Source of the DNA: Candidatus Thioglobus sp. NP1
Lineage (GTDB): Bacteria > Pseudomonadota > Gammaproteobacteria > PS1 > Pseudothioglobaceae
Reading direction: 5' to 3'
NCBI RefSeq assembly: GCF_003326015.1
Contig: NZ_CP023860.1
Location: forward strand, 434,001-498,000
Length of the DNA: 64,000 nucleotides
The notes below the pieces were generated by a model that worked only from the letters and a program-made list of their open reading frames with translations, made no database searches and had not been told where the DNA came from. Shown piece by piece: positions 1-64,000 of this stretch; the stretch's first letter is position 1, and the number at the start of each line of letters is the position of its first letter. The position numbers and the translations under genes are program-made.

Positions 1-1
1 T

Positions 2-484
2 ATCACCGCTTGTTCAATGGCCTTTGCACATGGTTCTAATGACGTTGCAAATGCTATTGGCCCCTTGGCTGCTGTCTATAGTATTGTTGCATCGGGAGGT
101 GAAATTGTTTCCAAAAGCGTACTACCCTCTTGGATTCTTTTAGTTGGTGGTGGAGGAATCGTTTTTGGACTTGCAACCTTTGGCTTTAGAGTAATGAGAA
201 CTATAGGTAAAAACATTACAGAGCTAACACCAAGCAGGGGCTTTTCTGCTGAACTTGCTGCCGCAACAACTGTTGTATTTGCCTCTTATACGGGTCTTCC
301 AGTTTCAACAACTCAGGTTCTTGTTGGAGCAGTTTTAGGAGTTGGTATTGCAAGAGGACTTGCCTCACTAAACCTAAGGGTCATTAATAAAATCTTTCTT
401 TCATGGATTATCACTTTGCCAGCTGGAGCATTAATGTCGATTTTATTTTTCTTTGCACTCAAGGGCTTCTTTGGTTCATCTTAA
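2..484 (+). CDS. Inorganic phosphate transporter, PiT family (C-terminal part)
   Basis: The reading frame is open from the left edge, so only the C-terminal 160 residues are present. They contain the signature [12 protein letters not shown], which marks the second of the two inverted repeats in PiT transporters. Further on is the conserved [14 protein letters not shown] stretch. Several hydrophobic segments fit a multi-pass inner-membrane protein that takes up phosphate with a proton or cation. The 5' end lies outside the window. PiT genes often follow a PhoU/DUF47 gene, but that cannot be checked here. The ATG at 17 is internal, not a start. Confidence 0.93.
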
Positions 485-540
485 TTGTTTTAAATTAAGT
501 AAAATGATTGAATTAACTGGTAATTTATCGGAGGCTTATT

Positions 541-768
541 GTGACATTAGAAGAGGTGCAAAAAAAACTTGAGTCAGGAATTGAGCAGTCTGAAGTTACT
601 ATGGAGGGTGATGGATGTAACTGCTCAGCAGTAATTGTGTCACCATTATTCGAAGGACTATCACTTTTGCAAAGGCAAAGAGCAGTTCTTGCAGTTGTTA
701 AAGAAGAAATCAAAAGTGGTGAGCTTCATGCATTGAGTGTCAAAACATTTACCCCTGAAGAGAGATAG
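541..768 (+). CDS. ibaG: BolA/IbaG family protein
   Basis: A 75-residue protein with GTG start, preceded by GGAG at about 531-534. The pattern CNCSAVIVSPLFEGLSLLQRQ, a central FEGLS...RQR helix and a C-terminal LSVKTFTPEE strand match the class II KH-like fold of the BolA/IbaG (YrbA) group. Family members bind [2Fe-2S] clusters together with monothiol glutaredoxins and act in iron-sulfur trafficking or acid stress. The short size and the CNC motif favour IbaG over BolA proper. It sits just upstream of rpmE on the same strand, and a probable rpmE promoter lies at its 3' end. Confidence 0.85.
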   Translation: MTLEEVQKKLESGIEQSEVTMEGDGCNCSAVIVSPLFEGLSLLQRQRAVLAVVKEEIKSGELHALSVKTFTPEER

Positions 769-776
769 TATATAAT
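748..776 (+). promoter_or_regulatory. Probable sigma-70 promoter of rpmE
   Basis: A -35-like TTTACC (748-753), 17 bases, then a perfect -10 TATAAT (771-776). It overlaps the end of the ibaG coding region and lies about 30 bases upstream of the rpmE start. Prediction from consensus only. Confidence 0.5.
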
Positions 777-807
777 TCGATTCCTTTAAATCTTTAAGAT
801 TATAGTT

Positions 808-1020
808 ATGCAAAAAGATATTCATCCAGCTTATGAAAACATTAAAGTAGTTTGTAGTTGCGGTAACACCTTTGAAACTCGTTCAACTTCTGGTAAAGAA
901 GAGCTTCATCTTGATGTATGTTCAAGTTGCCATCCTTTTTACACAGGTAAACAAAAAATTATGGACACAGCGGGTCGTGTTGAGAAGTTTAAGTCTCGTT
1001 ATGGTGCGTACAAGCGATAA
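808..1020 (+). CDS. rpmE: 50S ribosomal protein L31, zinc-binding type
   Basis: A 70-residue basic protein starting [10 protein letters not shown], typical of bacterial L31. It carries four cysteines in two pairs, C16/C18 and C38/C41, so it is the zinc-containing (C+) form that is normally expressed under zinc-replete conditions. The C+ form is released from ribosomes when zinc is short in species with a Zur-controlled zinc-free paralog, and a Zur-like regulator is present at 54348. No zinc-free L31 paralog is visible in this window. The gene is followed by a strong terminator, so it is probably monocistronic. Confidence 0.97.
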
Positions 1021-1040
1021 ATAATAACTTATTTGCTCTT

Positions 1041-1064
1041 AAAGCCACAACTGTGGCTTTTTTT
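1041..1064 (+). terminator. Intrinsic terminator after rpmE
   Basis: A perfect hairpin, AAAGCCACA pairing with TGTGGCTTT around a tiny loop, followed by a T run. It lies 20 bases after the rpmE stop and separates it from hemE. Confidence 0.9.
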
Positions 1065-1132
1065 GTGTCAGAAGTAAACATAAAAAAGACCTTTAAGAAT
1101 GACTATAATCAATCTTTTATAGAGAAAATATA

Positions 1133-2173
1133 ATGGCATTTGACTACATTAATGCGCTTCTAAAAAAAGAAGTGTCAAGAACTCCAATTTGGGTAATGCG
1201 ACAAGCTGGTCGTTACTTGCCAGAGTATCGTGCTACAAGAAAAAGAGCGGGGGATTTTTTAACGTTATGCAAGTCTAGTGATCTAGCTTGTGAGGTTACC
1301 CTTCAGCCCCTTGAGCGATTTGACTTAGATGCGGCAATTCTATTTTCAGATATATTAACTATTCCAGATGCTATGGGTCTTGGTCTTCATTTTGTTGAAG
1401 GAGAAGGACCTAAATTTTCTAAACCGCTTAACACGCTCAGTGATATTGATCATTTATATAAGCCAGATGTTGGAAGTGAGCTCGCATATGTAAGTGATGC
1501 AGTCTCAGTAATAAAGTCAAATCTTAACGGAAAAGTCCCACTTATTGGCTTTACAGGAAGTCCTTGGACTCTTGCAACTTATATGGTTGAAGGTGGAACA
1601 AGTAAAGCATTTTCAAAGGTCAAGGGTCTTCTGTATGAAAATCCAAAGCATATGCATAAACTTCTAGATGTTCTAGCTGACACGATTATCGATTACTTGA
1701 ATTCACAAATTGAGGCAGGAGCAGATTCATTAATGATTTTTGATACTTGGGGTGGCCTTTTAAATAAGAATAGTTATGAAAACTTCTCGCTTAGATATAT
1801 GTCAAAAATTGTTGATGGAATTCATAGGACCTATGAGGGAAAAAGAATTCCAGTAACTCTTTTTACTAAAGGTGGTGCGGCATGGCTTGAACAAATTGCA
1901 GCTACTGGCTGTGATGGTGTTGGTTTAGACTGGACAATTGAAATTGGTGATGCTCAAAGAAGAATTGGTTCAAAGGTATCTCTTCAGGGTAATCTTGATC
2001 CTTCAGTTCTATATGCTTCACCTGAGGTTATTATCTCTGAGGCTCATAAAGTACTAGATCAATTTAAAGGAAAAACCGGACATGTATTTAATCTTGGCCA
2101 TGGTATTACTCCTGATGTTAATCCAGATAGTATGAAAGTATTAGTCGATGCAGTTCACTCTTATACAAAATAA
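1133..2173 (+). CDS. hemE: Uroporphyrinogen decarboxylase
   Basis: A 346-residue protein of the usual length for HemE. It decarboxylates the four acetate side chains of uroporphyrinogen III to give coproporphyrinogen III, in cytosolic haem synthesis. The N-terminal signature [16 protein letters not shown] (about residues 18-33) carries the substrate-binding arginines. [17 protein letters not shown] is the second family signature, and [10 protein letters not shown] lies near the C terminus. The ATG is preceded by AGAGAAA. A TATAAT at 1104-1109 could be its -10 box. No other haem gene is adjacent. Confidence 0.97.
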
Positions 2174-2244
2174 AACTAAATCACTTAAAAAGACTTTAGG
2201 CTTCACTATGTTAAAATTTAGTTAAAACAATTTAATTTATATAT

Positions 2245-3045
2245 ATGTCAAGAATTTTTAATATTTTTAAAAAACTCAATGCTGATGATAGAACAGCTTT
2301 TATTCCCTTTATTACTGCTGGTGATGGTGGTCTAGATAATTGTGAAGCGCTAGTTTTCACATTAGCAGAAAGTGGAGCAGATATCATTGAACTTGGGATG
2401 CCTTTCTCTGATCCTATGGCTGATGGACCTGTAATTGCAAAATCTCATGAAAGAGCAGTAGCTGATGGCATTAATTTAAATGATGTTTTTGCTCTTGTTG
2501 ATAGATTTAGAGAACATAATCAATCTACTGGCATTGTTCTAATGGGTTATACAAACCCAATTGAAGTTTATGGCTATAAGGACTTTGCAATTAGGGCAGA
2601 TGAAGCTGGTGTTGATGGAATTTTAGTTGTTGATATGCCTCCAGAAGAAGCTATGGATCTTAAAAAAGAACTTGATAATTTTGAGATTGATTTAATCTTT
2701 TTAGTAGCACCAACAACAACAGATGAGCGCTTGGAACAGATTTCAAAATTAGCAAGTGGCTATATTTACTATGTTTCCCTAAAGGGCGTTACAGGTGCAG
2801 CAAATCTAAATGTTGATTCAGTTAATTACCATCTTGAAAGAATGAGAAATTATATCCATCTTCCAGTTGGTGTTGGTTTTGGTATAAAAAATGCAGAAAT
2901 TGCAAAGCAAATTGGTCAAAATGCAGATGCAGTAATTGTTGGAAGTGCCCTTGTTTCAATTGTAGAAGAATTATCTAGTGATAAAGATAAGTTAGTGACG
3001 AAGGTTGGAAATTTAGCAAAAGAGATCTCAAATGCGATTACTTGA
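2245..3045 (+). CDS. trpA: Tryptophan synthase alpha subunit
   Basis: A 266-residue TIM barrel that cleaves indole-3-glycerol phosphate to indole and glyceraldehyde 3-phosphate. The motif DIIELGMPFSDPMADGPVIA holds the catalytic glutamate and aspartate, and GVGFGI and VIVGSALV form the phosphate-binding loops. No trpB lies immediately upstream (hemE is there), so the usual trpBA pairing is broken here and the beta subunit must be encoded elsewhere. accD follows 12 bases downstream, an association common in proteobacteria. Confidence 0.96.
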   Translation: MSRIFNIFKKLNADDRTAFIPFITAGDGGLDNCEALVFTLAESGADIIELGMPFSDPMADGPVIAKSHERAVADGINLNDVFALVDRFREHNQSTGIVLMGYTNPIEVYGYKDFAIRADEAGVDGILVVDMPPEEAMDLKKELDNFEIDLIFLVAPTTTDERLEQISKLASGYIYYVSLKGVTGAANLNVDSVNYHLERMRNYIHLPVGVGFGIKNAEIAKQIGQNADAVIVGSALVSIVEELSSDKDKLVTKVGNLAKEISNAIT

Positions 3046-3057
3046 TTAGGGAATAGT

Positions 3058-3903
3058 ATGAGTTGGTTGGAGAAAATATTACCATCGATTGGTAAAAATG
3101 CTAAAAAAAATATCCCTGAAGGTCTTTGGAGTAAGTGTCCTGAATGCAGTCGGGTCCTTTATCAAGAGGAGCTTGAGCGTTTAAGTTATGTGTGTCCCAA
3201 ATGTAGTCATCATTTAAGAATTTCAGCAAGAAAGCGCCTTGAGATTTTTCTTGATAGCGATAATCAGTTAGAAATTGCCGCTAATATTAAGTCTGTAGAT
3301 CCACTTAAATTTAAGGATCAAAAAAAATATAAAGATCGTTATAGTGATGCTCAAAAAAGAACGAAAGAGAATGATGCATTGCTTGCTAAATCAGGTTTAT
3401 TAAATGGAATGCCAATAGTTGCTGCAGCTTTTGATTTTAATTTCATGGGCGGCTCTATGGGTTCAGCAGTTGGAGAAAAATTTGTTCGTGCTACAGATGC
3501 TGCTATTGAAAATAAACAGCCCTTTGTGTGCTTTTCAGCAAGTGGGGGAGCAAGAATGCAAGAAGGCCTTTTTTCGCTGATGCAAATGTCTAAAACATCA
3601 CTTGCAGTTAAACTATTAGCCGATAAGAAAATTCCATTTATTTCTGTTTTAACAGATCCTACTATGGGCGGTGTTTCAGCAAGTCTGGCAATGTTAGGTG
3701 ATGTACAAATTGCAGAACCTAATGCAAGAATTGGTTTTGCAGGTGCTAGAGTTGTTGAGCAAACTGTTCGAGAAGAGTTACCAGAAGGATTTCAAAGAAG
3801 TGAGTTTTTACTCGAGAAGGGAGCAATTGATATGATTGTTCATCGATCAGAATTGCGACAAAAAGTATTCCAGATACTTTCTGCGCTTAATCATAAAAAT
3901 TAA
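3058..3903 (+). CDS. accD: Acetyl-CoA carboxylase, carboxyltransferase beta subunit
   Basis: A 281-residue AccD. It has the N-terminal zinc ribbon with C27, C30, C46 and C49. The crotonase-like carboxyltransferase core follows, with [12 protein letters not shown] and PTMGGVSAS, which bind acetyl-CoA and stabilise the oxyanion. It pairs with AccA to transfer CO2 from carboxybiotin to acetyl-CoA in fatty-acid synthesis. In many relatives accD is followed directly by folC. Here folC is at 43.2 kb on the other strand, and ispH follows instead. Confidence 0.96.
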
Positions 3904-3918
3904 ATCATATATAAATAT

Positions 3919-3942
3919 ATGAAAAAAATGAATCAATTTTGA
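3919..3942 (+). other. Minicistron overlapping the ispH start
   Basis: ATGs at 3919 and 3928 are in one frame and encode MKKMNQF before a TGA at 3940-3942. That TGA overlaps the TTG start of ispH (3939-3941) by two bases. Such an arrangement could couple ispH translation to the short leader. It may also be chance, since the region is very AT-rich. Confidence 0.3.
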
Positions 3943-4868
3943 AAGTATTTTTGGCCAATCCAAGAGGTTTCTGTGCAGGCGTTGATCGTGCAATTGAGAT
4001 AGTTGAAAGGGCTCTTGATAAACATGGCGCACCTATCTATGTTCGGCATGAAGTTGTGCATAATAAATTCGTTGTTGCAAACCTTAAAAAAAAGGGAGCA
4101 ATTTTCATAGATGAAATTGACCAAGTTCCTGAGGGAAGTGTTGTAATTTTTAGTGCTCATGGAGTGTCACAAATGGTAAGAAAAGATGCTGTATCAATTT
4201 CTGCTACCATTTATGATGCAACTTGCCCCTTAGTAACAAAAGTTCATAAAGAAGTTATTCGTCGCCAAAAACAAAATCATCAAGTTATCCTTATCGGCCA
4301 TGCTGGGCATCCAGAAGTTGAAGGAACATTAGGCCAGTCAAGTGACCCTAAAAAAATCACTCTGGTAGAATCAATTGATGACATCAATGGTTTAAATTTT
4401 TCAGCAGATATGGATATTTCCTACACAACGCAAACAACATTATCAGTTGATGATACCAAGCAAATAGTTAGTAGTTTAAAGAGTAAGTTTCCTCAAATTC
4501 AGGCTCCTAAAAAGAGTGATATTTGTTATGCAACACAAAATCGTCAAGATTCTGTTAAAGCCATGATAAAGAGTTCAGAAATGCTTCTTGTTATTGGTTC
4601 AAAGAATTCTTCTAACTCTAATCGCTTAAAAGAAATAGCAGAAAATGCAAATAAGCCAGCATATCTAATTGATGGCACAAGTGATATTGATCCAAGTTGG
4701 TTGGATGGAATTAATTCAATTGGCGTAACAGCTGGGGCATCTGCACCAGAAGTTTTGGTGCAAGAAGTAGTAAGTTTTCTTATAGAAAATGGCGCAGATG
4801 AAGTGGTTGAAGTTAGTGGTGCTGAAGAGTTTGTTAATTTTCCAGTTCCAGCGACTTTGAGAGTTTAA
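3939..4868 (+). CDS. ispH: 4-hydroxy-3-methylbut-2-enyl diphosphate reductase
   Basis: A 309-residue IspH/LytB, the last enzyme of the MEP isoprenoid pathway, producing IPP and DMAPP. The three cysteines that hold the [4Fe-4S] cluster are C12 (NPRGFCAGV), C96 ([10 protein letters not shown]) and C196 ([11 protein letters not shown]). H41, H74 and H124 and the proton donor E126 (HPEVEGT) are also present. The start is a TTG, chosen because [12 protein letters not shown] is the normal N terminus and no in-frame ATG precedes it. The absence of a clear Shine-Dalgarno sequence and the overlapping minicistron suggest an unusual translational start. Confidence 0.96.
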
Positions 4869-4897
4869 ATTAGAGTAATTTTTTAGATAAAGGTGTT

Positions 4898-5902
4898 ATG
4901 AAAAAATATAATATTTATGGGATAGGTGCAGCTATTGTAGATACTGAGGTAATAGTATCTGATTCATTTTTAAATCAAAATAAAATTGATAAGGAGTTAA
5001 TGACTCTTGTTGATGAAGAGCGTCAGCGTTATTTAATTAATGCGTTAACCTCACAGCGTATTCCAGTTAAAAGAAGCTGCGGAGGCTCAGCTTGTAATTC
5101 GGTTGTAGCTGCAAGTAGATTTGGTTCTAAAGCTTTCTTTTCTGGGACGGTTGCTAATGATGATGAAGGTAAATTCTTTGTTAAAGATTTAAAAAGAGCT
5201 GGAGTAGATTTTCATCAAGAAGAGCCATCAAATAGCATCACTGGAAAGTGTCTAGTGATGGTTAGCCCAGATGCTGAACGCACGATGAATACTTATCTAG
5301 GTGCTAGTCTCGAACTATCATATCGTGAGATTGATGAGGAGTCATTAGCAAATTCTAATTGGTTATATATTGAAGGTTATGTAGTTACAGATGAGCAAAG
5401 AACATCTGTTGCATTTAGTGCCATGGACTTTGCAAAGCAAAGTGGTACTAAAACTTCTATTAGTCTATCTGATCCATTTATTGTTGAGGTTTTTGCAGAC
5501 AATATAAAAAAAATTATTGGTGAAAGTGGTGTTGATCTTTTATTCTGTAATGGTGATGAGGCAAGAAGCTTTACAGGAACTCATACTGTTGAGGCAGCTG
5601 CTGAATCTCTTAAAAAATATGCAAAGACATTTGCTATTACAAGGGGGCCTGGAGGATCATTAGTATATGATGGTAATAAGTTCATTCATACACCAGGTGT
5701 TATGTCGAATGCAATAGATACCAATGGAGCTGGGGATATGTTTGCTGGTGCTTTTTTATATGCACTAGAGCAAGGAAAAGATTTTTCATGGGCTGCAAAG
5801 TTTGCAAATGCTTCTTCAGCTCGAGTTGTAAGCCAATTTGGCCCAAGAATTAAGGTTATTGAGTATATAAGTCTTAAGCAGCAATTTAATATACACGACT
5901 GA
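4898..5902 (+). CDS. PfkB-family sugar/nucleoside kinase, adenosine kinase-like
   Basis: A 334-residue ribokinase-fold kinase. The C-terminal PfkB signature DTNGAGDMFAGAFLYAL contains the catalytic aspartate and anion hole. The N-terminal GIGAAIVDTEV and CGGSACNSVVAASRFG segments form the substrate-binding part. The overall pattern resembles bacterial adenosine kinase-like proteins, which are often annotated as adenosine kinase on similarity alone. The true substrate cannot be fixed from sequence. It follows ispH by 29 bases on the same strand. Confidence 0.85.
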   Translation: MKKYNIYGIGAAIVDTEVIVSDSFLNQNKIDKELMTLVDEERQRYLINALTSQRIPVKRSCGGSACNSVVAASRFGSKAFFSGTVANDDEGKFFVKDLKRAGVDFHQEEPSNSITGKCLVMVSPDAERTMNTYLGASLELSYREIDEESLANSNWLYIEGYVVTDEQRTSVAFSAMDFAKQSGTKTSISLSDPFIVEVFADNIKKIIGESGVDLLFCNGDEARSFTGTHTVEAAAESLKKYAKTFAITRGPGGSLVYDGNKFIHTPGVMSNAIDTNGAGDMFAGAFLYALEQGKDFSWAAKFANASSARVVSQFGPRIKVIEYISLKQQFNIHD

Positions 5903-6031
5903 GACTTTCTAAGATTTATAATTTAATCTAGTCTTTTCTGGCCTATAATTGTGACTTTACTGGTCCTATAGTTGTTTAAATCTAAAGCTAATTGTAGGTA
6001 TTATTAACATTTTTAAATTTTGGAGTACTAG

Positions 6032-6316
6032 ATGAACAAAGCAGTAAGTAGATTATTCCAACTCAGAAAAGCATTAGATGAATGTGAAAAAGATTTTGGA
6101 TTGACTGAGTATTCTGAAGTTGAAAGAGCGGTATTCTCGTATATAACTTCAAATACTAATGTAACTATTACTTCAATCAAGAATGATCCATATTTTTCAA
6201 AGTATTCATTATCAACTATTAAAAGGGCAGTGCTTTTTTTAACTACCAATAATATAGTTACAGCAGTTCAGTCTTCTGTTGATAAAAGAGAAATGATCTT
6301 AAGATTTGAAAATTAA
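6032..6316 (+). CDS. Small winged-helix DNA-binding protein (predicted)
   Basis: A 94-residue protein with a clear GGAG at 6022-6025. I do not recognise a named family. The pattern (helix, then YSLSTIKRAVLFLTTNNIVTAV, then a basic beta-wing-like KREMILRF end) resembles the winged helix-turn-helix of MarR-like regulators, where LSTIKRAVLFL would be the recognition helix. There is no effector domain. It stands alone between the kinase gene and a 185-base gap, with about 130 bases of AT-rich DNA upstream, so it probably has its own promoter. Confidence 0.6.
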   Translation: MNKAVSRLFQLRKALDECEKDFGLTEYSEVERAVFSYITSNTNVTITSIKNDPYFSKYSLSTIKRAVLFLTTNNIVTAVQSSVDKREMILRFEN

Positions 6317-6501
6317 TTTATAAATTGTAATAGTGGATTAGGCCTCTGACCACTGTAAAAAGCATGAGCAATCGCATTCAAAACCTTAGAGCTGCGATTA
6401 ATAAATTACAAGAAAGGTTTGTATCCTCCCTTTAGAGGTTGCCGATGTCGTTAGGTAGCTTATACCAGTGATATAAAAACTATATAACAAAGGGGGTATT
6501 T

Positions 6502-7092
6502 TTGTTAATGGAAAGTTTAAATCAACAAAAGCTATTTAGTTTTTTTTCAGATAATATTATGGCTTTTCTTGTTGTAGTATTTATCACCTTTATAAATGGC
6601 CAGTCCTATCCATTTGTTGGAAATCTTGTATGGCTTCCTATTGGTGCAGTTTCCCTATGTTATCTTTTATTTGGCTTTAGGATTTTTGTAGCAGTTTTTT
6701 TAGCTATTACCGCTTCATCTATTTGGTTTCATGACTCAACATTTGATGGTATTAATATTCTTCATTTAGTGGGAACATTTGCACCACTTTTGGCTATTGC
6801 CAGCATGAAGTTTTTCAAATTATCAAATTTTTTTGATGGTGGAAAGGTTGTTTTTCAGCACTTACTTTTTTTAGCAATTCTTACCGCTTTATATAATACA
6901 TTGATGAAATTTTTTGTGTATTCATACCTTTCATCACTGGGTGAAGGCTCCCAATCAATTAACGCTATGCAATTCATTAAAAATTATCTAATTGGAGATG
7001 TTCTTGGCTGCTTGAGTGTTCTATTGTTTGCAGCCCTTGTAATAGTTCCTGGTATTCGATATTTTGCCCCTTCTCATGTCCCTCCCAAATAG
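6502..7092 (+). CDS. Integral membrane protein, MASE1-like
   Basis: A 196-residue very hydrophobic protein with about six membrane spans. The start NLVWLPIGAVSLCYLLFG resembles the first part of MASE1 sensor domains, but no GGDEF, EAL or kinase domain follows, so it is a stand-alone membrane domain. AAGGGGG at 6489-6495 is a strong ribosome-binding site. Its spacing fits the TTG at 6502 better than the in-frame ATG at 6508, and either may be used. It converges on mfd. Function unknown. Confidence 0.6.
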   Translation: MLMESLNQQKLFSFFSDNIMAFLVVVFITFINGQSYPFVGNLVWLPIGAVSLCYLLFGFRIFVAVFLAITASSIWFHDSTFDGINILHLVGTFAPLLAIASMKFFKLSNFFDGGKVVFQHLLFLAILTALYNTLMKFFVYSYLSSLGEGSQSINAMQFIKNYLIGDVLGCLSVLLFAALVIVPGIRYFAPSHVPPK

Positions 7093-7137
7093 CGGCTTTA
7101 TAAAATATCTTTAATTTGACCTTCTAAAGAAAATCCC

Positions 7138-10100
7138 TTAAACAATACTTCCTAGTAATTTGCTTATTTTTTCTATACGGGAATAATCTGCATCCATTGT
7201 GTCCTTATATATAAGAGTATTTTGATTTTTTAATTGAAATATTTGAGAATTCGTTTGAATTAAATTAATAATCTTAGAGGCATCAACTGTATTTTTTTCT
7301 TTTAAAGTGATTTCTGATTTATCATCATAGATGTTAATTTTGTCAATTCCAATTTCTTTTGAGTAAAGCTTTAATGAGGTAGACTCAAATAGATTTTTGG
7401 TAGAGTCAGGAAGTAAACCGAAACGATCAATCATTTCAATCTTTAATTCTTTTAACTCATCATCATCACTCGCACTAGCAATCCTTTTATAAAGTATCAG
7501 TCGCTCATGAACATCAGTTAAATAAGTTTCAGGAATAATGCAGGCAATTCCTGTATTTATTTCAACCTCTTCAACTAATGCATCTTTAATATCAAATTTT
7601 TCATTATTCTTAATTGCTTGAATTGTTCTTTTTAATAAATCATGATATAAATTAAATCCAATTTCAGATATTTTTCCACTTTGATTTTCACCTAATAAAT
7701 CACCAGCACCGCGGATCTCTAAGTCATGGTTGGCAAGCATAAATCCTGCTCCAAGCTCTTCTAGAGAAGCTAGAGCATCAAGTCGTTTTTTTGCATCTAA
7801 AGTTATTGATTGATGAGATTTAATTACAAGATACGCATACGCTTTATGATGCGAGCGACCAACTCTTCCCCGAAGTTGATGAAGCTGAGCAAGCCCAAAA
7901 TTTTGTGCATTATTAATAATAATTGTATTAGCACTAGGTATATCTATACCAGTTTCAATAATAGTTGTGCAAACAAGAAGCTGGAAGCGTTGATGATAAA
8001 AATCAGCCATAATTTGTTCAAGTTCTTTAGTGGGCATTTGTCCATGAGCAACTCTTACATTAATATTTGGCATTAGACTGCTCAAAGATTCAGCCATATT
8101 ATCAATAGTATCTATATCATTATGAACAACAAATATTTGTCCACCTCTATGAAGTTCCCTAGAGCAAGCCTCTTTTATTGATTCATCATTCCACTCATCT
8201 ACAAATGTTTGAATGGCTGTTCTTTTTGCCGGCGGTGAGGCGATAATTGATAGTTCTTTAAGTGCTCCTAGTGCCATATTTAATGATCTAGGTATTGGTG
8301 TTGCAGTCATGGTAAGTATGTCACTCTGCCCTCGAATCTTTTTTAGTGATTCTTTTTGTTTAACACCAAAACGATGTTCTTCATCAATAATTATTAATCC
8401 TAAATTTTTATACTCAATAGTTCCTTGTATCAACTTATGAGTGCCAATAATAATATCAATTTTTCCTTCCTTAAGCTCTGATTTAATTTGAATTTGTTCC
8501 TTGGTATTTTGAAATCTTGAAAGAGATTTAATCATTATTGGGAACTTTGAGAAGCGATCATTAAAAGTTTGGCGGTGTTGACTTGCTAATAAAGTTGTTG
8601 GCACAAGGATTGCAACTTGCTTACCAGCTTCAACAGCTAAGAATGCAGCTCGCATTGCTATTTCAGTCTTTCCAAAGCCCACATCTCCACATACTAAACG
8701 ATCCATTGGTTTATCAGATTGCATATCTAGAAGAACGTCATCCATCGTTTTAAGTTGGTCTGGAGTCTCTTCAAACGCAAAACTTGAAACAAAAGAGCTA
8801 TAAGAGTCACTAGGTGCTGGATAAGCAAACCCCTTTTGAGACTGTCGCTTAGCATAAATCTCTAGAAGTTCTGCTGCAACATCATAGAGAGCTTCAGATG
8901 CTTTTCTTTTTGCTTTTGTCCACTGTTGACTTCCCAGCTTATGAAGAGGCGCATTATCAGAGCTTGCCCCTGAATATCTAGAAATTAGATTAAGTGAAGC
9001 TACTGGAACCATAAGTATTGAGCCATTAGCATATTCTAATGATAAAAAATCTTGTTGATTATCATCAAAGGTTTTACTTTTAAGACCTAAATAACGACCA
9101 ACACCATAATGCTCATGAACAATTGGATCACCTAATTGAATTTCAACAAGGCTTTTAATTGCCTCATCAAAATCTTTATGTTTTGCTCGTCTTCTTCTTT
9201 TTTGATTAACAGCATCTTGGCCAAAGAGGTTATTTTCGGTAATAATTGCAATTTGATTACATAATATCCCTTCATTTAAACTAGCATTAGTTATGCATAG
9301 CTTATTATTTTGCTTTATGAAATCCATCCAGCTTAAACAATCTAATGCTTTCAAATTGTAACTCGATAAAAGATCATTAAGAACACTTTGGCGACCTTCA
9401 GACTCACAAACAATTAAGACTTTACCATCAAAATTTTCAATAAAATCAATTAGTTTATTTAAAGGTTTTTTAGTTTGAGCTTCTATTTTTAAGGGAGGAA
9501 GTATAGAAGAAGAAAAATTTAATGCAGCTTTTTGTTCTAATTTTGAAGTTTGTATTTGAACTTGTTTTTTATCTTTAAGTTCTTTAAAAAATTGTTCCTG
9601 ATTTAAGAATACTTTATTAATTTCTAAAGGAAGTCTTTCTAGAGAATTTTGACAATGTTTAAAGCGTTCTAATAATTCATTACTCTGGATTTTCATTTCC
9701 TCATCAAGGCCCTTACGATAAGCAATAATTGGCTTATTATTAAAAAAGTCAAAAAGTGAGCTTGTTTGCTCAAAAAATAATGGTAAATAAAATTCGATTC
9801 CACCAGGAAAACGACCTTCATTTACTTCGTCATAAATGAAGCCATTAGTATTTCCAAATTCAGATAAATAATTACTCTTAAAAGTTGAAATACTTTCATG
9901 ATCTGATGCAAATTCACGAGCAGGAAGTAGATAAATAGAATTTATTACTTCAATTGATCTTTGTGAGTTGGCATCAAAGGTTCTGATTGAGTCAATTTCA
10001 TTATCAAATAAGTCAATACGGTAGGGTAATTTGGTCCCCATAGGATATAGATCTATTAATGCCCCTTTAATACTAAATTCACCTTGCTCCATAACAGTAG

Positions 10101-10566
10101 CTACTCTTCGATAACCTATCTTACTAAGCTTTGAAATAAAAGTCTCTATTTCAAGAGTTTGCCCTTTGATTAAGCTAAGACTATATTTATCAATGTAGTC
10201 AGTGGGACATAATCTTTGAGACATTGTCTCAAGGGTAGTTATTACTATTCCAGATTTGAGTAAAGATAAGCGCGCAAGAGTTTTGAGTCTTGATGAAACT
10301 ATATCTGGATGTGGTGAAAAGTGATCAAATGCAAGGACTTCCCAACTTGAAAATTCTAAGATCTCTAGTGATGAATTAAAAAAGCTTAGCGCTTTTCTAA
10401 TCTCATCATAATGAGTAATATCTTTAGCAATGTAAATAACAACTTGATTGTTTGATTCAGCAAATTCTATAAGTGCTAATGCTTCAGATGAGCCAAATAG
10501 TGCTCCCCAGTTGTCGGTTAGACCAGCAGCAAAAGGCCTAAAGTTGTTAGGATAAATAATGCTCAT
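7138..10566 (-). CDS. mfd: Transcription-repair coupling factor Mfd
   Basis: A 1142-residue protein, close to the 1148 of E. coli Mfd. It displaces RNA polymerase stalled at DNA damage and recruits UvrA. The N terminus is UvrB-like (ITTLETMSQRL region). The RNA polymerase-interacting CarD-like domain lies around residues 475-540 (GDPIVHEHYGVGRYLGL). The RecG-like translocase follows, with Walker A GDVGFGKTE, DEEH box IIDEEHRFG and LTMTATPIPRSL. HQLRGRVGRS is motif VI. A C-terminal TRCF domain ends the protein. About 230 bases separate it from the upstream gene. Confidence 0.97.
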   Translation of the reverse strand: MSIIYPNNFRPFAAGLTDNWGALFGSSEALALIEFAESNNQVVIYIAKDITHYDEIRKALSFFNSSLEILEFSSWEVLAFDHFSPHPDIVSSRLKTLARLSLLKSGIVITTLETMSQRLCPTDYIDKYSLSLIKGQTLEIETFISKLSKIGYRRVATVMEQGEFSIKGALIDLYPMGTKLPYRIDLFDNEIDSIRTFDANSQRSIEVINSIYLLPAREFASDHESISTFKSNYLSEFGNTNGFIYDEVNEGRFPGGIEFYLPLFFEQTSSLFDFFNNKPIIAYRKGLDEEMKIQSNELLERFKHCQNSLERLPLEINKVFLNQEQFFKELKDKKQVQIQTSKLEQKAALNFSSSILPPLKIEAQTKKPLNKLIDFIENFDGKVLIVCESEGRQSVLNDLLSSYNLKALDCLSWMDFIKQNNKLCITNASLNEGILCNQIAIITENNLFGQDAVNQKRRRRAKHKDFDEAIKSLVEIQLGDPIVHEHYGVGRYLGLKSKTFDDNQQDFLSLEYANGSILMVPVASLNLISRYSGASSDNAPLHKLGSQQWTKAKRKASEALYDVAAELLEIYAKRQSQKGFAYPAPSDSYSSFVSSFAFEETPDQLKTMDDVLLDMQSDKPMDRLVCGDVGFGKTEIAMRAAFLAVEAGKQVAILVPTTLLASQHRQTFNDRFSKFPIMIKSLSRFQNTKEQIQIKSELKEGKIDIIIGTHKLIQGTIEYKNLGLIIIDEEHRFGVKQKESLKKIRGQSDILTMTATPIPRSLNMALGALKELSIIASPPAKRTAIQTFVDEWNDESIKEACSRELHRGGQIFVVHNDIDTIDNMAESLSSLMPNINVRVAHGQMPTKELEQIMADFYHQRFQLLVCTTIIETGIDIPSANTIIINNAQNFGLAQLHQLRGRVGRSHHKAYAYLVIKSHQSITLDAKKRLDALASLEELGAGFMLANHDLEIRGAGDLLGENQSGKISEIGFNLYHDLLKRTIQAIKNNEKFDIKDALVEEVEINTGIACIIPETYLTDVHERLILYKRIASASDDDELKELKIEMIDRFGLLPDSTKNLFESTSLKLYSKEIGIDKINIYDDKSEITLKEKNTVDASKIINLIQTNSQIFQLKNQNTLIYKDTMDADYSRIEKISKLLGSIV

Positions 10567-10794
10567 AAGAACTTCTCACTTTTGTTTAAAAACGCATCAA
10601 ATCAACAAATCTCATTATGAGAAGCGCGTGCAAATTTCTCCATTTTTTATATTAGGTAGAGTTGAATCATTATACTTAGTAAGAACTTTGGTGCGAAGTA
10701 TATGACTTCTTTAAATGTCAATAAGGAGATTATTCAAATTGTTAATTTAATAATTCAACTGATGTTTTGGTCACAGAGCACTGCAACAGAATTT

Positions 10795-11382
10795 TTAAAT
10801 AGTCGTATTAAAAGAAATAGAAATTCTATCAGTTTCCTCACTATTCATAAGAACCTTATGTTCCAACCACCCTGGAAATAAAAGAAGCACATTTGGTTCT
10901 GGTTTATATTTCCATTGACCTGAATTTGCTGAATTCCATTTTTCTATAATAGATTCTTTCCAGAAATATGTTGTAATGTCCTTATAAGGATGTTGAAAAA
11001 CAATTGGAGCTTCTCCCTTCAAATAGAATGCTCCCGAAAAGCAAGCACCTGGATGATCATGGAAATCATTTGAACCCCCCTTAGGATTTATATTAATCCA
11101 AATATTTGATAATTTTTGTTTTAGTGTTTTTTTTAATTGCATTTGATTGTGAAATGCATTTGCATTTTCTTCTATTTTATTTTTAAGCTTAACAAATTCT
11201 GTGTGAGTCTCATTAAGAATATTGTCACTATGCCACCCTCCCATATTAGTTAATTTAACTCCTGCTTGGTTTTTTTGTTTCATTTCATAACAGAACTCAA
11301 TTAAAGAATCAATATTTAATTCCAAGTCACTTATTTGTATTGGTGATACAAATTTATATAAATATTCTTTATTTTTCTTCAT
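10795..11382 (-). CDS. Putative 2OG-Fe(II) oxygenase (TIGR02466-like)
   Basis: A 195-residue protein. Metal-ligand candidates are H108, D109 and H110 in FHDHPGACFSGAFYL, and H175 in FPGWLEHKV. R186 in DRISISFN is suited to hold 2-oxoglutarate. This layout fits the short putative 2OG-Fe(II) oxygenases of the TIGR02466 type, which are found in marine bacteria and cyanophages. The substrate is unknown. The start overlaps the stop of the upstream Maf gene by 4 bases, so the two are co-translated. Assignment rests on motif memory. Confidence 0.7.
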   Translation of the reverse strand: MKKNKEYLYKFVSPIQISDLELNIDSLIEFCYEMKQKNQAGVKLTNMGGWHSDNILNETHTEFVKLKNKIEENANAFHNQMQLKKTLKQKLSNIWININPKGGSNDFHDHPGACFSGAFYLKGEAPIVFQHPYKDITTYFWKESIIEKWNSANSGQWKYKPEPNVLLLFPGWLEHKVLMNSEETDRISISFNTTI

Positions 11383-11969
11383 AAGATATGAACATTTTCC
11401 TTAGCAAGCATTTGGATTAGTTGGATTATTGGGAGACCAATAAGACTATTAGGATCATTGCCTTCCATTTTATTAAATAATGCAACTCCTAGGCCTTCTG
11501 ACTTAAAACTTCCCGCACAGTTAAGAACATTTTCACTCTCTAAATAGGACAAAATTTGATCATCATTTAGAGGCTTAAGTGTAACCCTAAAAAGTTCAAC
11601 ATGTGATTGTATTTTTAAGGTTTCAGTATTCATTAATACAATACCTGTCAGAAACCTAACAGTTCTACCCGAGCATTGTTTCAGTTGCAAAAAGGCATTT
11701 TCTTGAGTAAGTGGTTTGTTAAATATCTTATCAGTTTCATTATTTCCAGAATCTAAAGTAGCAACCTGATCAGATGCAATGATTAGACCAGAATGAGTTT
11801 CTGAAGCTTTTAGAGCTTTTTCCTCGGATAAGCGAGTGACCAGATTATAAGGGGACTCTGATGTATTTCGGCTTTCATCTATATCTGGAGATGTGGTAAC
11901 AAATGGCATACCAAGCTTCATTAAAATGTCTCTTCTAAAAGGCGATGATGAGGCTAGAATTAGTAACAC
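11379..11969 (-). CDS. Maf-like nucleotide pyrophosphatase (YceF type)
   Basis: A 196-residue Maf/HAM1-fold protein that hydrolyses non-canonical nucleoside triphosphates. It has the N-terminal ASSSPFRRDIL signature, then IIASDQVA and GSFKSEGLG. The SDQV and FKSEG residues fit the YceF subgroup, which prefers 7-methyl-GTP, rather than the YhdE subgroup acting on dTTP/UTP, which carries an ADT-type motif. It is divergent from folA with about 57 bases between the starts. The subgroup assignment is from remembered motifs. Confidence 0.85.
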   Translation of the reverse strand: MLLILASSSPFRRDILMKLGMPFVTTSPDIDESRNTSESPYNLVTRLSEEKALKASETHSGLIIASDQVATLDSGNNETDKIFNKPLTQENAFLQLKQCSGRTVRFLTGIVLMNTETLKIQSHVELFRVTLKPLNDDQILSYLESENVLNCAGSFKSEGLGVALFNKMEGNDPNSLIGLPIIQLIQMLAKENVHIL

Positions 11970-12026
11970 TATAAGTTTAAAAATTGTAAAATAATCTAAT
12001 ATTTTACTTTATTAAAACAAAACTTT

Positions 12027-12515
12027 ATGCGCTTATCAATAGTCGTTGCAATGGATGACAATCGCTTGATTGGTAAAGATAATAAATTGCCATGGCATCT
12101 TCCAGCTGATTTAGCTTATTTTAAGAAAATTACAATTGGAAAGTCCATCCTGATGGGTCGAAAAACATATGACTCTATTGGAAGGCCATTACCTAATCGT
12201 CGAAATATTGTAATTACAAGAAATACTAACATTGTAATTCCTGGATGTGAGATAGTCTCTAATATTGAGCAAGCTCTTTCAATTACAAAGGATGAGCCTG
12301 AAGTAATGGTTATTGGAGGAGCAAGCTTGTGTGAACAATTATTACCAGATGTATCAAGACTCTATATTACAAAAATTGAGGGATCATTCGATGGCGATGT
12401 GTATTTTCCTAATTATGATAAATCTGAGTGGCATGAAGTAAGCTGCGAAACACATCAGGCAGACTCTCTTAATACTTATGAACATCACTTTATTGTTTTA
12501 GAGCGCTCTCAATGA
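12027..12515 (+). CDS. folA: Dihydrofolate reductase
   Basis: A 162-residue DHFR, the size of E. coli FolA. It reduces dihydrofolate to tetrahydrofolate with NADPH. The N terminus shows IVVAMDDNRLIGKDNKLPWH, including the catalytic aspartate or glutamate region and the PWHLPADLAYFKK helix. GRKTYDSIGRPLPNRRNIV binds NADPH, and VIGGASLCEQLL and FPNYD follow. The downstream lipoprotein gene overlaps it by 4 bases (ATGA), implying translational coupling. Confidence 0.97.
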   Translation: MRLSIVVAMDDNRLIGKDNKLPWHLPADLAYFKKITIGKSILMGRKTYDSIGRPLPNRRNIVITRNTNIVIPGCEIVSNIEQALSITKDEPEVMVIGGASLCEQLLPDVSRLYITKIEGSFDGDVYFPNYDKSEWHEVSCETHQADSLNTYEHHFIVLERSQ

Positions 12516-12694
12516 AAAAGTTGATTTTATTGAGTTTAATAATATTTTATGTATCTGGTTGCGTTTTTACTAAGGTAGTAACTGCTCCTATGAGAGTTAC
12601 AGGAGCAGTTTTCTCAGTGATACCAGTTGTAGGTAATGGTGTGGATGAATTTATAGGAGCTAGCGCTGATCTGATAGATGCAATACCAATCTAA
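12512..12694 (+). CDS. Small lipoprotein, DUF6726-like
   Basis: A 60-residue protein with a short charged start, a hydrophobic stretch and a lipobox VSGC, with the lipidated cysteine at residue 17. The mature part is only about 44 residues, with the pattern APMRVTGAVFSVIPVVGNG. It recalls the small DUF6726 proteins of proteobacteria, but that comparison is from memory. It overlaps folA by 4 bases. Its stop codon overlaps the stop of gltB on the other strand. Function unknown; a small envelope protein is likely. Confidence 0.7.
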   Translation: MKKLILLSLIIFYVSGCVFTKVVTAPMRVTGAVFSVIPVVGNGVDEFIGASADLIDAIPI

Positions 12695-15600
12695 CTGGCT
12701 TGTAAAAGTAATTTATTTTTAGCAGCCAAAACCTCCTTTAGTGCTTTAGGCATTATCTTAACAAAGTGAAGTATTTCTTGATCCCAATTATTTAATATTT
12801 GTTCAGCAATCAAAGAGTTAGTTAATTTAAAGTGTTTTTCAATTAATGAAGATAACTCATCACTTGATTCTTTATCTAGTGAATCAAAATCTATTGTGGT
12901 TGAATTTGACCTACCTTTAAGAGTTAATTTAGGATTATATACATAAGCGATTCCACCACTCATTCCAGCACCAAAGTTACGACCTACTTCGCCTAAGATT
13001 ACTGCCCTACCACCTGTCATATATTCACAACCATGGTCACCAATTCCTTCAACTACGGCAATCAATCCAGAATTTCTAACACAGAAGCGTTCTGAAACTT
13101 GACCAGAAAGATACATTTCACCTCCAGTAGCCCCATATCCACAGACATTACCGGCAATAATTTCATTGTGTGCAAGGTAGGTAGAATTTTTTGGAGGATA
13201 AATAACAATTCGACCACCAGATAAGCCTTTTCCAACATAGTCATTAGCATCGCCTTCAATGGATAAAGAAATACCATTTGCAAGAAATGCACCAAAGGAT
13301 TGACCTGCAGAGCCTTTGAAATCAATATTTATTGAGCCATCCTTTAAGTTATTACCTTTTCTAGTTTTGACAATATGTGATGATAGCATTGCTCCAACTG
13401 CACGATCAGTATTAGAAATATGAGATTCAAATTTAACTTTGCCATTTCCTTCAATAGCATTTTTTGACTTGGCAATTAGATCATGATCAAGCTGCTCATT
13501 GAGTTGATGATCTTGTTTTATTGATTGATAAGTTCCAGCATCTCTATATTGATTATCAGCAGGAGTTAATATCTTGCTAAGATCAATTGAGTCTTGTTTC
13601 CAATGGTTTATTGCTTTATTCATTTCAAGCATATCAACACGGCCAACCATATCAGTAAGTTTTTTAAATCCAAGTTCAGCCATAATAATTCGTAAATCCT
13701 CTGCCACCATAAACAAGTAATTAACAACATGTTCAGGTTTACCAGTGAATTTTTTACGAAGAACTTTGTCTTGTGTCGCAATTCCAACTGGGCAAGTATT
13801 TAGATGACATTTACGCATCATGATGCAACCTAGTGTTATCAATGGGGCGGTAGAAAATCCAAACTCTTCAGCCCCTAGTAATGCAGCAATAGCAACATCT
13901 CTTCCAGTTTTAAGTTGACCATCTGTCTGAATAACTACTCTTGATCGAAGATCATTCATCACTAATGTTTGATGGGTTTCTGCAACACCAAGCTCCCAAG
14001 GTAGGCCTGCATGTTTAATAGAAGTTAATGGTGATGCTCCAGTTCCTCCATCATGCCCAGCAATAACTATATGATCTGATTTTGCTTTAGTAACTCCAGC
14101 AGCCACAGTACCGACACCAACTTCAGAAACTAGCTTGACACTTATTCGAGCCTCAGGATTAGATCTTTTAAGATCAAAGATAAGTTGTGATAAATCTTCT
14201 ATAGAATAAATATCATGATGAGGTGGTGGACTAATTAAACCAACACCTGCTGTTGAACAACGTATCTTAGCAATAAAATCATCTACTTTTCCGCCAGGTA
14301 ATTCTCCACCCTCACCAGGTTTAGCACCCTGTGAAACTTTAATTTGAAGTTCATCAGCATTATTAAGGTAATCAATAGTAACACCAAATCTGCCAGAGGC
14401 AACTTGCTTTATAGAGCTACGGCGAGAGTCACCATTTTTGTCAGGAGTCCAGCGATTTGGATCTTCTCCACCCTCTCCAGTATTCGATTTACCACCGATT
14501 CGATTCATAGCAATAGCGAGTGATTCATGAGATTCTGGAGATATTGAACCAAGACTCATTGCACCAGTAACAAATCTTTTGACAATTTCTTTTGCTGGCT
14601 CAACTTTATCAATATTAATTGGAGTGACTGATTTAAATGCCATTAATCCTCTAAGAGTACAATTTCTAGTTCCTTCGTCATTAGATTTTTGAGCAAATTC
14701 CCAGTATGCATTTTGATCATTACTTCTAGCAGCCTGTTGTAAGCTTGTTATTGTTTCAGGCTCCCACATATGTTTTTCACCACCACTACGCCAAGCATAA
14801 TGCCCAAGATTATTAAGCGAATTTGATAGAAAAGCTTTTTTGTGTTGAGCTTCAGATTCTTTTTGAATTACATCAAAACCAACACCACTAATTCGACTGG
14901 CTGTTTCAAAGAAACACTTATTCATTACCTCTGCAGAGAGTCCAACGGCCTCAAAAATTTGTGCACCTTTATAAGATGCCAGAGTAGAAATACCCATTTT
15001 TGCCATGACTTTAAGCATACCTTTAGCAATAGCTTTTCGATATGATGTAACAATAGCTTGATCATCCTCAAGATCAAGTAGCTTATCTCTTCTTGCTTGC
15101 CATAAAGCTTCAAAAGCAAGATATGGGTTTACTGCATCTGCCCCAAAGCCAGATAAAAGACAGAAATGATGAACCTCTCTTGCTTCTCCAGTCTCTACAA
15201 TTATTCCTACTTGAGTTCGCTTATGAATAGCTACTAAGTGTCGATGAACTGCTGAGGACGCTAGTAGGGCACTTATGGCATTGCGATTTGCACTAATTTT
15301 GCGATCCGAGAGAATTACTAAGCTATGACCATCATTAATTGCTTGAGTGCTTTGCTGGCATATAGAGTCAAGCATTAAGTCTAGACTATGCCCTTCATTG
15401 ATATCATAAGTGATATCAATTGTTTTACTAGTCCATCCTCGATGATTGCATTGAATTAGTGAGGACATCTCTTCATTTGTCAAAATAGGATGATCAATTA
15501 TTAATCGATTAGCATTTTCAGCTTTATTAGTTAATAAATTTCCCTCTGGACCAATTGAACAGCTCAGTGACATAACAACCTCTTCACGAATTGAATCGAT

Positions 15601-17208
15601 TGCTGGATTAGTAACCTGAGCAAAAAGCTGTTTGAAGTAGTCATAGATTATTCTTGACTGATCTGAGAGACAGGCTAATGCAGAGTCATTTCCCATTGAA
15701 CCAACAGGATCTCTCAATTCAGTTACAAGTGGCAAAAGCATAAACTTTAAAGTTTCAGTACTGTAGCCAAAAGCTTGTAAACGGTTGACAAGAGTTTCTG
15801 GAAAAAACCCATGGGTATCATCATATTTTTTTAAATCAGAAAGAAGTATTTGTTGTTCCTTTAACCATATTTCATATGGATTCTTTGAGGCGAAGTCCTC
15901 TTTAATCTCATCATCATCAACCAACTCTCCTTTGTCGAAGTCAATGAGAAACATTTTCCCTGGCCTTAGTCGACCTTTCGTTTTGACGTTATTAGTTTCG
16001 ACATCAACAACTCCAACTTCTGACGCCATAATAACTCGATCATCATGAGTAATATAATAACGAGAAGGCCTAAGACCATTCCTATCAAGAACGGCTCCAA
16101 TGTATCGACCATCAGTAAATGCAATCGAGGCTGGACCATCCCAAGGCTCCATTACGTTTGAAAAATACTCATAGAAAGCCTTTTTACTTTTGCTCATTTC
16201 TTTGTCATTTTGCCAAGCCTCAGGAACCATCATTAATACAGCTTCTTGAAGAGACCTTCCATTCATAAGAAGAAATTCCAGAACATTATCAAAGCTTCCA
16301 GAGTCAGAAACTTCAGTTTCTATAACTGGTAAAGTTTTATTTAAGTTATCACCAAAAACATCACTTTCCAGAACGCCTTCGCGAGCCCTCATCCAGTTAA
16401 AATTTCCTTGACGAGTATTAATTTCACCATTATGAGCCATAAAACGGCAAGGTTGTGCACGGTCCCAGGATGGGAAAGTATTTGTTGAGAAGCGAGAGTG
16501 CACCATTGCTAAATAAGTAATAAATTTCTTATTATTAAGGTCTGTATAAAATTCCAGCAATTGAGATCCCATTAGCATACCTTTATAAATAATTACTCTA
16601 GTAGATAAACTACAAATATAAAATAAGAGCGCTTGAGTAAGAGATTCATCCGTTCGGATAACTTTAGAAACATGTTTTCGAATAATATAAAGACTGGTTT
16701 CAAAAGAATCTGAATCTAGACCTTTTGAGTTTCCAATTATGACCTGTTTAATTACTGGTTGCGAATCTCTAGCAGTATCTCCAACATCAGCCTTGAGAGC
16801 ATCAAAGGGTACATCACGCCAGCCAATTAAAGTTTGACCTTCTTCTTTAATGGTTTTTTCAATAATTGAAATACAGTGAGTCCTTTCAACATCATCTTGA
16901 GGTAAAAATACATTACCTACACCATAATTTCCTTTTTCAATTTTGATACCAAATAGTGATTTGATCTCATCATAAAAAAACTCATGGGGGATATCGGTTA
17001 ATATCCCAGCACCATCGCCAGTATTTGCTTCACAGCCACAGGCTCCACGATGATCCATTCGCGAAAGCATTTCAAGTGCATCCTGGGTTATCTTATGAGA
17101 GGATTTTTTTTTAATATTAGCAATAAATCCCACACCACAATTTTCCTTTTCATTGTTAGGGTGATAGAGTCCATGAGGCTTCGGCAAGTGTAATTGCTTA
17201 TTTTTCAT
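12691..17208 (-). CDS. gltB: Glutamate synthase (NADPH) large subunit
   Basis: A 1505-residue GltB. It has an N-terminal class II glutaminase domain with the catalytic cysteine in ENCGVGF (C24, exposed after processing of a propeptide). The central linker and FMN-binding synthase domain follow (SGRFGVTIDYL, GHDGGTGASPLTS). The 3Fe-4S cluster motif is CIMMRKCHLNTCPVG. The C-terminal beta-helix (GXG) domain includes GGRIVIYPP. It transfers the glutamine amide to 2-oxoglutarate. The small subunit gltD normally follows, but the next gene downstream is convergent, so GltD must be encoded elsewhere. Confidence 0.97.
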   Translation of the reverse strand: MKNKQLHLPKPHGLYHPNNEKENCGVGFIANIKKKSSHKITQDALEMLSRMDHRGACGCEANTGDGAGILTDIPHEFFYDEIKSLFGIKIEKGNYGVGNVFLPQDDVERTHCISIIEKTIKEEGQTLIGWRDVPFDALKADVGDTARDSQPVIKQVIIGNSKGLDSDSFETSLYIIRKHVSKVIRTDESLTQALLFYICSLSTRVIIYKGMLMGSQLLEFYTDLNNKKFITYLAMVHSRFSTNTFPSWDRAQPCRFMAHNGEINTRQGNFNWMRAREGVLESDVFGDNLNKTLPVIETEVSDSGSFDNVLEFLLMNGRSLQEAVLMMVPEAWQNDKEMSKSKKAFYEYFSNVMEPWDGPASIAFTDGRYIGAVLDRNGLRPSRYYITHDDRVIMASEVGVVDVETNNVKTKGRLRPGKMFLIDFDKGELVDDDEIKEDFASKNPYEIWLKEQQILLSDLKKYDDTHGFFPETLVNRLQAFGYSTETLKFMLLPLVTELRDPVGSMGNDSALACLSDQSRIIYDYFKQLFAQVTNPAIDSIREEVVMSLSCSIGPEGNLLTNKAENANRLIIDHPILTNEEMSSLIQCNHRGWTSKTIDITYDINEGHSLDLMLDSICQQSTQAINDGHSLVILSDRKISANRNAISALLASSAVHRHLVAIHKRTQVGIIVETGEAREVHHFCLLSGFGADAVNPYLAFEALWQARRDKLLDLEDDQAIVTSYRKAIAKGMLKVMAKMGISTLASYKGAQIFEAVGLSAEVMNKCFFETASRISGVGFDVIQKESEAQHKKAFLSNSLNNLGHYAWRSGGEKHMWEPETITSLQQAARSNDQNAYWEFAQKSNDEGTRNCTLRGLMAFKSVTPINIDKVEPAKEIVKRFVTGAMSLGSISPESHESLAIAMNRIGGKSNTGEGGEDPNRWTPDKNGDSRRSSIKQVASGRFGVTIDYLNNADELQIKVSQGAKPGEGGELPGGKVDDFIAKIRCSTAGVGLISPPPHHDIYSIEDLSQLIFDLKRSNPEARISVKLVSEVGVGTVAAGVTKAKSDHIVIAGHDGGTGASPLTSIKHAGLPWELGVAETHQTLVMNDLRSRVVIQTDGQLKTGRDVAIAALLGAEEFGFSTAPLITLGCIMMRKCHLNTCPVGIATQDKVLRKKFTGKPEHVVNYLFMVAEDLRIIMAELGFKKLTDMVGRVDMLEMNKAINHWKQDSIDLSKILTPADNQYRDAGTYQSIKQDHQLNEQLDHDLIAKSKNAIEGNGKVKFESHISNTDRAVGAMLSSHIVKTRKGNNLKDGSINIDFKGSAGQSFGAFLANGISLSIEGDANDYVGKGLSGGRIVIYPPKNSTYLAHNEIIAGNVCGYGATGGEMYLSGQVSERFCVRNSGLIAVVEGIGDHGCEYMTGGRAVILGEVGRNFGAGMSGGIAYVYNPKLTLKGRSNSTTIDFDSLDKESSDELSSLIEKHFKLTNSLIAEQILNNWDQEILHFVKIMPKALKEVLAAKNKLLLQAS

Positions 17209-17348
17209 AAAAAACTGAAATTAAATAAAGAATGAAACTTATATATATAGTCTACATTATATCAGTTTTTTATTGAATACCAAGTTTACCCATAAGTATT
17301 GTCATAATAGGGATTCTAAGGTAGAATTGTTTCATTTTTGTTCACTAT

Positions 17349-18101
17349 ATGTTAGCTATCATTTCCCCTTCGAAAACCCAAGATTTTTCATCTTGTGATA
17401 TTGAATCTCATACCCAGACGCGACAACTAAATGACTCAAATGAGTTAGTTGGGATTTTAAAAAATAAATCTCAAGAGCAAATTTCTAAACTAATGTCAGT
17501 AAGTGAAAAGTTATCAAAACTAAATTTTGAACGTTTTCAAAAATTTAAAACACCATTTACATTAGATAATGCAAAGCAAGCATTATTGGCTTTTAAGGGT
17601 GATGTATATAGTGGTATTGATGCACCGTCGCTCTCAAATAAAGATCTTGATTTTGCCCAAGAAAATGTTCGCATGCTCTCAGGGCTCTACGGAGTTCTCA
17701 GGCCTCTTGACTTAATTCAACCCTACCGCTTAGAAATGGGAACAAAGCTTAATAATCATAAGGGTAAAAATCTTTATGAATATTGGGGATCTGAGATTAG
17801 TGAAGTTCTAAATGAAGATGAGTCTGAACTTATAGTAAATCTTGCTTCTAATGAATACTCTAAAGCTATTGATAAGAAAACTTTAAAAGCAGATATTTTA
17901 GACGTCGTTTTCAAAGACAAAAAGGCTGATACTTACAAAGTTATAGGCATCTATGCAAAACGAGCTAGGGGGTTAATGGTTAATTATATTATTCGTAACC
18001 GTTTGACAAATGCGGAATCTCTTAAAAACTTTTCAGATGAAGGCTATCGTTTCGATGAGAAGCTTTCAAGTGAATCAGTCTGGGTTTATCTCCGAGACTA
18101 G
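17349..18101 (+). CDS. yaaA: Peroxide stress protein YaaA (UPF0246/DUF328)
   Basis: A 250-residue protein starting MLAIISPSKTQDF, the classic YaaA N terminus. LSGLYGVLRPLDLIQPYRLEMGT and the late IYAKRARGLMVNYIIRN block are the strongest family signatures. In E. coli YaaA lowers free iron during hydrogen peroxide stress. The biochemical activity is poorly defined, though a DNA-binding fold is known. It is divergent from gltB across 140 bases of AT-rich DNA that must hold promoters for both. Confidence 0.93.
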   Translation: MLAIISPSKTQDFSSCDIESHTQTRQLNDSNELVGILKNKSQEQISKLMSVSEKLSKLNFERFQKFKTPFTLDNAKQALLAFKGDVYSGIDAPSLSNKDLDFAQENVRMLSGLYGVLRPLDLIQPYRLEMGTKLNNHKGKNLYEYWGSEISEVLNEDESELIVNLASNEYSKAIDKKTLKADILDVVFKDKKADTYKVIGIYAKRARGLMVNYIIRNRLTNAESLKNFSDEGYRFDEKLSSESVWVYLRD

Positions 18102-18190
18102 CGCTTTTATAATTAAATAGATTTTTAAAAATATCTCATTACTGGTATATTGTTGTCACTTTTTTTACTAACCTAATCTTTTTATAAATT

Positions 18191-18457
18191 ATGATAAAAG
18201 TCTATACCTCTCATTCATGTTTTTACTGCACCCGAGCTAAAAATTATCTAGATAATCTTGATATCGATTATGAGACATTGAATATTCAAGAGGATAATGC
18301 TGCAAGAGATTTTTTTATGAAATCAGGATTTAGAACGGTTCCACAGATATTTGTAGATGACCAACTTTTATGTGAGGGTGGTTCTGATGGCTTGGTTAAA
18401 ATGAGTAAAAAAGATATTCAAGATAAAGTTATAGAGTTGTCTGGAGCCCGTTCTTAA
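18191..18457 (+). CDS. grxC: Glutaredoxin 3
   Basis: An 88-residue thioredoxin-fold protein with a dithiol active site CFYC (C10, C13), the TVPQIF cis-proline motif and a GGSDGL glutathione-binding segment. It reduces disulfides with glutathione, whose first synthetic enzyme (gshA) lies 1 kb away. The 3' end overlaps the convergent MutT-ThiE gene by 4 bases. Confidence 0.92.
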   Translation: MIKVYTSHSCFYCTRAKNYLDNLDIDYETLNIQEDNAARDFFMKSGFRTVPQIFVDDQLLCEGGSDGLVKMSKKDIQDKVIELSGARS

Positions 18458-19383
18458 ATATCTCTAATTCCTGCAATACCTTGAGCGCCAATTCCTAAAG
18501 CTTTTTTTATTAGCCCTCTATTCATTCCGCCTAATAAAAATACTGGTAAGTCACATTGCTCAATTATGCTACTAGCAATCTCCCACCCTAAAGGCAGTAT
18601 ATTTGGGTGACTTTGAGTTTCCTGTATTGGAGATAAACTTATGTAGTCAGCAGAAATTTTTTCAGCATGTCTTACCTCCTTTTCATTGTGTGAAGAGGCG
18701 CCAAAGAGTTTTGTTTCTGTAAATGGTCTTTTATCTAGACTTAAAAACTCTGAACTAGTTAAATGCCAGCCATCACAATTCTCGTTATAGGTTTTGTTTG
18801 GAATGTTAAGAATCAGTTTAGCTTGGTAATTTTTGCATAGCTTATAAATGTCGTTAATATAAGAACTATCAAGAGGAGTTTTGCTTCGAAGCTGGATAAT
18901 TTCAGTGCCAGTTGCTAAGTGATTTTCACATTCATTAACAATTAAATTAGATTGATGATTATCAGGGGTAATCCAGTAACTATTTGGTAGGTTAAACGTA
19001 TTAATTATTTTCCACATTGTAGGCAGTAATTCTAAGTTTTTAAATTTCTCAATACTAACCCAAGCTACTTCTTGACCCTCTTTACTAAAAGGTTTACCAG
19101 AGAAATGCTCAACATTATAGACCCAGAGCTGCACAGTTTTATCAACGTAATGATGATTTAATTTTTGTATTAGTTTGCATTCAGTAATAGTGACTCCTAC
19201 CTCTTCAAAAAACTCTCTTTTAAGAGCACTAATATTATCTTCTTCAGATTCAATTTTTCCTCCTGGAAGTTCCCAGTAGCCTGGCATAAATTGATCTTTT
19301 TTACGCTTAGTAATTAGCAACTCATTGTCGCTATTAGAGATAATTCCTACAACAACCTTAATAATTAAATTTTTATTTGACAA
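18454..19383 (-). CDS. MutT (8-oxo-dGTP pyrophosphatase) fused to ThiE/TenI-like domain
   Basis: A 309-residue two-domain protein. Residues 1-130 are a Nudix hydrolase with a complete Nudix box of the form G-x5-E-x7-REFFEEVGV (from about residue 42), expected to remove oxidised dGTP. Residues 135-309 resemble thiamine-phosphate synthase/TenI (EIIQLRSK, DGWHLTSSEF, ADYISLSPIQETQSHP, VFLLGGM). The normal IND and GP..T.TK substrate motifs are altered, so thiamine-phosphate synthase activity is doubtful. This MutT-ThiE fusion is known in many gammaproteobacteria. It converges on grxC. Confidence 0.88.
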   Translation of the reverse strand: MSNKNLIIKVVVGIISNSDNELLITKRKKDQFMPGYWELPGGKIESEEDNISALKREFFEEVGVTITECKLIQKLNHHYVDKTVQLWVYNVEHFSGKPFSKEGQEVAWVSIEKFKNLELLPTMWKIINTFNLPNSYWITPDNHQSNLIVNECENHLATGTEIIQLRSKTPLDSSYINDIYKLCKNYQAKLILNIPNKTYNENCDGWHLTSSEFLSLDKRPFTETKLFGASSHNEKEVRHAEKISADYISLSPIQETQSHPNILPLGWEIASSIIEQCDLPVFLLGGMNRGLIKKALGIGAQGIAGIRDI

Positions 19384-19479
19384 AGCCTTTTTTAAGATAA
19401 ATGTTTAATAGATTTTTTCTATTATCACCGTTAACTTGAGTCCGAGGTAAAATAAGTCCTTTTATTCGTAGGGATTTAA

Positions 19480-21036
19480 GTGAGTCTTCAAAATAAAATT
19501 GAATCATTAATACCTATTAAGGATAGTCTGAACCAAAACCTTATTGGAATTGAAAAGGAAGGTTTGCGTGTATCTGAAGATGGAAGTATATCTCAATCTA
19601 AACATCCCGAATATTATGGCTCAGCATTAACAAATCCATCTATCACAACTGACTTTAGTGAGGCTTTGATTGAGTTAGTGACAAAACCCATAATGGGAGC
19701 AGATAAAGTTATTGATGAACTCAATAAAATTCATCATTATGTGCATAATAATTTACCTAAAAATGAGCGTTTTTGGCCAGCAAGTATGCCTTGTATTCTA
19801 AGAGGAAAAACCAATATTCCAATTGCAAATTATGGGAGTTCAAATCTTGGAATGATGAAGACAGTTTATCGTCGTGGGCTAGCAAATCGTTATGGAAGTG
19901 TAATGCAGGCAATTGCCGGTATTCACTTTAACTATTCATTCTCAGCCGAGTTTTGGAAATCTTATCAGCAAGTAATGCAGTCAAATATTAATCCTATAGA
20001 TTTTATGAATCTTCATTACATGGGTCTGACAAGAAATTTTCTAAGATATGGTTGGTTAATTACTTACCTATTTGGAGCTTCATCTTCGGTATGTAAATCA
20101 TTTATGAAGGACAATTATGATCATGACTTGGAAGAGTTTGATGACTCAACTTTATATTTACCGTATGCGACTTCCTTAAGAATGGGAGATATTGGCTATC
20201 AGAATTCACAAGAGGATGAAAAAGGAGTTAAGGCGAATTACAACAGTTTACAGCACTATATATATAGCCTCAGAGCTGCAATGAAAACCAGTTGTGATGA
20301 TTTTGAGAAGATCGGTTTAAAAAAGGATGGAGAGTACCTTCAACTTAATACCAATATTCTCCAGATCGCAAATGAATACTATTCATCAGTTCGACCAAAA
20401 CCTATTCTTTATGGAAACAACAGGCCTTTAAGGGCTCTTAAAAATCAAGGAATAGGCTATATAGAAATACGATCATTGGATATTAACCCCTTAACTAATA
20501 TAGGAATTGACAAGCAGCAAATCCAGTTTTTAGAGGCTTTTTTATTGTATTGTCTTTTAGAGGAGTCACCTCCTCTTTCTACATCAGCATTATATGATAT
20601 TGATAAAAATGCCAGTCTCATTGCTCATCAAGGAAGGCAACCAGGTTTAAATTTATATAATAATCAAGACAAAATTAGTAGGGATGAATGGGCAGATAAA
20701 ATTTTTATTGGAATAAATAAATGCTCATCTCTTCTGAGTATTGAGCACCAGAATGCCGTAAAGGCAATTTCTCTGCGTGTCCATAATCCTGACTTAACTC
20801 CTTCAGCAATAATGCTTAATGAAATGCAAAATCAAGAAAAAGGATTCTTCGAATATACTAATCAATTTAGTCATAAAAATAAAGAACACTATAAAAATCT
20901 AGTTGTTGATAAGAACTATTTTGATGAGCTTAATGAGTTATCACAATCTTCTCAAAAAAAGCAAAAGCAAATAGAAGCTAGTGATCAAATTAATTTTGAT
21001 CAATTTTTAGAAAAGTATATGGCTTATGACGACTAG
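19480..21036 (+). CDS. gshA: Glutamate-cysteine ligase
   Basis: A 518-residue GshA, the same length as the E. coli enzyme. It makes gamma-glutamylcysteine, the first step of glutathione synthesis. The GIEKEGLRV start of the core binds ATP and metal, and IAGIHFNYSF, YLPYATSLRMGDIGYQN and GIGYIEIRSLDINPL are family hallmarks. It uses a GTG start with GGGA about 7 bases upstream. mnmE starts within its last 11 bases. Confidence 0.96.
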   Translation: MSLQNKIESLIPIKDSLNQNLIGIEKEGLRVSEDGSISQSKHPEYYGSALTNPSITTDFSEALIELVTKPIMGADKVIDELNKIHHYVHNNLPKNERFWPASMPCILRGKTNIPIANYGSSNLGMMKTVYRRGLANRYGSVMQAIAGIHFNYSFSAEFWKSYQQVMQSNINPIDFMNLHYMGLTRNFLRYGWLITYLFGASSSVCKSFMKDNYDHDLEEFDDSTLYLPYATSLRMGDIGYQNSQEDEKGVKANYNSLQHYIYSLRAAMKTSCDDFEKIGLKKDGEYLQLNTNILQIANEYYSSVRPKPILYGNNRPLRALKNQGIGYIEIRSLDINPLTNIGIDKQQIQFLEAFLLYCLLEESPPLSTSALYDIDKNASLIAHQGRQPGLNLYNNQDKISRDEWADKIFIGINKCSSLLSIEHQNAVKAISLRVHNPDLTPSAIMLNEMQNQEKGFFEYTNQFSHKNKEHYKNLVVDKNYFDELNELSQSSQKKQKQIEASDQINFDQFLEKYMAYDD

Positions 21037-22369
21037 TATTGCAACCATATGTTCTTTGGCAACAGCAATAGGTCAGAGTGGAATTGGAATTGTTCGTATC
21101 TCGGGGCCACTGGCTTTAGATATAGCAAAAAAAATACTTCTTACTGAGCTTAAACCAAGATACTCATTCTATGGTGTCTTTAACGATGCTAATAGAAATA
21201 CTATTGATAAGGGCGTAGCTATTTATTTTCCTGGACCAAATTCTTATACTGGTGAGGATGTTGTTGAGTTCCATGGCCATGGTGGAATGAGTGTCCTTAA
21301 AAGTCTTATTGAAGTCATTGTTTTTTTTGGTGCTAGGCTTGCTGAACCTGGTGAGTTTACTAAAAGGGCCTTTTTAAATGGCAAGATGGATCTAGTTCAG
21401 GCTGAGGCAGTTCAAGATCTTATTCAATCCAGCTCAGAACAGTCAGCTTTAAGTGCTGTTAGGTCTCTAACAGGGGAATTTTCAGAAAAAATAAATCTTT
21501 TATTAGCAGACTTAATAGCTTTAAGAGTTTTTATTGAGGCAACAATTGATTTCTCTGATGAGGAAATTGACTTTTTAGAATCCCATGAAGTTTCAACTAA
21601 ATTGGCAACCTTAAAAGATCTACTCACTAATATTCTTGAGAATGCTACACAAGGAGCAATTCTCAGAGATGGCTTGCATGTTGCTATTGCTGGAAAGCCA
21701 AACGCAGGAAAATCGAGTTTACTAAATGCCCTCACAAAACAACCTAGTGCAATTGTTACAGATATTGCAGGGACTACTAGAGACATTTTGAAGGAAACTA
21801 TTCATATTAATGGAATGCCTCTTCACATAATAGATACAGCTGGTCTTCACAATAGCGACGATATTATTGAGCAAGAAGGCATCAGAAGAGCGCATATTGA
21901 AATCAATAATGCTGATGTTGTACTTTTAGTTTACGATGCAATTGATAAATCACCAGATTTATCAATATTGCCTAGTGAAATCCAAGCCAAGCCAGTTATT
22001 TGTATTAAGAATAAGATTGATCTTGTCAAAGAAAAATCCAAAATAACAAAATTTGACTCATATTCAGATATTAGTTTGTCAGCTAAAACTAATGCTGGAG
22101 TAGATATGTTGAAAAAATTATTATCAGAGTTTGCAGGTTTTAAGCCTGATAGTGATAGTGTTTTTCTTGCTCGAAAAAGGCACATTTTGGCAATCGAGCG
22201 AACTCTTGAGTATATCAATAGTGCCGAAGATCAGCTGAAGGGCGGTGCAAGTGAACTTGTGGCTGAAGATTTGCGCCAAGCAGGGATGTCTCTTGGCGCA
22301 ATTACTGGAGAATTTTCTTCAGATGATCTCTTAGGTGAAATCTTCTCCTCATTTTGTATTGGAAAATAG
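21026..22369 (+). CDS. mnmE: tRNA modification GTPase MnmE
   Basis: A 447-residue GTPase that, with MnmG, makes cmnm5U at the wobble position of tRNAs. The N-terminal tetrahydrofolate-binding domain begins with ATAIGQSGIGIVRISGP and includes GPNSYTGEDVVEFHGHGG. The G domain has G1 GKPNAGKSSL, G2 GTTRDI, G3 DTAGLH and G4 NKIDL. The C terminus is FCIGK, the MnmE hallmark, whose cysteine is catalytically important. It overlaps gshA by 11 bases, so the two are probably co-expressed. Confidence 0.97.
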   Translation: MTTSIATICSLATAIGQSGIGIVRISGPLALDIAKKILLTELKPRYSFYGVFNDANRNTIDKGVAIYFPGPNSYTGEDVVEFHGHGGMSVLKSLIEVIVFFGARLAEPGEFTKRAFLNGKMDLVQAEAVQDLIQSSSEQSALSAVRSLTGEFSEKINLLLADLIALRVFIEATIDFSDEEIDFLESHEVSTKLATLKDLLTNILENATQGAILRDGLHVAIAGKPNAGKSSLLNALTKQPSAIVTDIAGTTRDILKETIHINGMPLHIIDTAGLHNSDDIIEQEGIRRAHIEINNADVVLLVYDAIDKSPDLSILPSEIQAKPVICIKNKIDLVKEKSKITKFDSYSDISLSAKTNAGVDMLKKLLSEFAGFKPDSDSVFLARKRHILAIERTLEYINSAEDQLKGGASELVAEDLRQAGMSLGAITGEFSSDDLLGEIFSSFCIGK

Positions 22370-22521
22370 AGTATAGTTGATTGTTACAGAAAGAAAAATT
22401 AAGGAAATTTTAAGCCGGATAAATGATCTCTATGTCATTGATTCTAATTACTATTTTTATGTGAAATAAACTTAGAGATAAGATGCTTTAAAGTTTATTT
22501 AGTAAATATTGTTAATATAGC

Positions 22522-22549
22522 TTGACGCGACCACTTCAGCCTGTATAAT
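22522..22549 (+). promoter_or_regulatory. rrn promoter
   Basis: A -35 TTGACG and a -10 TATAAT with a 16-base spacer, about 190 bases upstream of mature 16S. The start would fall near the C-rich TTCCCGC, a discriminator region. Only one promoter of this quality is visible. Confidence 0.75.
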
Positions 22550-22592
22550 TTCCCGCTTTCACCGCCTCTTAAGATCCATTTACTGGGTGGTA

Positions 22593-22610
22593 GTTCTTTA
22601 ACAATTTATC
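22593..22610 (+). promoter_or_regulatory. boxA antitermination element (16S leader)
   Basis: TTCTTTAACAATTTATCA is nearly identical to the enterobacterial rrn leader boxA region. It is a binding site for NusB/NusE, which prevent premature termination of rRNA transcripts. Confidence 0.8.
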
Positions 22611-22613
22611 AAG

Positions 22614-22635
22614 CAACTTGTGTGGGCACTCGTAC
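22614..22635 (+). other. Pre-16S processing stem, left strand
   Basis: This segment pairs with 24284-24305 after 16S, with 20 of 22 positions complementary allowing G-U. It loops out the whole 16S RNA, as the RNase III-cleaved stems do in E. coli. Confidence 0.75.
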
Positions 22636-22736
22636 AAGAAATTGTGCAGTGCACATAAAAAACAAAAGCAGATAAGCTTTTTAAAAAATTGAACTATTGG
22701 TTATAAAATGCCAAGTGTTCTAAAAAGTCAAAGATT

Positions 22737-24277
<1,541 letters not shown>

Positions 24278-24283
24278 AGAAAT

Positions 24284-24305
24284 GTATGAGTGTTCACACA
24301 AGTTG
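24284..24305 (+). other. Pre-16S processing stem, right strand
   Basis: Complementary partner of 22614-22635. It begins 6 bases after the mature 16S 3' end. Confidence 0.75.
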
Positions 24306-24370
24306 TTTGATAATATTAAAGATAAGAGAAAAAAAGACCAATAACCCAAATTCAATTTATTTGATATCAA

Positions 24371-24447
<77 letters not shown>

Positions 24448-24473
24448 TTTTCTGGGTTATTAGTTTTTCTATT

Positions 24474-24549
24474 GGGGCTATAGCTCAGCTGGGAGAGCGC
24501 CTGGTTTGCATCCAGGAGGTCAGCAGTTCGATCCTGCTTAGCTCCACCA
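24474..24549 (+). tRNA. tRNA-Ala (TGC)
   Basis: A 76-base cloverleaf with acceptor GGGGCTA/TAGCTCC, anticodon TGC in the loop TTTGCAT, T-loop AGTTCGATCCT and an encoded CCA. Second spacer tRNA of the rrn operon. Confidence 0.97.
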
Positions 24550-24857
24550 TTTTCTCAAATGAAAACTTAAATAAGATATATTTATATATTTTATTTAAGT
24601 TTTTATACCAAGCCTTGGTTTAACCCTTGGTTTGGAGCTCTTTAACAATTTGGATATGAAGTAAAGTTTGTTAAATACAATACAACGTAAAAAGGTGTAT
24701 TGCATTGACACAACAATTTCAAAAAATATGGATTCTCATTGATAGATTTATTTCTATCATTGATAAATAGAATTCACCGATTGTATCGTAAGATACAGTT
24801 AGTGACTTCACAAGGTGAAATACGAAATCATTTAACCCAGATACTTTGGGGTTATAT
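24550..24857 (+). other. tRNA-Ala to 23S spacer
   Basis: A 308-base gene-free spacer. It holds a 13-base perfect inverted repeat (24562-24574 with 24591-24603), a second boxA at 24637-24650 and the left strand of the pre-23S processing stem starting at 24837. No further gene is seen. Confidence 0.8.
24637..24650 (+). promoter_or_regulatory. Second boxA, before 23S
   Basis: GCTCTTTAACAATT matches the boxA core. A spacer boxA ahead of 23S is standard in proteobacterial rrn operons and maintains antitermination. Confidence 0.8.

Positions 24858-24861
<4 letters not shown>
24837..24861 (+). other. Pre-23S processing stem, left strand
   Basis: Pairs with 27742-27767 on the far side of 23S. It includes GGTTATATGGTC opposite GACCATATAAC. 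Its last bases overlap the predicted 23S 5' end, so it also forms 23S helix 1. Confidence 0.7.
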
Positions 24862-27741
<2,880 letters not shown>

Positions 27742-27747
<6 letters not shown>

Positions 27748-27767
27748 ATAACACCCAAGATATTTGG
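27742..27767 (+). other. Pre-23S processing stem, right strand
   Basis: Complementary partner of 24837-24861, forming the RNase III-type stem that brings the two ends of 23S together. Confidence 0.7.
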
Positions 27768-27896
27768 AGATGTTGTTGTGTCAACAGGCAATATGCCTTA
27801 TAAACTTTACTTTATCCATTTTGTTATACCTTCTTTGGTATAAAAACTTTTTAATACTCTTGATATAGGTTATAAATCTACATCAAGTAAGCAGTT

Positions 27897-28015
27897 TGCT
27901 TAGTGACAATAGCAAGTGTGACCCACCTGATCCCATCCCGAACTCAGAAGTGAAACCACTTAGCGCCGATGGTAGTGTGGGGTCTCCCCATGTGAGAGTA
28001 GGACATTGCTAGGCT
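27897..28015 (+). rRNA. rrf: 5S ribosomal RNA
   Basis: About 119 bases with the conserved CCGAACTCAGAAGTGAAAC and AGCGCCGATGGTAGTGTGGG. The terminal helix GCTTAG/CTAGGC sets the ends. Last gene of the operon. Confidence 0.96.
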
Positions 28016-28025
28016 TTTATTCTAA

Positions 28026-28060
28026 AATACCCCGACCTTTTAAGGCGGGGTATTTTTTTT
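28026..28060 (+). terminator. rrn operon terminator
   Basis: A GC-rich hairpin AATACCCCG/CGGGGTATT followed by a run of eight T, directly after 5S. Confidence 0.93.
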
Positions 28061-28169
28061 GTTTAAAAATGCTTGTATTGTTAAACAAAAATTAGCTCCA
28101 TTAAAGACTTGATTTCAAATAATTCATTATTAAATAGCTATAATATAGCTCTAATTTAAGCAAATAGTT

Positions 28170-30866
28170 ATGAAAAATCTTCTACTCTCTTTAAATAAGT
28201 ATTTTGCAAAAGTACCTGCTCAATTAATACCCTATCGAAAAACAGTCATTCTTTTAGCCCTGCTTTCAACTATTTTTATGGGTTTTGGCGCTTCACGTTT
28301 TGTTTTAGATACCTCATTTGATGTTTGGTTTACTGAGTCTGATCCAGCTATAGAAGCTTTAGATGAATTTCGAGACCAGTTTGGAAGTGATGACGGCTTA
28401 TTCATTGTTTATGAAGCTAAAGATGGTGATGTATTTTCAAATAAATCCTTACGATATATTTCAGAAATAACTGAGGTTCTTGATAATTATGAGCAAATAA
28501 GTGATGAAGTATGGCTTGAAAAGTATGGCTTAACTCCTGATATTGTTGAGTCTCTGACTCACGTCAAGCGAGTTCAATCTTTAACTAATATTAGAATTCA
28601 AAAAAATGAAGATGATGTCTTAAGCTCACCACGTCTGGTTCCTAAAAATATCCCTAACGACTCAATAGTACTCAGTGAAATAAGTTCAGAGGCAGATGAT
28701 CAACCAAGTTTGCCGCTCTTTATGTTTTCAAAAGACCACCGCTATGGTGCAATTTCTATTAAGACTGATTTTGGAGCTATTCCAATTGTGCAGGAGATAG
28801 ATGATGATTTTTCACTATTCTCTGATGATGATTGGAGTGACGATTTTGATGCTGGAATTGATGATAATGCTGTAGTTCAAAAAATTGAATATCAATCGGA
28901 TGAGCCAGCACTTTATATTCCTTTTATGAAGGCTATCACAGCAATAACAGAGCAGCCAAAGATGCTTGAGCACTTCAACTTTTATCCAATTGGTAATTCG
29001 GCAATGATTTCTTTAGCGATGGATACACTTATTCAAGCTGCATTTTTATTGGTAGGTATGGTGGTAATTATTAACCTTCTATTATGGACATTGTTTCGCT
29101 CTGCAAGTGCAGTTGTTCTTCCACAACTTGCAATTGGCCTAAGTATTCTATTTGTCATTGGTGGACTCAGTTGGTTAAATTTGGCATCAACAACTCTAAT
29201 TGCCCTTACTGTCATGCTGATTATTGCTGTAGGCGTAGCCGATTGTGTTCATGTAATGAGCTCTTATTTATTTTTTAGAAAGGATGGTAAAGATCATGAT
29301 GATGCCTTGTCAAAGGCTTACGGTAAAACTGGAGTGCCAATCCTTTTAACAACAATAACTACGATGGCAGGAATGTCATCATTGGCTGCAACTGGAATGC
29401 CAATGTTTGTCCAGTTTGGACTTTCATCTGCCGCAGGTGTCTTTTTTGCTTTCTTATACACAATATATTTACTGCCTGTATTGCTTAATTATTGGCACCC
29501 ACTGCAAGCTAAAAAGATAAAAAAACCAGACGAAAAGAGAAAAATTGGCATAAAGTCAATGGCGCTATTAATAAAATCAAAGGCCTTAAGCTTTGGATGT
29601 TTTTTTGTTAATCCATTGATGAAAGGTGCAAAAAAAATTGGCTTAGTTTGGCTTCTAAGTGCCGAATGGCTGCAACCATTATTAGATAGAATTCCTAGTT
29701 TTGTTGAGCGTTTTCGATATGCTATTGCAATGATTTTTATTGGCGTATTTGTTATATGTTTATACGGCGCAACTCAAGTAAAAATTGATTCTAATCTAGT
29801 TGAGCTTTATTCTGATGATGTGCCAATTGGTCAAGCATATGAAATTGTTGATGAGAACATGATGGGAACTGGAAATATGGTCATAGTGGTAGATACTGCA
29901 AGATCAGATGGAATTATGGACCCTGAGGTATTGAATTCAATGGATAGACTCCAAAATAAAATTGAAGAAAGTTATAGTGAGTATATTATTCGTACAAATT
30001 CTTTGGCAGACTTAGTAATAGATACACATGCCATTATGCAAAACTCTGAGGATTACCGTAATATCCCTGAGACTCAGATTGCAGTGTCACAATTACTTTA
30101 TTTATTCAATAGTTCTAACCCTGAGGAGCGACGAGCCCTTGTCAGTGACGACTATAGTAAGAGTCACATAAGTGTTCAATTAAGAAATGCAGGATCTAAT
30201 GAATATAAAGAGTTTTTTAAAGATATTCAGCTTGATATAAATAAAGAATTTAATGGATTAAAAGATCGTTATCCTGATTTAAAAGTTCAGATTACTGGCT
30301 CTTTTGCATTAATGATGAGGCTTGCTGATGACATCAGTAAAAATCAGTTTAAGAGCTTAGCCATCGCTGCCGTTGTTATAAGTTTATTATTAATGGTAAC
30401 ACTTGGTTCATTACAGGCTGGAGTTATGTCGATTGTTCCCAATTTAATTCCAGCTACCCTGGCATTTGGATTGATGGGTTTGCTTGGAGTTCCACTAGAT
30501 ACTGATACGCTAATGATTGCCCCTTTAATTATTGGTATTGCAGTTGATGACACTATTCACTTTATTAGTCATTATAGAATGTCGCTTGCCCAAAATCATA
30601 ATATGAAGCTTGCACTTGTAGAGACTATAAAGGAGGTTGGGCAGGCTGTGACATTCACAACACTAATTTTGGGCTGTGGATTTTTAATGCTTACCTTCAG
30701 TGACTATTTAGGCCTAGCTAAAATTGGTGGGTTTGGTTCTTTAGCAATATTTGTTGCACTTCTTTGTGACTTATTGTTTTTTCCAGCATTGATAATGATA
30801 TTTAAGCCTAAATTTGGCCAGAAAGACGTAGATGATAATTTAAATTTTATAGAGGTTGCAAAATGA
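28170..30866 (+). CDS. RND/MMPL-family exporter
   Basis: An 898-residue inner-membrane protein with two repeats. Each has one N-terminal span, a large periplasmic domain and a five-helix bundle (around 285-460 and 735-880). AVGVADCVHVMSSY and IGIAVDDTIHFISHY are the equivalent proton-relay helices, typical of the MMPL/HpnN-like branch that moves hydrophobic lipids. An acidic insertion at residues 211-232 (SDDDWSDDFD) lies in the first periplasmic domain. It overlaps the next gene by 4 bases and forms a three-gene unit with the LolA-like and barrel proteins. Substrate unknown. Confidence 0.88.
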   Translation: MKNLLLSLNKYFAKVPAQLIPYRKTVILLALLSTIFMGFGASRFVLDTSFDVWFTESDPAIEALDEFRDQFGSDDGLFIVYEAKDGDVFSNKSLRYISEITEVLDNYEQISDEVWLEKYGLTPDIVESLTHVKRVQSLTNIRIQKNEDDVLSSPRLVPKNIPNDSIVLSEISSEADDQPSLPLFMFSKDHRYGAISIKTDFGAIPIVQEIDDDFSLFSDDDWSDDFDAGIDDNAVVQKIEYQSDEPALYIPFMKAITAITEQPKMLEHFNFYPIGNSAMISLAMDTLIQAAFLLVGMVVIINLLLWTLFRSASAVVLPQLAIGLSILFVIGGLSWLNLASTTLIALTVMLIIAVGVADCVHVMSSYLFFRKDGKDHDDALSKAYGKTGVPILLTTITTMAGMSSLAATGMPMFVQFGLSSAAGVFFAFLYTIYLLPVLLNYWHPLQAKKIKKPDEKRKIGIKSMALLIKSKALSFGCFFVNPLMKGAKKIGLVWLLSAEWLQPLLDRIPSFVERFRYAIAMIFIGVFVICLYGATQVKIDSNLVELYSDDVPIGQAYEIVDENMMGTGNMVIVVDTARSDGIMDPEVLNSMDRLQNKIEESYSEYIIRTNSLADLVIDTHAIMQNSEDYRNIPETQIAVSQLLYLFNSSNPEERRALVSDDYSKSHISVQLRNAGSNEYKEFFKDIQLDINKEFNGLKDRYPDLKVQITGSFALMMRLADDISKNQFKSLAIAAVVISLLLMVTLGSLQAGVMSIVPNLIPATLAFGLMGLLGVPLDTDTLMIAPLIIGIAVDDTIHFISHYRMSLAQNHNMKLALVETIKEVGQAVTFTTLILGCGFLMLTFSDYLGLAKIGGFGSLAIFVALLCDLLFFPALIMIFKPKFGQKDVDDNLNFIEVAK

Positions 30867-31783
30867 ACAGACTAATTCTTAATAACTTAAAATCAAACCT
30901 TTTTATAGCTCTAATAAGTATATTTTTTATACTTTGTAGTTCAATCACGATTGCAGAAACTAAACTCACTGCCTTGGAAATTATGGAAAAGGTTGATGAA
31001 GAAAGTCGTAAGTCAACTGATTCAGCATTCACTCGAATGAAGCTTACTTCTTGTAAGTATGGGAAAAAGGATGGCAAGATTAAGTGCGCTGAAAAGGCGC
31101 GTATTAAATTAGTAGAAAGTGCCCAAATAAATACGGGCGATGATAATCAAGATACAAAGAGTGTTTCAATTATTCTTGAGCCAGCAAGTGAAAAAGGAAT
31201 TGGTATGCTATCTTATAGTTATGATGATAGTGATCGAGATAATGAAACATGGTTATACCTCTCTGCACTTGGCAAAGTTAAAAGAATAAGTGTAAGAAAC
31301 AGTGATGATGAAGAAACTGAATCTGCAAGTATTTTTGGGACTGAAATGACAACAGAAGACCAAGAGACTGGAAAACTTGATGACTATACATACGAATTAT
31401 TGGAGCAAGGTAAGTTTAGAGGCCGAGAGGTGGCAGTAATTGAGTCAACGCCTAAGCCATATCGACTTAGTAAAAGTAGCTATGGAAAAACACAGAGTTG
31501 GATTGATACTGAAAGATTTATAAGTCTGAAAGTACAAATGTTTGATAAATACAATAATCCAATTAAGAGGCTTGAGGTTGGAAAAGTTGAAAAAATTAAT
31601 GATGTTTGGATGGGAAGAAGTTTGACATTTTTTAATACAGTTAGTAATCGGTTGACAAATATGAAGCTTGAAGCTATCAATTTTGATATGGATATCCAGG
31701 AAGATTTTTTAACTCAAAGAGCATTAACTGATCAAGCTTTTAGAGAGAAGTATCTAAAAGATCTTCGTAAGCAAGCGAAATAA
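30863..31783 (+). CDS. Outer membrane lipoprotein-sorting protein (LolA-like)
   Basis: A 306-residue protein with an N-terminal hydrophobic signal segment (about residues 14-30, ending near SITIAET). The LolA-like fold pattern is present: ILEPASEKGIGMLSYSY, then NETWLYLSALGKVKRIS, then SIFGTEMTTED. These motifs typify the periplasmic LolA-like proteins encoded next to MMPL/RND pumps. It is expected to carry a lipid or lipoprotein across the periplasm from the upstream pump toward the downstream barrel. It is not LolA itself, which is shorter and not linked to an RND gene. Translationally coupled to the pump by an ATGA overlap. Confidence 0.85.
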   Translation: MNRLILNNLKSNLFIALISIFFILCSSITIAETKLTALEIMEKVDEESRKSTDSAFTRMKLTSCKYGKKDGKIKCAEKARIKLVESAQINTGDDNQDTKSVSIILEPASEKGIGMLSYSYDDSDRDNETWLYLSALGKVKRISVRNSDDEETESASIFGTEMTTEDQETGKLDDYTYELLEQGKFRGREVAVIESTPKPYRLSKSSYGKTQSWIDTERFISLKVQMFDKYNNPIKRLEVGKVEKINDVWMGRSLTFFNTVSNRLTNMKLEAINFDMDIQEDFLTQRALTDQAFREKYLKDLRKQAK

Positions 31784-31793
31784 CTTTAAAAAA

Positions 31794-33062
31794 ATGGTAA
31801 ATTTATTTAAAAAAGTCATTTTTTATTTAATAGTTGGCCTACTTTTAAATTCTGCTGTTTATTCTGAAGACTCTTTTTTTGACGATGAGGTTATCTTTGA
31901 AGATTCTGATGAAGGCTTTGATGAGTGGTCAGATGATAGTGATATTTTTGGGGAAGATGAATTAGAAATTGAAAAACCTTTTTCCTGGTTAGATCTTGGA
32001 GTTTCACAGAAATGGGGTTTTAATCCTGCAAGTGATTACACTATCTCAATGGAGAGAACTGAGTTGAAGCTTGGAACTAGTGGTTCGATCTCAGATTCAG
32101 GATATGGTGAAATAGAAATAAAGGCTACTAAGTATTGGCCTAGTGATAGTAATTATGCTACAGAGTCTAGTGACATAGAGGTTGAAAAAGCGTTTGTTCA
32201 GTTCAGTTTTGATGATTGGAGTACAAAATTAGGTCGTCATACAATTGGTTGGGGTGAGTTAGAGGGAGGTGCACTTGATGTTATCAATCCTTCAGGTGGA
32301 TTTACAGATCCATCTATGATTTCCCAATGGTTTTTAAGTGCCACTCGATACTTTGATAGTAGTGATCTAAGTTTCTTTTATAACACCAATCCTAGAGTTA
32401 TAAAAAGCACACTTTTTACTCTAAAAAATAAAAGCTATGATGAGTTTGGAGTGCGATATGGAATGAGTGCCGAGGGAGGTGATACGGCTATTTATTTAGC
32501 TCAATTAGTGCCAAATAATGCACTCATCAATCTTTCTGATGGATTAGTTTATGCGACTCCATATCACTTATTAGGTTTTGGAATGAACAAAGCATTTGAT
32601 GACTATTTATTAAAGTTTGATCTAGCATATAAACAAAATCTTCAGCATAATCGTCTCGGACAGTTTGTCAAAACTAACAGAATAGACTGGGATTTAGCCT
32701 TTGATATTCAAAAAAATGATAGGACGATAGTTCTCTCAATTAATTCTCAGTACTTGTTGGATTTTAATAATGATTATTTAACGCCAACAACAATTGGTGG
32801 TGTTAGCACAGACAGAAATAATATGACATATATGTCAAGAATTAGTGACAAGTTTGGAGATTCAGATTGGAGCTGGAATGCCTCCCATTCAATACTATCT
32901 AATAATGATTTATCGATGTCATCTGCTGGAATTGACTGGGATATTAATGATAACTGGAAAGCATCTTTCGGTGCTTTATATGCAGATGCTAAACCAGATC
33001 GAGCACTCAGTATCTACGATGAATATCAAAGAGTAAGTCTAGAAGTTAATTTTCAGTATTAG
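31794..33062 (+). CDS. Predicted outer-membrane beta-barrel (DUF1302-like)
   Basis: A 422-residue protein with a signal peptide (about residues 1-24) and an acidic N-terminal stretch (25-60). A series of alternating amphipathic beta strands follows, and the protein ends in an aromatic residue (VSLEVNFQY), the usual barrel C-terminal signal. LGRHTIGWGELEGGALDVINP resembles the GR-x-WG...D-x-NP segment of DUF1302/alginate-export-type barrels. It lies 11 bases after the LolA-like gene. The likely role is the outer-membrane partner of the triad; the transported molecule is unknown. Confidence 0.78.
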   Translation: MVNLFKKVIFYLIVGLLLNSAVYSEDSFFDDEVIFEDSDEGFDEWSDDSDIFGEDELEIEKPFSWLDLGVSQKWGFNPASDYTISMERTELKLGTSGSISDSGYGEIEIKATKYWPSDSNYATESSDIEVEKAFVQFSFDDWSTKLGRHTIGWGELEGGALDVINPSGGFTDPSMISQWFLSATRYFDSSDLSFFYNTNPRVIKSTLFTLKNKSYDEFGVRYGMSAEGGDTAIYLAQLVPNNALINLSDGLVYATPYHLLGFGMNKAFDDYLLKFDLAYKQNLQHNRLGQFVKTNRIDWDLAFDIQKNDRTIVLSINSQYLLDFNNDYLTPTTIGGVSTDRNNMTYMSRISDKFGDSDWSWNASHSILSNNDLSMSSAGIDWDINDNWKASFGALYADAKPDRALSIYDEYQRVSLEVNFQY

Positions 33063-33162
33063 AAAGATAATGCTCTTACCATGAGCATAAGATACAGCTT
33101 TGTATCAACTTCATTAGGTATAACGGATATTGTATAATTTAACCATACAAATTTAGGTTTGA

Positions 33163-34455
<1,293 letters not shown>

Positions 34456-34481
34456 CCCCTTTATAATTTTTGGAGTCAGAG

Positions 34482-34808
34482 ATGAATTTACCCCCAGAAC
34501 TATTTTTGATAGCAATGTTTGTGCTGATGTATTTTTTATTAATCAGACCTCAACAAAAGCGCGCTAAGGATCATAAGAATCTTCTCAAAGAACTTAAAAA
34601 AGGTGATGAAGTAGTTACCAATGGCGGAGTGATAGGAAAAATTACTGCGGTTGATGAGTCTTTTGCTGAGATAGAGATTGCTTCAGGTGTCTCTGTCAAA
34701 GTTCAAAAGCAAGGAATTAATCAAAAGATGCCAAAAGGTAGTATCAAGCCAATGACTAAGTCAAGTTCTAAAGCTAAGGCTAAAGATAAAAAAGAAATAG
34801 CAAAATAA
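34482..34808 (+). CDS. yajC: Preprotein translocase subunit YajC
   Basis: A 108-residue protein with one N-terminal membrane span (LFLIAMFVLMYFLLIRPQQK) followed by the conserved cytoplasmic LKKGDEVVTNGGVIGKI domain and a Lys-rich tail. It associates with SecDF. I chose the ATG at 34482 because GGAG at 34472-34475 is well placed for it. An in-frame TTG at 34470 would run through that ribosome-binding site. It begins the conserved yajC-secD-secF unit. Confidence 0.95.
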   Translation: MNLPPELFLIAMFVLMYFLLIRPQQKRAKDHKNLLKELKKGDEVVTNGGVIGKITAVDESFAEIEIASGVSVKVQKQGINQKMPKGSIKPMTKSSSKAKAKDKKEIAK

Positions 34809-34827
34809 TAAGTAAAAGATAATTTAT

Positions 34828-36675
34828 ATGAATCATTACGCAGCCTGGAAAAATACATTAATTGTATTCTTCCTGTTTATTTCAACACTATATGCATTGC
34901 CAAACCTTTATGGCTCGGATCTTGCTATACAGATTACAGGTGCAGGTGATTATATTGTTGATGATAATGATTTAGAAACTATAAATAATGAGTTACTTGA
35001 AAATAATATTGCATTCAAATCACTAGGATTTCAGGATAAAAATATCTTGATTAGATTTAGTGATTCTCAATCTCAACTATCATCTAAAGCATTATTAAAA
35101 GAAAAACTCAGTAGAAATTATGTTACAGCTTTAAATCTTGCCCCCTCTGTTCCCCAATGGTTGGAGGGACTAGGAGGAAAAGCCATGTCTCTTGGGCTTG
35201 ATCTCAGGGGCGGCGTTCATTTTTTACTGGAAGTAGATATGGATGCAGTTATTTCTATGTCTATGGATCGTTATTACAATGAATTAAGAACAACCCTTCG
35301 TAAGGATAAATTATATAAAAAAATTAGAAAAGAAGATAATCTCTTAATAGTTAGTTTTAAGAGTGAAGAGCTTAAGAATCAGGCAAAAAAAATAATTAAA
35401 AAAGATTTGCCAGACCTAGCTATTGCTGAAGATACTGAGCAAGAGCTTGAATTGGGTCTAGAAATTTCATCCACTGCTAAAACAACTGCAAAATCGAGCG
35501 CTCTTAAGCAAAATATAACGACACTTCGCAATCGTGTAAATGAATTAGGCGTTGCGGAGCCAATTATTCAGCAACAAGGTACAGAAAGAATTGTGGTCCA
35601 GCTCCCTGGAGTCCAAGATACTGCTAGGGCTAAAGAAATCTTAGGTGCAGTTGCAACAGTAGAGTTTCGTTTAGTTGACGAAAAAAATGATGTCCAAACT
35701 GCTGTCAATTCAGGAAAAACACCAGCAGGCTCTAAGTTATATAAGTTTAAAGATGGGCGGCCTTTATTGTTAAAAACTAACGTAATTACAGCTGGTGAAA
35801 ATATAGTTGATGCTTCTTCAAGCATGGATGAAAATAATCAACCTAGTGTTAGTATTGTTCTTGATGGCTCTGGTGGAAGGTCTATGCTTGATACCACTAA
35901 GGAATTTATTGGTTATAGAATGGCAGTTGTGTTTATTGAGAATCAAGTCGAAACATTAATAGTGGATGGTGTTGCCACTAAAAAAAGAACTAAAACCCAA
36001 GATATTATTAATGCAGCAACAATACAGGGAACTTTTTCAAATCGCTTTCAAATAACTGGTTTAGATAGTGCTAGAGAGGCAACAAATCTTGCTCTTTTAT
36101 TAAGGGCTGGATCTTTATCAGCACCTGTTGAAATTATTGAAGAAAGAACAATTGGTCCTAGCCTTGGTGCCGATAATATTCAAAAAGGTTTAATCTCAGT
36201 TCTTGTTGGATTTGCATTGGTTCTGGTTTTTATGGGATGGCGTTACCGTGTTTTTGGATTAGTTGCAAACCTTGCTCTTACGCTAAATTTAATAACAATC
36301 GTCTCAATTTTATCAATGATTCAGGCGACTCTAACATTACCAGGGATTGCAGGTATTGTTCTAACAGTTGGAATGGCAGTAGATGCTAACGTATTAATTT
36401 TTGAACGTGTCAAGGAAGAGTTACGTGCAACGAAAAATATACAAAAAGCTATTTCTGCTGGATATGAAAAAGCGCTACTTACAATTGCTGATGCAAATAT
36501 TACAACACTCATTGCATCATTAGTATTGTTTAGCTTCGGTACAGGAGCCATTAAGGGTTTTGCTGTTACCCTTTCAATTGGAATCATTACTTCAATGTTT
36601 ACCGCCATTATCGTATCAAGAGCGGTAATTAATTTAATTTATGGCGGTAAAAAAGTTGAGGAGTTGTCAATATGA
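34828..36675 (+). CDS. secD: Protein translocase subunit SecD
   Basis: A 615-residue membrane protein with a first span at about 8-28, a large periplasmic P1 domain, and a C-terminal RND-like bundle of five spans from about residue 450. Signatures are LGLDLRGGVHFLLEVDMD, the periplasmic LRNRVNELGVAEPIIQQQG and GMAVDANVLIFERVKEEL. With SecF it uses the proton gradient to pull proteins out of SecYEG. It overlaps secF by 4 bases. Confidence 0.97.
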   Translation: MNHYAAWKNTLIVFFLFISTLYALPNLYGSDLAIQITGAGDYIVDDNDLETINNELLENNIAFKSLGFQDKNILIRFSDSQSQLSSKALLKEKLSRNYVTALNLAPSVPQWLEGLGGKAMSLGLDLRGGVHFLLEVDMDAVISMSMDRYYNELRTTLRKDKLYKKIRKEDNLLIVSFKSEELKNQAKKIIKKDLPDLAIAEDTEQELELGLEISSTAKTTAKSSALKQNITTLRNRVNELGVAEPIIQQQGTERIVVQLPGVQDTARAKEILGAVATVEFRLVDEKNDVQTAVNSGKTPAGSKLYKFKDGRPLLLKTNVITAGENIVDASSSMDENNQPSVSIVLDGSGGRSMLDTTKEFIGYRMAVVFIENQVETLIVDGVATKKRTKTQDIINAATIQGTFSNRFQITGLDSAREATNLALLLRAGSLSAPVEIIEERTIGPSLGADNIQKGLISVLVGFALVLVFMGWRYRVFGLVANLALTLNLITIVSILSMIQATLTLPGIAGIVLTVGMAVDANVLIFERVKEELRATKNIQKAISAGYEKALLTIADANITTLIASLVLFSFGTGAIKGFAVTLSIGIITSMFTAIIVSRAVINLIYGGKKVEELSI

Positions 36676-37598
36676 GTATTAGATCATTAAATATTCCAGT
36701 TATCGACTTTGTTAGTAAACGCAAGTATGCAATGATTTTCTCAGCAATTTTGCTGATAGTTTCAATTGCATCTATTGGTTTTCAAGGGTTAAAGTTTGGT
36801 ATTGACTTTACAGGTGGAACGCTTATAGAGTTGGGTTATGATAAAACAGCAGATTTAGAAGATATTAGATCAAAACTTGAATCTGCTAATTACTCAGGAA
36901 CAAATGTGCAATATTTTGGTTCTGATACGGAGGTTTTAATTCAACTAGAACCACAAGCTGTAACAAGTGCAAAATTAAGTTCTTCAATTATTAGAATGCT
37001 TGGGGAAGATGTTGATGTAAGAAGGGTTGAGTTTGTTGGACCTAAAGTAGGTGAAGAATTAACTAATGATGGTGGTTTAGCAATGCTTTATGCGCTCATT
37101 GGGATTTTAATTTACGTTGCATTTCGATTTGAATATCGATTTGCTTTAGGATCAATTGCTGCTCTAGTCCATGACGTGATTATTACCTTAGGAGTTTTTT
37201 CTCTACTTCAGATAGAGTTTGACTTAACAGTGTTAGCTGCAATCCTGGCAGTAATTGGCTATTCACTAAATGATACTATAGTAGTATTTGATAGAATTAG
37301 AGAGAACTTTTTAGCTACTCGCCATATAGAGCCAAAACCAATTATAAATGAGGCTCTTAATCAAACATTATCAAGAACTTTGATGACGTCATTCACAACG
37401 TTGATAGTTCTTCTTGCGCTATTTTATTTAGGAGGTGAGGTTATTCATAGTTTTGCTGGCGCCCTTCTAATTGGAGTTATTATTGGTACTTACTCATCAA
37501 TTTATGTTGCAAGTTCTATGATTTTAGCTCTTGGAATTTCTAAGGAAGATATGCTTCCTTCGGAGAAAGAGCAAAAAGAGATTGACGCTAGGCCATAG
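36672..37598 (+). CDS. secF: Protein translocase subunit SecF
   Basis: A 308-residue partner of SecD. FGIDFTGGTLIELGY begins the small periplasmic domain. AVIGYSLNDTIVVFDRIREN is the SecF counterpart of the SecD relay helix. Six spans are expected. It overlaps the 3' end of secD by 4 bases (ATGA) and converges on fabB. Confidence 0.97.
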   Translation: MSIRSLNIPVIDFVSKRKYAMIFSAILLIVSIASIGFQGLKFGIDFTGGTLIELGYDKTADLEDIRSKLESANYSGTNVQYFGSDTEVLIQLEPQAVTSAKLSSSIIRMLGEDVDVRRVEFVGPKVGEELTNDGGLAMLYALIGILIYVAFRFEYRFALGSIAALVHDVIITLGVFSLLQIEFDLTVLAAILAVIGYSLNDTIVVFDRIRENFLATRHIEPKPIINEALNQTLSRTLMTSFTTLIVLLALFYLGGEVIHSFAGALLIGVIIGTYSSIYVASSMILALGISKEDMLPSEKEQKEIDARP

Positions 37599-37616
37599 AC
37601 TATTAAGCTCTATTTT

Positions 37617-38837
37617 TTATTGATTAAACCTTTCAAAAACAAGGCAAGCATTAGTTCCTCCAAAACCAAAGCTATTTGATAAGACTCTATTGAGTTTTAT
37701 ATCTTTTATTTCTCTAACAATTGGCATACCTTTGGCCTCTTCATCAAGAGTTTCTATATTAACTGACTCAGCTACAAAATCATTTTGAAGCATCAATAAT
37801 GAATATATAGATTCATTTACCCCTGCAGCTCCTAATGCATGGCCAGAAAGAGATTTGGTAGATCCAATTAATGGCAACTCTGAATTACTAAAAACTTTTT
37901 TAATAGCTTGTAACTCTTTAACATCACCCACTGGTGTTGATGTTCCATGGGCATTAATATAGTCAATAGAACCATTAATAGTGCTAGTTGCAATCTCCAT
38001 ACAACGCTTTGCTCCTTCACCAGATGGAGCTACCATATCATAACCATCTGAAGTTGCACCATAGCCAACAAGTTCAGCAATTATTGTTGCTCCTCGAGCT
38101 GCAGCATGATCTAAAGATTCAAGAATAAGTGCACCGCCCCCACCTGAAATTACAAAGCCATCACGGTTAGCATCAAATGCTCTTGATGCAGCCTCAGGCG
38201 CATCATTGTATTTTGAAGAAAGTGCACCCATAGAGTCAAATAGCATTGAAGTTGACCAGTCTAATTCCTCACCACCACCTGCAAAAACAACATCTTGCTT
38301 TCCTAGTTGAATTTGTTCCATTGCGTTACCAATACAGTGAGCACTTGTTGAGCAGGCTGAGCTAATTGAATAATTAACCCCCTTTATTTTGAATAGTGTT
38401 GAAAGACAGGCCGAAGTTGTTGACCCCATAGTTCTTGGAACACGATATGGACCAACACGTTTTATACCTCTTTCTCTTAAAATATCAGCAGCCTCAACAA
38501 CATTTATATTTGAAGCACCCCCAGAACCCATAATTAAACCTGAACGTTCATTTGAGATCATTTCTTCAGTCAACCCAGACTGTTTGATGGCTTCATCAAG
38601 AGCAATAGCGTTATATATTGCTGCATCAGCCATAAATCGAAGCATTTTACGATCTATAACTTCAGTTGTATCAATTTCTGAAACTGAACCATGGACATGA
38701 GATCTCAGTCCCATCTCTGCGTACTTTTCGCTAAACTCAATACCAGACTTTGAGGTTTTTAAAGAATTTAGAACTTCTGATTTATTAGCACCTAAGCTAC
38801 TAACAATGCCCATTCCAGTAATGACGACTCGATTCAT
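37617..38837 (-). CDS. fabB: 3-oxoacyl-ACP synthase I
   Basis: A 406-residue ketoacyl synthase. Active-site C162 lies in [11 protein letters not shown]. The two catalytic histidines are in [11 protein letters not shown] and SGHALGAAG. Located directly after fabA with a one-base overlap, it elongates the cis-3-decenoyl product of FabA, so the pair makes unsaturated fatty acids anaerobically. This pairing identifies it as FabB rather than FabF. Confidence 0.97.
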
Positions 38838-39349
38838 CAGAATGAGGAGGTATCTGTGAATAAACCTACTTTTAAGTTTGTAGCCTCATAAATAATTTTT
38901 CCATCAACTTCCATAGTTGCATCTGCAATTCCCATATAAAGCTTTCTTGCAATTACTCTAGAAAGACTGACATTGTAGGTGACTTTTTTACTTGTTGGAA
39001 GTACTTGACCAGTGAATTTAATTTGGCCAGAACCTAGTGCTCGTCCTCTACCAGGTCCTCCAAGCCAACCAAGATAAAAGCCAACTAATTGCCACATTGC
39101 ATCAACACCTAAGCATCCAGGCATTACTGGATCTTCATTAAAGTGACAATCAAAAAACCATAAGCTTGGATTAATATCTAATTCTGCAGTCATACCACCT
39201 TTTCCATAATCACCACCATTTTCTGTGATGTCAGTAATGCGATCGAACATCAACATTGGAGGTTGTGGGAGTTGGGCATTACCAGGGCCAAATAATTCCC
39301 CCTTTCCACAACTAATTAAATCATCATATGAGTAGCTGTTTTGCTTCAT
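38837..39349 (-). CDS. fabA: 3-hydroxydecanoyl-ACP dehydratase/isomerase
   Basis: A 170-residue hot-dog-fold enzyme with catalytic H69 in [18 protein letters not shown] and D83 in GVDAMWQL, matching E. coli FabA. It dehydrates and isomerises the C10 intermediate, the branch point to unsaturated fatty acids. I chose the ATG at 39349, since [11 protein letters not shown] fits the family; a GTG two codons upstream is the alternative. fabB follows with a one-base overlap. Confidence 0.96.
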
Positions 39350-39382
39350 AAGCACCGATATATCAAGTATTACATGAATTTT

Positions 39383-39411
39383 ATCATAGTTAAATTAGTA
39401 TACAAATTCAA
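39383..39411 (-). promoter_or_regulatory. Probable fabA-fabB promoter
   Basis: On the minus strand there is a -35 TTGAAT (39406-39411), a 17-base spacer and a -10 TATGAT (39383-39388), about 35 bases before the fabA start. It lies in the 63-base gap behind metZ. No FadR or FabR operator is recognisable. Confidence 0.55.
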
Positions 39412-39412
39412 C

Positions 39413-40582
39413 TTATAACTTTAAGTCATCAATAATATCTTCAATATTCTCTAATCCAACTGAAATACGTATAAGGTTTTCTTTAATGTTACTTAGTTTT
39501 TTTTCTTCAATTGATAGCCTAGCATGAGTTGTAGTTGCAGGATGGGTGATGGTCGTTTTTGTATCACCAAGATTTGCAGTAATTGAAAGCATTTTTGTAT
39601 TGTTTATTAAGCGAAAAGCTTCAGATTTTCCACCTACAATCTCAAATGAAACTATGCCACCAAAATTAGATTGCTGTTTCTTGGCAATATGATGATGAGG
39701 GTGATTTTCAAGTCCAAGATAGTAAACTTTTTTTACAAATGATTGCTTACAAAGCCAGCTAGCAAGTTTTTTGGCATTTTCACAATGTGCCTGCATTCTT
39801 AATCCAAGTGTCTCAAGACCTTTAAGAATTATCCAAGCATTGAATGCACTTAGTGTGGGTCCAGTACTCCTTGTAAATGAACTAATTTCCTCAATAAGTT
39901 CTCTATTTCCTAAAACAGCACCTGCAAGACATCGACCTTGCCCATCTAAATATTTAGTGGCAGAATGGATGACAAGATCAGCACCTAATAATAAAGGTTG
40001 TTGAAGGGCAGGAGTCATAATACAATTATCAACTGCTAGAATGATATTATTTTTCTTTGAAATAGCTGATAATGCTTTTAAATCTGCTACCTCTCCTAAT
40101 GGATTTGAGGGCGTTTCAAGTAAAAATAATTTAGTATTTTCTTGGATGCTATATTCCCAAGCCTTAGTATTAGATAAATCTGCAAAAGTAACTTTGATTT
40201 CAAATTTTCTAATAATGCTATTTAAAAGAACTATTGTTGTTCCAAACATATCAAGAGATGCAACCATATGATCACCAGGCTTAAGTAGAGTCATTATCGT
40301 TGCAAAAATTGCTGACATTCCACTTGCTGTTGCCTGACATAACTCAGCACCTTCAAGGGTAGCTAATTTTTTTTGAAATGCATCAACTGTTGGGTTTGTA
40401 AATCGCGAATATACATTACCTAGCTCTTTTTTTTCGAACCGATTAGCTGCTTGTTCAGCACTATCAAATTGGAAACTTGAGGTTAGGAAAATCGCTGCAG
40501 AATGCTCTTGTTCTTGTGTGAATTGATTATTAGAACGAATTGCTTTGGTTTGAAAACTTTTATCTTGAAAGGGTTGAGACAT
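39413..40582 (-). CDS. metZ: O-succinylhomoserine sulfhydrylase
   Basis: A 389-residue PLP enzyme of the Cys/Met metabolism family. The PLP lysine is in HSATKYLDGQGR, and substrate-binding segments include YSRFTNPTVD and ATASGMSAI. It makes homocysteine directly from O-succinylhomoserine and sulfide. Its place after purF is conserved in Pseudomonas-type genomes and supports MetZ over MetB or cystathionine lyase. The ATG at 40582 is preceded by a strong GGAGG; an in-frame GTG at 40588 lies inside that site and is rejected. The leader contains a probable SAM riboswitch. Confidence 0.92.
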   Translation of the reverse strand: MSQPFQDKSFQTKAIRSNNQFTQEQEHSAAIFLTSSFQFDSAEQAANRFEKKELGNVYSRFTNPTVDAFQKKLATLEGAELCQATASGMSAIFATIMTLLKPGDHMVASLDMFGTTIVLLNSIIRKFEIKVTFADLSNTKAWEYSIQENTKLFLLETPSNPLGEVADLKALSAISKKNNIILAVDNCIMTPALQQPLLLGADLVIHSATKYLDGQGRCLAGAVLGNRELIEEISSFTRSTGPTLSAFNAWIILKGLETLGLRMQAHCENAKKLASWLCKQSFVKKVYYLGLENHPHHHIAKKQQSNFGGIVSFEIVGGKSEAFRLINNTKMLSITANLGDTKTTITHPATTTHARLSIEEKKLSNIKENLIRISVGLENIEDIIDDLKL

Positions 40583-40585
40583 AGC

Positions 40586-40642
40586 CACCTCCGTTTTAGT
40601 GCTTTAAGGAAATCCTAGGGCGACAATAGGGAACAAATGCCC
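40586..40642 (-). promoter_or_regulatory. Probable SAM-II/SAM-V class riboswitch in the metZ leader
   Basis: Reading the minus strand, P1 is GGGC (40642-40639) pairing with GCCC (40621-40618). The enclosed segment reads ATTTGTTCCCTATTG, and a long loop ends in AAAGCACTAAAA next to the ribosome-binding site GGAGG. Known SAM-II aptamers have the same compact order: P1, an AUUU segment, CC(G/C)UAUUG, P1', then a loop ending GCUAAAA beside the Shine-Dalgarno. The length (about 52 bases plus RBS) also fits. Control would be by hiding the RBS when SAM is high. Assigned by eye from remembered examples; a covariance search is needed. Confidence 0.55.
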
Positions 40643-40659
40643 AGTTCGTGAGGTGAACT
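40643..40659 (-). other. Hairpin with anti-Shine-Dalgarno loop in the metZ leader
   Basis: A perfect 5-bp stem (AGTTC/GAACT) with the 7-base loop ACCTCAC on the minus strand. ACCTC is complementary to GAGGT of the metZ RBS, and the pairing extends to CACCTC/GAGGTG (RBS copy at 40586-40591). It abuts the P1 stem of the proposed aptamer. Confidence 0.5.
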
Positions 40660-40677
40660 AATCCTTATTTAAGTATC

Positions 40678-40706
40678 ATTATAAACTCTATTTGAATAAT
40701 TGGCAA
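40678..40706 (-). promoter_or_regulatory. Probable metZ promoter
   Basis: On the minus strand there is a -35 TTGCCA (40701-40706), a 17-base spacer and a perfect -10 TATAAT (40678-40683). Transcription would begin near 40670 and include the whole structured leader. Confidence 0.7.
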
Positions 40707-40719
40707 AAGGTCTTTTAAA

Positions 40720-42237
40720 TTAATCAGCGTCGTTATAAATTAACTCTGAACTCACATTATTTTGATCATTTTGTTTAGCCTTATCAGATCTTAGTGCCTC
40801 AAGATTATCTAGATAGGGCGTGTCAATATCTTTTGTAAGGTAGTTTCCATCAAAGCAAGAGCAATCAAAAGATAAGATATCAGGATTTCCTTGTTGAACT
40901 GACCAGATAAGATCTTCAAGATTTTGATAAATTAATTTATCAGCACCAATTGTTTTACATACCTCATCTGTGGTTTTATTGTGCGCAACAAATTCATTTT
41001 TACTCGCCATATCAATGCCATAGACATTTGGATATCGAACTGGGGGTGCGGCAGATGCGAAGAAGACTTTTTTAGCGCCAGCAGCCCTAGCCATTTGAAC
41101 AATCTCTTGGCTTGTAGTTCCTCGAACAATCGAGTCATCGACTAAAAGAACATTCTTATCCTTGAATTCAAGTTCTATCGCACTTAACTTTTGGCGTACA
41201 GATTTTTTTCGTTGTTTTTGCCCTGGCATTATAAAGGTCCTTGCAATATAACGATTTTTAATAAAACCTTCTCTATACTTCAAATCTAATTCATTAGCTA
41301 GTTGAAGAGCAGCTGTTCTTGATGTGTCAGGAACAGGCATTACTACATCAATATCTTCTATAGACCATTTTAATTTGATTTTTTCAGCAAGTTTTTCACC
41401 CATTCTTAAGCGGGATTTATAGACTGAAATATTATCAATAATTGAATCTGGCCTTGCAAAATAAACAAACTCAAAGATGCATGGAGACAATATTGAGTTT
41501 TCAGAACACTGATGAGAATGAACTTTACCATTCCGGTCAATGACAATTGCCTCACCAGGTTTTATATCACGAGTAATTTTAAAACCAAGCGCGGTAAGAC
41601 CAACACTTTCTGAAGTAAGCATATATTTAGTGCCATTCTTAGTAGTTCTTTCGCCTAGTATCAAGGGTCTTATTCCATGTGGATCCCTAAATCCAAATAT
41701 ACCGTAGCCTGGAATCATTCCAATAGCAGCATAAGCCCCTCTAACTCTGTTATGAAGTTTGGTGACTGCTTTGAAAATATCATTTTCATTTATCCTATGT
41801 TTTTGTTCTTCAGCTATCTCACTAGCAAGAATATTCAGAAGTACTTCAGAGTCAGAATTAGTATTGAGATGTCGAAGATCTTGTTCAAATATTTCTTTGG
41901 ATAATGCTTCGGCATTAGTTAAATTACCATTATGGGCAAATGCTATTCCATAGGGTGAGTTTACATAAAATGGTTGAGCTTCTGCTTCAGAAGAGCTTCC
42001 AGCTGTGGGATATCGGACATGTCCTATACCCATATCACCGACTAAATTTTCCATGTCATGAGTTCTAAAAACATTTTTTACAAGGCCGTTACCTTTGCGC
42101 ATACAAAAACGCCCCTTGCTTGCTGTTGTTATCCCTGCTGCATCTTGACCACGATGCTGAATAATTGTAAGTGCATCATAAATATAAAGACATACATCTT
42201 TTTTTGTAGTTGAGAGAATACCCACGATACCACACAT
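40720..42237 (-). CDS. purF: Amidophosphoribosyltransferase
   Basis: A 505-residue PurF, the first step of purine synthesis (PRPP plus glutamine to phosphoribosylamine). The N terminus MCGIVGI exposes the catalytic cysteine with no propeptide. GHVRYPTAG and SDSEVLLN belong to the glutaminase domain. The PRPP-binding loop is VLLVDDSIVRGTT. The cvpA-purF-metZ order is conserved. The cvpA stop lies just 3 bases before the purF start. Confidence 0.97.
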   Translation of the reverse strand: MCGIVGILSTTKKDVCLYIYDALTIIQHRGQDAAGITTASKGRFCMRKGNGLVKNVFRTHDMENLVGDMGIGHVRYPTAGSSSEAEAQPFYVNSPYGIAFAHNGNLTNAEALSKEIFEQDLRHLNTNSDSEVLLNILASEIAEEQKHRINENDIFKAVTKLHNRVRGAYAAIGMIPGYGIFGFRDPHGIRPLILGERTTKNGTKYMLTSESVGLTALGFKITRDIKPGEAIVIDRNGKVHSHQCSENSILSPCIFEFVYFARPDSIIDNISVYKSRLRMGEKLAEKIKLKWSIEDIDVVMPVPDTSRTAALQLANELDLKYREGFIKNRYIARTFIMPGQKQRKKSVRQKLSAIELEFKDKNVLLVDDSIVRGTTSQEIVQMARAAGAKKVFFASAAPPVRYPNVYGIDMASKNEFVAHNKTTDEVCKTIGADKLIYQNLEDLIWSVQQGNPDILSFDCSCFDGNYLTKDIDTPYLDNLEALRSDKAKQNDQNNVSSELIYNDAD

Positions 42238-42240
42238 AAA

Positions 42241-43137
42241 CTAATCCCCTAAAATTTCGTTCTCGATGAACTCAACAACAGCATCACCAGGCTCAAGTTC
42301 AATAAATAATAAATGTTTTGATAGCAAAGGTTTGATGTCTACTGACCAATCTTGAAAAGTTCTTAGTGCCCCACTTGTCTCAACCCAGCCATGATTTTGG
42401 GTGACCCATGTCATGCTTTGGAGTATTAGGACAATTATCAGAACAAAAATTCCACCCTTAAATAAACCTAATATGGACCCAAATAAATTATTTTTTAAAC
42501 CACCAATATTCCTTGCATTTATCAGAACATCAATTGAGCTAAAAATTCTTATAAATCTACTAAATCCTGGCTCCATGAAGCAAGGACCCTCATTATCAAT
42601 TTTAATATTGAGAATTTTTGATAGAGCAAGTGTAGCCAGAATAAAAGCCATTAAAACAATAACAAACGCTACAAAATTTCGTAAAGATTCATTGACAATT
42701 GTTGCTTCAATAGCCTTAATATCAGAAATAATTCCCAGATAATTGTAGCTTATAATGGCAATTATTAGTGTAATAACAGACATAGCAAAAGGCCTATTTA
42801 AATCACATGGATTTACAATACGAGAACAGTAGGCTGTTAATCTATAGAAGCCCTCTTTTATAAGCCAGGAGCCTATAAATATAAAACCAAAAGAAAGTGC
42901 AAAAATTGACTGACTCTCCGAACTAATCCAATTACTCAGAAAAGTATTTGCAAATTCATCGTAATACAGCCAAGCAATGATAATGGCTAAAATTACAAAA
43001 ATAAGGCTAATAATTTCTTTTGCTAGACCTTGAATAAAGCCTCTTATAACAAAAATTATTAGAATGATAAGGGTAAGCCAATCTGACCAAGCCAGTAAAC
43101 TTATAGTATTCCAAAAGTTGTTAAAAAAATTACCCAT
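42241..43137 (-). CDS. cvpA: CvpA family membrane protein
   Basis: A 298-residue protein. The N-terminal 165 residues match CvpA (TLIILIIFVIRGFIQGLAKEI then several membrane spans). It is longer than the ~162 residues of E. coli CvpA, with an extra C-terminal region that includes another hydrophobic helix (GGIFVLIIVLILQSM). The ATG at 43137 follows GGGAGG; a TTG further upstream lacks one. CvpA is needed for colicin V production and affects envelope integrity, but its mechanism is unclear. It lies between folC and purF as in many gammaproteobacteria. Confidence 0.88.
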   Translation of the reverse strand: MGNFFNNFWNTISLLAWSDWLTLIILIIFVIRGFIQGLAKEIISLIFVILAIIIAWLYYDEFANTFLSNWISSESQSIFALSFGFIFIGSWLIKEGFYRLTAYCSRIVNPCDLNRPFAMSVITLIIAIISYNYLGIISDIKAIEATIVNESLRNFVAFVIVLMAFILATLALSKILNIKIDNEGPCFMEPGFSRFIRIFSSIDVLINARNIGGLKNNLFGSILGLFKGGIFVLIIVLILQSMTWVTQNHGWVETSGALRTFQDWSVDIKPLLSKHLLFIELEPGDAVVEFIENEILGD

Positions 43138-43150
43138 GGCCTCCCTGTTT

Positions 43151-43194
43151 GTTAGCAACAATTTTACAACAGTTTCTTAGGGTCTGTTGCTAAC
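43151..43194. repeat. 10-bp perfect inverted repeat between folC and cvpA
   Basis: GTTAGCAACA at 43151-43160 and TGTTGCTAAC at 43185-43194, separated by 24 bases, upstream of cvpA. It could form a hairpin in the folC-cvpA transcript or be an operator. It does not match the E. coli PurR consensus. Confidence 0.6.
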
Positions 43195-43212
43195 TAAAAT
43201 AACTAATAATGC

Positions 43213-44409
43213 TTACATTAAATTCAATATCTCTGAGGCATCTGCAATCGTATAAAAAGAGCCAAAAATAACAATTCTTTTTATATTTTTAAGCCCTAGA
43301 GTTTCATTAATTGCACTATCCATATTGGCACATACTGTTGTTGTTTGAGAGTCAGCAAACTTATCATTAAGAGCATCTAATTGAATTGAGCGTTCTGAAG
43401 AGAGCGGAACTAAGAACCATTGCTTAATTGAATTTGATGAGAGCTTAATCATGTCGTCAATGTTTTTATCAGCAAGCGCTGAAAAAATTGCCACTGTTTC
43501 TATTGGTGATTCTAAAAGGGTATTTACCAGAGTTTCAACCGCAGCTGGGTTATGCGCTACATCAAGAATAACAGTTTTATCTCCAATAATTATTTTTTGA
43601 AATCGTGCGGCAATTTGAGCTTTTTTTATTCCCTCAACGATCATATTATTTGTTACAGGGAAGAGGTAGTTGAGCTTTTCAATTGCCTTAATAGCAACCG
43701 CTGCATTAATTCTTTGGTGGGCTCCTTCGAGACCAATTTCACCTTGATATCCCTCTTTAATAAGAGTTAAGGGGGCATTTATTTCTTTTGCATAATTTAA
43801 TAAGCTTAATGGCGGGTCTTGATCACCACAAATACAGTGAATAGAGTTACGCATGATGCCAGCTTTTTCATAACCTATAGCCTCTCTAGTATCTCCAAGA
43901 TATTCGATATGGTCAATTGCAATGTTTGTAATTATGCTGACATTGCAGTCAACAACATTTACAGAGTCAAGTCTTCCACCAAGTCCAACCTCAAGAAGGG
44001 CAAGATCAACTCTTGCGTCTGCAAAAATAATTAGTGTTGCGAGGGTAGAGAATTCAAAGTAGGTTAAGGTGATATTGTCACGTTTTTGTTCTATTAACTC
44101 AAAAGCACTAATTATTGAGGCATCAGAAACTTCCTTACCATCTATTGCAAAGCGTTCATTATATTTTAGGAGATGCGGTGATGTGGAGCGACCTATTTTA
44201 TACTTTGATTGTTCATAAATACTATCAATGAAAGCAATGCTAGAGCCTTTGCCGTTTGTTCCACCAATAGTAATAACTTTAAATGGGACACCATTTGGGA
44301 AGAGTTCATCATAGACTATTTTGACCCTGTCCAATCCTAAAACAATGGTTTCTTCCATGAGGGTTTCTTGCCATGTTAACCATTCATCAAGAGTTCTTTT
44401 AGTTTGCAT
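43213..44409 (-). CDS. folC: Folylpolyglutamate/dihydrofolate synthase
   Basis: A 398-residue Mur-ligase-like enzyme that adds glutamate to dihydropteroate and folates. The P-loop is ITIGGTNGKGSS, followed by STSPHL and ALLEVGLGGRLDSVN. The C-terminal domain contains VILDVAHNPAA. It is slightly short for the family (E. coli 422) but has all core motifs. In relatives it follows accD; that link is broken here. A dedD/SPOR gene that often lies between folC and cvpA is absent. Confidence 0.95.
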   Translation of the reverse strand: MQTKRTLDEWLTWQETLMEETIVLGLDRVKIVYDELFPNGVPFKVITIGGTNGKGSSIAFIDSIYEQSKYKIGRSTSPHLLKYNERFAIDGKEVSDASIISAFELIEQKRDNITLTYFEFSTLATLIIFADARVDLALLEVGLGGRLDSVNVVDCNVSIITNIAIDHIEYLGDTREAIGYEKAGIMRNSIHCICGDQDPPLSLLNYAKEINAPLTLIKEGYQGEIGLEGAHQRINAAVAIKAIEKLNYLFPVTNNMIVEGIKKAQIAARFQKIIIGDKTVILDVAHNPAAVETLVNTLLESPIETVAIFSALADKNIDDMIKLSSNSIKQWFLVPLSSERSIQLDALNDKFADSQTTTVCANMDSAINETLGLKNIKRIVIFGSFYTIADASEILNLM

Positions 44410-44445
44410 ATGAGGGGTTTTTATTAAATCAAAAATTATTTTAGG

Positions 44446-44901
44446 TTATTTATCTTCCCAAAACTCACCCTCAATTGTTTCATCTTTATTGTCAGTCTTT
44501 GAATTGTTATTTTTACTTTTATTGATAAAAACTGAGCTTCTTTGTTTAAATACACGCTCAGCATTCTTTTCTAAAAAGTGATTAATAAAATAACTTCTAC
44601 TCCAAGGCATTAAGCCAAGAAGTCCAAGACCGTCTGTTATAAAGCCAGGAGTCAGAAGAAGAACGCCTGAAACTAAAATAACGACACCCTCAAGTATTTC
44701 TATAGCTGGCGACCTTCCTTCAGCTAAACCCTGTTGAGCTTTTGCCAAGGTTGACCAGCCCTGTTGCTTAAGAAGTGTTGAGCCAATCAAAGCAGTAACA
44801 ATAACAAGTAATACTGTAGAAAGACCACCTATTGCTTGGCCTACACTGACAAGAACATAAATTTCAGCAAGAGTAACAACAACAAATATAGGAAATAACA
44901 T
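44446..44901 (-). CDS. fxsA: FxsA family membrane protein
   Basis: A 151-residue protein with four hydrophobic segments. It has the FxsA pattern LLKQQGWSTLAKAQQGLAEG, the ILEGVVILVSGVLLLTPGFITDGLGLLGLMP core and a charged C-terminal tail. In E. coli the protein relieves exclusion of phage T7 by the F plasmid when overproduced; its normal role is unknown. It starts immediately after the trmB stop. Confidence 0.92.
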   Translation of the reverse strand: MLFPIFVVVTLAEIYVLVSVGQAIGGLSTVLLVIVTALIGSTLLKQQGWSTLAKAQQGLAEGRSPAIEILEGVVILVSGVLLLTPGFITDGLGLLGLMPWSRSYFINHFLEKNAERVFKQRSSVFINKSKNNNSKTDNKDETIEGEFWEDK

Positions 44902-45594
44902 TTAACCTCCTTTTATGTTTGTAAAAATAATATCCCAAACACCATGACCTAGTTTATGACCACGATTTTCAAATTTAGTAAGTGGTCGATTCACTGGTCT
45001 TTCAGAATATATATGGTCACCAGCATTGTTTTTAAAGTGTTTATGTAATTCTAGCATCTCCATAATATGCTCTGCATAGTTCTCCCAGTCAGTAGCAATA
45101 TGAACAATTCCGTTATTTTTAAGCTTTTTTGAAAGCAAATCTAAAAAGCTAGTTTGAACAATTCTACGCTTATGATGTTTCTTTTTGTGCCAAGGATCAG
45201 GAAAAAATAATTGGAAATGGGAAATACTATTATCCGTAATATTATTATTAAGAACCTCTACAGCATCTTCTTTTATGATTTTAAGGTTATTAAGATTATT
45301 CTTACTAGCCTCATTAATTAGTCTTCCAACACCTGCCTCATAAACTTCTATGCCAAGAAAGTTTTGATTTGGTTGCTTTATTGCCATCTCAAGTAAACTA
45401 TCACCATTACCAAATCCAACCTCAAGGGTAATATTATTGGTATTCAAAAAAAACTCATCAAAATTAAGAAGATCTTTAGTGATATTAATACCATAATCAC
45501 TCCAAAGTTCATTTAGACCGATAGCTTGTGCCTTAGAAAGTCTTCCAGATCTTTTAACAAAACTTTGAATTTTTCTTAAATGAACTTCAGTCAT
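44902..45594 (-). CDS. trmB: tRNA (guanine-N7)-methyltransferase
   Basis: A 230-residue SAM methyltransferase that makes m7G46 in tRNA. LEVGFGNGDSLLEMA is the SAM motif. FQLFFPDPWHKKKHHKRRIVQ is the TrmB catalytic signature with its aspartate, and the C terminus has RPLTKFENRGHKLGHGVWD. I prefer the ATG at 45594 to the TTG at 45600. It overlaps the end of xthA by 8 bases. Confidence 0.96.
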   Translation of the reverse strand: MTEVHLRKIQSFVKRSGRLSKAQAIGLNELWSDYGINITKDLLNFDEFFLNTNNITLEVGFGNGDSLLEMAIKQPNQNFLGIEVYEAGVGRLINEASKNNLNNLKIIKEDAVEVLNNNITDNSISHFQLFFPDPWHKKKHHKRRIVQTSFLDLLSKKLKNNGIVHIATDWENYAEHIMEMLELHKHFKNNAGDHIYSERPVNRPLTKFENRGHKLGHGVWDIIFTNIKGG

Positions 45595-46348
45595 AGTCAA
45601 TAATTAAAGGAGAGTGGTCAGAAAAGCGTTCCTCCTTATAAATTTCGCATGAAGTTGCAAGACCAGCCATGTTGGAGCTGACAACCTGATAATCAAGACG
45701 CCAACCCGTATTATTAGCCCATGCTTGTCCTCGATTAGACCACCAGGTGTATTGAAATTCTTCCTGATTAATTTCTCTAAAAGAATCAATATAGCCAACT
45801 TCATCATAGAGTATATCTAGCCAAGCCCTTTCTTCTGGAAGAAAGCCAGAGTTCTTTTGATTACCTCTCCAATTTTTTAAATCAATTTTTTTATGAGCAA
45901 TATTCCAGTCACCACAAATGATGTATCTTCTGCCATCTTTTTGCAGTTTGCGCAGGTGAGGTAGAAAACGGTCATAGATAAATTCCATCTTGAAGGCTTG
46001 CCTTTCTTCTTTTGATGAGCCTGAGGGTAAATAGATTGAGACCACACTTAAATCTTCAAAGTCAGCCTGAATAATCCTTCCTTCTATATTCATATCTTCC
46101 CATGGACTATAAGAAATCTTATCAGGTTTTGATTTACAGTACAAACCCGTGCCGCTGTATCCTTTTCGCTCTGCAGGATGATAAAAAGTGTGCATATCAT
46201 CTGGGTAAAAGCGCTCATCTAGTTGATCTTCTTGCGCTTTAATTTCTTGTAAGCACACAACGTCAGCATTTTGTTTTTTCAACCAACTAAAAAAGCCTTT
46301 TCTTTCAGCAGCTCTAATTCCATTAACATTAATTGTTATAATTCTCAT
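45587..46348 (-). CDS. xthA: Exodeoxyribonuclease III
   Basis: A 253-residue AP endonuclease/3' exonuclease of the EEP fold. The motifs are ITINVNGIRAAERKGFFSWL, CLQEIKAQ (metal-binding glutamate), ICGDWNIAHKKIDL (catalytic D and N), TWWSNRG and a C-terminal FSDHSPLIID (catalytic D-H). It acts in base-excision repair. Divergent from pyrE with 31 bases between starts. Confidence 0.95.
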   Translation of the reverse strand: MRIITINVNGIRAAERKGFFSWLKKQNADVVCLQEIKAQEDQLDERFYPDDMHTFYHPAERKGYSGTGLYCKSKPDKISYSPWEDMNIEGRIIQADFEDLSVVSIYLPSGSSKEERQAFKMEFIYDRFLPHLRKLQKDGRRYIICGDWNIAHKKIDLKNWRGNQKNSGFLPEERAWLDILYDEVGYIDSFREINQEEFQYTWWSNRGQAWANNTGWRLDYQVVSSNMAGLATSCEIYKEERFSDHSPLIIDYD

Positions 46349-46379
46349 TGCACTTATTTTAATAGTTTAGGAATAACCA

Positions 46380-47021
46380 ATGGAACAGTATCAAAAGGAT
46401 TTTGTAGATTTTACGTTAGCAACCGGTGTCCTTAAATTTGGTGAATTTACTCTTAAGTCTGGTCGAATTAGTCCTTATTTTTTTAACGCAGGACTATTTA
46501 ATTCTGGAAGTCATTTATCACAACTAGGTATTTTCTATGCAAAAGCAATCGAAGCAAGTGGGCTTAAGTTTGATGTCCTTTTTGGCCCTGCTTACAAAGG
46601 AATTCCTTTGGCGACTGCAACAGCAATTGCGCTTAATGACAGTCTTGGAAGAAATATTCCTTACAGCTTTAATCGCAAAGAAGCGAAAGATCATGGAGAG
46701 GGTGGCAGTATTGTTGGACACCCTTTAGAGGGCGATATTCTAATCATTGATGATGTCATAACAGCGGGAACTGCAATTCGAGAGGCGCAAGATATTATCA
46801 CGGCTAATGGTGCTAAAACAAAAGGAGTTATAGTTGCCTTAGATCGTCAGGAAAAAGGGAATAGCAAACTTTCAGCGATCCAAGAGGTTGAGGAATTTTT
46901 TGGAGTTAAAGTTCTAAGTATTATTAACTTATCTCACATTGTTGATTATTTAAAAGATTCAAAAGATGAGGAAGCTCTTCTAAGAATTGAGCACTATAGA
47001 TCTCAATACGGCATCAACTAA
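46380..47021 (+). CDS. pyrE: Orotate phosphoribosyltransferase
   Basis: A 213-residue PyrE, as in E. coli. It joins orotate to PRPP to give OMP. The PRPP motif is [13 protein letters not shown]. The N-terminal [14 protein letters not shown] and [13 protein letters not shown] loops carry catalytic lysines and histidine. It stands alone, divergent from xthA. Confidence 0.97.
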
Positions 47022-47041
47022 TCAAGTTGTTATGAAACGCT

Positions 47042-47479
47042 TTATTTTAAAGGTTCAATAATAAAGGTTGAGGACTCAACATCAATAATTTTAACTGTTT
47101 GACCAGCACTAAGATTTGAACCTTTAGCAAACCAAAGAGATTCCCCTATTTTAACTTTAGTAACTCCATTTTCTATTGATTCAATAATGCACTCTTTACC
47201 AATATATTTTTTAGCTTTGTCATTAAGTTGATCATCTACTGTTTTAACTGGGTAATATTTTTTTGATAAATAAGTAGCTGAACTTGCTAGGACTAGAAAA
47301 ATAATTAACTGTAAGGTTCCTGAAATTTCTGGAATAAGATAGAAAATAATACTAACAGTAATTGCAGATGCTCCAATCCATAAAAGGAATACAGTCCAAA
47401 CAAATAATTCAATAATTATAAGAACAAGACCAATTACTAGCCAGTGCATATAGTTTAAATTTTCGAATAACAATTCCAT
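47042..47479 (-). CDS. NfeD-like membrane protein (short form)
   Basis: A 145-residue protein with two to three membrane spans in the first 90 residues and a C-terminal OB-fold domain (GKECIIESIENGVTKVKIGESLWFAKG), typical of the short NfeD/YbbK type. These proteins usually pair with an SPFH/stomatin protease partner in the same operon. None is adjacent here. I prefer the ATG at 47479; a TTG three codons upstream is possible and no strong ribosome-binding site is visible. Confidence 0.88.
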   Translation of the reverse strand: MELLFENLNYMHWLVIGLVLIIIELFVWTVFLLWIGASAITVSIIFYLIPEISGTLQLIIFLVLASSATYLSKKYYPVKTVDDQLNDKAKKYIGKECIIESIENGVTKVKIGESLWFAKGSNLSAGQTVKIIDVESSTFIIEPLK

Positions 47480-47570
47480 GGGTACCAATTTTATATTCTT
47501 TCTATTAAGGTATTAAATTTTTCTTTATTTTTTCACTGATTTAGTACATAATTCGATTTGGAGGCTAAAT

Positions 47571-48449
47571 ATGAAAAAAAATAATCAAGAGTTGATCGAT
47601 CAGTTTAATAAAGATGGTTACATATTTTTTGAAAATGCTCTTTCTGATGATCAATTACTAGCAGTTAATGAACAGCTTGCTGCCTGGGTTGAGGAAAGTA
47701 AAAGCCATAACGAAAATTTTGGTGAGATCATGGATGGAAGGCCACGCTTTGACCTTGAATTAAAAAGTCATACTAGTGAGACTCCAGCTGTGAGAAGAAT
47801 TACCTCACCTGCTGAAATTTCAGATATCTGTCTTGATGTTGTCAAAGATAATAACGCACTTGATCTTGTTGCTGATATTTTTGGGCCAAATATCACACAT
47901 TTAGGCAACAAAATAAACCTTAAGTTACCCAGTTCTGGGACTGAAGTAAAGTTTCATCAAGATTTTCCTTTTGAGCCTCATTCTAATCAAGATATTATGA
48001 CAGTTCTGTATTTTCTAGATGACGTAACTCTTGAAAATGGGCCTCTTGAAGTTGTTCCTGGAACACATAATGGTCCGCTCTTTTCTCATTGGCATAATGG
48101 CATTTTTACTGGGGCGGTAGATGCAAAAGTTGAATCTGCAAGTAGAAAACAAGCTATAAGTTGTATTGGTAAAGCTGGCTCAGCATGCCTAATGCATGGA
48201 AAGTTATTACATGGCTCTGGACCAAATCTCTCTAAGCTTTCACGATCTTTATTTATTATTACTTATAAGGCTGAAGATGCTGTTGCGCTCTCCCCAAACC
48301 ATCTCCCAAGTGAGTTGGTTGGGATGATTGTTAGAGGTGAAGAAACTGGAACTGTAAGATGCACTAGTTATAGTGTTGAGTTGCCAGAATATCCTAAAGA
48401 GGCTTCATTCTTTGGACAACAATCTAAAAGTAAAAGTGTGGGAATGTAA
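47571..48449 (+). CDS. Phytanoyl-CoA dioxygenase (PhyH) family oxygenase
   Basis: A 292-residue Fe(II)/2-oxoglutarate oxygenase. The iron ligands are H129 and D131 in KFHQDFPFEP and H214 in LLHGSGPN. R225 in SKLSRSLFI is the likely 2OG-binding arginine. GPLEVVPGTHNGPL is characteristic of PhyH enzymes. It precedes tmpA-like and tmpB-like genes on the same strand. PhnY, the partner of the HD oxygenase PhnZ in aminoethylphosphonate degradation, is also a PhyH member, so a phosphonate substrate is possible but not shown. Ectoine or other hydroxylase roles are alternatives. Confidence 0.85.
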   Translation: MKKNNQELIDQFNKDGYIFFENALSDDQLLAVNEQLAAWVEESKSHNENFGEIMDGRPRFDLELKSHTSETPAVRRITSPAEISDICLDVVKDNNALDLVADIFGPNITHLGNKINLKLPSSGTEVKFHQDFPFEPHSNQDIMTVLYFLDDVTLENGPLEVVPGTHNGPLFSHWHNGIFTGAVDAKVESASRKQAISCIGKAGSACLMHGKLLHGSGPNLSKLSRSLFIITYKAEDAVALSPNHLPSELVGMIVRGEETGTVRCTSYSVELPEYPKEASFFGQQSKSKSVGM

Positions 48450-48487
48450 TAATTTATTAAAAAAAAGACTGGCTTGGAGTGCACTAA

Positions 48488-49618
48488 ATCAAACTAATTA
48501 AAAAACTTACTTTAGAGAATGATGATCTTATCATTGTTTGGCAAGACGGTAAGCAAAGTCAACTATTTAGTCATTGGTTGCGCGATCATTGTCAAATGCC
48601 TGTATCAAGAAATGAGAATAATGGCCAACGCTTATTTAGTATTATTGATATTCGTAAAGATCTATATATTGAAGAAGTTACTCAAGATTCAGAGGGCAAT
48701 GTTTGTATTCTTTTTCAGCCTGAAAACCACTTATCAGTTTTTTCACAGGATTGGTTAAGAAAAAACTGTTATGACCTTAATAATCACTTCGATGATAGAA
48801 GTGAAAAAAATAAAAAACTTTGGCAAAAAAATACTTTTAATGATGGTGTGCCAAAAATTTCATATAATTACTTTCATCAAAATATTGAAGGTAAGTTACA
48901 AGTTTTATGTTCCATTAGGGACATGGGGTTTTGTATCATAAAAGATGCTCCTACTAAAGAAGGCCAAGTTCTAGCGGTTATAAAAGAATTGGGATTTACT
49001 AGAGAGACAAATTATGGCAAATTATTCGAGGTTCGCACAGAAGTTAATCCAAATAATCTTGCATATACAAATATGGGGCTTGGTTCTCATACTGATAATC
49101 CATATCGTGATCCTGTTCCAACAGTTCAACTCTTGCACTGCTTAGAGAGCTCAACTGAGGGCGGTGATTCAGTTTTAGTAGATGGTTTTAATGCTGCAAA
49201 AATTCTGCGACAAGAAAGTAGTGATAATTTTTTAACATTAACAAAAAACTGGATTAATTTTCGCTTTAAAGACGAAGAAACAGACCTTAGATCAAGGGTG
49301 CCAATGATTGAAGTCAATGATAATAATGAAGTTATTAAGGTACGGTATAACAATCGCTCTATAGATACAATTAATCTTCCAGCAGTGAAGATTCGATCGT
49401 TTTATTCAGCCTATCGTCACTGGGGTGAGGTGATTGAAAGAGATCAGCTGAAGATTACATTTCAGCTATTACCTGGTGAAATAATATTATTTGATAATAC
49501 GAGAGTGATGCATGCTAGAACAGCTTTTTCTAAAAAGGGTAAGCGTCATTTACAGGGAGCATATGCTGATTTAGATGGCCTTTATAGTCTTCTCAATATT
49601 CTACAGTCAAAGCAATGA
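48488..49618 (+). CDS. tmpA: TauD/TfdA oxygenase, gamma-butyrobetaine hydroxylase/TmpA-like
   Basis: A Fe(II)/2OG oxygenase of the gamma-butyrobetaine hydroxylase group. An N-terminal small domain (VWQDGKQSQLFSHWLRDHC) precedes the catalytic domain, whose iron ligands are H201 and D203 (GSHTDNPYRDP) and H342 (VMHART), numbered from 48488. The zinc-binding cysteine cluster usual in the small domain is reduced to one cysteine. It overlaps a PhnZ/TmpB-type gene by 4 bases, which favours TmpA (hydroxylation of 2-trimethylaminoethylphosphonate) over carnitine synthesis. The frame is open only back to 48488, with no ATG, GTG or TTG before 48578. AUC at 48488, 8 bases after GGAG, is the likely start. 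Confidence 0.8.
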   Translation: MKLIKKLTLENDDLIIVWQDGKQSQLFSHWLRDHCQMPVSRNENNGQRLFSIIDIRKDLYIEEVTQDSEGNVCILFQPENHLSVFSQDWLRKNCYDLNNHFDDRSEKNKKLWQKNTFNDGVPKISYNYFHQNIEGKLQVLCSIRDMGFCIIKDAPTKEGQVLAVIKELGFTRETNYGKLFEVRTEVNPNNLAYTNMGLGSHTDNPYRDPVPTVQLLHCLESSTEGGDSVLVDGFNAAKILRQESSDNFLTLTKNWINFRFKDEETDLRSRVPMIEVNDNNEVIKVRYNNRSIDTINLPAVKIRSFYSAYRHWGEVIERDQLKITFQLLPGEIILFDNTRVMHARTAFSKKGKRHLQGAYADLDGLYSLLNILQSKQ

Positions 49619-50178
49619 CAAATCTTAACAGCCATAATATTGTAAATCATATTGAAGATATTTTTAATAGGCGAGGGGCTGAATCTTATTTAGGTGAGGA
49701 CGTTACAATGTCACAGCATATGCTTCAAGCAGCTCAGTGTGCAAAAAAATCTGGTGCAGATGATAGTCTTATTGTTGCCGCACTGTTGCATGATATTGGC
49801 CATTATCAAAATGAAATTCCAGAAACAGCATTAGCTAAAGGTAAAAATAATTATCATGAAGAGGCAGGTGCTAATTTTTTAGAAGACTACTTTCCACTAT
49901 CTGTTGTAGAGCCTATTCGACAACATGTTGCCACAAAGCGCTACCTCTGTGCAGTCAGACCAGAATACTTCGAATTGCTCTCTGCTGCATCGATAGACAC
50001 TCTTAATCTGCAAGGGGGGCCAATGTCCTCAGAGGAGGTTATAGAGTTTGAAAAAAATGATTATCTTGAAGAGTGTATCAAACTCCGTTATTGGGATGAA
50101 GATGCTAAAGATTCGAATAGAATTTGTCCATCATTTTCTTATTATCGAGCTTTGATTGAATCTTTAGTTAAAAACTAA
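49615..50178 (+). CDS. tmpB: HD-domain mixed-valent diiron oxygenase, TmpB/PhnZ-like
   Basis: A 187-residue HD protein. It keeps the special residues of the C-P-cleaving oxygenases PhnZ and TmpB: lid Y25 and E28 in YLGEDVTMSQHMLQAA, and iron ligands H35, H59, D60, H81, H104 and D161 (RYWDEDAK), plus H62. Ordinary HD phosphohydrolases lack the Y-x-G-E lid. These enzymes oxidise a 1-hydroxyalkylphosphonate to a carboxylate and phosphate with O2. With the upstream TmpA-like enzyme, the expected products are glycine betaine and phosphate. The start overlaps the tmpA stop by 4 bases. Confidence 0.85.
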   Translation: MTNLNSHNIVNHIEDIFNRRGAESYLGEDVTMSQHMLQAAQCAKKSGADDSLIVAALLHDIGHYQNEIPETALAKGKNNYHEEAGANFLEDYFPLSVVEPIRQHVATKRYLCAVRPEYFELLSAASIDTLNLQGGPMSSEEVIEFEKNDYLEECIKLRYWDEDAKDSNRICPSFSYYRALIESLVKN

Positions 50179-50272
50179 AATTAATTATAAAAATTTCTCT
50201 ATTCTTAAACATGCGCTATATCTTCATTCGGAAAGTATAATAATGCTGTAATAAATTGAATTTAAACACTTA

Positions 50273-50740
50273 ATGAATAATAGATTACTAATAATTAATG
50301 GACCAGGTCTCTCTGATTTAAGTAACTTTAGTGAATATGGTCATGATGATCTAACTTTAGAGAAGGTTCAGCAAAAATGCTTAGAAACTTGTGAGAGCTT
50401 AGGCCTATCTTTGGTGTTTTGTCAGACTGATGATGAGGTTGAGTTGACAAATTATTTAACAAGTGCTTGTAAAGAGTTTGATGCACTTATCATTAACCCT
50501 ATTGGCTACTCTCATGCATCCTTGATAGACTCCGATATATATACTTCCAATATAGAGACAATTACCCTTCAGAATAAACCAGTTATTGAGGTGCATATTG
50601 CTAATATCTTTCAAAAGGGGATTGATATTACTAAACCAATAAAAGTATCTGAGGGCAGTGTTGGATTTGTAAGTGGGTTTGGCATTCATAGTTATGATCT
50701 AGCTATTAGAGCGGTTAGTAAAAAACTGAGGATTAATTAA
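50273..50740 (+). CDS. Divergent type II dehydroquinase-like protein
   Basis: A 155-residue paralog of AroQ with the same fold pattern (LLIINGPGLSDL at the start, then IINPIGYSH, then VIEVHIAN). It keeps the equivalents of the catalytic Y22, N75, H81 and H108. It lacks the loop arginine of the NLLGTREPEIYG motif and the later RETFRH arginines. It is thus probably not a dehydroquinase. It may be an inactive partner or have another activity. aroQ follows with a one-base overlap (TAATG), so the two may assemble together. Confidence 0.75.
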   Translation: MNNRLLIINGPGLSDLSNFSEYGHDDLTLEKVQQKCLETCESLGLSLVFCQTDDEVELTNYLTSACKEFDALIINPIGYSHASLIDSDIYTSNIETITLQNKPVIEVHIANIFQKGIDITKPIKVSEGSVGFVSGFGIHSYDLAIRAVSKKLRIN

Positions 50741-51183
50741 TGAACATCTATGTTATCAATGGTCCAAATATAAATCTACTTGGCACTCGTGAGCCAGAAA
50801 TTTATGGTCACGAGACATTAGACAGTATTTCTAAGGAGTGCATTAATTTGGGCTCTAAAGATGGCCATGATGTTAAATTTATGCAGTCTAATTATGAGGG
50901 TGAACTGGTTGAATGGATTCAGGATGCAATAAATAAAAAAATTGATGCAATTGTCATTAATGCAGCTGCCTATACGCATTCATCAATTGCAATACACGAT
51001 GCTCTAAAGTCCTTCCCTGGCTTTAAGATAGAGCTGCATATTTCCAATCCACATTTACGTGAAACTTTTAGGCATATTTCTTTTATCTCACCAGCAGTGG
51101 ACGCCGTTGTTGCAGGTCTTGGTGCCGATGGCTATAGTCATGTCATTGAGTTATTGGCAGATTTACAAAAGAGCTATAAGTAA
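50740..51183 (+). CDS. aroQ: 3-dehydroquinate dehydratase, type II
   Basis: A 147-residue AroQ. It dehydrates 3-dehydroquinate to 3-dehydroshikimate as part of a dodecamer. NGPNINLLGTREPEIYG holds the catalytic R17 and Y22. INAAAYTHSS holds N74 and H80, ELHISN holds H100, and HLRETFRH holds the substrate arginine. Directly preceded by a divergent copy of itself. In other genomes aroQ usually sits with accBC, so this placement beside amine/phosphonate genes is unusual. Confidence 0.93.
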   Translation: MNIYVINGPNINLLGTREPEIYGHETLDSISKECINLGSKDGHDVKFMQSNYEGELVEWIQDAINKKIDAIVINAAAYTHSSIAIHDALKSFPGFKIELHISNPHLRETFRHISFISPAVDAVVAGLGADGYSHVIELLADLQKSYK

Positions 51184-51252
51184 AAATAAAACTCTAATAA
51201 TTATTTCAAGTTATTAAATATCAGCATATCTGTTTTAATACAAATATCAATC

Positions 51253-53688
51253 CTAAGCTAATATTCGACTATAACTTGGATCATAAATCCCAAATGGAAT
51301 GACTTCAACTGAAATCATTTCACCTAATAAATCTAGCATCATTCTAGTTCCTTCTATAGATTTATCTAGATTTACAAATGCATATGCAAGGTTGAGATTT
51401 ACTCTGTGTCCCCATTCTCCAGATGTTATTGTACCAATGACTTTATCATCTTCAATTAGTGAGGCTCCACCATATGCAGGAGAATTTTTACTATCTATTT
51501 TTAGACAGACAAGTTTTTGTTTCATGCCATCTTTGAAGCGATTTTGTAATGCTTTTTTTCCAATGAAGTTATCTTTATTTAGATTGACAAAACGATCAAG
51601 GCCAGTTTCATAAGGATCAAACTCAGTTAGTAAGTCTGACTTCCATGCTAAAAATCCTTTTTCCATTCTCATGGACTCTACAGCTCTTGACCCAAAAAGC
51701 TTCATTCCAAAACCTTTTCCCGCATTAGAGATTGTTAGATAAGCTGCGTATAGAAATGAATTTGGGATATGCACTTCATAAGCAAGCTCACCTGAGAAGC
51801 TAACTGACATTACGGTGGCTGGAGAAAAACCTATGAAACATTCCCTGACACTTAGCCATGGAAAGGCCTCCTTACTCCAGTCTTCACGGCTGCATCTTGA
51901 TAAGACATCTCTTGCTTTGGGCCCTGCTAAAAGGAGGATAGTTTGATCATTAGTTAGGCTTTTAATTGCGACTTCTTCATCATCTTTTAAGTGTTGCTTT
52001 AGCCAATCCATATCATGGAACTCCGATGCTGCAGCTGAACCATACCAGATTCGATTAGGCCCTCGATCTGATGACGGAATATTAGAAATAGTTGCCTCAC
52101 TTTTTATCATTCCAAAGTCATTCAATAGATAACCTAATCCAATTCGACTTGGCTTGTGAGTAATATTTCCACAAAACATACGATCGATAAAAGTATCAGC
52201 ATCTGGGCCACTAATTTCAAACCGATTAAAGCCATTGACCTCGGTGAGTCCAACATTGTTTTGTATGTTCTTTACTTCTTTTGCGACAATTTCAAATGTT
52301 TCATCAAAATGAAAAGAGAGTGATGGTTGAAAGTCTTTTGAGGGTTTTATATATTCAACACGCTCCCATCCATTAATCACTGTGAATGCAGCATTTTCTG
52401 AATCCATTACTGGAGTGAGAGGAGTAGTTTTTGCATTGCGAGCTGTAGGGCGATGCTCATGAGGAAAATGAAAGCGAAACTCATTTTGATAATCTTCAAT
52501 GGCCTTTAGAGAGGTCATTTCAACATTCGCATGAGAGGTAAATCTTCTAGGATCAAGACACCAAGTGTCATAGCATGCCTCACCATGAACAATTTGTTGG
52601 GCAAGCAACCAACCGTGTCCGCCACCTTCACCAAGACCAGCTCTTAAGCCAATTATGCAAAAAGCATTTTCTTTTCCTGGAATTTTTCCAACCAGTGGAG
52701 CACCATCAATTGTGTAGGTAATTGGGCCATTAATAATGCTTCTGATTCCAGCATTCATAAGAGCTGGCATGCGCTCAAATGCCCCATCCAAAACATCAGT
52801 CACTCTCTCTAAATCATCCGGACAGAGAGCATTCACAAAGTTTGGATCGATTCCATCCATCCCCCATGGTTTACAATTTTGTTCATAAAATCCAATCAGA
52901 AGTCCATTCTTATCTTGTCGACAATAATAATCAGATATAGGACATCTTAAGAGAGGCATTCGATGATCTGAATGGATAATTTCTGGAATATCCTCTGTTA
53001 AAAAGTACTGATGCTCCATAGAAGCTATAGGATGATGGACGCCCATCATTTTGCCTACCTCATTTACCCTGTATCCACAGGCATTAACAATAATATCACA
53101 ATCAATATTACCATTCTCAGTAGTAACCTTCCATGTCCCATCTGGGTATTGTTCTAATGCAGTTACTGGAGTATTTGTGTAAACCTCAGCACCAGCTTTT
53201 CGAGCTCTTCGAGTTAAAGAGTGACATAATTGATAAGGGTCTATATCACCATCAAGTGGATCCCATAATCCACCAATTAAATTATCTGTTGATATTAATG
53301 GATGACGTCGTTGACATTCCTTGGCATCAATGACTTCAAAATTAACATCCATACCTCTAGCCATTGATACAAAGTGATGGTAGCCCTGCATTTGTTCTTT
53401 TGTACTGGCAAGTCTTATTCCTCCATCACCGTAGTTGTAGTTGACTGGGTGATCTGAATCATCAGACAATTCTTTGTATAATTTAATTGAATGTGTTTTT
53501 AAACCAACCATTGTTTGGTTCATGCCAAAATTAGTAACCTGCGCTGCAGAGTGCCAAGTGGTTCCACTAGTAAGATCATTTCGCTCAACTAGAACAACAT
53601 CCGCCCAGCCCTCTTCAGTAAGGTGGTATAAGGTGGAACAGCCCGCAATTCCTCCCCCAATAACTACAACCCTGGCTCTTGATTTCAT
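51253..53688 (-). CDS. FAD-dependent dimethylglycine/sarcosine dehydrogenase-like protein
   Basis: An 811-residue two-domain enzyme. The N-terminal DAO flavoprotein half begins with VVVIGGGIAGCSTLYHL (FAD dinucleotide motif). GTTWHSAAQVTNFG places H46 where related dehydrogenases bind FAD covalently. The C-terminal half is GcvT-like (FNRFEISGPDADTFIDR, MEKGFLAWKSDL) and would pass the released one-carbon unit to tetrahydrofolate. The likely substrates are dimethylglycine or sarcosine. Its location opposite TmpAB fits the breakdown of glycine betaine, though the first demethylation enzyme is not in the window. It follows the CIA30 gene by 17 bases. Confidence 0.87.
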   Translation of the reverse strand: MKSRARVVVIGGGIAGCSTLYHLTEEGWADVVLVERNDLTSGTTWHSAAQVTNFGMNQTMVGLKTHSIKLYKELSDDSDHPVNYNYGDGGIRLASTKEQMQGYHHFVSMARGMDVNFEVIDAKECQRRHPLISTDNLIGGLWDPLDGDIDPYQLCHSLTRRARKAGAEVYTNTPVTALEQYPDGTWKVTTENGNIDCDIIVNACGYRVNEVGKMMGVHHPIASMEHQYFLTEDIPEIIHSDHRMPLLRCPISDYYCRQDKNGLLIGFYEQNCKPWGMDGIDPNFVNALCPDDLERVTDVLDGAFERMPALMNAGIRSIINGPITYTIDGAPLVGKIPGKENAFCIIGLRAGLGEGGGHGWLLAQQIVHGEACYDTWCLDPRRFTSHANVEMTSLKAIEDYQNEFRFHFPHEHRPTARNAKTTPLTPVMDSENAAFTVINGWERVEYIKPSKDFQPSLSFHFDETFEIVAKEVKNIQNNVGLTEVNGFNRFEISGPDADTFIDRMFCGNITHKPSRIGLGYLLNDFGMIKSEATISNIPSSDRGPNRIWYGSAAASEFHDMDWLKQHLKDDEEVAIKSLTNDQTILLLAGPKARDVLSRCSREDWSKEAFPWLSVRECFIGFSPATVMSVSFSGELAYEVHIPNSFLYAAYLTISNAGKGFGMKLFGSRAVESMRMEKGFLAWKSDLLTEFDPYETGLDRFVNLNKDNFIGKKALQNRFKDGMKQKLVCLKIDSKNSPAYGGASLIEDDKVIGTITSGEWGHRVNLNLAYAFVNLDKSIEGTRMMLDLLGEMISVEVIPFGIYDPSYSRILA

Positions 53689-53705
53689 ATTAATACTTGA
53701 TGTGC

Positions 53706-54293
53706 TTAATAATAAAACTCTAATGTTGAAACTGAAATATCAGAAACATGATCTCTTCCATAAGCAACAATTCCAAAACTCCTAATTTTTTTTGGATCCA
53801 AGGCTGTCTCTTTTGACCATCTACGTTCAAATTTATTGAAAGGAAGATCTATCATTTGCCACTCAGAATTTGTCTTAAAAGTAATAGCATAATAGTCCGA
53901 TGGTGAATAACTTTCATCGGTTCGAATGTGAATATAATATGTTTCTCCATTTCCTCTTACGTTAAGTCGAACGCCTTTGAGATTTTTACCTTCCCTTTCG
54001 GAGTTTGCGAATGAGACTCTTGATCGTAACTGAATAAAACCACCATTATTTGCTGTACTGACATTACCAGTTAGTCTTGCATAAAACATTTCTCCATCTT
54101 GTTCAAGATTTACCTGGCCATCTGATACACCCCCCATTACTCGATCACTGACGTACTGCCAGTAGTTTCCACTATCTGCATTAAATGGAAATGAAAGGTC
54201 GGCCACAGCAATTGCTTTTGAGTTAATAGTAATCATGAAAATTATCGATAAAAAAAAGAATGCTTTTGAAGACTTAAAAGATTTATTCAACAT
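53706..54293 (-). CDS. CIA30/NDUFAF1-family secreted protein
   Basis: A 195-residue protein with a signal peptide (about residues 1-31, ending AIAVA). The rest is a galactose-binding-like jelly roll of the CIA30 family, with YWQYVSDRVMGGVSDGQ, NNGGFIQLRSRVSF and YYAITFKT. Eukaryotic members assist assembly of respiratory complex I. Bacterial exported members have no assigned role. It lies 17 bases upstream of the dehydrogenase gene on the same strand, suggesting co-transcription. Confidence 0.8.
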   Translation of the reverse strand: MLNKSFKSSKAFFFLSIIFMITINSKAIAVADLSFPFNADSGNYWQYVSDRVMGGVSDGQVNLEQDGEMFYARLTGNVSTANNGGFIQLRSRVSFANSEREGKNLKGVRLNVRGNGETYYIHIRTDESYSPSDYYAITFKTNSEWQMIDLPFNKFERRWSKETALDPKKIRSFGIVAYGRDHVSDISVSTLEFYY

Positions 54294-54347
54294 AGGAATT
54301 AATATATCTAGAAAATAAATTTAATTATATGGGGAATTAGTCAAAAA

Positions 54348-54764
54348 TTATTTACATTTACTGCAAAATCCTTGAAATTCTATAACTTGCCCGTCCTTAA
54401 TTGAAAACTTATTTGACTCTGGTAATGATAGTTGAGCAGAGACTTGGCAAGACTCCTCTATGGACTTACACATGGAGCAATGAAGTAACACATGAAAGTG
54501 ATTAGTATGACTGTCATTACACATTAAAAAAGTATTACTTGAATCAATTTTATGCACGACATCCATTTCAATCCAGAAATCAAGAACTCTATAAATTGTG
54601 CTGATATTAAATGCTTGCCCTTTATCTTTTAGTCGCCCCAATAGATCATAGGCAGACAGATTTTTACCTGAATGATTTAGTTCATCGACAATAGATATTC
54701 TTTGGGGTGTTGCACTTCTTCCAGAATCTAGGCATTTGGAAATTAACTCAGATCTTTCAATCAT
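54348..54764 (-). CDS. zur: Fur-family metalloregulator, probably Zur
   Basis: A 138-residue Fur-family repressor. The N-terminal winged helix includes RSATPQRISIVDEL and FNISTIYRVLDFW (recognition helix). The C-terminal metal-binding part has two CxxC pairs, CSMC and CSKC at the extreme end, forming the structural zinc site, and an HTNHFHVLLHC sensor region. Short size and CSKC ending resemble Zur. It is the last gene of a zinc-uptake-type operon, which supports Zur over Fur or PerR. The ATG at 54764 follows GAGGA and overlaps the DUF3299 gene by 8 bases. Confidence 0.75.
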   Translation of the reverse strand: MIERSELISKCLDSGRSATPQRISIVDELNHSGKNLSAYDLLGRLKDKGQAFNISTIYRVLDFWIEMDVVHKIDSSNTFLMCNDSHTNHFHVLLHCSMCKSIEESCQVSAQLSLPESNKFSIKDGQVIEFQGFCSKCK

Positions 54765-55302
54765 CACTTTCCTCTATATTGTAATCATCATCATCAAAGT
54801 GCAGTGTTTCAATAACCACATCACTAATAGTATACCCACTATCTGCAATATCAAAACTTTGAGAGCCAACAGATATCCTGCCATAAACAATTATAGGTAC
54901 ATACAAATCTCGAAATTCTGTTGGATCACTTGACGCATCAACAAGCAGTGTTTGATTTAAAGGAGGGGGCGGAACATGGATGCATTGCCCAGATTCTGGA
55001 ACAAGTAAAAACTTACTTACATCAGAACCCTGATATTCAACTGGAACCATAAAGCCAGCCAATGCAATATCTTGACCCTCTAGTGAGATATTTAGTTTCT
55101 TACTAGCCTCATCAAGTTTATTTTGAAAGTCTTCACTAATATAGGTGTCATAAGATAAGTCATCAGGAATAAAATCGTATGCACCAGCTGGTTCAAGGCT
55201 TAACCAATTATCTTGAAGATCCATTAAATAGTCATCAGTGACAACTATTGCCAAGGAATTCAATGATAGGGCCATTAAAAAAATTGCAATTATTTTTGCC
55301 AT
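54757..55302 (-). CDS. DUF3299 periplasmic protein (Zrg operon component)
   Basis: A 181-residue protein with an N-terminal signal segment (MAKIIAIFLMALSLNSLA). The conserved DUF3299 core is GFMVPVEYQGSDVSKFLLVPESGQCIHVPPPPLNQ, with one cysteine and the VPPPP run. DUF3299 proteins accompany DUF2796 proteins and an ABC transporter in the ZrgABCDE zinc uptake system described in Vibrio cholerae. It lies 9 bases after the permease gene and overlaps the Fur-family gene. Exact function unknown. Confidence 0.82.
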   Translation of the reverse strand: MAKIIAIFLMALSLNSLAIVVTDDYLMDLQDNWLSLEPAGAYDFIPDDLSYDTYISEDFQNKLDEASKKLNISLEGQDIALAGFMVPVEYQGSDVSKFLLVPESGQCIHVPPPPLNQTLLVDASSDPTEFRDLYVPIIVYGRISVGSQSFDIADSGYTISDVVIETLHFDDDDYNIEESDD

Positions 55303-55310
55303 GATTGAGT

Positions 55311-56558
55311 TTAACCTAGTGTTTGATGTAAATTCTTTCTAAAAACCATAATGGCTGGAATTAAGCTGCTTAGAACTCCGGATAATAAGATAATAGTAAA
55401 TATTCTGATTTCACCCAAACTTACCAACTTAAATGATGGCGTAATTCCTAACGCTAGGTTAAGCTGATTAGTTGCAAAATAAGTTACTATTGTTACAATT
55501 AAAATTGCACCAACAATTGCAACTAATCCAATTATAAGGGCCTCATAAATTACTATTCCACCTAAGAATATTGGAGAAGCTCCATTAGCTCTATAGATAG
55601 TCATTTCTTGTTTGCGATTCTCTAAACTCGCAATAATGAGAGTAATCATTGCTATTAAACTAATGGCAATGATAATCCAACTAAGCAACTCAAAACCTTT
55701 ATCCACTAGTCCAACAATTGACCAAAGCTGAGATAAAGCAATACCCGGAATAACTGCAGATATGGCCTCACTTGGGTACTCCCTAATGCTCTTGGTAAAA
55801 TTAAATAGAGTTAATTGTGACTTGAGTCCTACAAAAGCAGCAGTTATAGTTTTTGGATTTAGGTCGTCTTCAGGAATAGCAGATAGGTCAATATTATCAA
55901 GACTGAATACTTTTCTTCCACTTTGCCAGCCCAAGTGCAACAACTCATAACCCCGTAAATCCAAAAAAATAGCTTGATCAATTGGTGTAGCTGTTTTATC
56001 AAGTATGCCTGTTACAATAAATGAGAAGTCATCATGTTTACTGCCTATTGACTCAGATGATCCATGAGTTATCTGAATGCTTGTCCCAATTTTATAATTA
56101 AGTTTACTAGCAACATCTGCACCTAAAACTACTTCTGATATTTCAGAAAATATTCTACCTTCTGAAACTTTTAATGATTTATTAGAACCATATTTGATAT
56201 GTTCAAAGTAATTTGAATCAGTAGCTATTACTCTAAAACCTTTATGACTATCACCCAAAGCAATAGGAACTATCCAATCTATATCATTTCTTAGTTTAAT
56301 TTCATCAATTGTTTTAGTAGTAATATTATTTGTAGGTCGTCCAAGATGAAATACCGTATACAGAACTAGCTCAAGGGAGCTTGATCTTGGACCAATAATT
56401 GCATCAACTCCTGAAATACTTTGGTTAAAGCCTTCCTCTGCTCCCTGTTGAATCCGTTCAATACTTAGTAACAGAACCATAGACGCCATTAATGATATTG
56501 TGACCAACGAAGTAGGCAGAATTCTTGACCAAATTGATTTAAATAATGGAATGAGCAT
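55311..56558 (-). CDS. ABC transporter permease, FtsX/MacB/LolC-like
   Basis: A 415-residue inner-membrane protein with one N-terminal span (SLVTISLMASMVLLLSIE), a large periplasmic MacB-type domain (about 45-275) and three C-terminal spans (about 285-305, 335-360, 385-408). The last region (MTIYRANGASPIFLGGIVIYEA) is the FtsX signature. Such permeases do not usually carry ions through a pore but move substrates in the envelope by mechanical coupling. It overlaps the ATPase gene by 20 bases. Confidence 0.87.
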   Translation of the reverse strand: MLIPLFKSIWSRILPTSLVTISLMASMVLLLSIERIQQGAEEGFNQSISGVDAIIGPRSSSLELVLYTVFHLGRPTNNITTKTIDEIKLRNDIDWIVPIALGDSHKGFRVIATDSNYFEHIKYGSNKSLKVSEGRIFSEISEVVLGADVASKLNYKIGTSIQITHGSSESIGSKHDDFSFIVTGILDKTATPIDQAIFLDLRGYELLHLGWQSGRKVFSLDNIDLSAIPEDDLNPKTITAAFVGLKSQLTLFNFTKSIREYPSEAISAVIPGIALSQLWSIVGLVDKGFELLSWIIIAISLIAMITLIIASLENRKQEMTIYRANGASPIFLGGIVIYEALIIGLVAIVGAILIVTIVTYFATNQLNLALGITPSFKLVSLGEIRIFTIILLSGVLSSLIPAIMVFRKNLHQTLG

Positions 56559-57210
56559 TATGTTTATTAAAATCTAAAACAGTATCAAAGTAGGGTGCAA
56601 TTGAGAGATCATGACTTACCATTATTATTGCCTGATGAGATCGATCAAAAGTATTCATTACTTCATCAAGAAATTTTTTGGTTGTATCGTTATCAAGTGC
56701 TGATGTTGGTTCATCAGCTAAAATTAAATCTGGTTTTCCTAGTAAGGCTCGAGCAACTGCAACCCTTTGCTGTTGGCCAACACTTAAATTATCAATTGCT
56801 GTATTTAAAATTTCTTTTTCCAGACCAAGAGAGCTGATGAGCCTCTCAATCTCCTGATGCGTATCGCTGACTTTAGATTTCCTATTTTTAGAAAACTTAA
56901 TTCCAAGAGCAATATTTTCTGAAACATTTAAAAATGGGATGAGGTTTAGCGTTTGAAAAATATAACCAATATGATCTGCTCTAAATTTATCCAGACTCAT
57001 CGAGGACATATCTGAATAATCAGTGTCATTAAAGTTTATCGAGCCTTCTTGAAGCCTAAGAGCTCCTGCAATAAGACTAAGCAAGGTCGTCTTACCACAG
57101 CCTGAAAAACCACTAATCAATAAGCGTTGTCCTGTTTCAATTTCAATGTCTGGAAATTCAATAGTCTTGCCATGCTTATAAAGATATTTCAGGCCTGTTG
57201 TTTTGAGCAT
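56539..57210 (-). CDS. ABC transporter ATP-binding protein, LolD/MacB-like
   Basis: A 223-residue ATPase. Walker A is GFSGCGKT at about 34-41, the Q-loop lies in GYIFQTLNLIPFLNV, the signature is LSVGQQQRVAVARALL, Walker B is LILADEPTSALD, and the switch histidine is in MVSHDL. It pairs with the FtsX-like permease encoded immediately downstream. It follows the DUF2796 gene by 16 bases. Confidence 0.9.
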   Translation of the reverse strand: MLKTTGLKYLYKHGKTIEFPDIEIETGQRLLISGFSGCGKTTLLSLIAGALRLQEGSINFNDTDYSDMSSMSLDKFRADHIGYIFQTLNLIPFLNVSENIALGIKFSKNRKSKVSDTHQEIERLISSLGLEKEILNTAIDNLSVGQQQRVAVARALLGKPDLILADEPTSALDNDTTKKFLDEVMNTFDRSHQAIIMVSHDLSIAPYFDTVLDFNKHNAHSII

Positions 57211-57226
57211 TAAAATTTCACATTTT

Positions 57227-57877
57227 TTAGAAGGTTATCATATTATCTAATGAATCAAAGCTTTTAGTGAAGCCTTTATTATTTATGACAGCATCAAAAT
57301 TTATTGTCTCTAAATCGTCAAACCGATCAAAAGCAGTAAATCTAAGACCGTTTAGTAGCGAAGGTTCTTCACATATAAATTCATAAGCTAACTCAATGTC
57401 TTTATGATCGCCTTCAGTTGAAACTTTATGAAACTCAGATTCAAAAGAGCTAAGTGCACATTTTGCTGAGAAAGGCAAATCAAATAGTAATGAATAATTT
57501 TTAAATTCCTCTAAAGACTCCTTAGTAATTTCTTTGTGCACATCATTTTCTTCGTGCTCGTCATGCTCATCATGGTCATCATGCTTGTCATCGTCATGCT
57601 CATCATGCTCATCATGGTCATCATGCTTGTCATCGTCATGCTCATCATGCTCATCATGGTCATCATGCTTGTCATCGTCATGCTCATCGTCATGTTCATC
57701 ATGGTCATCAACATATAATTGAGCTATTGGCATTTCATAAGATATTGCTACTTCTTTCTGACTTAAGATCATTGTTACATTATTTAAGCCATGAACATGA
57801 GCATTGGCATGCCTAGTTTCTTCTGCGAATGTATATGATGAAACAAGAAGTAATATAAAAAATTTAAGTTTTGACAT
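57227..57877 (-). CDS. zrgA: DUF2796 zinc-binding periplasmic protein (ZrgA-like)
   Basis: A 216-residue protein with a signal peptide ending near YTFAEE. The DUF2796 start HANAHVHGLNNVTMIL follows. Residues 57-113 are almost wholly His, Asp and Glu in a 14-residue unit repeated three times, a typical zinc-collecting segment. The C-terminal part (FDLPFSAKC, VINNKGFTKSFD) is the DUF2796 core. ZrgA in Vibrio is a zinc-binding component of an ABC uptake system. I chose the ATG at 57877, since the N-terminal extension from 57958 would run through the promoter and spoil the signal peptide. First gene of the operon. Confidence 0.87.
   Translation of the reverse strand: MSKLKFFILLLVSSYTFAEETRHANAHVHGLNNVTMILSQKEVAISYEMPIAQLYVDDHDEHDDEHDDDKHDDHDEHDEHDDDKHDDHDEHDEHDDDKHDDHDEHDEHEENDVHKEITKESLEEFKNYSLLFDLPFSAKCALSSFESEFHKVSTEGDHKDIELAYEFICEEPSLLNGLRFTAFDRFDDLETINFDAVINNKGFTKSFDSLDNMITF
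57559..57709 (-). repeat. 42-bp in-frame tandem repeat in zrgA
   Basis: The same 42-base unit recurs with CATGGT at 57571, 57613 and 57655 on the plus strand, nearly identical at the DNA level, with a partial unit at each end. It encodes the unit DDDKHDDHDEHDEH. Near-identity of DNA, not just protein, points to recent slippage or unequal exchange. Confidence 0.9.
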
Positions 57878-57909
57878 CAGTCCTACCCTTTTTAAAAAAT
57901 AATTGCGAT

Positions 57910-57938
57910 AATATATCAGATATGCAATATTATTGCAA
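57910..57938 (-). promoter_or_regulatory. Probable promoter of the zrg/zur operon
   Basis: On the minus strand there is a -35 TTGCAA (57933-57938), a 17-base spacer and a -10 TATATT (57910-57915), about 32 bases before the chosen zrgA start. Confidence 0.6.
57923..57937. promoter_or_regulatory. Palindromic operator candidate (Zur box)
   Basis: A perfect 15-base palindrome TGCAATATTATTGCA with a central T, overlapping the -35 box and spacer of the zrg promoter. Its place, and the Fur-family gene in the same operon, suggest autoregulated repression by Zur. The sequence differs from the enterobacterial Zur consensus. Confidence 0.55.
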
Positions 57939-57973
57939 TATTTGTCTATTAAATTCATACTTAAAATATAAAT

Positions 57974-58603
57974 CTATTTCTTTCTAAAAATGGCAATAAT
58001 TACTTTATCGTTTCCATAGTTTTCATCTGGATTATTTCCATAAACTAATATTTCGTGAAGTTTTGGTTCAGTGATATTTTTTTGAATCTCTATGAATTTT
58101 TTATCAAATCCAGCTTTCTTGTATAGCTTGTTGTGGATAGTAAAAACAAACAGTCCACCAGGTTGGGCAATCCTTAAAAGTTCATCAAATGCACTTGGCC
58201 CAACATGGCCATGAGTAAAAGTTCCTGCACTTACAATAGCTCCATAATGATTATCATTTATTGATAATCTTTTAGTTACATCTGCTTCAATTATTTTTGA
58301 GTAACAATTTTTTAATCTAGCAATTTCTAGCATTTCAGGAGAGATATCTAGGGCATCAATTTCTTTTGAGGAAAATTTTAAACGCTCTCCAACGAGCCCT
58401 GTGCCTGCTCCAACATCTAGAATTGGAGTGTCATTATTATTGGAATATTTATCAAAATATTTCGCTATTTCAAAGGGTGAACGATAATCATTTTGTATAG
58501 CAAAATCACTATCATATGTAGATGCCCAAGTTCGATATAAATTTATTGAATCCTCAGGAGTTACTAATGAATACGCGTCTTGTAACCCTTTTTTATTAGA
58601 CAT
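57974..58603 (-). CDS. Class I SAM-dependent methyltransferase
   Basis: A 209-residue Rossmann methyltransferase. The SAM-binding motif is ILDVGAGTGLVGERL, acidic loop IDALDISPEML, then VTKRLSI and GGLFVFTIHN. The start (PEDSINLYRTWASTYDSDF) resembles the Williams-Beuren/Mg-protoporphyrin-like small-molecule methyltransferases. The substrate is unknown. It lies about 16 bases before the upstream region of zrgA on the same strand, so some read-through into the zinc operon is possible. Confidence 0.8.
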   Translation of the reverse strand: MSNKKGLQDAYSLVTPEDSINLYRTWASTYDSDFAIQNDYRSPFEIAKYFDKYSNNNDTPILDVGAGTGLVGERLKFSSKEIDALDISPEMLEIARLKNCYSKIIEADVTKRLSINDNHYGAIVSAGTFTHGHVGPSAFDELLRIAQPGGLFVFTIHNKLYKKAGFDKKFIEIQKNITEPKLHEILVYGNNPDENYGNDKVIIAIFRKK

Positions 58604-58632
58604 ACGGTCCTTAAGAAGATTTTATTAATTTT

Positions 58633-59178
58633 TTAATTTAGTTTGCGTTTTATAAATGCAATTATTGCGATTATGATTCCGACTAAGATTATCAAATAAG
58701 TAAGACTGGACATTACCCATTTAAAGGAGTTAATTCCAGATCCAACGGACACTAATGTTTCTGATATTGAATTTGAAATAAAATAGCTTTTAAGCATTAA
58801 TATTTCAGCAAAATTCTCTGACCAATCGGCAAGCATTCCTAGAATAGGGACTATCATTAATAGACGCCTCTGATTAAATAGATATTTAATCCAAGTTGCG
58901 TACATTAAAGTATAAATTATTGCAAAAATTACATCCCAAATTTGTAGGAATTGGCCATAACAAATAAGTTGTTCCTTTGTCCTTAATCCAAAGAAACCTT
59001 GAACCATTTCTTGAGTATAAGAAAAAGTAAGGCCTAATGAGTTTGATCCAACATCGACAGCAAAACATTTACCATTAGGACTTAAAACAAATAATAAGTA
59101 TAAGAAAAATGCTAATGTAAATCCTAAAGCATAATATAACGTTTTTCGTTCTTCAGATTGACCAATGATTTCAGACAT
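58633..59178 (-). CDS. Conserved membrane protein of unknown function
   Basis: A 181-residue protein that I do not recognise. It has about four membrane spans: 13-31, a segment near 78-95, 108-120 and 150-176. A longer extracytoplasmic loop lies after span 1 (SPNGKCFAVDVGSNSLG), and the C terminus is basic (KRKLN). LADWSENFAEILML is a notable charged motif before the last pair of spans. It lies 29 bases upstream of the methyltransferase gene and may be co-transcribed. Confidence 0.6.
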   Translation of the reverse strand: MSEIIGQSEERKTLYYALGFTLAFFLYLLFVLSPNGKCFAVDVGSNSLGLTFSYTQEMVQGFFGLRTKEQLICYGQFLQIWDVIFAIIYTLMYATWIKYLFNQRRLLMIVPILGMLADWSENFAEILMLKSYFISNSISETLVSVGSGINSFKWVMSSLTYLIILVGIIIAIIAFIKRKLN

Positions 59179-59307
59179 ATTATTATTTTTTTATTATATT
59201 AATTAATATAATAATGTTAAACAGTGTGGCTATGTGAGTATTATTTTTTAATCCATTCACATTTAAATACAACAATTTTTAAGGATGCTTAAGTAGAGGG
59301 ATCTATG

Positions 59308-59397
59308 TGGTGGAGGGACAGGGATTCGAACCCTGGAAGGGTATTAGCCCTTGCTGGTTTTCAAGACCAGTGCATTCAACCGCTCTGCCATCCCTCC
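59308..59397 (-). tRNA. tRNA-Ser (TGA)
   Basis: A 90-base tRNA with acceptor GGAGGGA/TCCCTCC, discriminator A, encoded CCA, anticodon TGA in the loop CTTGAAAA and a long variable arm (AAGGGCTAATACCCTT), as expected for serine. Reads UCA and related codons. Confidence 0.97.
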
Positions 59398-59508
59398 AGA
59401 AGATTGGTATGATACAGTTTTTATCAATAAAGTAAATAAATTTATATAAAAAAACAGCTATTTTTTGCGTATAATTTGGCCTTTTTAGAATTTCAATAGG
59501 TAGTCGTT

Positions 59509-59745
59509 ATGGCAAAGATATGTCAAGTAACTGGTAAGCGACCAATGAGTGGTAATAACGTTTCTCACGCTAACAATAGAACGCGACGTCGTTTTTATCC
59601 AAATCTTCATACACATCGCTTTTGGGTGGAGAGTGAAAATCGTTTTGTTAAGTTAAAACTTTCTGCAAGAGGACTCCGTGTTATCGATAAGAAAGGTATT
59701 GATGAAGTATTATCAGAAATCCGTAGTCGCGGCGAAAAGGTCTAA
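59509..59745 (+). CDS. rpmB: 50S ribosomal protein L28
   Basis: A 78-residue L28 starting [23 protein letters not shown], the standard family N terminus, with a basic [18 protein letters not shown] core. A TATAAT at 59470-59475 may be its -10 box. It is followed by rpmG after 10 bases, the usual rpmB-rpmG pair. Confidence 0.97.
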
Positions 59746-59755
59746 GGAGTAACTT

Positions 59756-59911
59756 ATGAGAGAAAAAATTAAACTAGTATCTTCTGCTGAAACAGGACAC
59801 TACTATACTACTACAAAGAATAAACGTCTTCATCCGGATAAGGTTGAAGTAAAGAAATTTGATCCGGTGGTTCGAAAGCATGTAATGTATAAAGAAGCTA
59901 AAATTAAGTAA
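59756..59911 (+). CDS. rpmG: 50S ribosomal protein L33
   Basis: A 51-residue L33 reading [20 protein letters not shown], then [17 protein letters not shown] and ending KEAKIK. GGAG lies 7 bases before the ATG. It has no zinc-binding cysteines, so it is the zinc-independent (C-) form, which suits a zinc-limited lifestyle. Followed directly by a terminator. Confidence 0.97.
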
Positions 59912-59930
59912 TTCTTTATCAAATAGATTA

Positions 59931-59957
59931 AAAAAAGCCGCTTTATGCGGCTTTTTT
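59931..59957. terminator. Bidirectional terminator between rpmG and acnB
   Basis: Hairpin AAAAAAGCCGC/GCGGCTTTTTT with A and T tracts on both sides. It can end transcription of rpmG on the plus strand and acnB on the minus strand. Confidence 0.92.
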
Positions 59958-59971
59958 AATATCTTTATTCC

Positions 59972-62530
59972 TTAACTTTGAAGGATAGTTTCTAGTGGAA
60001 CATTTGCAGCTGAATCTTGGTAATCAGCAATCTTATTAAAGTTAAGGTATTGATAAATCTCACCAGACATTGGTTCAATGTCCCTCATCAAAGCTAAATA
60101 TTCTTCAGGACTTGGTATATAGCCTAGTTTTGCTGAAATCGCTGCTACTTCAGCAGATGCTAAGAAGACATCACTGTTGTCACCCAGTCGGTTTGGAAAG
60201 TTTCTTGTTGAGGTTGATACAACTGATGCACCTTCTTCAACTCTAGCCTGATTACCCATACACAAAGAGCAACCTGGCATCTCAGTTCGATCAGTTAATC
60301 GCTCAAAGGTCTCATAGATACCCTCAGCTCGCAATTGTTTTTCATCCATTCTTGTTGGTGGCACAATCCATAAAACAGTATTAAGCTCAGTTTTATCTTT
60401 TAGAAGTTGTGCTGCAGCCCTGAAATGTCCGATATTCGTCATACAAGAGCCAATAAATACTTCATCAATTTTAGTATTTGCAACAGATGACAGGAGCCTG
60501 ACATCATCAGGATCATTTGGACAAGCTAGAATTGGTTCTTTTATTTCATCCAAATTAATTTCAATAACTTCAGTGTATTCGCAATCCTTGTCAGCTTTAA
60601 GGAGAACAGGATTATCAAGCCACTTTTGCATATCCTGAATTCTCTTAGCAATAGTTTTTTTATCATCATAGCCGCTATCAATCATCGTGCTAAGTAGTGT
60701 TATATTTGACTTTAAATACTCCTCAATAGGCTCCTTATTAAGTTGAACAGTGCAGCCATTTGCCGATCTCTCTGCTGTAGCATCCGCAAGTTCAAATGCT
60801 TGCTCAACCTTAAGATCTCCAAGGCCTTCAATCTCTAAAACTCGCCCAGAAAATACATTTTTCTTGTTAGATTTATCAACGGTTAGAAGTCCTTTCTGGA
60901 TTGCTACATAAGGGATAGCATTAACTAGATCTCGTAGGGTGATTCCTGGTTGCATGCTTCCTTTGAATCGAACTAGGACTGATTCTGGCATGTCTAGTGG
61001 TAAAACACCAATAGAGGCACCAAAAGCAACAAGTCCTGAGCCAGCTGGAAAGCTAATTCCAATTGGGAAACGAGTATGCGAGTCACCACCTGTGCCAACA
61101 CTATCTGGTAATAACATTCGATTAAGCCAAGAATGAATAATGCCATCACCAGGTTTAAGTGAGACTCCTCCTCTTGAATGCATAAAATCTGGAAGTGAGT
61201 GCTGCAATTCAAGATCAATAGGTTTAGGATAAGCAGCAGTATGACAAAAACTTTGCATCACAAGATCTGCAGAAAAACCTAGGCAGGCAAGTTCTTTTAA
61301 TTCATCACGTGTCATTGCACCGGTAGTATCTTGAGAGCCAACTGTACTCATTCGAGGTTCACAATAGGTGCCAGGTCTAATTCCAGGCACACCACAAGCT
61401 TTTCCAACAATTTTTTGTGCCAATGTAAAGCCTGCTGAGCTATTCTTTGGATCCACTGGACGAAGGAATACATCGCTTACACTTAGCCCAAGCTCTGACC
61501 TAGTTTTATCTGTAAGCCCTCTTCCAATAATCAGTGGAATTCTCCCACCAGCCTGAACCTCATCAGGCATAGTACTCGGTGCCAGCTCAAATTTAGAAAC
61601 TATACTATCAGATGAGTCTTTGATAACACCCTCATAGGGATAGATCGTAATTTCATCACCCATTTTAAGTTTTGAAACATCACACTCTATTGGAAGAGCG
61701 CCAGAGTCTTCTGCTGTATTAAAAAATATAGGAGCAATCTTGCCACCAAGAACAATACCACCGCTATTTTTATTTGGAATGTAATCAATGGCTTCACCCA
61801 TATGCCATAAAACTGAATTAATGGCAGATTTGCGTGAAGAACCAGTACCAACTACATCACCAACGTAACATAATGGTAATCCTTTTTCTTTAAGTTCATT
61901 AATTTTTTCAAGCGGTTTTTCCATTTTTTTAATAAGCATTGCTTTTGCATGAAGTGGGATATCAGGTCGGGACCAAGCTTCAGTTGCTGGAGAAAGATCA
62001 TCTGTATTAGTTTCACCATCTACTCGAAAAACAACTGTTTTAATACTTTCTGGAAGGGGTTCCTTTGAGGTGAACCAATCTGCTGATGCCCATGAATCGA
62101 CAATTTTTTTTGCATAAGGATTGTTTAATGATTTTTCAAGAATCATTTGATGCGCCTCATAGATAAGAATATTATGAGAAAGAGCATCAGATGCACTTTC
62201 AGCAGTTTCATTAATATCCAGTAAGTCAATTAAAGAGGTAATACTGTAACCACCAAGCATTGTGCCTAATAAAAAGGTAGCATGCTTTTGAGAAATTGCT
62301 TTGCAGATTTCGTCACCTTTTGCGATGCTAGTTAAAAATCCTGCTTTCACATATGCAGCCTCATCAACTCCAGGGGGCACTCTATGGGTTAAAAGATCTA
62401 GAAAAAAATCATCATCAGAGCCAATGATTAGTTCGTCAACTACAGATTTTGTTTGTTTGGCATTTAGTGCAAGTGGCGGAAGATTTTCTTTTTTTCTTTC
62501 ATCGCAATGTTTTAAGTACGCTTCTTTCAT
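59972..62530 (-). CDS. acnB: Aconitate hydratase B
   Basis: An 852-residue AcnB that interconverts citrate and isocitrate in the TCA cycle. The HEAT-like domain comes first ([20 protein letters not shown]), then the swivel domain ([18 protein letters not shown]), then the catalytic domain. Cluster cysteines are in [11 protein letters not shown] and in the [14 protein letters not shown] motif, followed by [13 protein letters not shown] chose the ATG at 62530. The frame is open further upstream but would overlap purB and has no homology there. The 3' end is a shared terminator. Confidence 0.96.
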
Positions 62531-62612
62531 AGTAATAGTGGGTATTAGGTGATTCAATAAATAGAGTATAATTTTATCCTTTTTAAGGTGATGGCTTGAA
62601 TTTATTGATTGA

Positions 62613-63989
<1,377 letters not shown>

Positions 63990-64000
63990 AACTGATATAA

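What the first reader, a model, noticed from the sequence alone, without database searches (positions are those of the whole stretch)
47571..50178. Phosphonate-oxidising module: TmpA/TmpB-like pair preceded by a PhyH oxygenase
The HD protein keeps every residue I associate with PhnZ/TmpB (Y25, E28, H35, H59-D60, H81, H104, D161). The overlapping upstream gene is a gamma-butyrobetaine-hydroxylase-like oxygenase, exactly the TmpA type. TmpAB turns 2-trimethylaminoethylphosphonate into glycine betaine and phosphate. The added PhyH gene upstream is the family of PhnY, the other known partner of this HD class. One HD oxygenase may thus serve two hydroxylases of different families, a combination I do not know to be described.
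Basis: partly seen in the sequence, partly recalled or inferred. Interest (0 to 1): 0.65.

Follow-up and report, generated by a model that had tools for sequence, protein, structure and literature searches.

The report
TmpAB phosphonate pair beside a PhyH
A small-genome bacterium carries a known kind of two-enzyme pathway that should release phosphate and glycine betaine from a natural phosphonate; the extra oxygenase gene next to it is a steady neighbour in this genus but does not resemble the known phosphonate hydroxylase family, so the proposed shared pathway is not supported.

Summary
The three genes exist as described. The TauD-like and HD proteins are a TmpA/TmpB pair. The TauD protein lies in a supported clade with crystallised TmpA and has the TmpA-type letter at 9 of 9 positions that separate HD-coupled from HD-free homologues. 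The HD protein keeps YxxE and all metal ligands and is 49% identical to crystallised TmpB, though below the curated TmpB cut-off. The PhyH protein is not close to the PhnY model: 29.7 of 500 bits, less than two unlinked PhyH paralogues. The order PhyH-TmpA-TmpB holds in 20 of 23 genus genomes with the HD gene, but hardly elsewhere: PhyH is near TmpB in 1 of 80 TmpB loci by tblastn, 2 by profile; TmpA/TmpB are near PhyH in 0 of 26 outside PhyH loci. Some relatives keep TmpAB without this PhyH. Verdict: ordinary TmpAB plus a PhyH of unknown substrate. Side finds: fused TmpA-TmpB in three sister genomes; a probable non-AUG start of tmpA.

The parts
47571..48449 (+). PhyH-family Fe(II)/2-oxoglutarate oxygenase, substrate unknown (H129, D131, H214, R225 invariant in 20 rows; their roles are recalled)
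   Evidence: ORF; Pfam PF05721; alignment A2; PhnY model NF052437 29.7 of 500 bits
48488..49618 (+). TmpA-like 2-trimethylaminoethylphosphonate hydroxylase (TauD family; H171, D173, H312 counted from the TTG at 48578); probable non-AUG start at ATC 48488, mechanical ORF start TTG 48578
   Evidence: NF049936 410.8 over 400 and TIGR02409 448.9 over 414.75; 6npb E 8.8e-90; tree; residues; 5' end
49615..50178 (+). TmpB-like HD-domain diiron oxygenase, cleaves the C-P bond (function inferred)
   Evidence: 6npa E 2.4e-55; NF049941 252.2, under its 300 cut-off; ligands and YxxE conserved
51253..53688 (-). DAO/GCV_T FAD protein of the dimethylglycine/sarcosine dehydrogenase type; neighbour that could act on glycine betaine breakdown products (inferred, not shown)
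   Evidence: Pfam PF01266, PF16350, PF01571, PF08669; a similar gene, in some cases only weakly so, lies within 8 kb of TmpB in 8 of 80 loci

Best explanation
The last two genes are a complete TmpA/TmpB module. TmpA (Fe(II)/2-oxoglutarate) hydroxylates carbon 1 of 2-(trimethylammonio)ethylphosphonate; TmpB (HD-domain diiron oxygenase) then splits the C-P bond with O2, giving phosphate and glycine betaine. Shown here: homology, conserved catalytic residues, tree position, conserved pairing. Inferred: substrate and chemistry, from the characterised Leisingera enzymes. The PhyH gene upstream may be co-transcribed with them in this genus (same strand, short gap; not shown), but is a separate Fe(II)/2-oxoglutarate hydroxylase of a distinct subfamily, most likely acting on another small solute and not supplying TmpB.
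For: TmpA: a branch with 95/86 support holds crystallised TmpA and 49 of 71 rows; all 17 class homologues without adjacent TmpB lie outside; 9 of 9 diagnostic residues. In 369 class genomes the 6 places above 250 bits (own included) all have TmpB adjacent and the 17 below 230 bits have none seen (L238 ends at a contig end). TmpB. TmpAB without PhyH: 70 of 80 TmpB loci have TmpA, none of these 70 has PhyH by tblastn, one by profile; G030 has TmpAB and no PhyH at E 1e-30, G047 only a 39% relative elsewhere. PhyH without TmpAB nearby: 0 of 26 outside loci. Its nearest class relatives (52-55%, L165-L167) have EutA-like and M24-hydrolase genes close by in 3 of 3, a diaminopropionate-ammonia-lyase-type gene in 2 of 3 and a weakly ProX/choline-type transporter in 2 of 3.
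Against: PhyH-TmpA-TmpB order is kept in 20 of 23 genus genomes with the HD gene, which suggests some shared role. In the class sample 3 of 6 PhyH genomes also have TmpAB (own, G271, G375); without own that is 2 where the simple product gives about 0.1, though both are one genus and the genes lie on different contigs. Two alphaproteobacterial PhyH genomes (G453, G459) have an HD homologue elsewhere. The HD protein misses the curated TmpB and Phn-HD cut-offs, and TmpA also passes the gamma-butyrobetaine model with a higher score. No PhnD-type protein above cut-off in the own genome (19.3 of 27 bits). PhyH neighbours in other lineages are not uniform, so its substrate class is a guess.
Confidence: 0.62

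Rival explanations
1. One reading: PhyH and TmpA both hydroxylate phosphonates (for example less methylated aminoethylphosphonates by PhyH) and one HD oxygenase finishes both.
For: Conserved gene order in 20 of 23 genus genomes; PhnY partners of PhnZ are 2-oxoglutarate oxygenases (passages); one Rhodospirillales locus (L150) has TmpB followed by a PhyH and no TmpA; PhyH and TmpAB co-occur in 3 of 6 class PhyH genomes.
Against: PhyH scores 29.7 of 500 bits on the PhnY model, below two unlinked PhyH paralogues of the same genome (42.7 and 47.2). PhyH of L150 is only 25% identical and falls elsewhere in a quick tree with long branches. No TmpA or TmpB near 26 outside PhyH relatives. TmpAB kept without this PhyH in G030 and G047.
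Confidence: 0.12
2. PhyH works in the same catabolic route but not for TmpB: for instance on glycine betaine or a demethylated product, or on a sister betaine taken up by the same transporter.
For: Position with TmpAB and near a dimethylglycine-dehydrogenase-like gene; a DMGDH-like gene also lies close to the PhyH relative in L165, beside a weakly ProX/choline-type binding protein (48.3 of 379 and 38.9 of 215 bits).
Against: No biochemical data; the DMGDH-like gene is not seen in the fetched neighbourhood of several genus members; no uniform PhyH context.
Confidence: 0.2
3. The TauD-like gene is a true gamma-butyrobetaine hydroxylase and the HD gene is an unrelated neighbour.
For: It passes the TIGR02409 model with a higher score (448.9) than the TmpA model (410.8).
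Against: Tree and diagnostic residues put it with TmpA; 17 HD-free homologues lie outside; TmpA and TmpB are one fused protein in three sister genomes.
Confidence: 0.04

Closest known systems
TmpA/TmpB of Leisingera caerulea (PDB 6npb-6npd and 6npa; described in PMC10574752 and PMC8177086, passages read)
   Same: Both families, catalytic residues, gene order TmpA then TmpB, close spacing; 49% identity for TmpB
   Different: PhyH gene directly upstream; HD protein under the curated TmpB cut-off; no PhnD-type transporter protein over cut-off in the genome; three sister genomes fuse TmpA and TmpB
PhnY*/PhnZ (AEP) and Gimesia PhnY/PhnZ1 (methylphosphonate)
   Same: HD oxygenase; a 2-oxoglutarate oxygenase nearby
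   Different: HD is closer to TmpB (E 2.4e-55) than to PhnZ (3e-31); PhyH far below the PhnY model
PhoF of Fonsecaea multimorphosa (fused PhnY-PhnZ; passage in PMC10574752)
   Same: Fusion of a hydroxylase and an HD oxygenase, as in L037-L039
   Different: The sister-genome fusion is TauD-type TmpA with TmpB, in bacteria; in the window the two are separate genes
Ectoine hydroxylase ThpD/EctD (TIGR02408)
   Same: Best NCBIfam hit of the PhyH protein
   Different: 55 bits against a 336.5 cut-off; not a member

Membership tests
TmpA (2-trimethylaminoethylphosphonate hydroxylase) | Curated NCBIfam model NF049936 | tested here: met
   410.8 bits, cut-off 400
TmpA (2-trimethylaminoethylphosphonate hydroxylase) | Groups with characterised TmpA, apart from HD-free homologues | tested here: met
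   Branch support 95/86; 17 of 17 HD-free class homologues outside; 9 of 9 diagnostic residues. One second TauD gene beside TmpB (L082) also lies outside
TmpA (2-trimethylaminoethylphosphonate hydroxylase) | Activity on trimethyl-AEP | not testable with these tools
   Needs an assay
TmpB / HD-domain oxygenases of phosphonates | H...HD...H...H...D ligands and YxxE loop (motif as given in PMC8177086) | tested here: met
   Y25, E28, H35, H59, D60, H81, H104, D161 present and invariant with 6npa
TmpB / HD-domain oxygenases of phosphonates | Curated cut-offs NF049941 (300) and TIGR03276 (214.6) | tested here: not met
   252.2 and 198 bits; TmpB is still the best-scoring family. Described as TmpB-like
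PhnY (methylphosphonate hydroxylase) | Curated NCBIfam model NF052437 (500) | tested here: not met
   29.7 bits for the window PhyH
PhnY* (AEP hydroxylase) | Tree placement with the authentic protein | not tested
   No authentic PhnY* sequence could be fetched
Ectoine hydroxylase EctD | TIGR02408 cut-off 336.5 | tested here: not met
   55 bits
Gamma-butyrobetaine hydroxylase (carnitine synthesis) | TIGR02409 cut-off 414.75 | tested here: met
   448.9 bits, but the model also catches the fused TmpA-TmpB (483.4 bits), so it does not discriminate here

The most novel reading that the evidence does not exclude
In this genus one TmpB serves two hydroxylases of different families, TmpA for the trimethyl substrate and PhyH for a second natural phosphonate, so that a single C-P cleaving enzyme is fed by exchangeable hydroxylases.
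Probability: 0.12. Interest if true: 0.6.

Novelty: new member of a known kind. Interest (0 to 1): 0.28.

Why it matters
It shows the trimethyl-AEP pathway genes in 23 of 29 genomes of a small-genome gammaproteobacterial genus and which genes do and do not travel with them. It also warns that curated models cannot tell TmpA from gamma-butyrobetaine hydroxylase here and miss this TmpB. If the PhyH did turn out to feed TmpB, it would be a new pathway layout.

Tried and rejected
PhyH as PhnY: not supported by the NCBIfam model, the quick tree and the neighbourhoods. PhyH as ectoine hydroxylase: cut-off not met.

I first read the neighbours of the outside PhyH relatives as EutB and DoeA and wrote so in a note. 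The models name them a diaminopropionate-ammonia-lyase-type enzyme and an M24 hydrolase, with only EutA-like at 188 of 318 bits, so an ectoine pathway is not shown and that note is wrong on this point.

Attempts to get authentic PhnY: NF052437 in 398 phylum genomes gave 5 matches of 146-167 bits, none over the cut-off, with no TmpA- or TmpB-like gene in the fetched stretches. PhnZ in 398 phylum genomes hit 38; of the 30 loci given (one is the own locus) none shows a whole PhyH within about 1.5 kb, and 15, own included, show a TmpA-like gene. PhnZ in plasmids hit 28 records; I opened 4 of them and saw no PhyH. Window PhyH in plasmids: 60 records, one opened. Viral contigs: no HD relative.

Labels: 11 rows marked noHD inside the TmpA clade. 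Ten are errors of my script (long or fused ORFs: five Streptomycetaceae, three Mesorhizobium or Rhizobiales, L037, L038), since or one search shows TmpB beside them; the eleventh, L122, has a TmpA-like gene about 1.2 kb away on the other strand. One row marked HD, a second TauD gene of L082, lies outside the clade. HD rows of L083-L148 were thinned to one in three before the tree. In one search I left out the genus rows, L122 and that second L082 row.

Literature: searches; passages read in PMC10574752, PMC8177086, PMC8316502, PMC5924519, PMC13188858, PMC10590968 and PMC9381506; the 2019 TmpAB paper is not held. I make no claim that anything here is absent from print.

Full report
What is there. 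The window is bases 434001-498000 of a 1,689,404-base single-contig genome. From memory and size I take it for a Pseudothioglobus-like gammaproteobacterium; no call names it. The three ORFs of the finding are present: PhyH 47571-48449, TauD-like to 49618, HD 49615-50178, all on the + strand, the last two overlapping by 4 bases. In 47000-51300 the only terminator-like site is on the - strand, and promoter-like sites (16) are no more frequent than in shuffles (mean 19.9).

The HD protein. Its best solved relative is TmpB of Leisingera (6npa, E 2.4e-55), then PhnZ (E 3e-31). All six metal ligands and the YxxE pair are invariant in an 8-row alignment that includes 6npa; identity to 6npa is 49%. 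The ligand pattern and the role of YxxE are as given in PMC8177086 (passages read). It reaches 252.2 of 300 bits on the curated TmpB model, 198 of 214.6 on Phn-HD and 151 of 300 on PhnZ1, so it is TmpB-like by rank, not by cut-off.

The TauD-like protein. Best solved relative 6npb TmpA, E 8.8e-90; gamma-butyrobetaine dioxygenase E 9e-49. It passes both the TmpA model (410.8 of 400) and the gamma-butyrobetaine model (448.9 of 414.75), so the models do not decide. Three tests do. First, 16 of 369 class genomes have a homologue at E 1e-40, at 23 places; the 6 best (252 bits and more, own included) have TmpB adjacent, and in the 17 others (229 bits and less) none was seen in the fetched flanks of up to 1.5 kb (L238 ends at a contig end). 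Second, in a tree of 71 rows a branch with 95/86 support holds 49 rows: crystallised TmpA, the window protein and 47 rows from loci with TmpB. Outside lie all 17 HD-free class homologues, three TauD paralogues of L037, L038 and L080, human gamma-butyrobetaine dioxygenase and a second TauD gene of L082 that also neighbours TmpB (thinning and label errors are told under Tried and rejected). Third, 9 positions are at least 90% conserved in 73 HD-coupled rows and at most 25% in the 17 HD-free rows; the window has the HD-coupled letter at all 9.

The PhyH protein. Pfam PhyH 3.3e-28. Its score on the methylphosphonate hydroxylase (PhnY) model is 29.7 against a cut-off of 500. Of the four other PhyH proteins that one search found in the same genome, two score more (42.7 and 47.2) and two less, though none lies near TmpAB. 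Five homologues of other genomes, with no TmpA- or TmpB-like gene in the fetched stretch, score 146-167. H129, D131, H214 and R225 are invariant in 20 rows; that these are the iron and 2-oxoglutarate ligands is recalled.

Gene order in the family. HD is found in 24 of 83 family genomes: 23 of 29 in the genus, and G047 of another genus. PhyH (E at most 1e-30) is found in 25 of 83: 24 of 29 in the genus, and G047 with a 39% relative. In 20 of the 23 genus genomes with HD the order is PhyH-TmpA-TmpB; in two of these (G015, G026) one more ORF lies between PhyH and TmpA. In G014, G028 and G030 TmpAB lies elsewhere and is fused; PhyH is unlinked in the first two and not found in the third (93% complete). 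In G047 TmpAB sits between pyrE and aroQ without PhyH. G012 and G017 have PhyH at a contig end, so their order is unknown.

Gene order elsewhere. TmpA is found in 70 of 80 loci, PhyH by tblastn in 1 (L150, 25% identity, no TmpA), a DMGDH-like gene in 8, an AllA-like gene in 9; a profile search adds a distant PhyH in L082. Some loci are cut by contig ends. Conversely, PhyH relatives occur in 6 of 369 class genomes at E 1e-40, own included, and in 47 of 210 Alphaproteobacteria at E 1e-30. I fetched 20 of the alphaproteobacterial places (19 genomes), the five class relatives and G047's: TmpA or TmpB appears in 0 of 26, with flanks from under 1 to about 9 kb. Three class genomes have both PhyH and TmpAB (own, G271, G375), in the last two on different contigs. 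Without own that is 2 genomes where the product of the frequencies gives about 0.1, but both are one genus. G453 and G459 have PhyH and an HD homologue at separate places.

What PhyH may do. The nearest class relatives (L165-L167, 52-55%) lie close to an EutA-like protein (188 of 318 bits for L165) and an M24 hydrolase in 3 of 3, a diaminopropionate-ammonia-lyase-type enzyme in L166 and L167, and a weakly ProX/choline-type transporter in L165 and L167; L165 also has a DMGDH-like gene. L168 and L172 (48%, 39%) lie with an ArgE-type deacetylase, RidA and DUF1028 proteins (RidA and DUF1028 are my reading of the sequences). Alphaproteobacterial relatives have other neighbours. The own genome has a lyase and M24 pair of this type, about 330 kb away. 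I infer a small-solute hydroxylase; this is weak.

Pathway reading. TmpA and TmpB would give phosphate and glycine betaine, as reported for Leisingera (PMC10574752, passages read). A dimethylglycine-dehydrogenase-type gene lies 1.1 kb downstream on the other strand and could take part in later demethylation; this is inference. No PhnD-type binding protein passes the cut-off in the own genome, while 9 of 29 genus genomes have one over it, so uptake would be by another system, perhaps a betaine transporter.

Start of TmpA. Upstream of the TTG at 48578 conserved protein sequence continues for 30 codons, to codon ATC at 48488, directly after an in-frame stop; GGAG ends 8 bases before it. Of 22 loci compared (genus and G047), 12 have an in-frame ATG four or six codons further up, 9 (window included) have ATC at this codon, one has ATA with a GTG three codons up. 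Of the nine, eight have no ATG, GTG or TTG between the previous in-frame stop and this codon; L046 has a TTG seven codons up. Against an ATC start, six of the nine have a TTG or GTG 13-14 codons downstream; the window, L043 and L044 have none before codon 48578. From 48578 on, 1 of 23 Ile codons of the window gene is ATC. A non-AUG start is likely, not proven.

Verdict. The TmpAB half of the finding stands; the PhyH half does not. New member of a known kind, with a genus-specific neighbour.

Noticed in passing
L037:6464-8173(-), L038:6929-8692(-), L039:6625-8376(-): TmpA and TmpB are one fused ORF of 569-587 aa in three sister genomes (G014, G030, G028), supporting their functional coupling. 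The passages I read mention a fungal PhnY-PhnZ fusion but not this one.
   Followed up: partly
window 48488-48577: tmpA appears to start at a non-AUG codon (ATC after an in-frame stop, GGAG 8 bases upstream); ATC is kept at this codon in 9 of 22 compared loci.
   Followed up: partly
L034:8712-10010(+), L041:2594-3892(+), L037:5143-6486(-), L038:5613-6911(-), L039:5296-6597(-): A 432-447 aa protein right after TmpB in several relatives; the one scanned (L034) has no Pfam match and only a weak NCBIfam hit to methylcobalamin:coenzyme M methyltransferase (19.6 bits). Possible TmpAB companion.
   Followed up: partly
L037:4476-5141(-); L089, L103, L109, L111, L114, L118, L121 after TmpB: A ureidoglycolate-lyase-like (PF04115 in L037) gene recurs near TmpB: 9 of 80 loci, directly after TmpB in seven, including Ruegeria and Thalassovita.
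   Followed up: no
L150:8001-9384(+): Rhodospirillales locus with TmpB directly followed by a PhyH-family gene and no TmpA found: a better candidate for a PhyH-HD pair than the window.
   Followed up: partly
L106:5518-8576, L126:5513-8576: Sneathiella loci with a DMGDH-like gene directly before TmpB and no TmpA found in the fetched stretch.
   Followed up: no
window 50273-51183: Two dehydroquinase-II genes in tandem; the first is divergent (77.6 bits on aroQ, cut-off 169.85), the second passes a subfamily model (194.2 of 171).
   Followed up: no
L040:9330-10118(-): A halogenase-like (HalD, PF23169) 2-oxoglutarate oxygenase gene lies between PhyH and TmpA in G015; an ORF without Pfam match is there in G026 (L032:8100-9074).
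   Followed up: no
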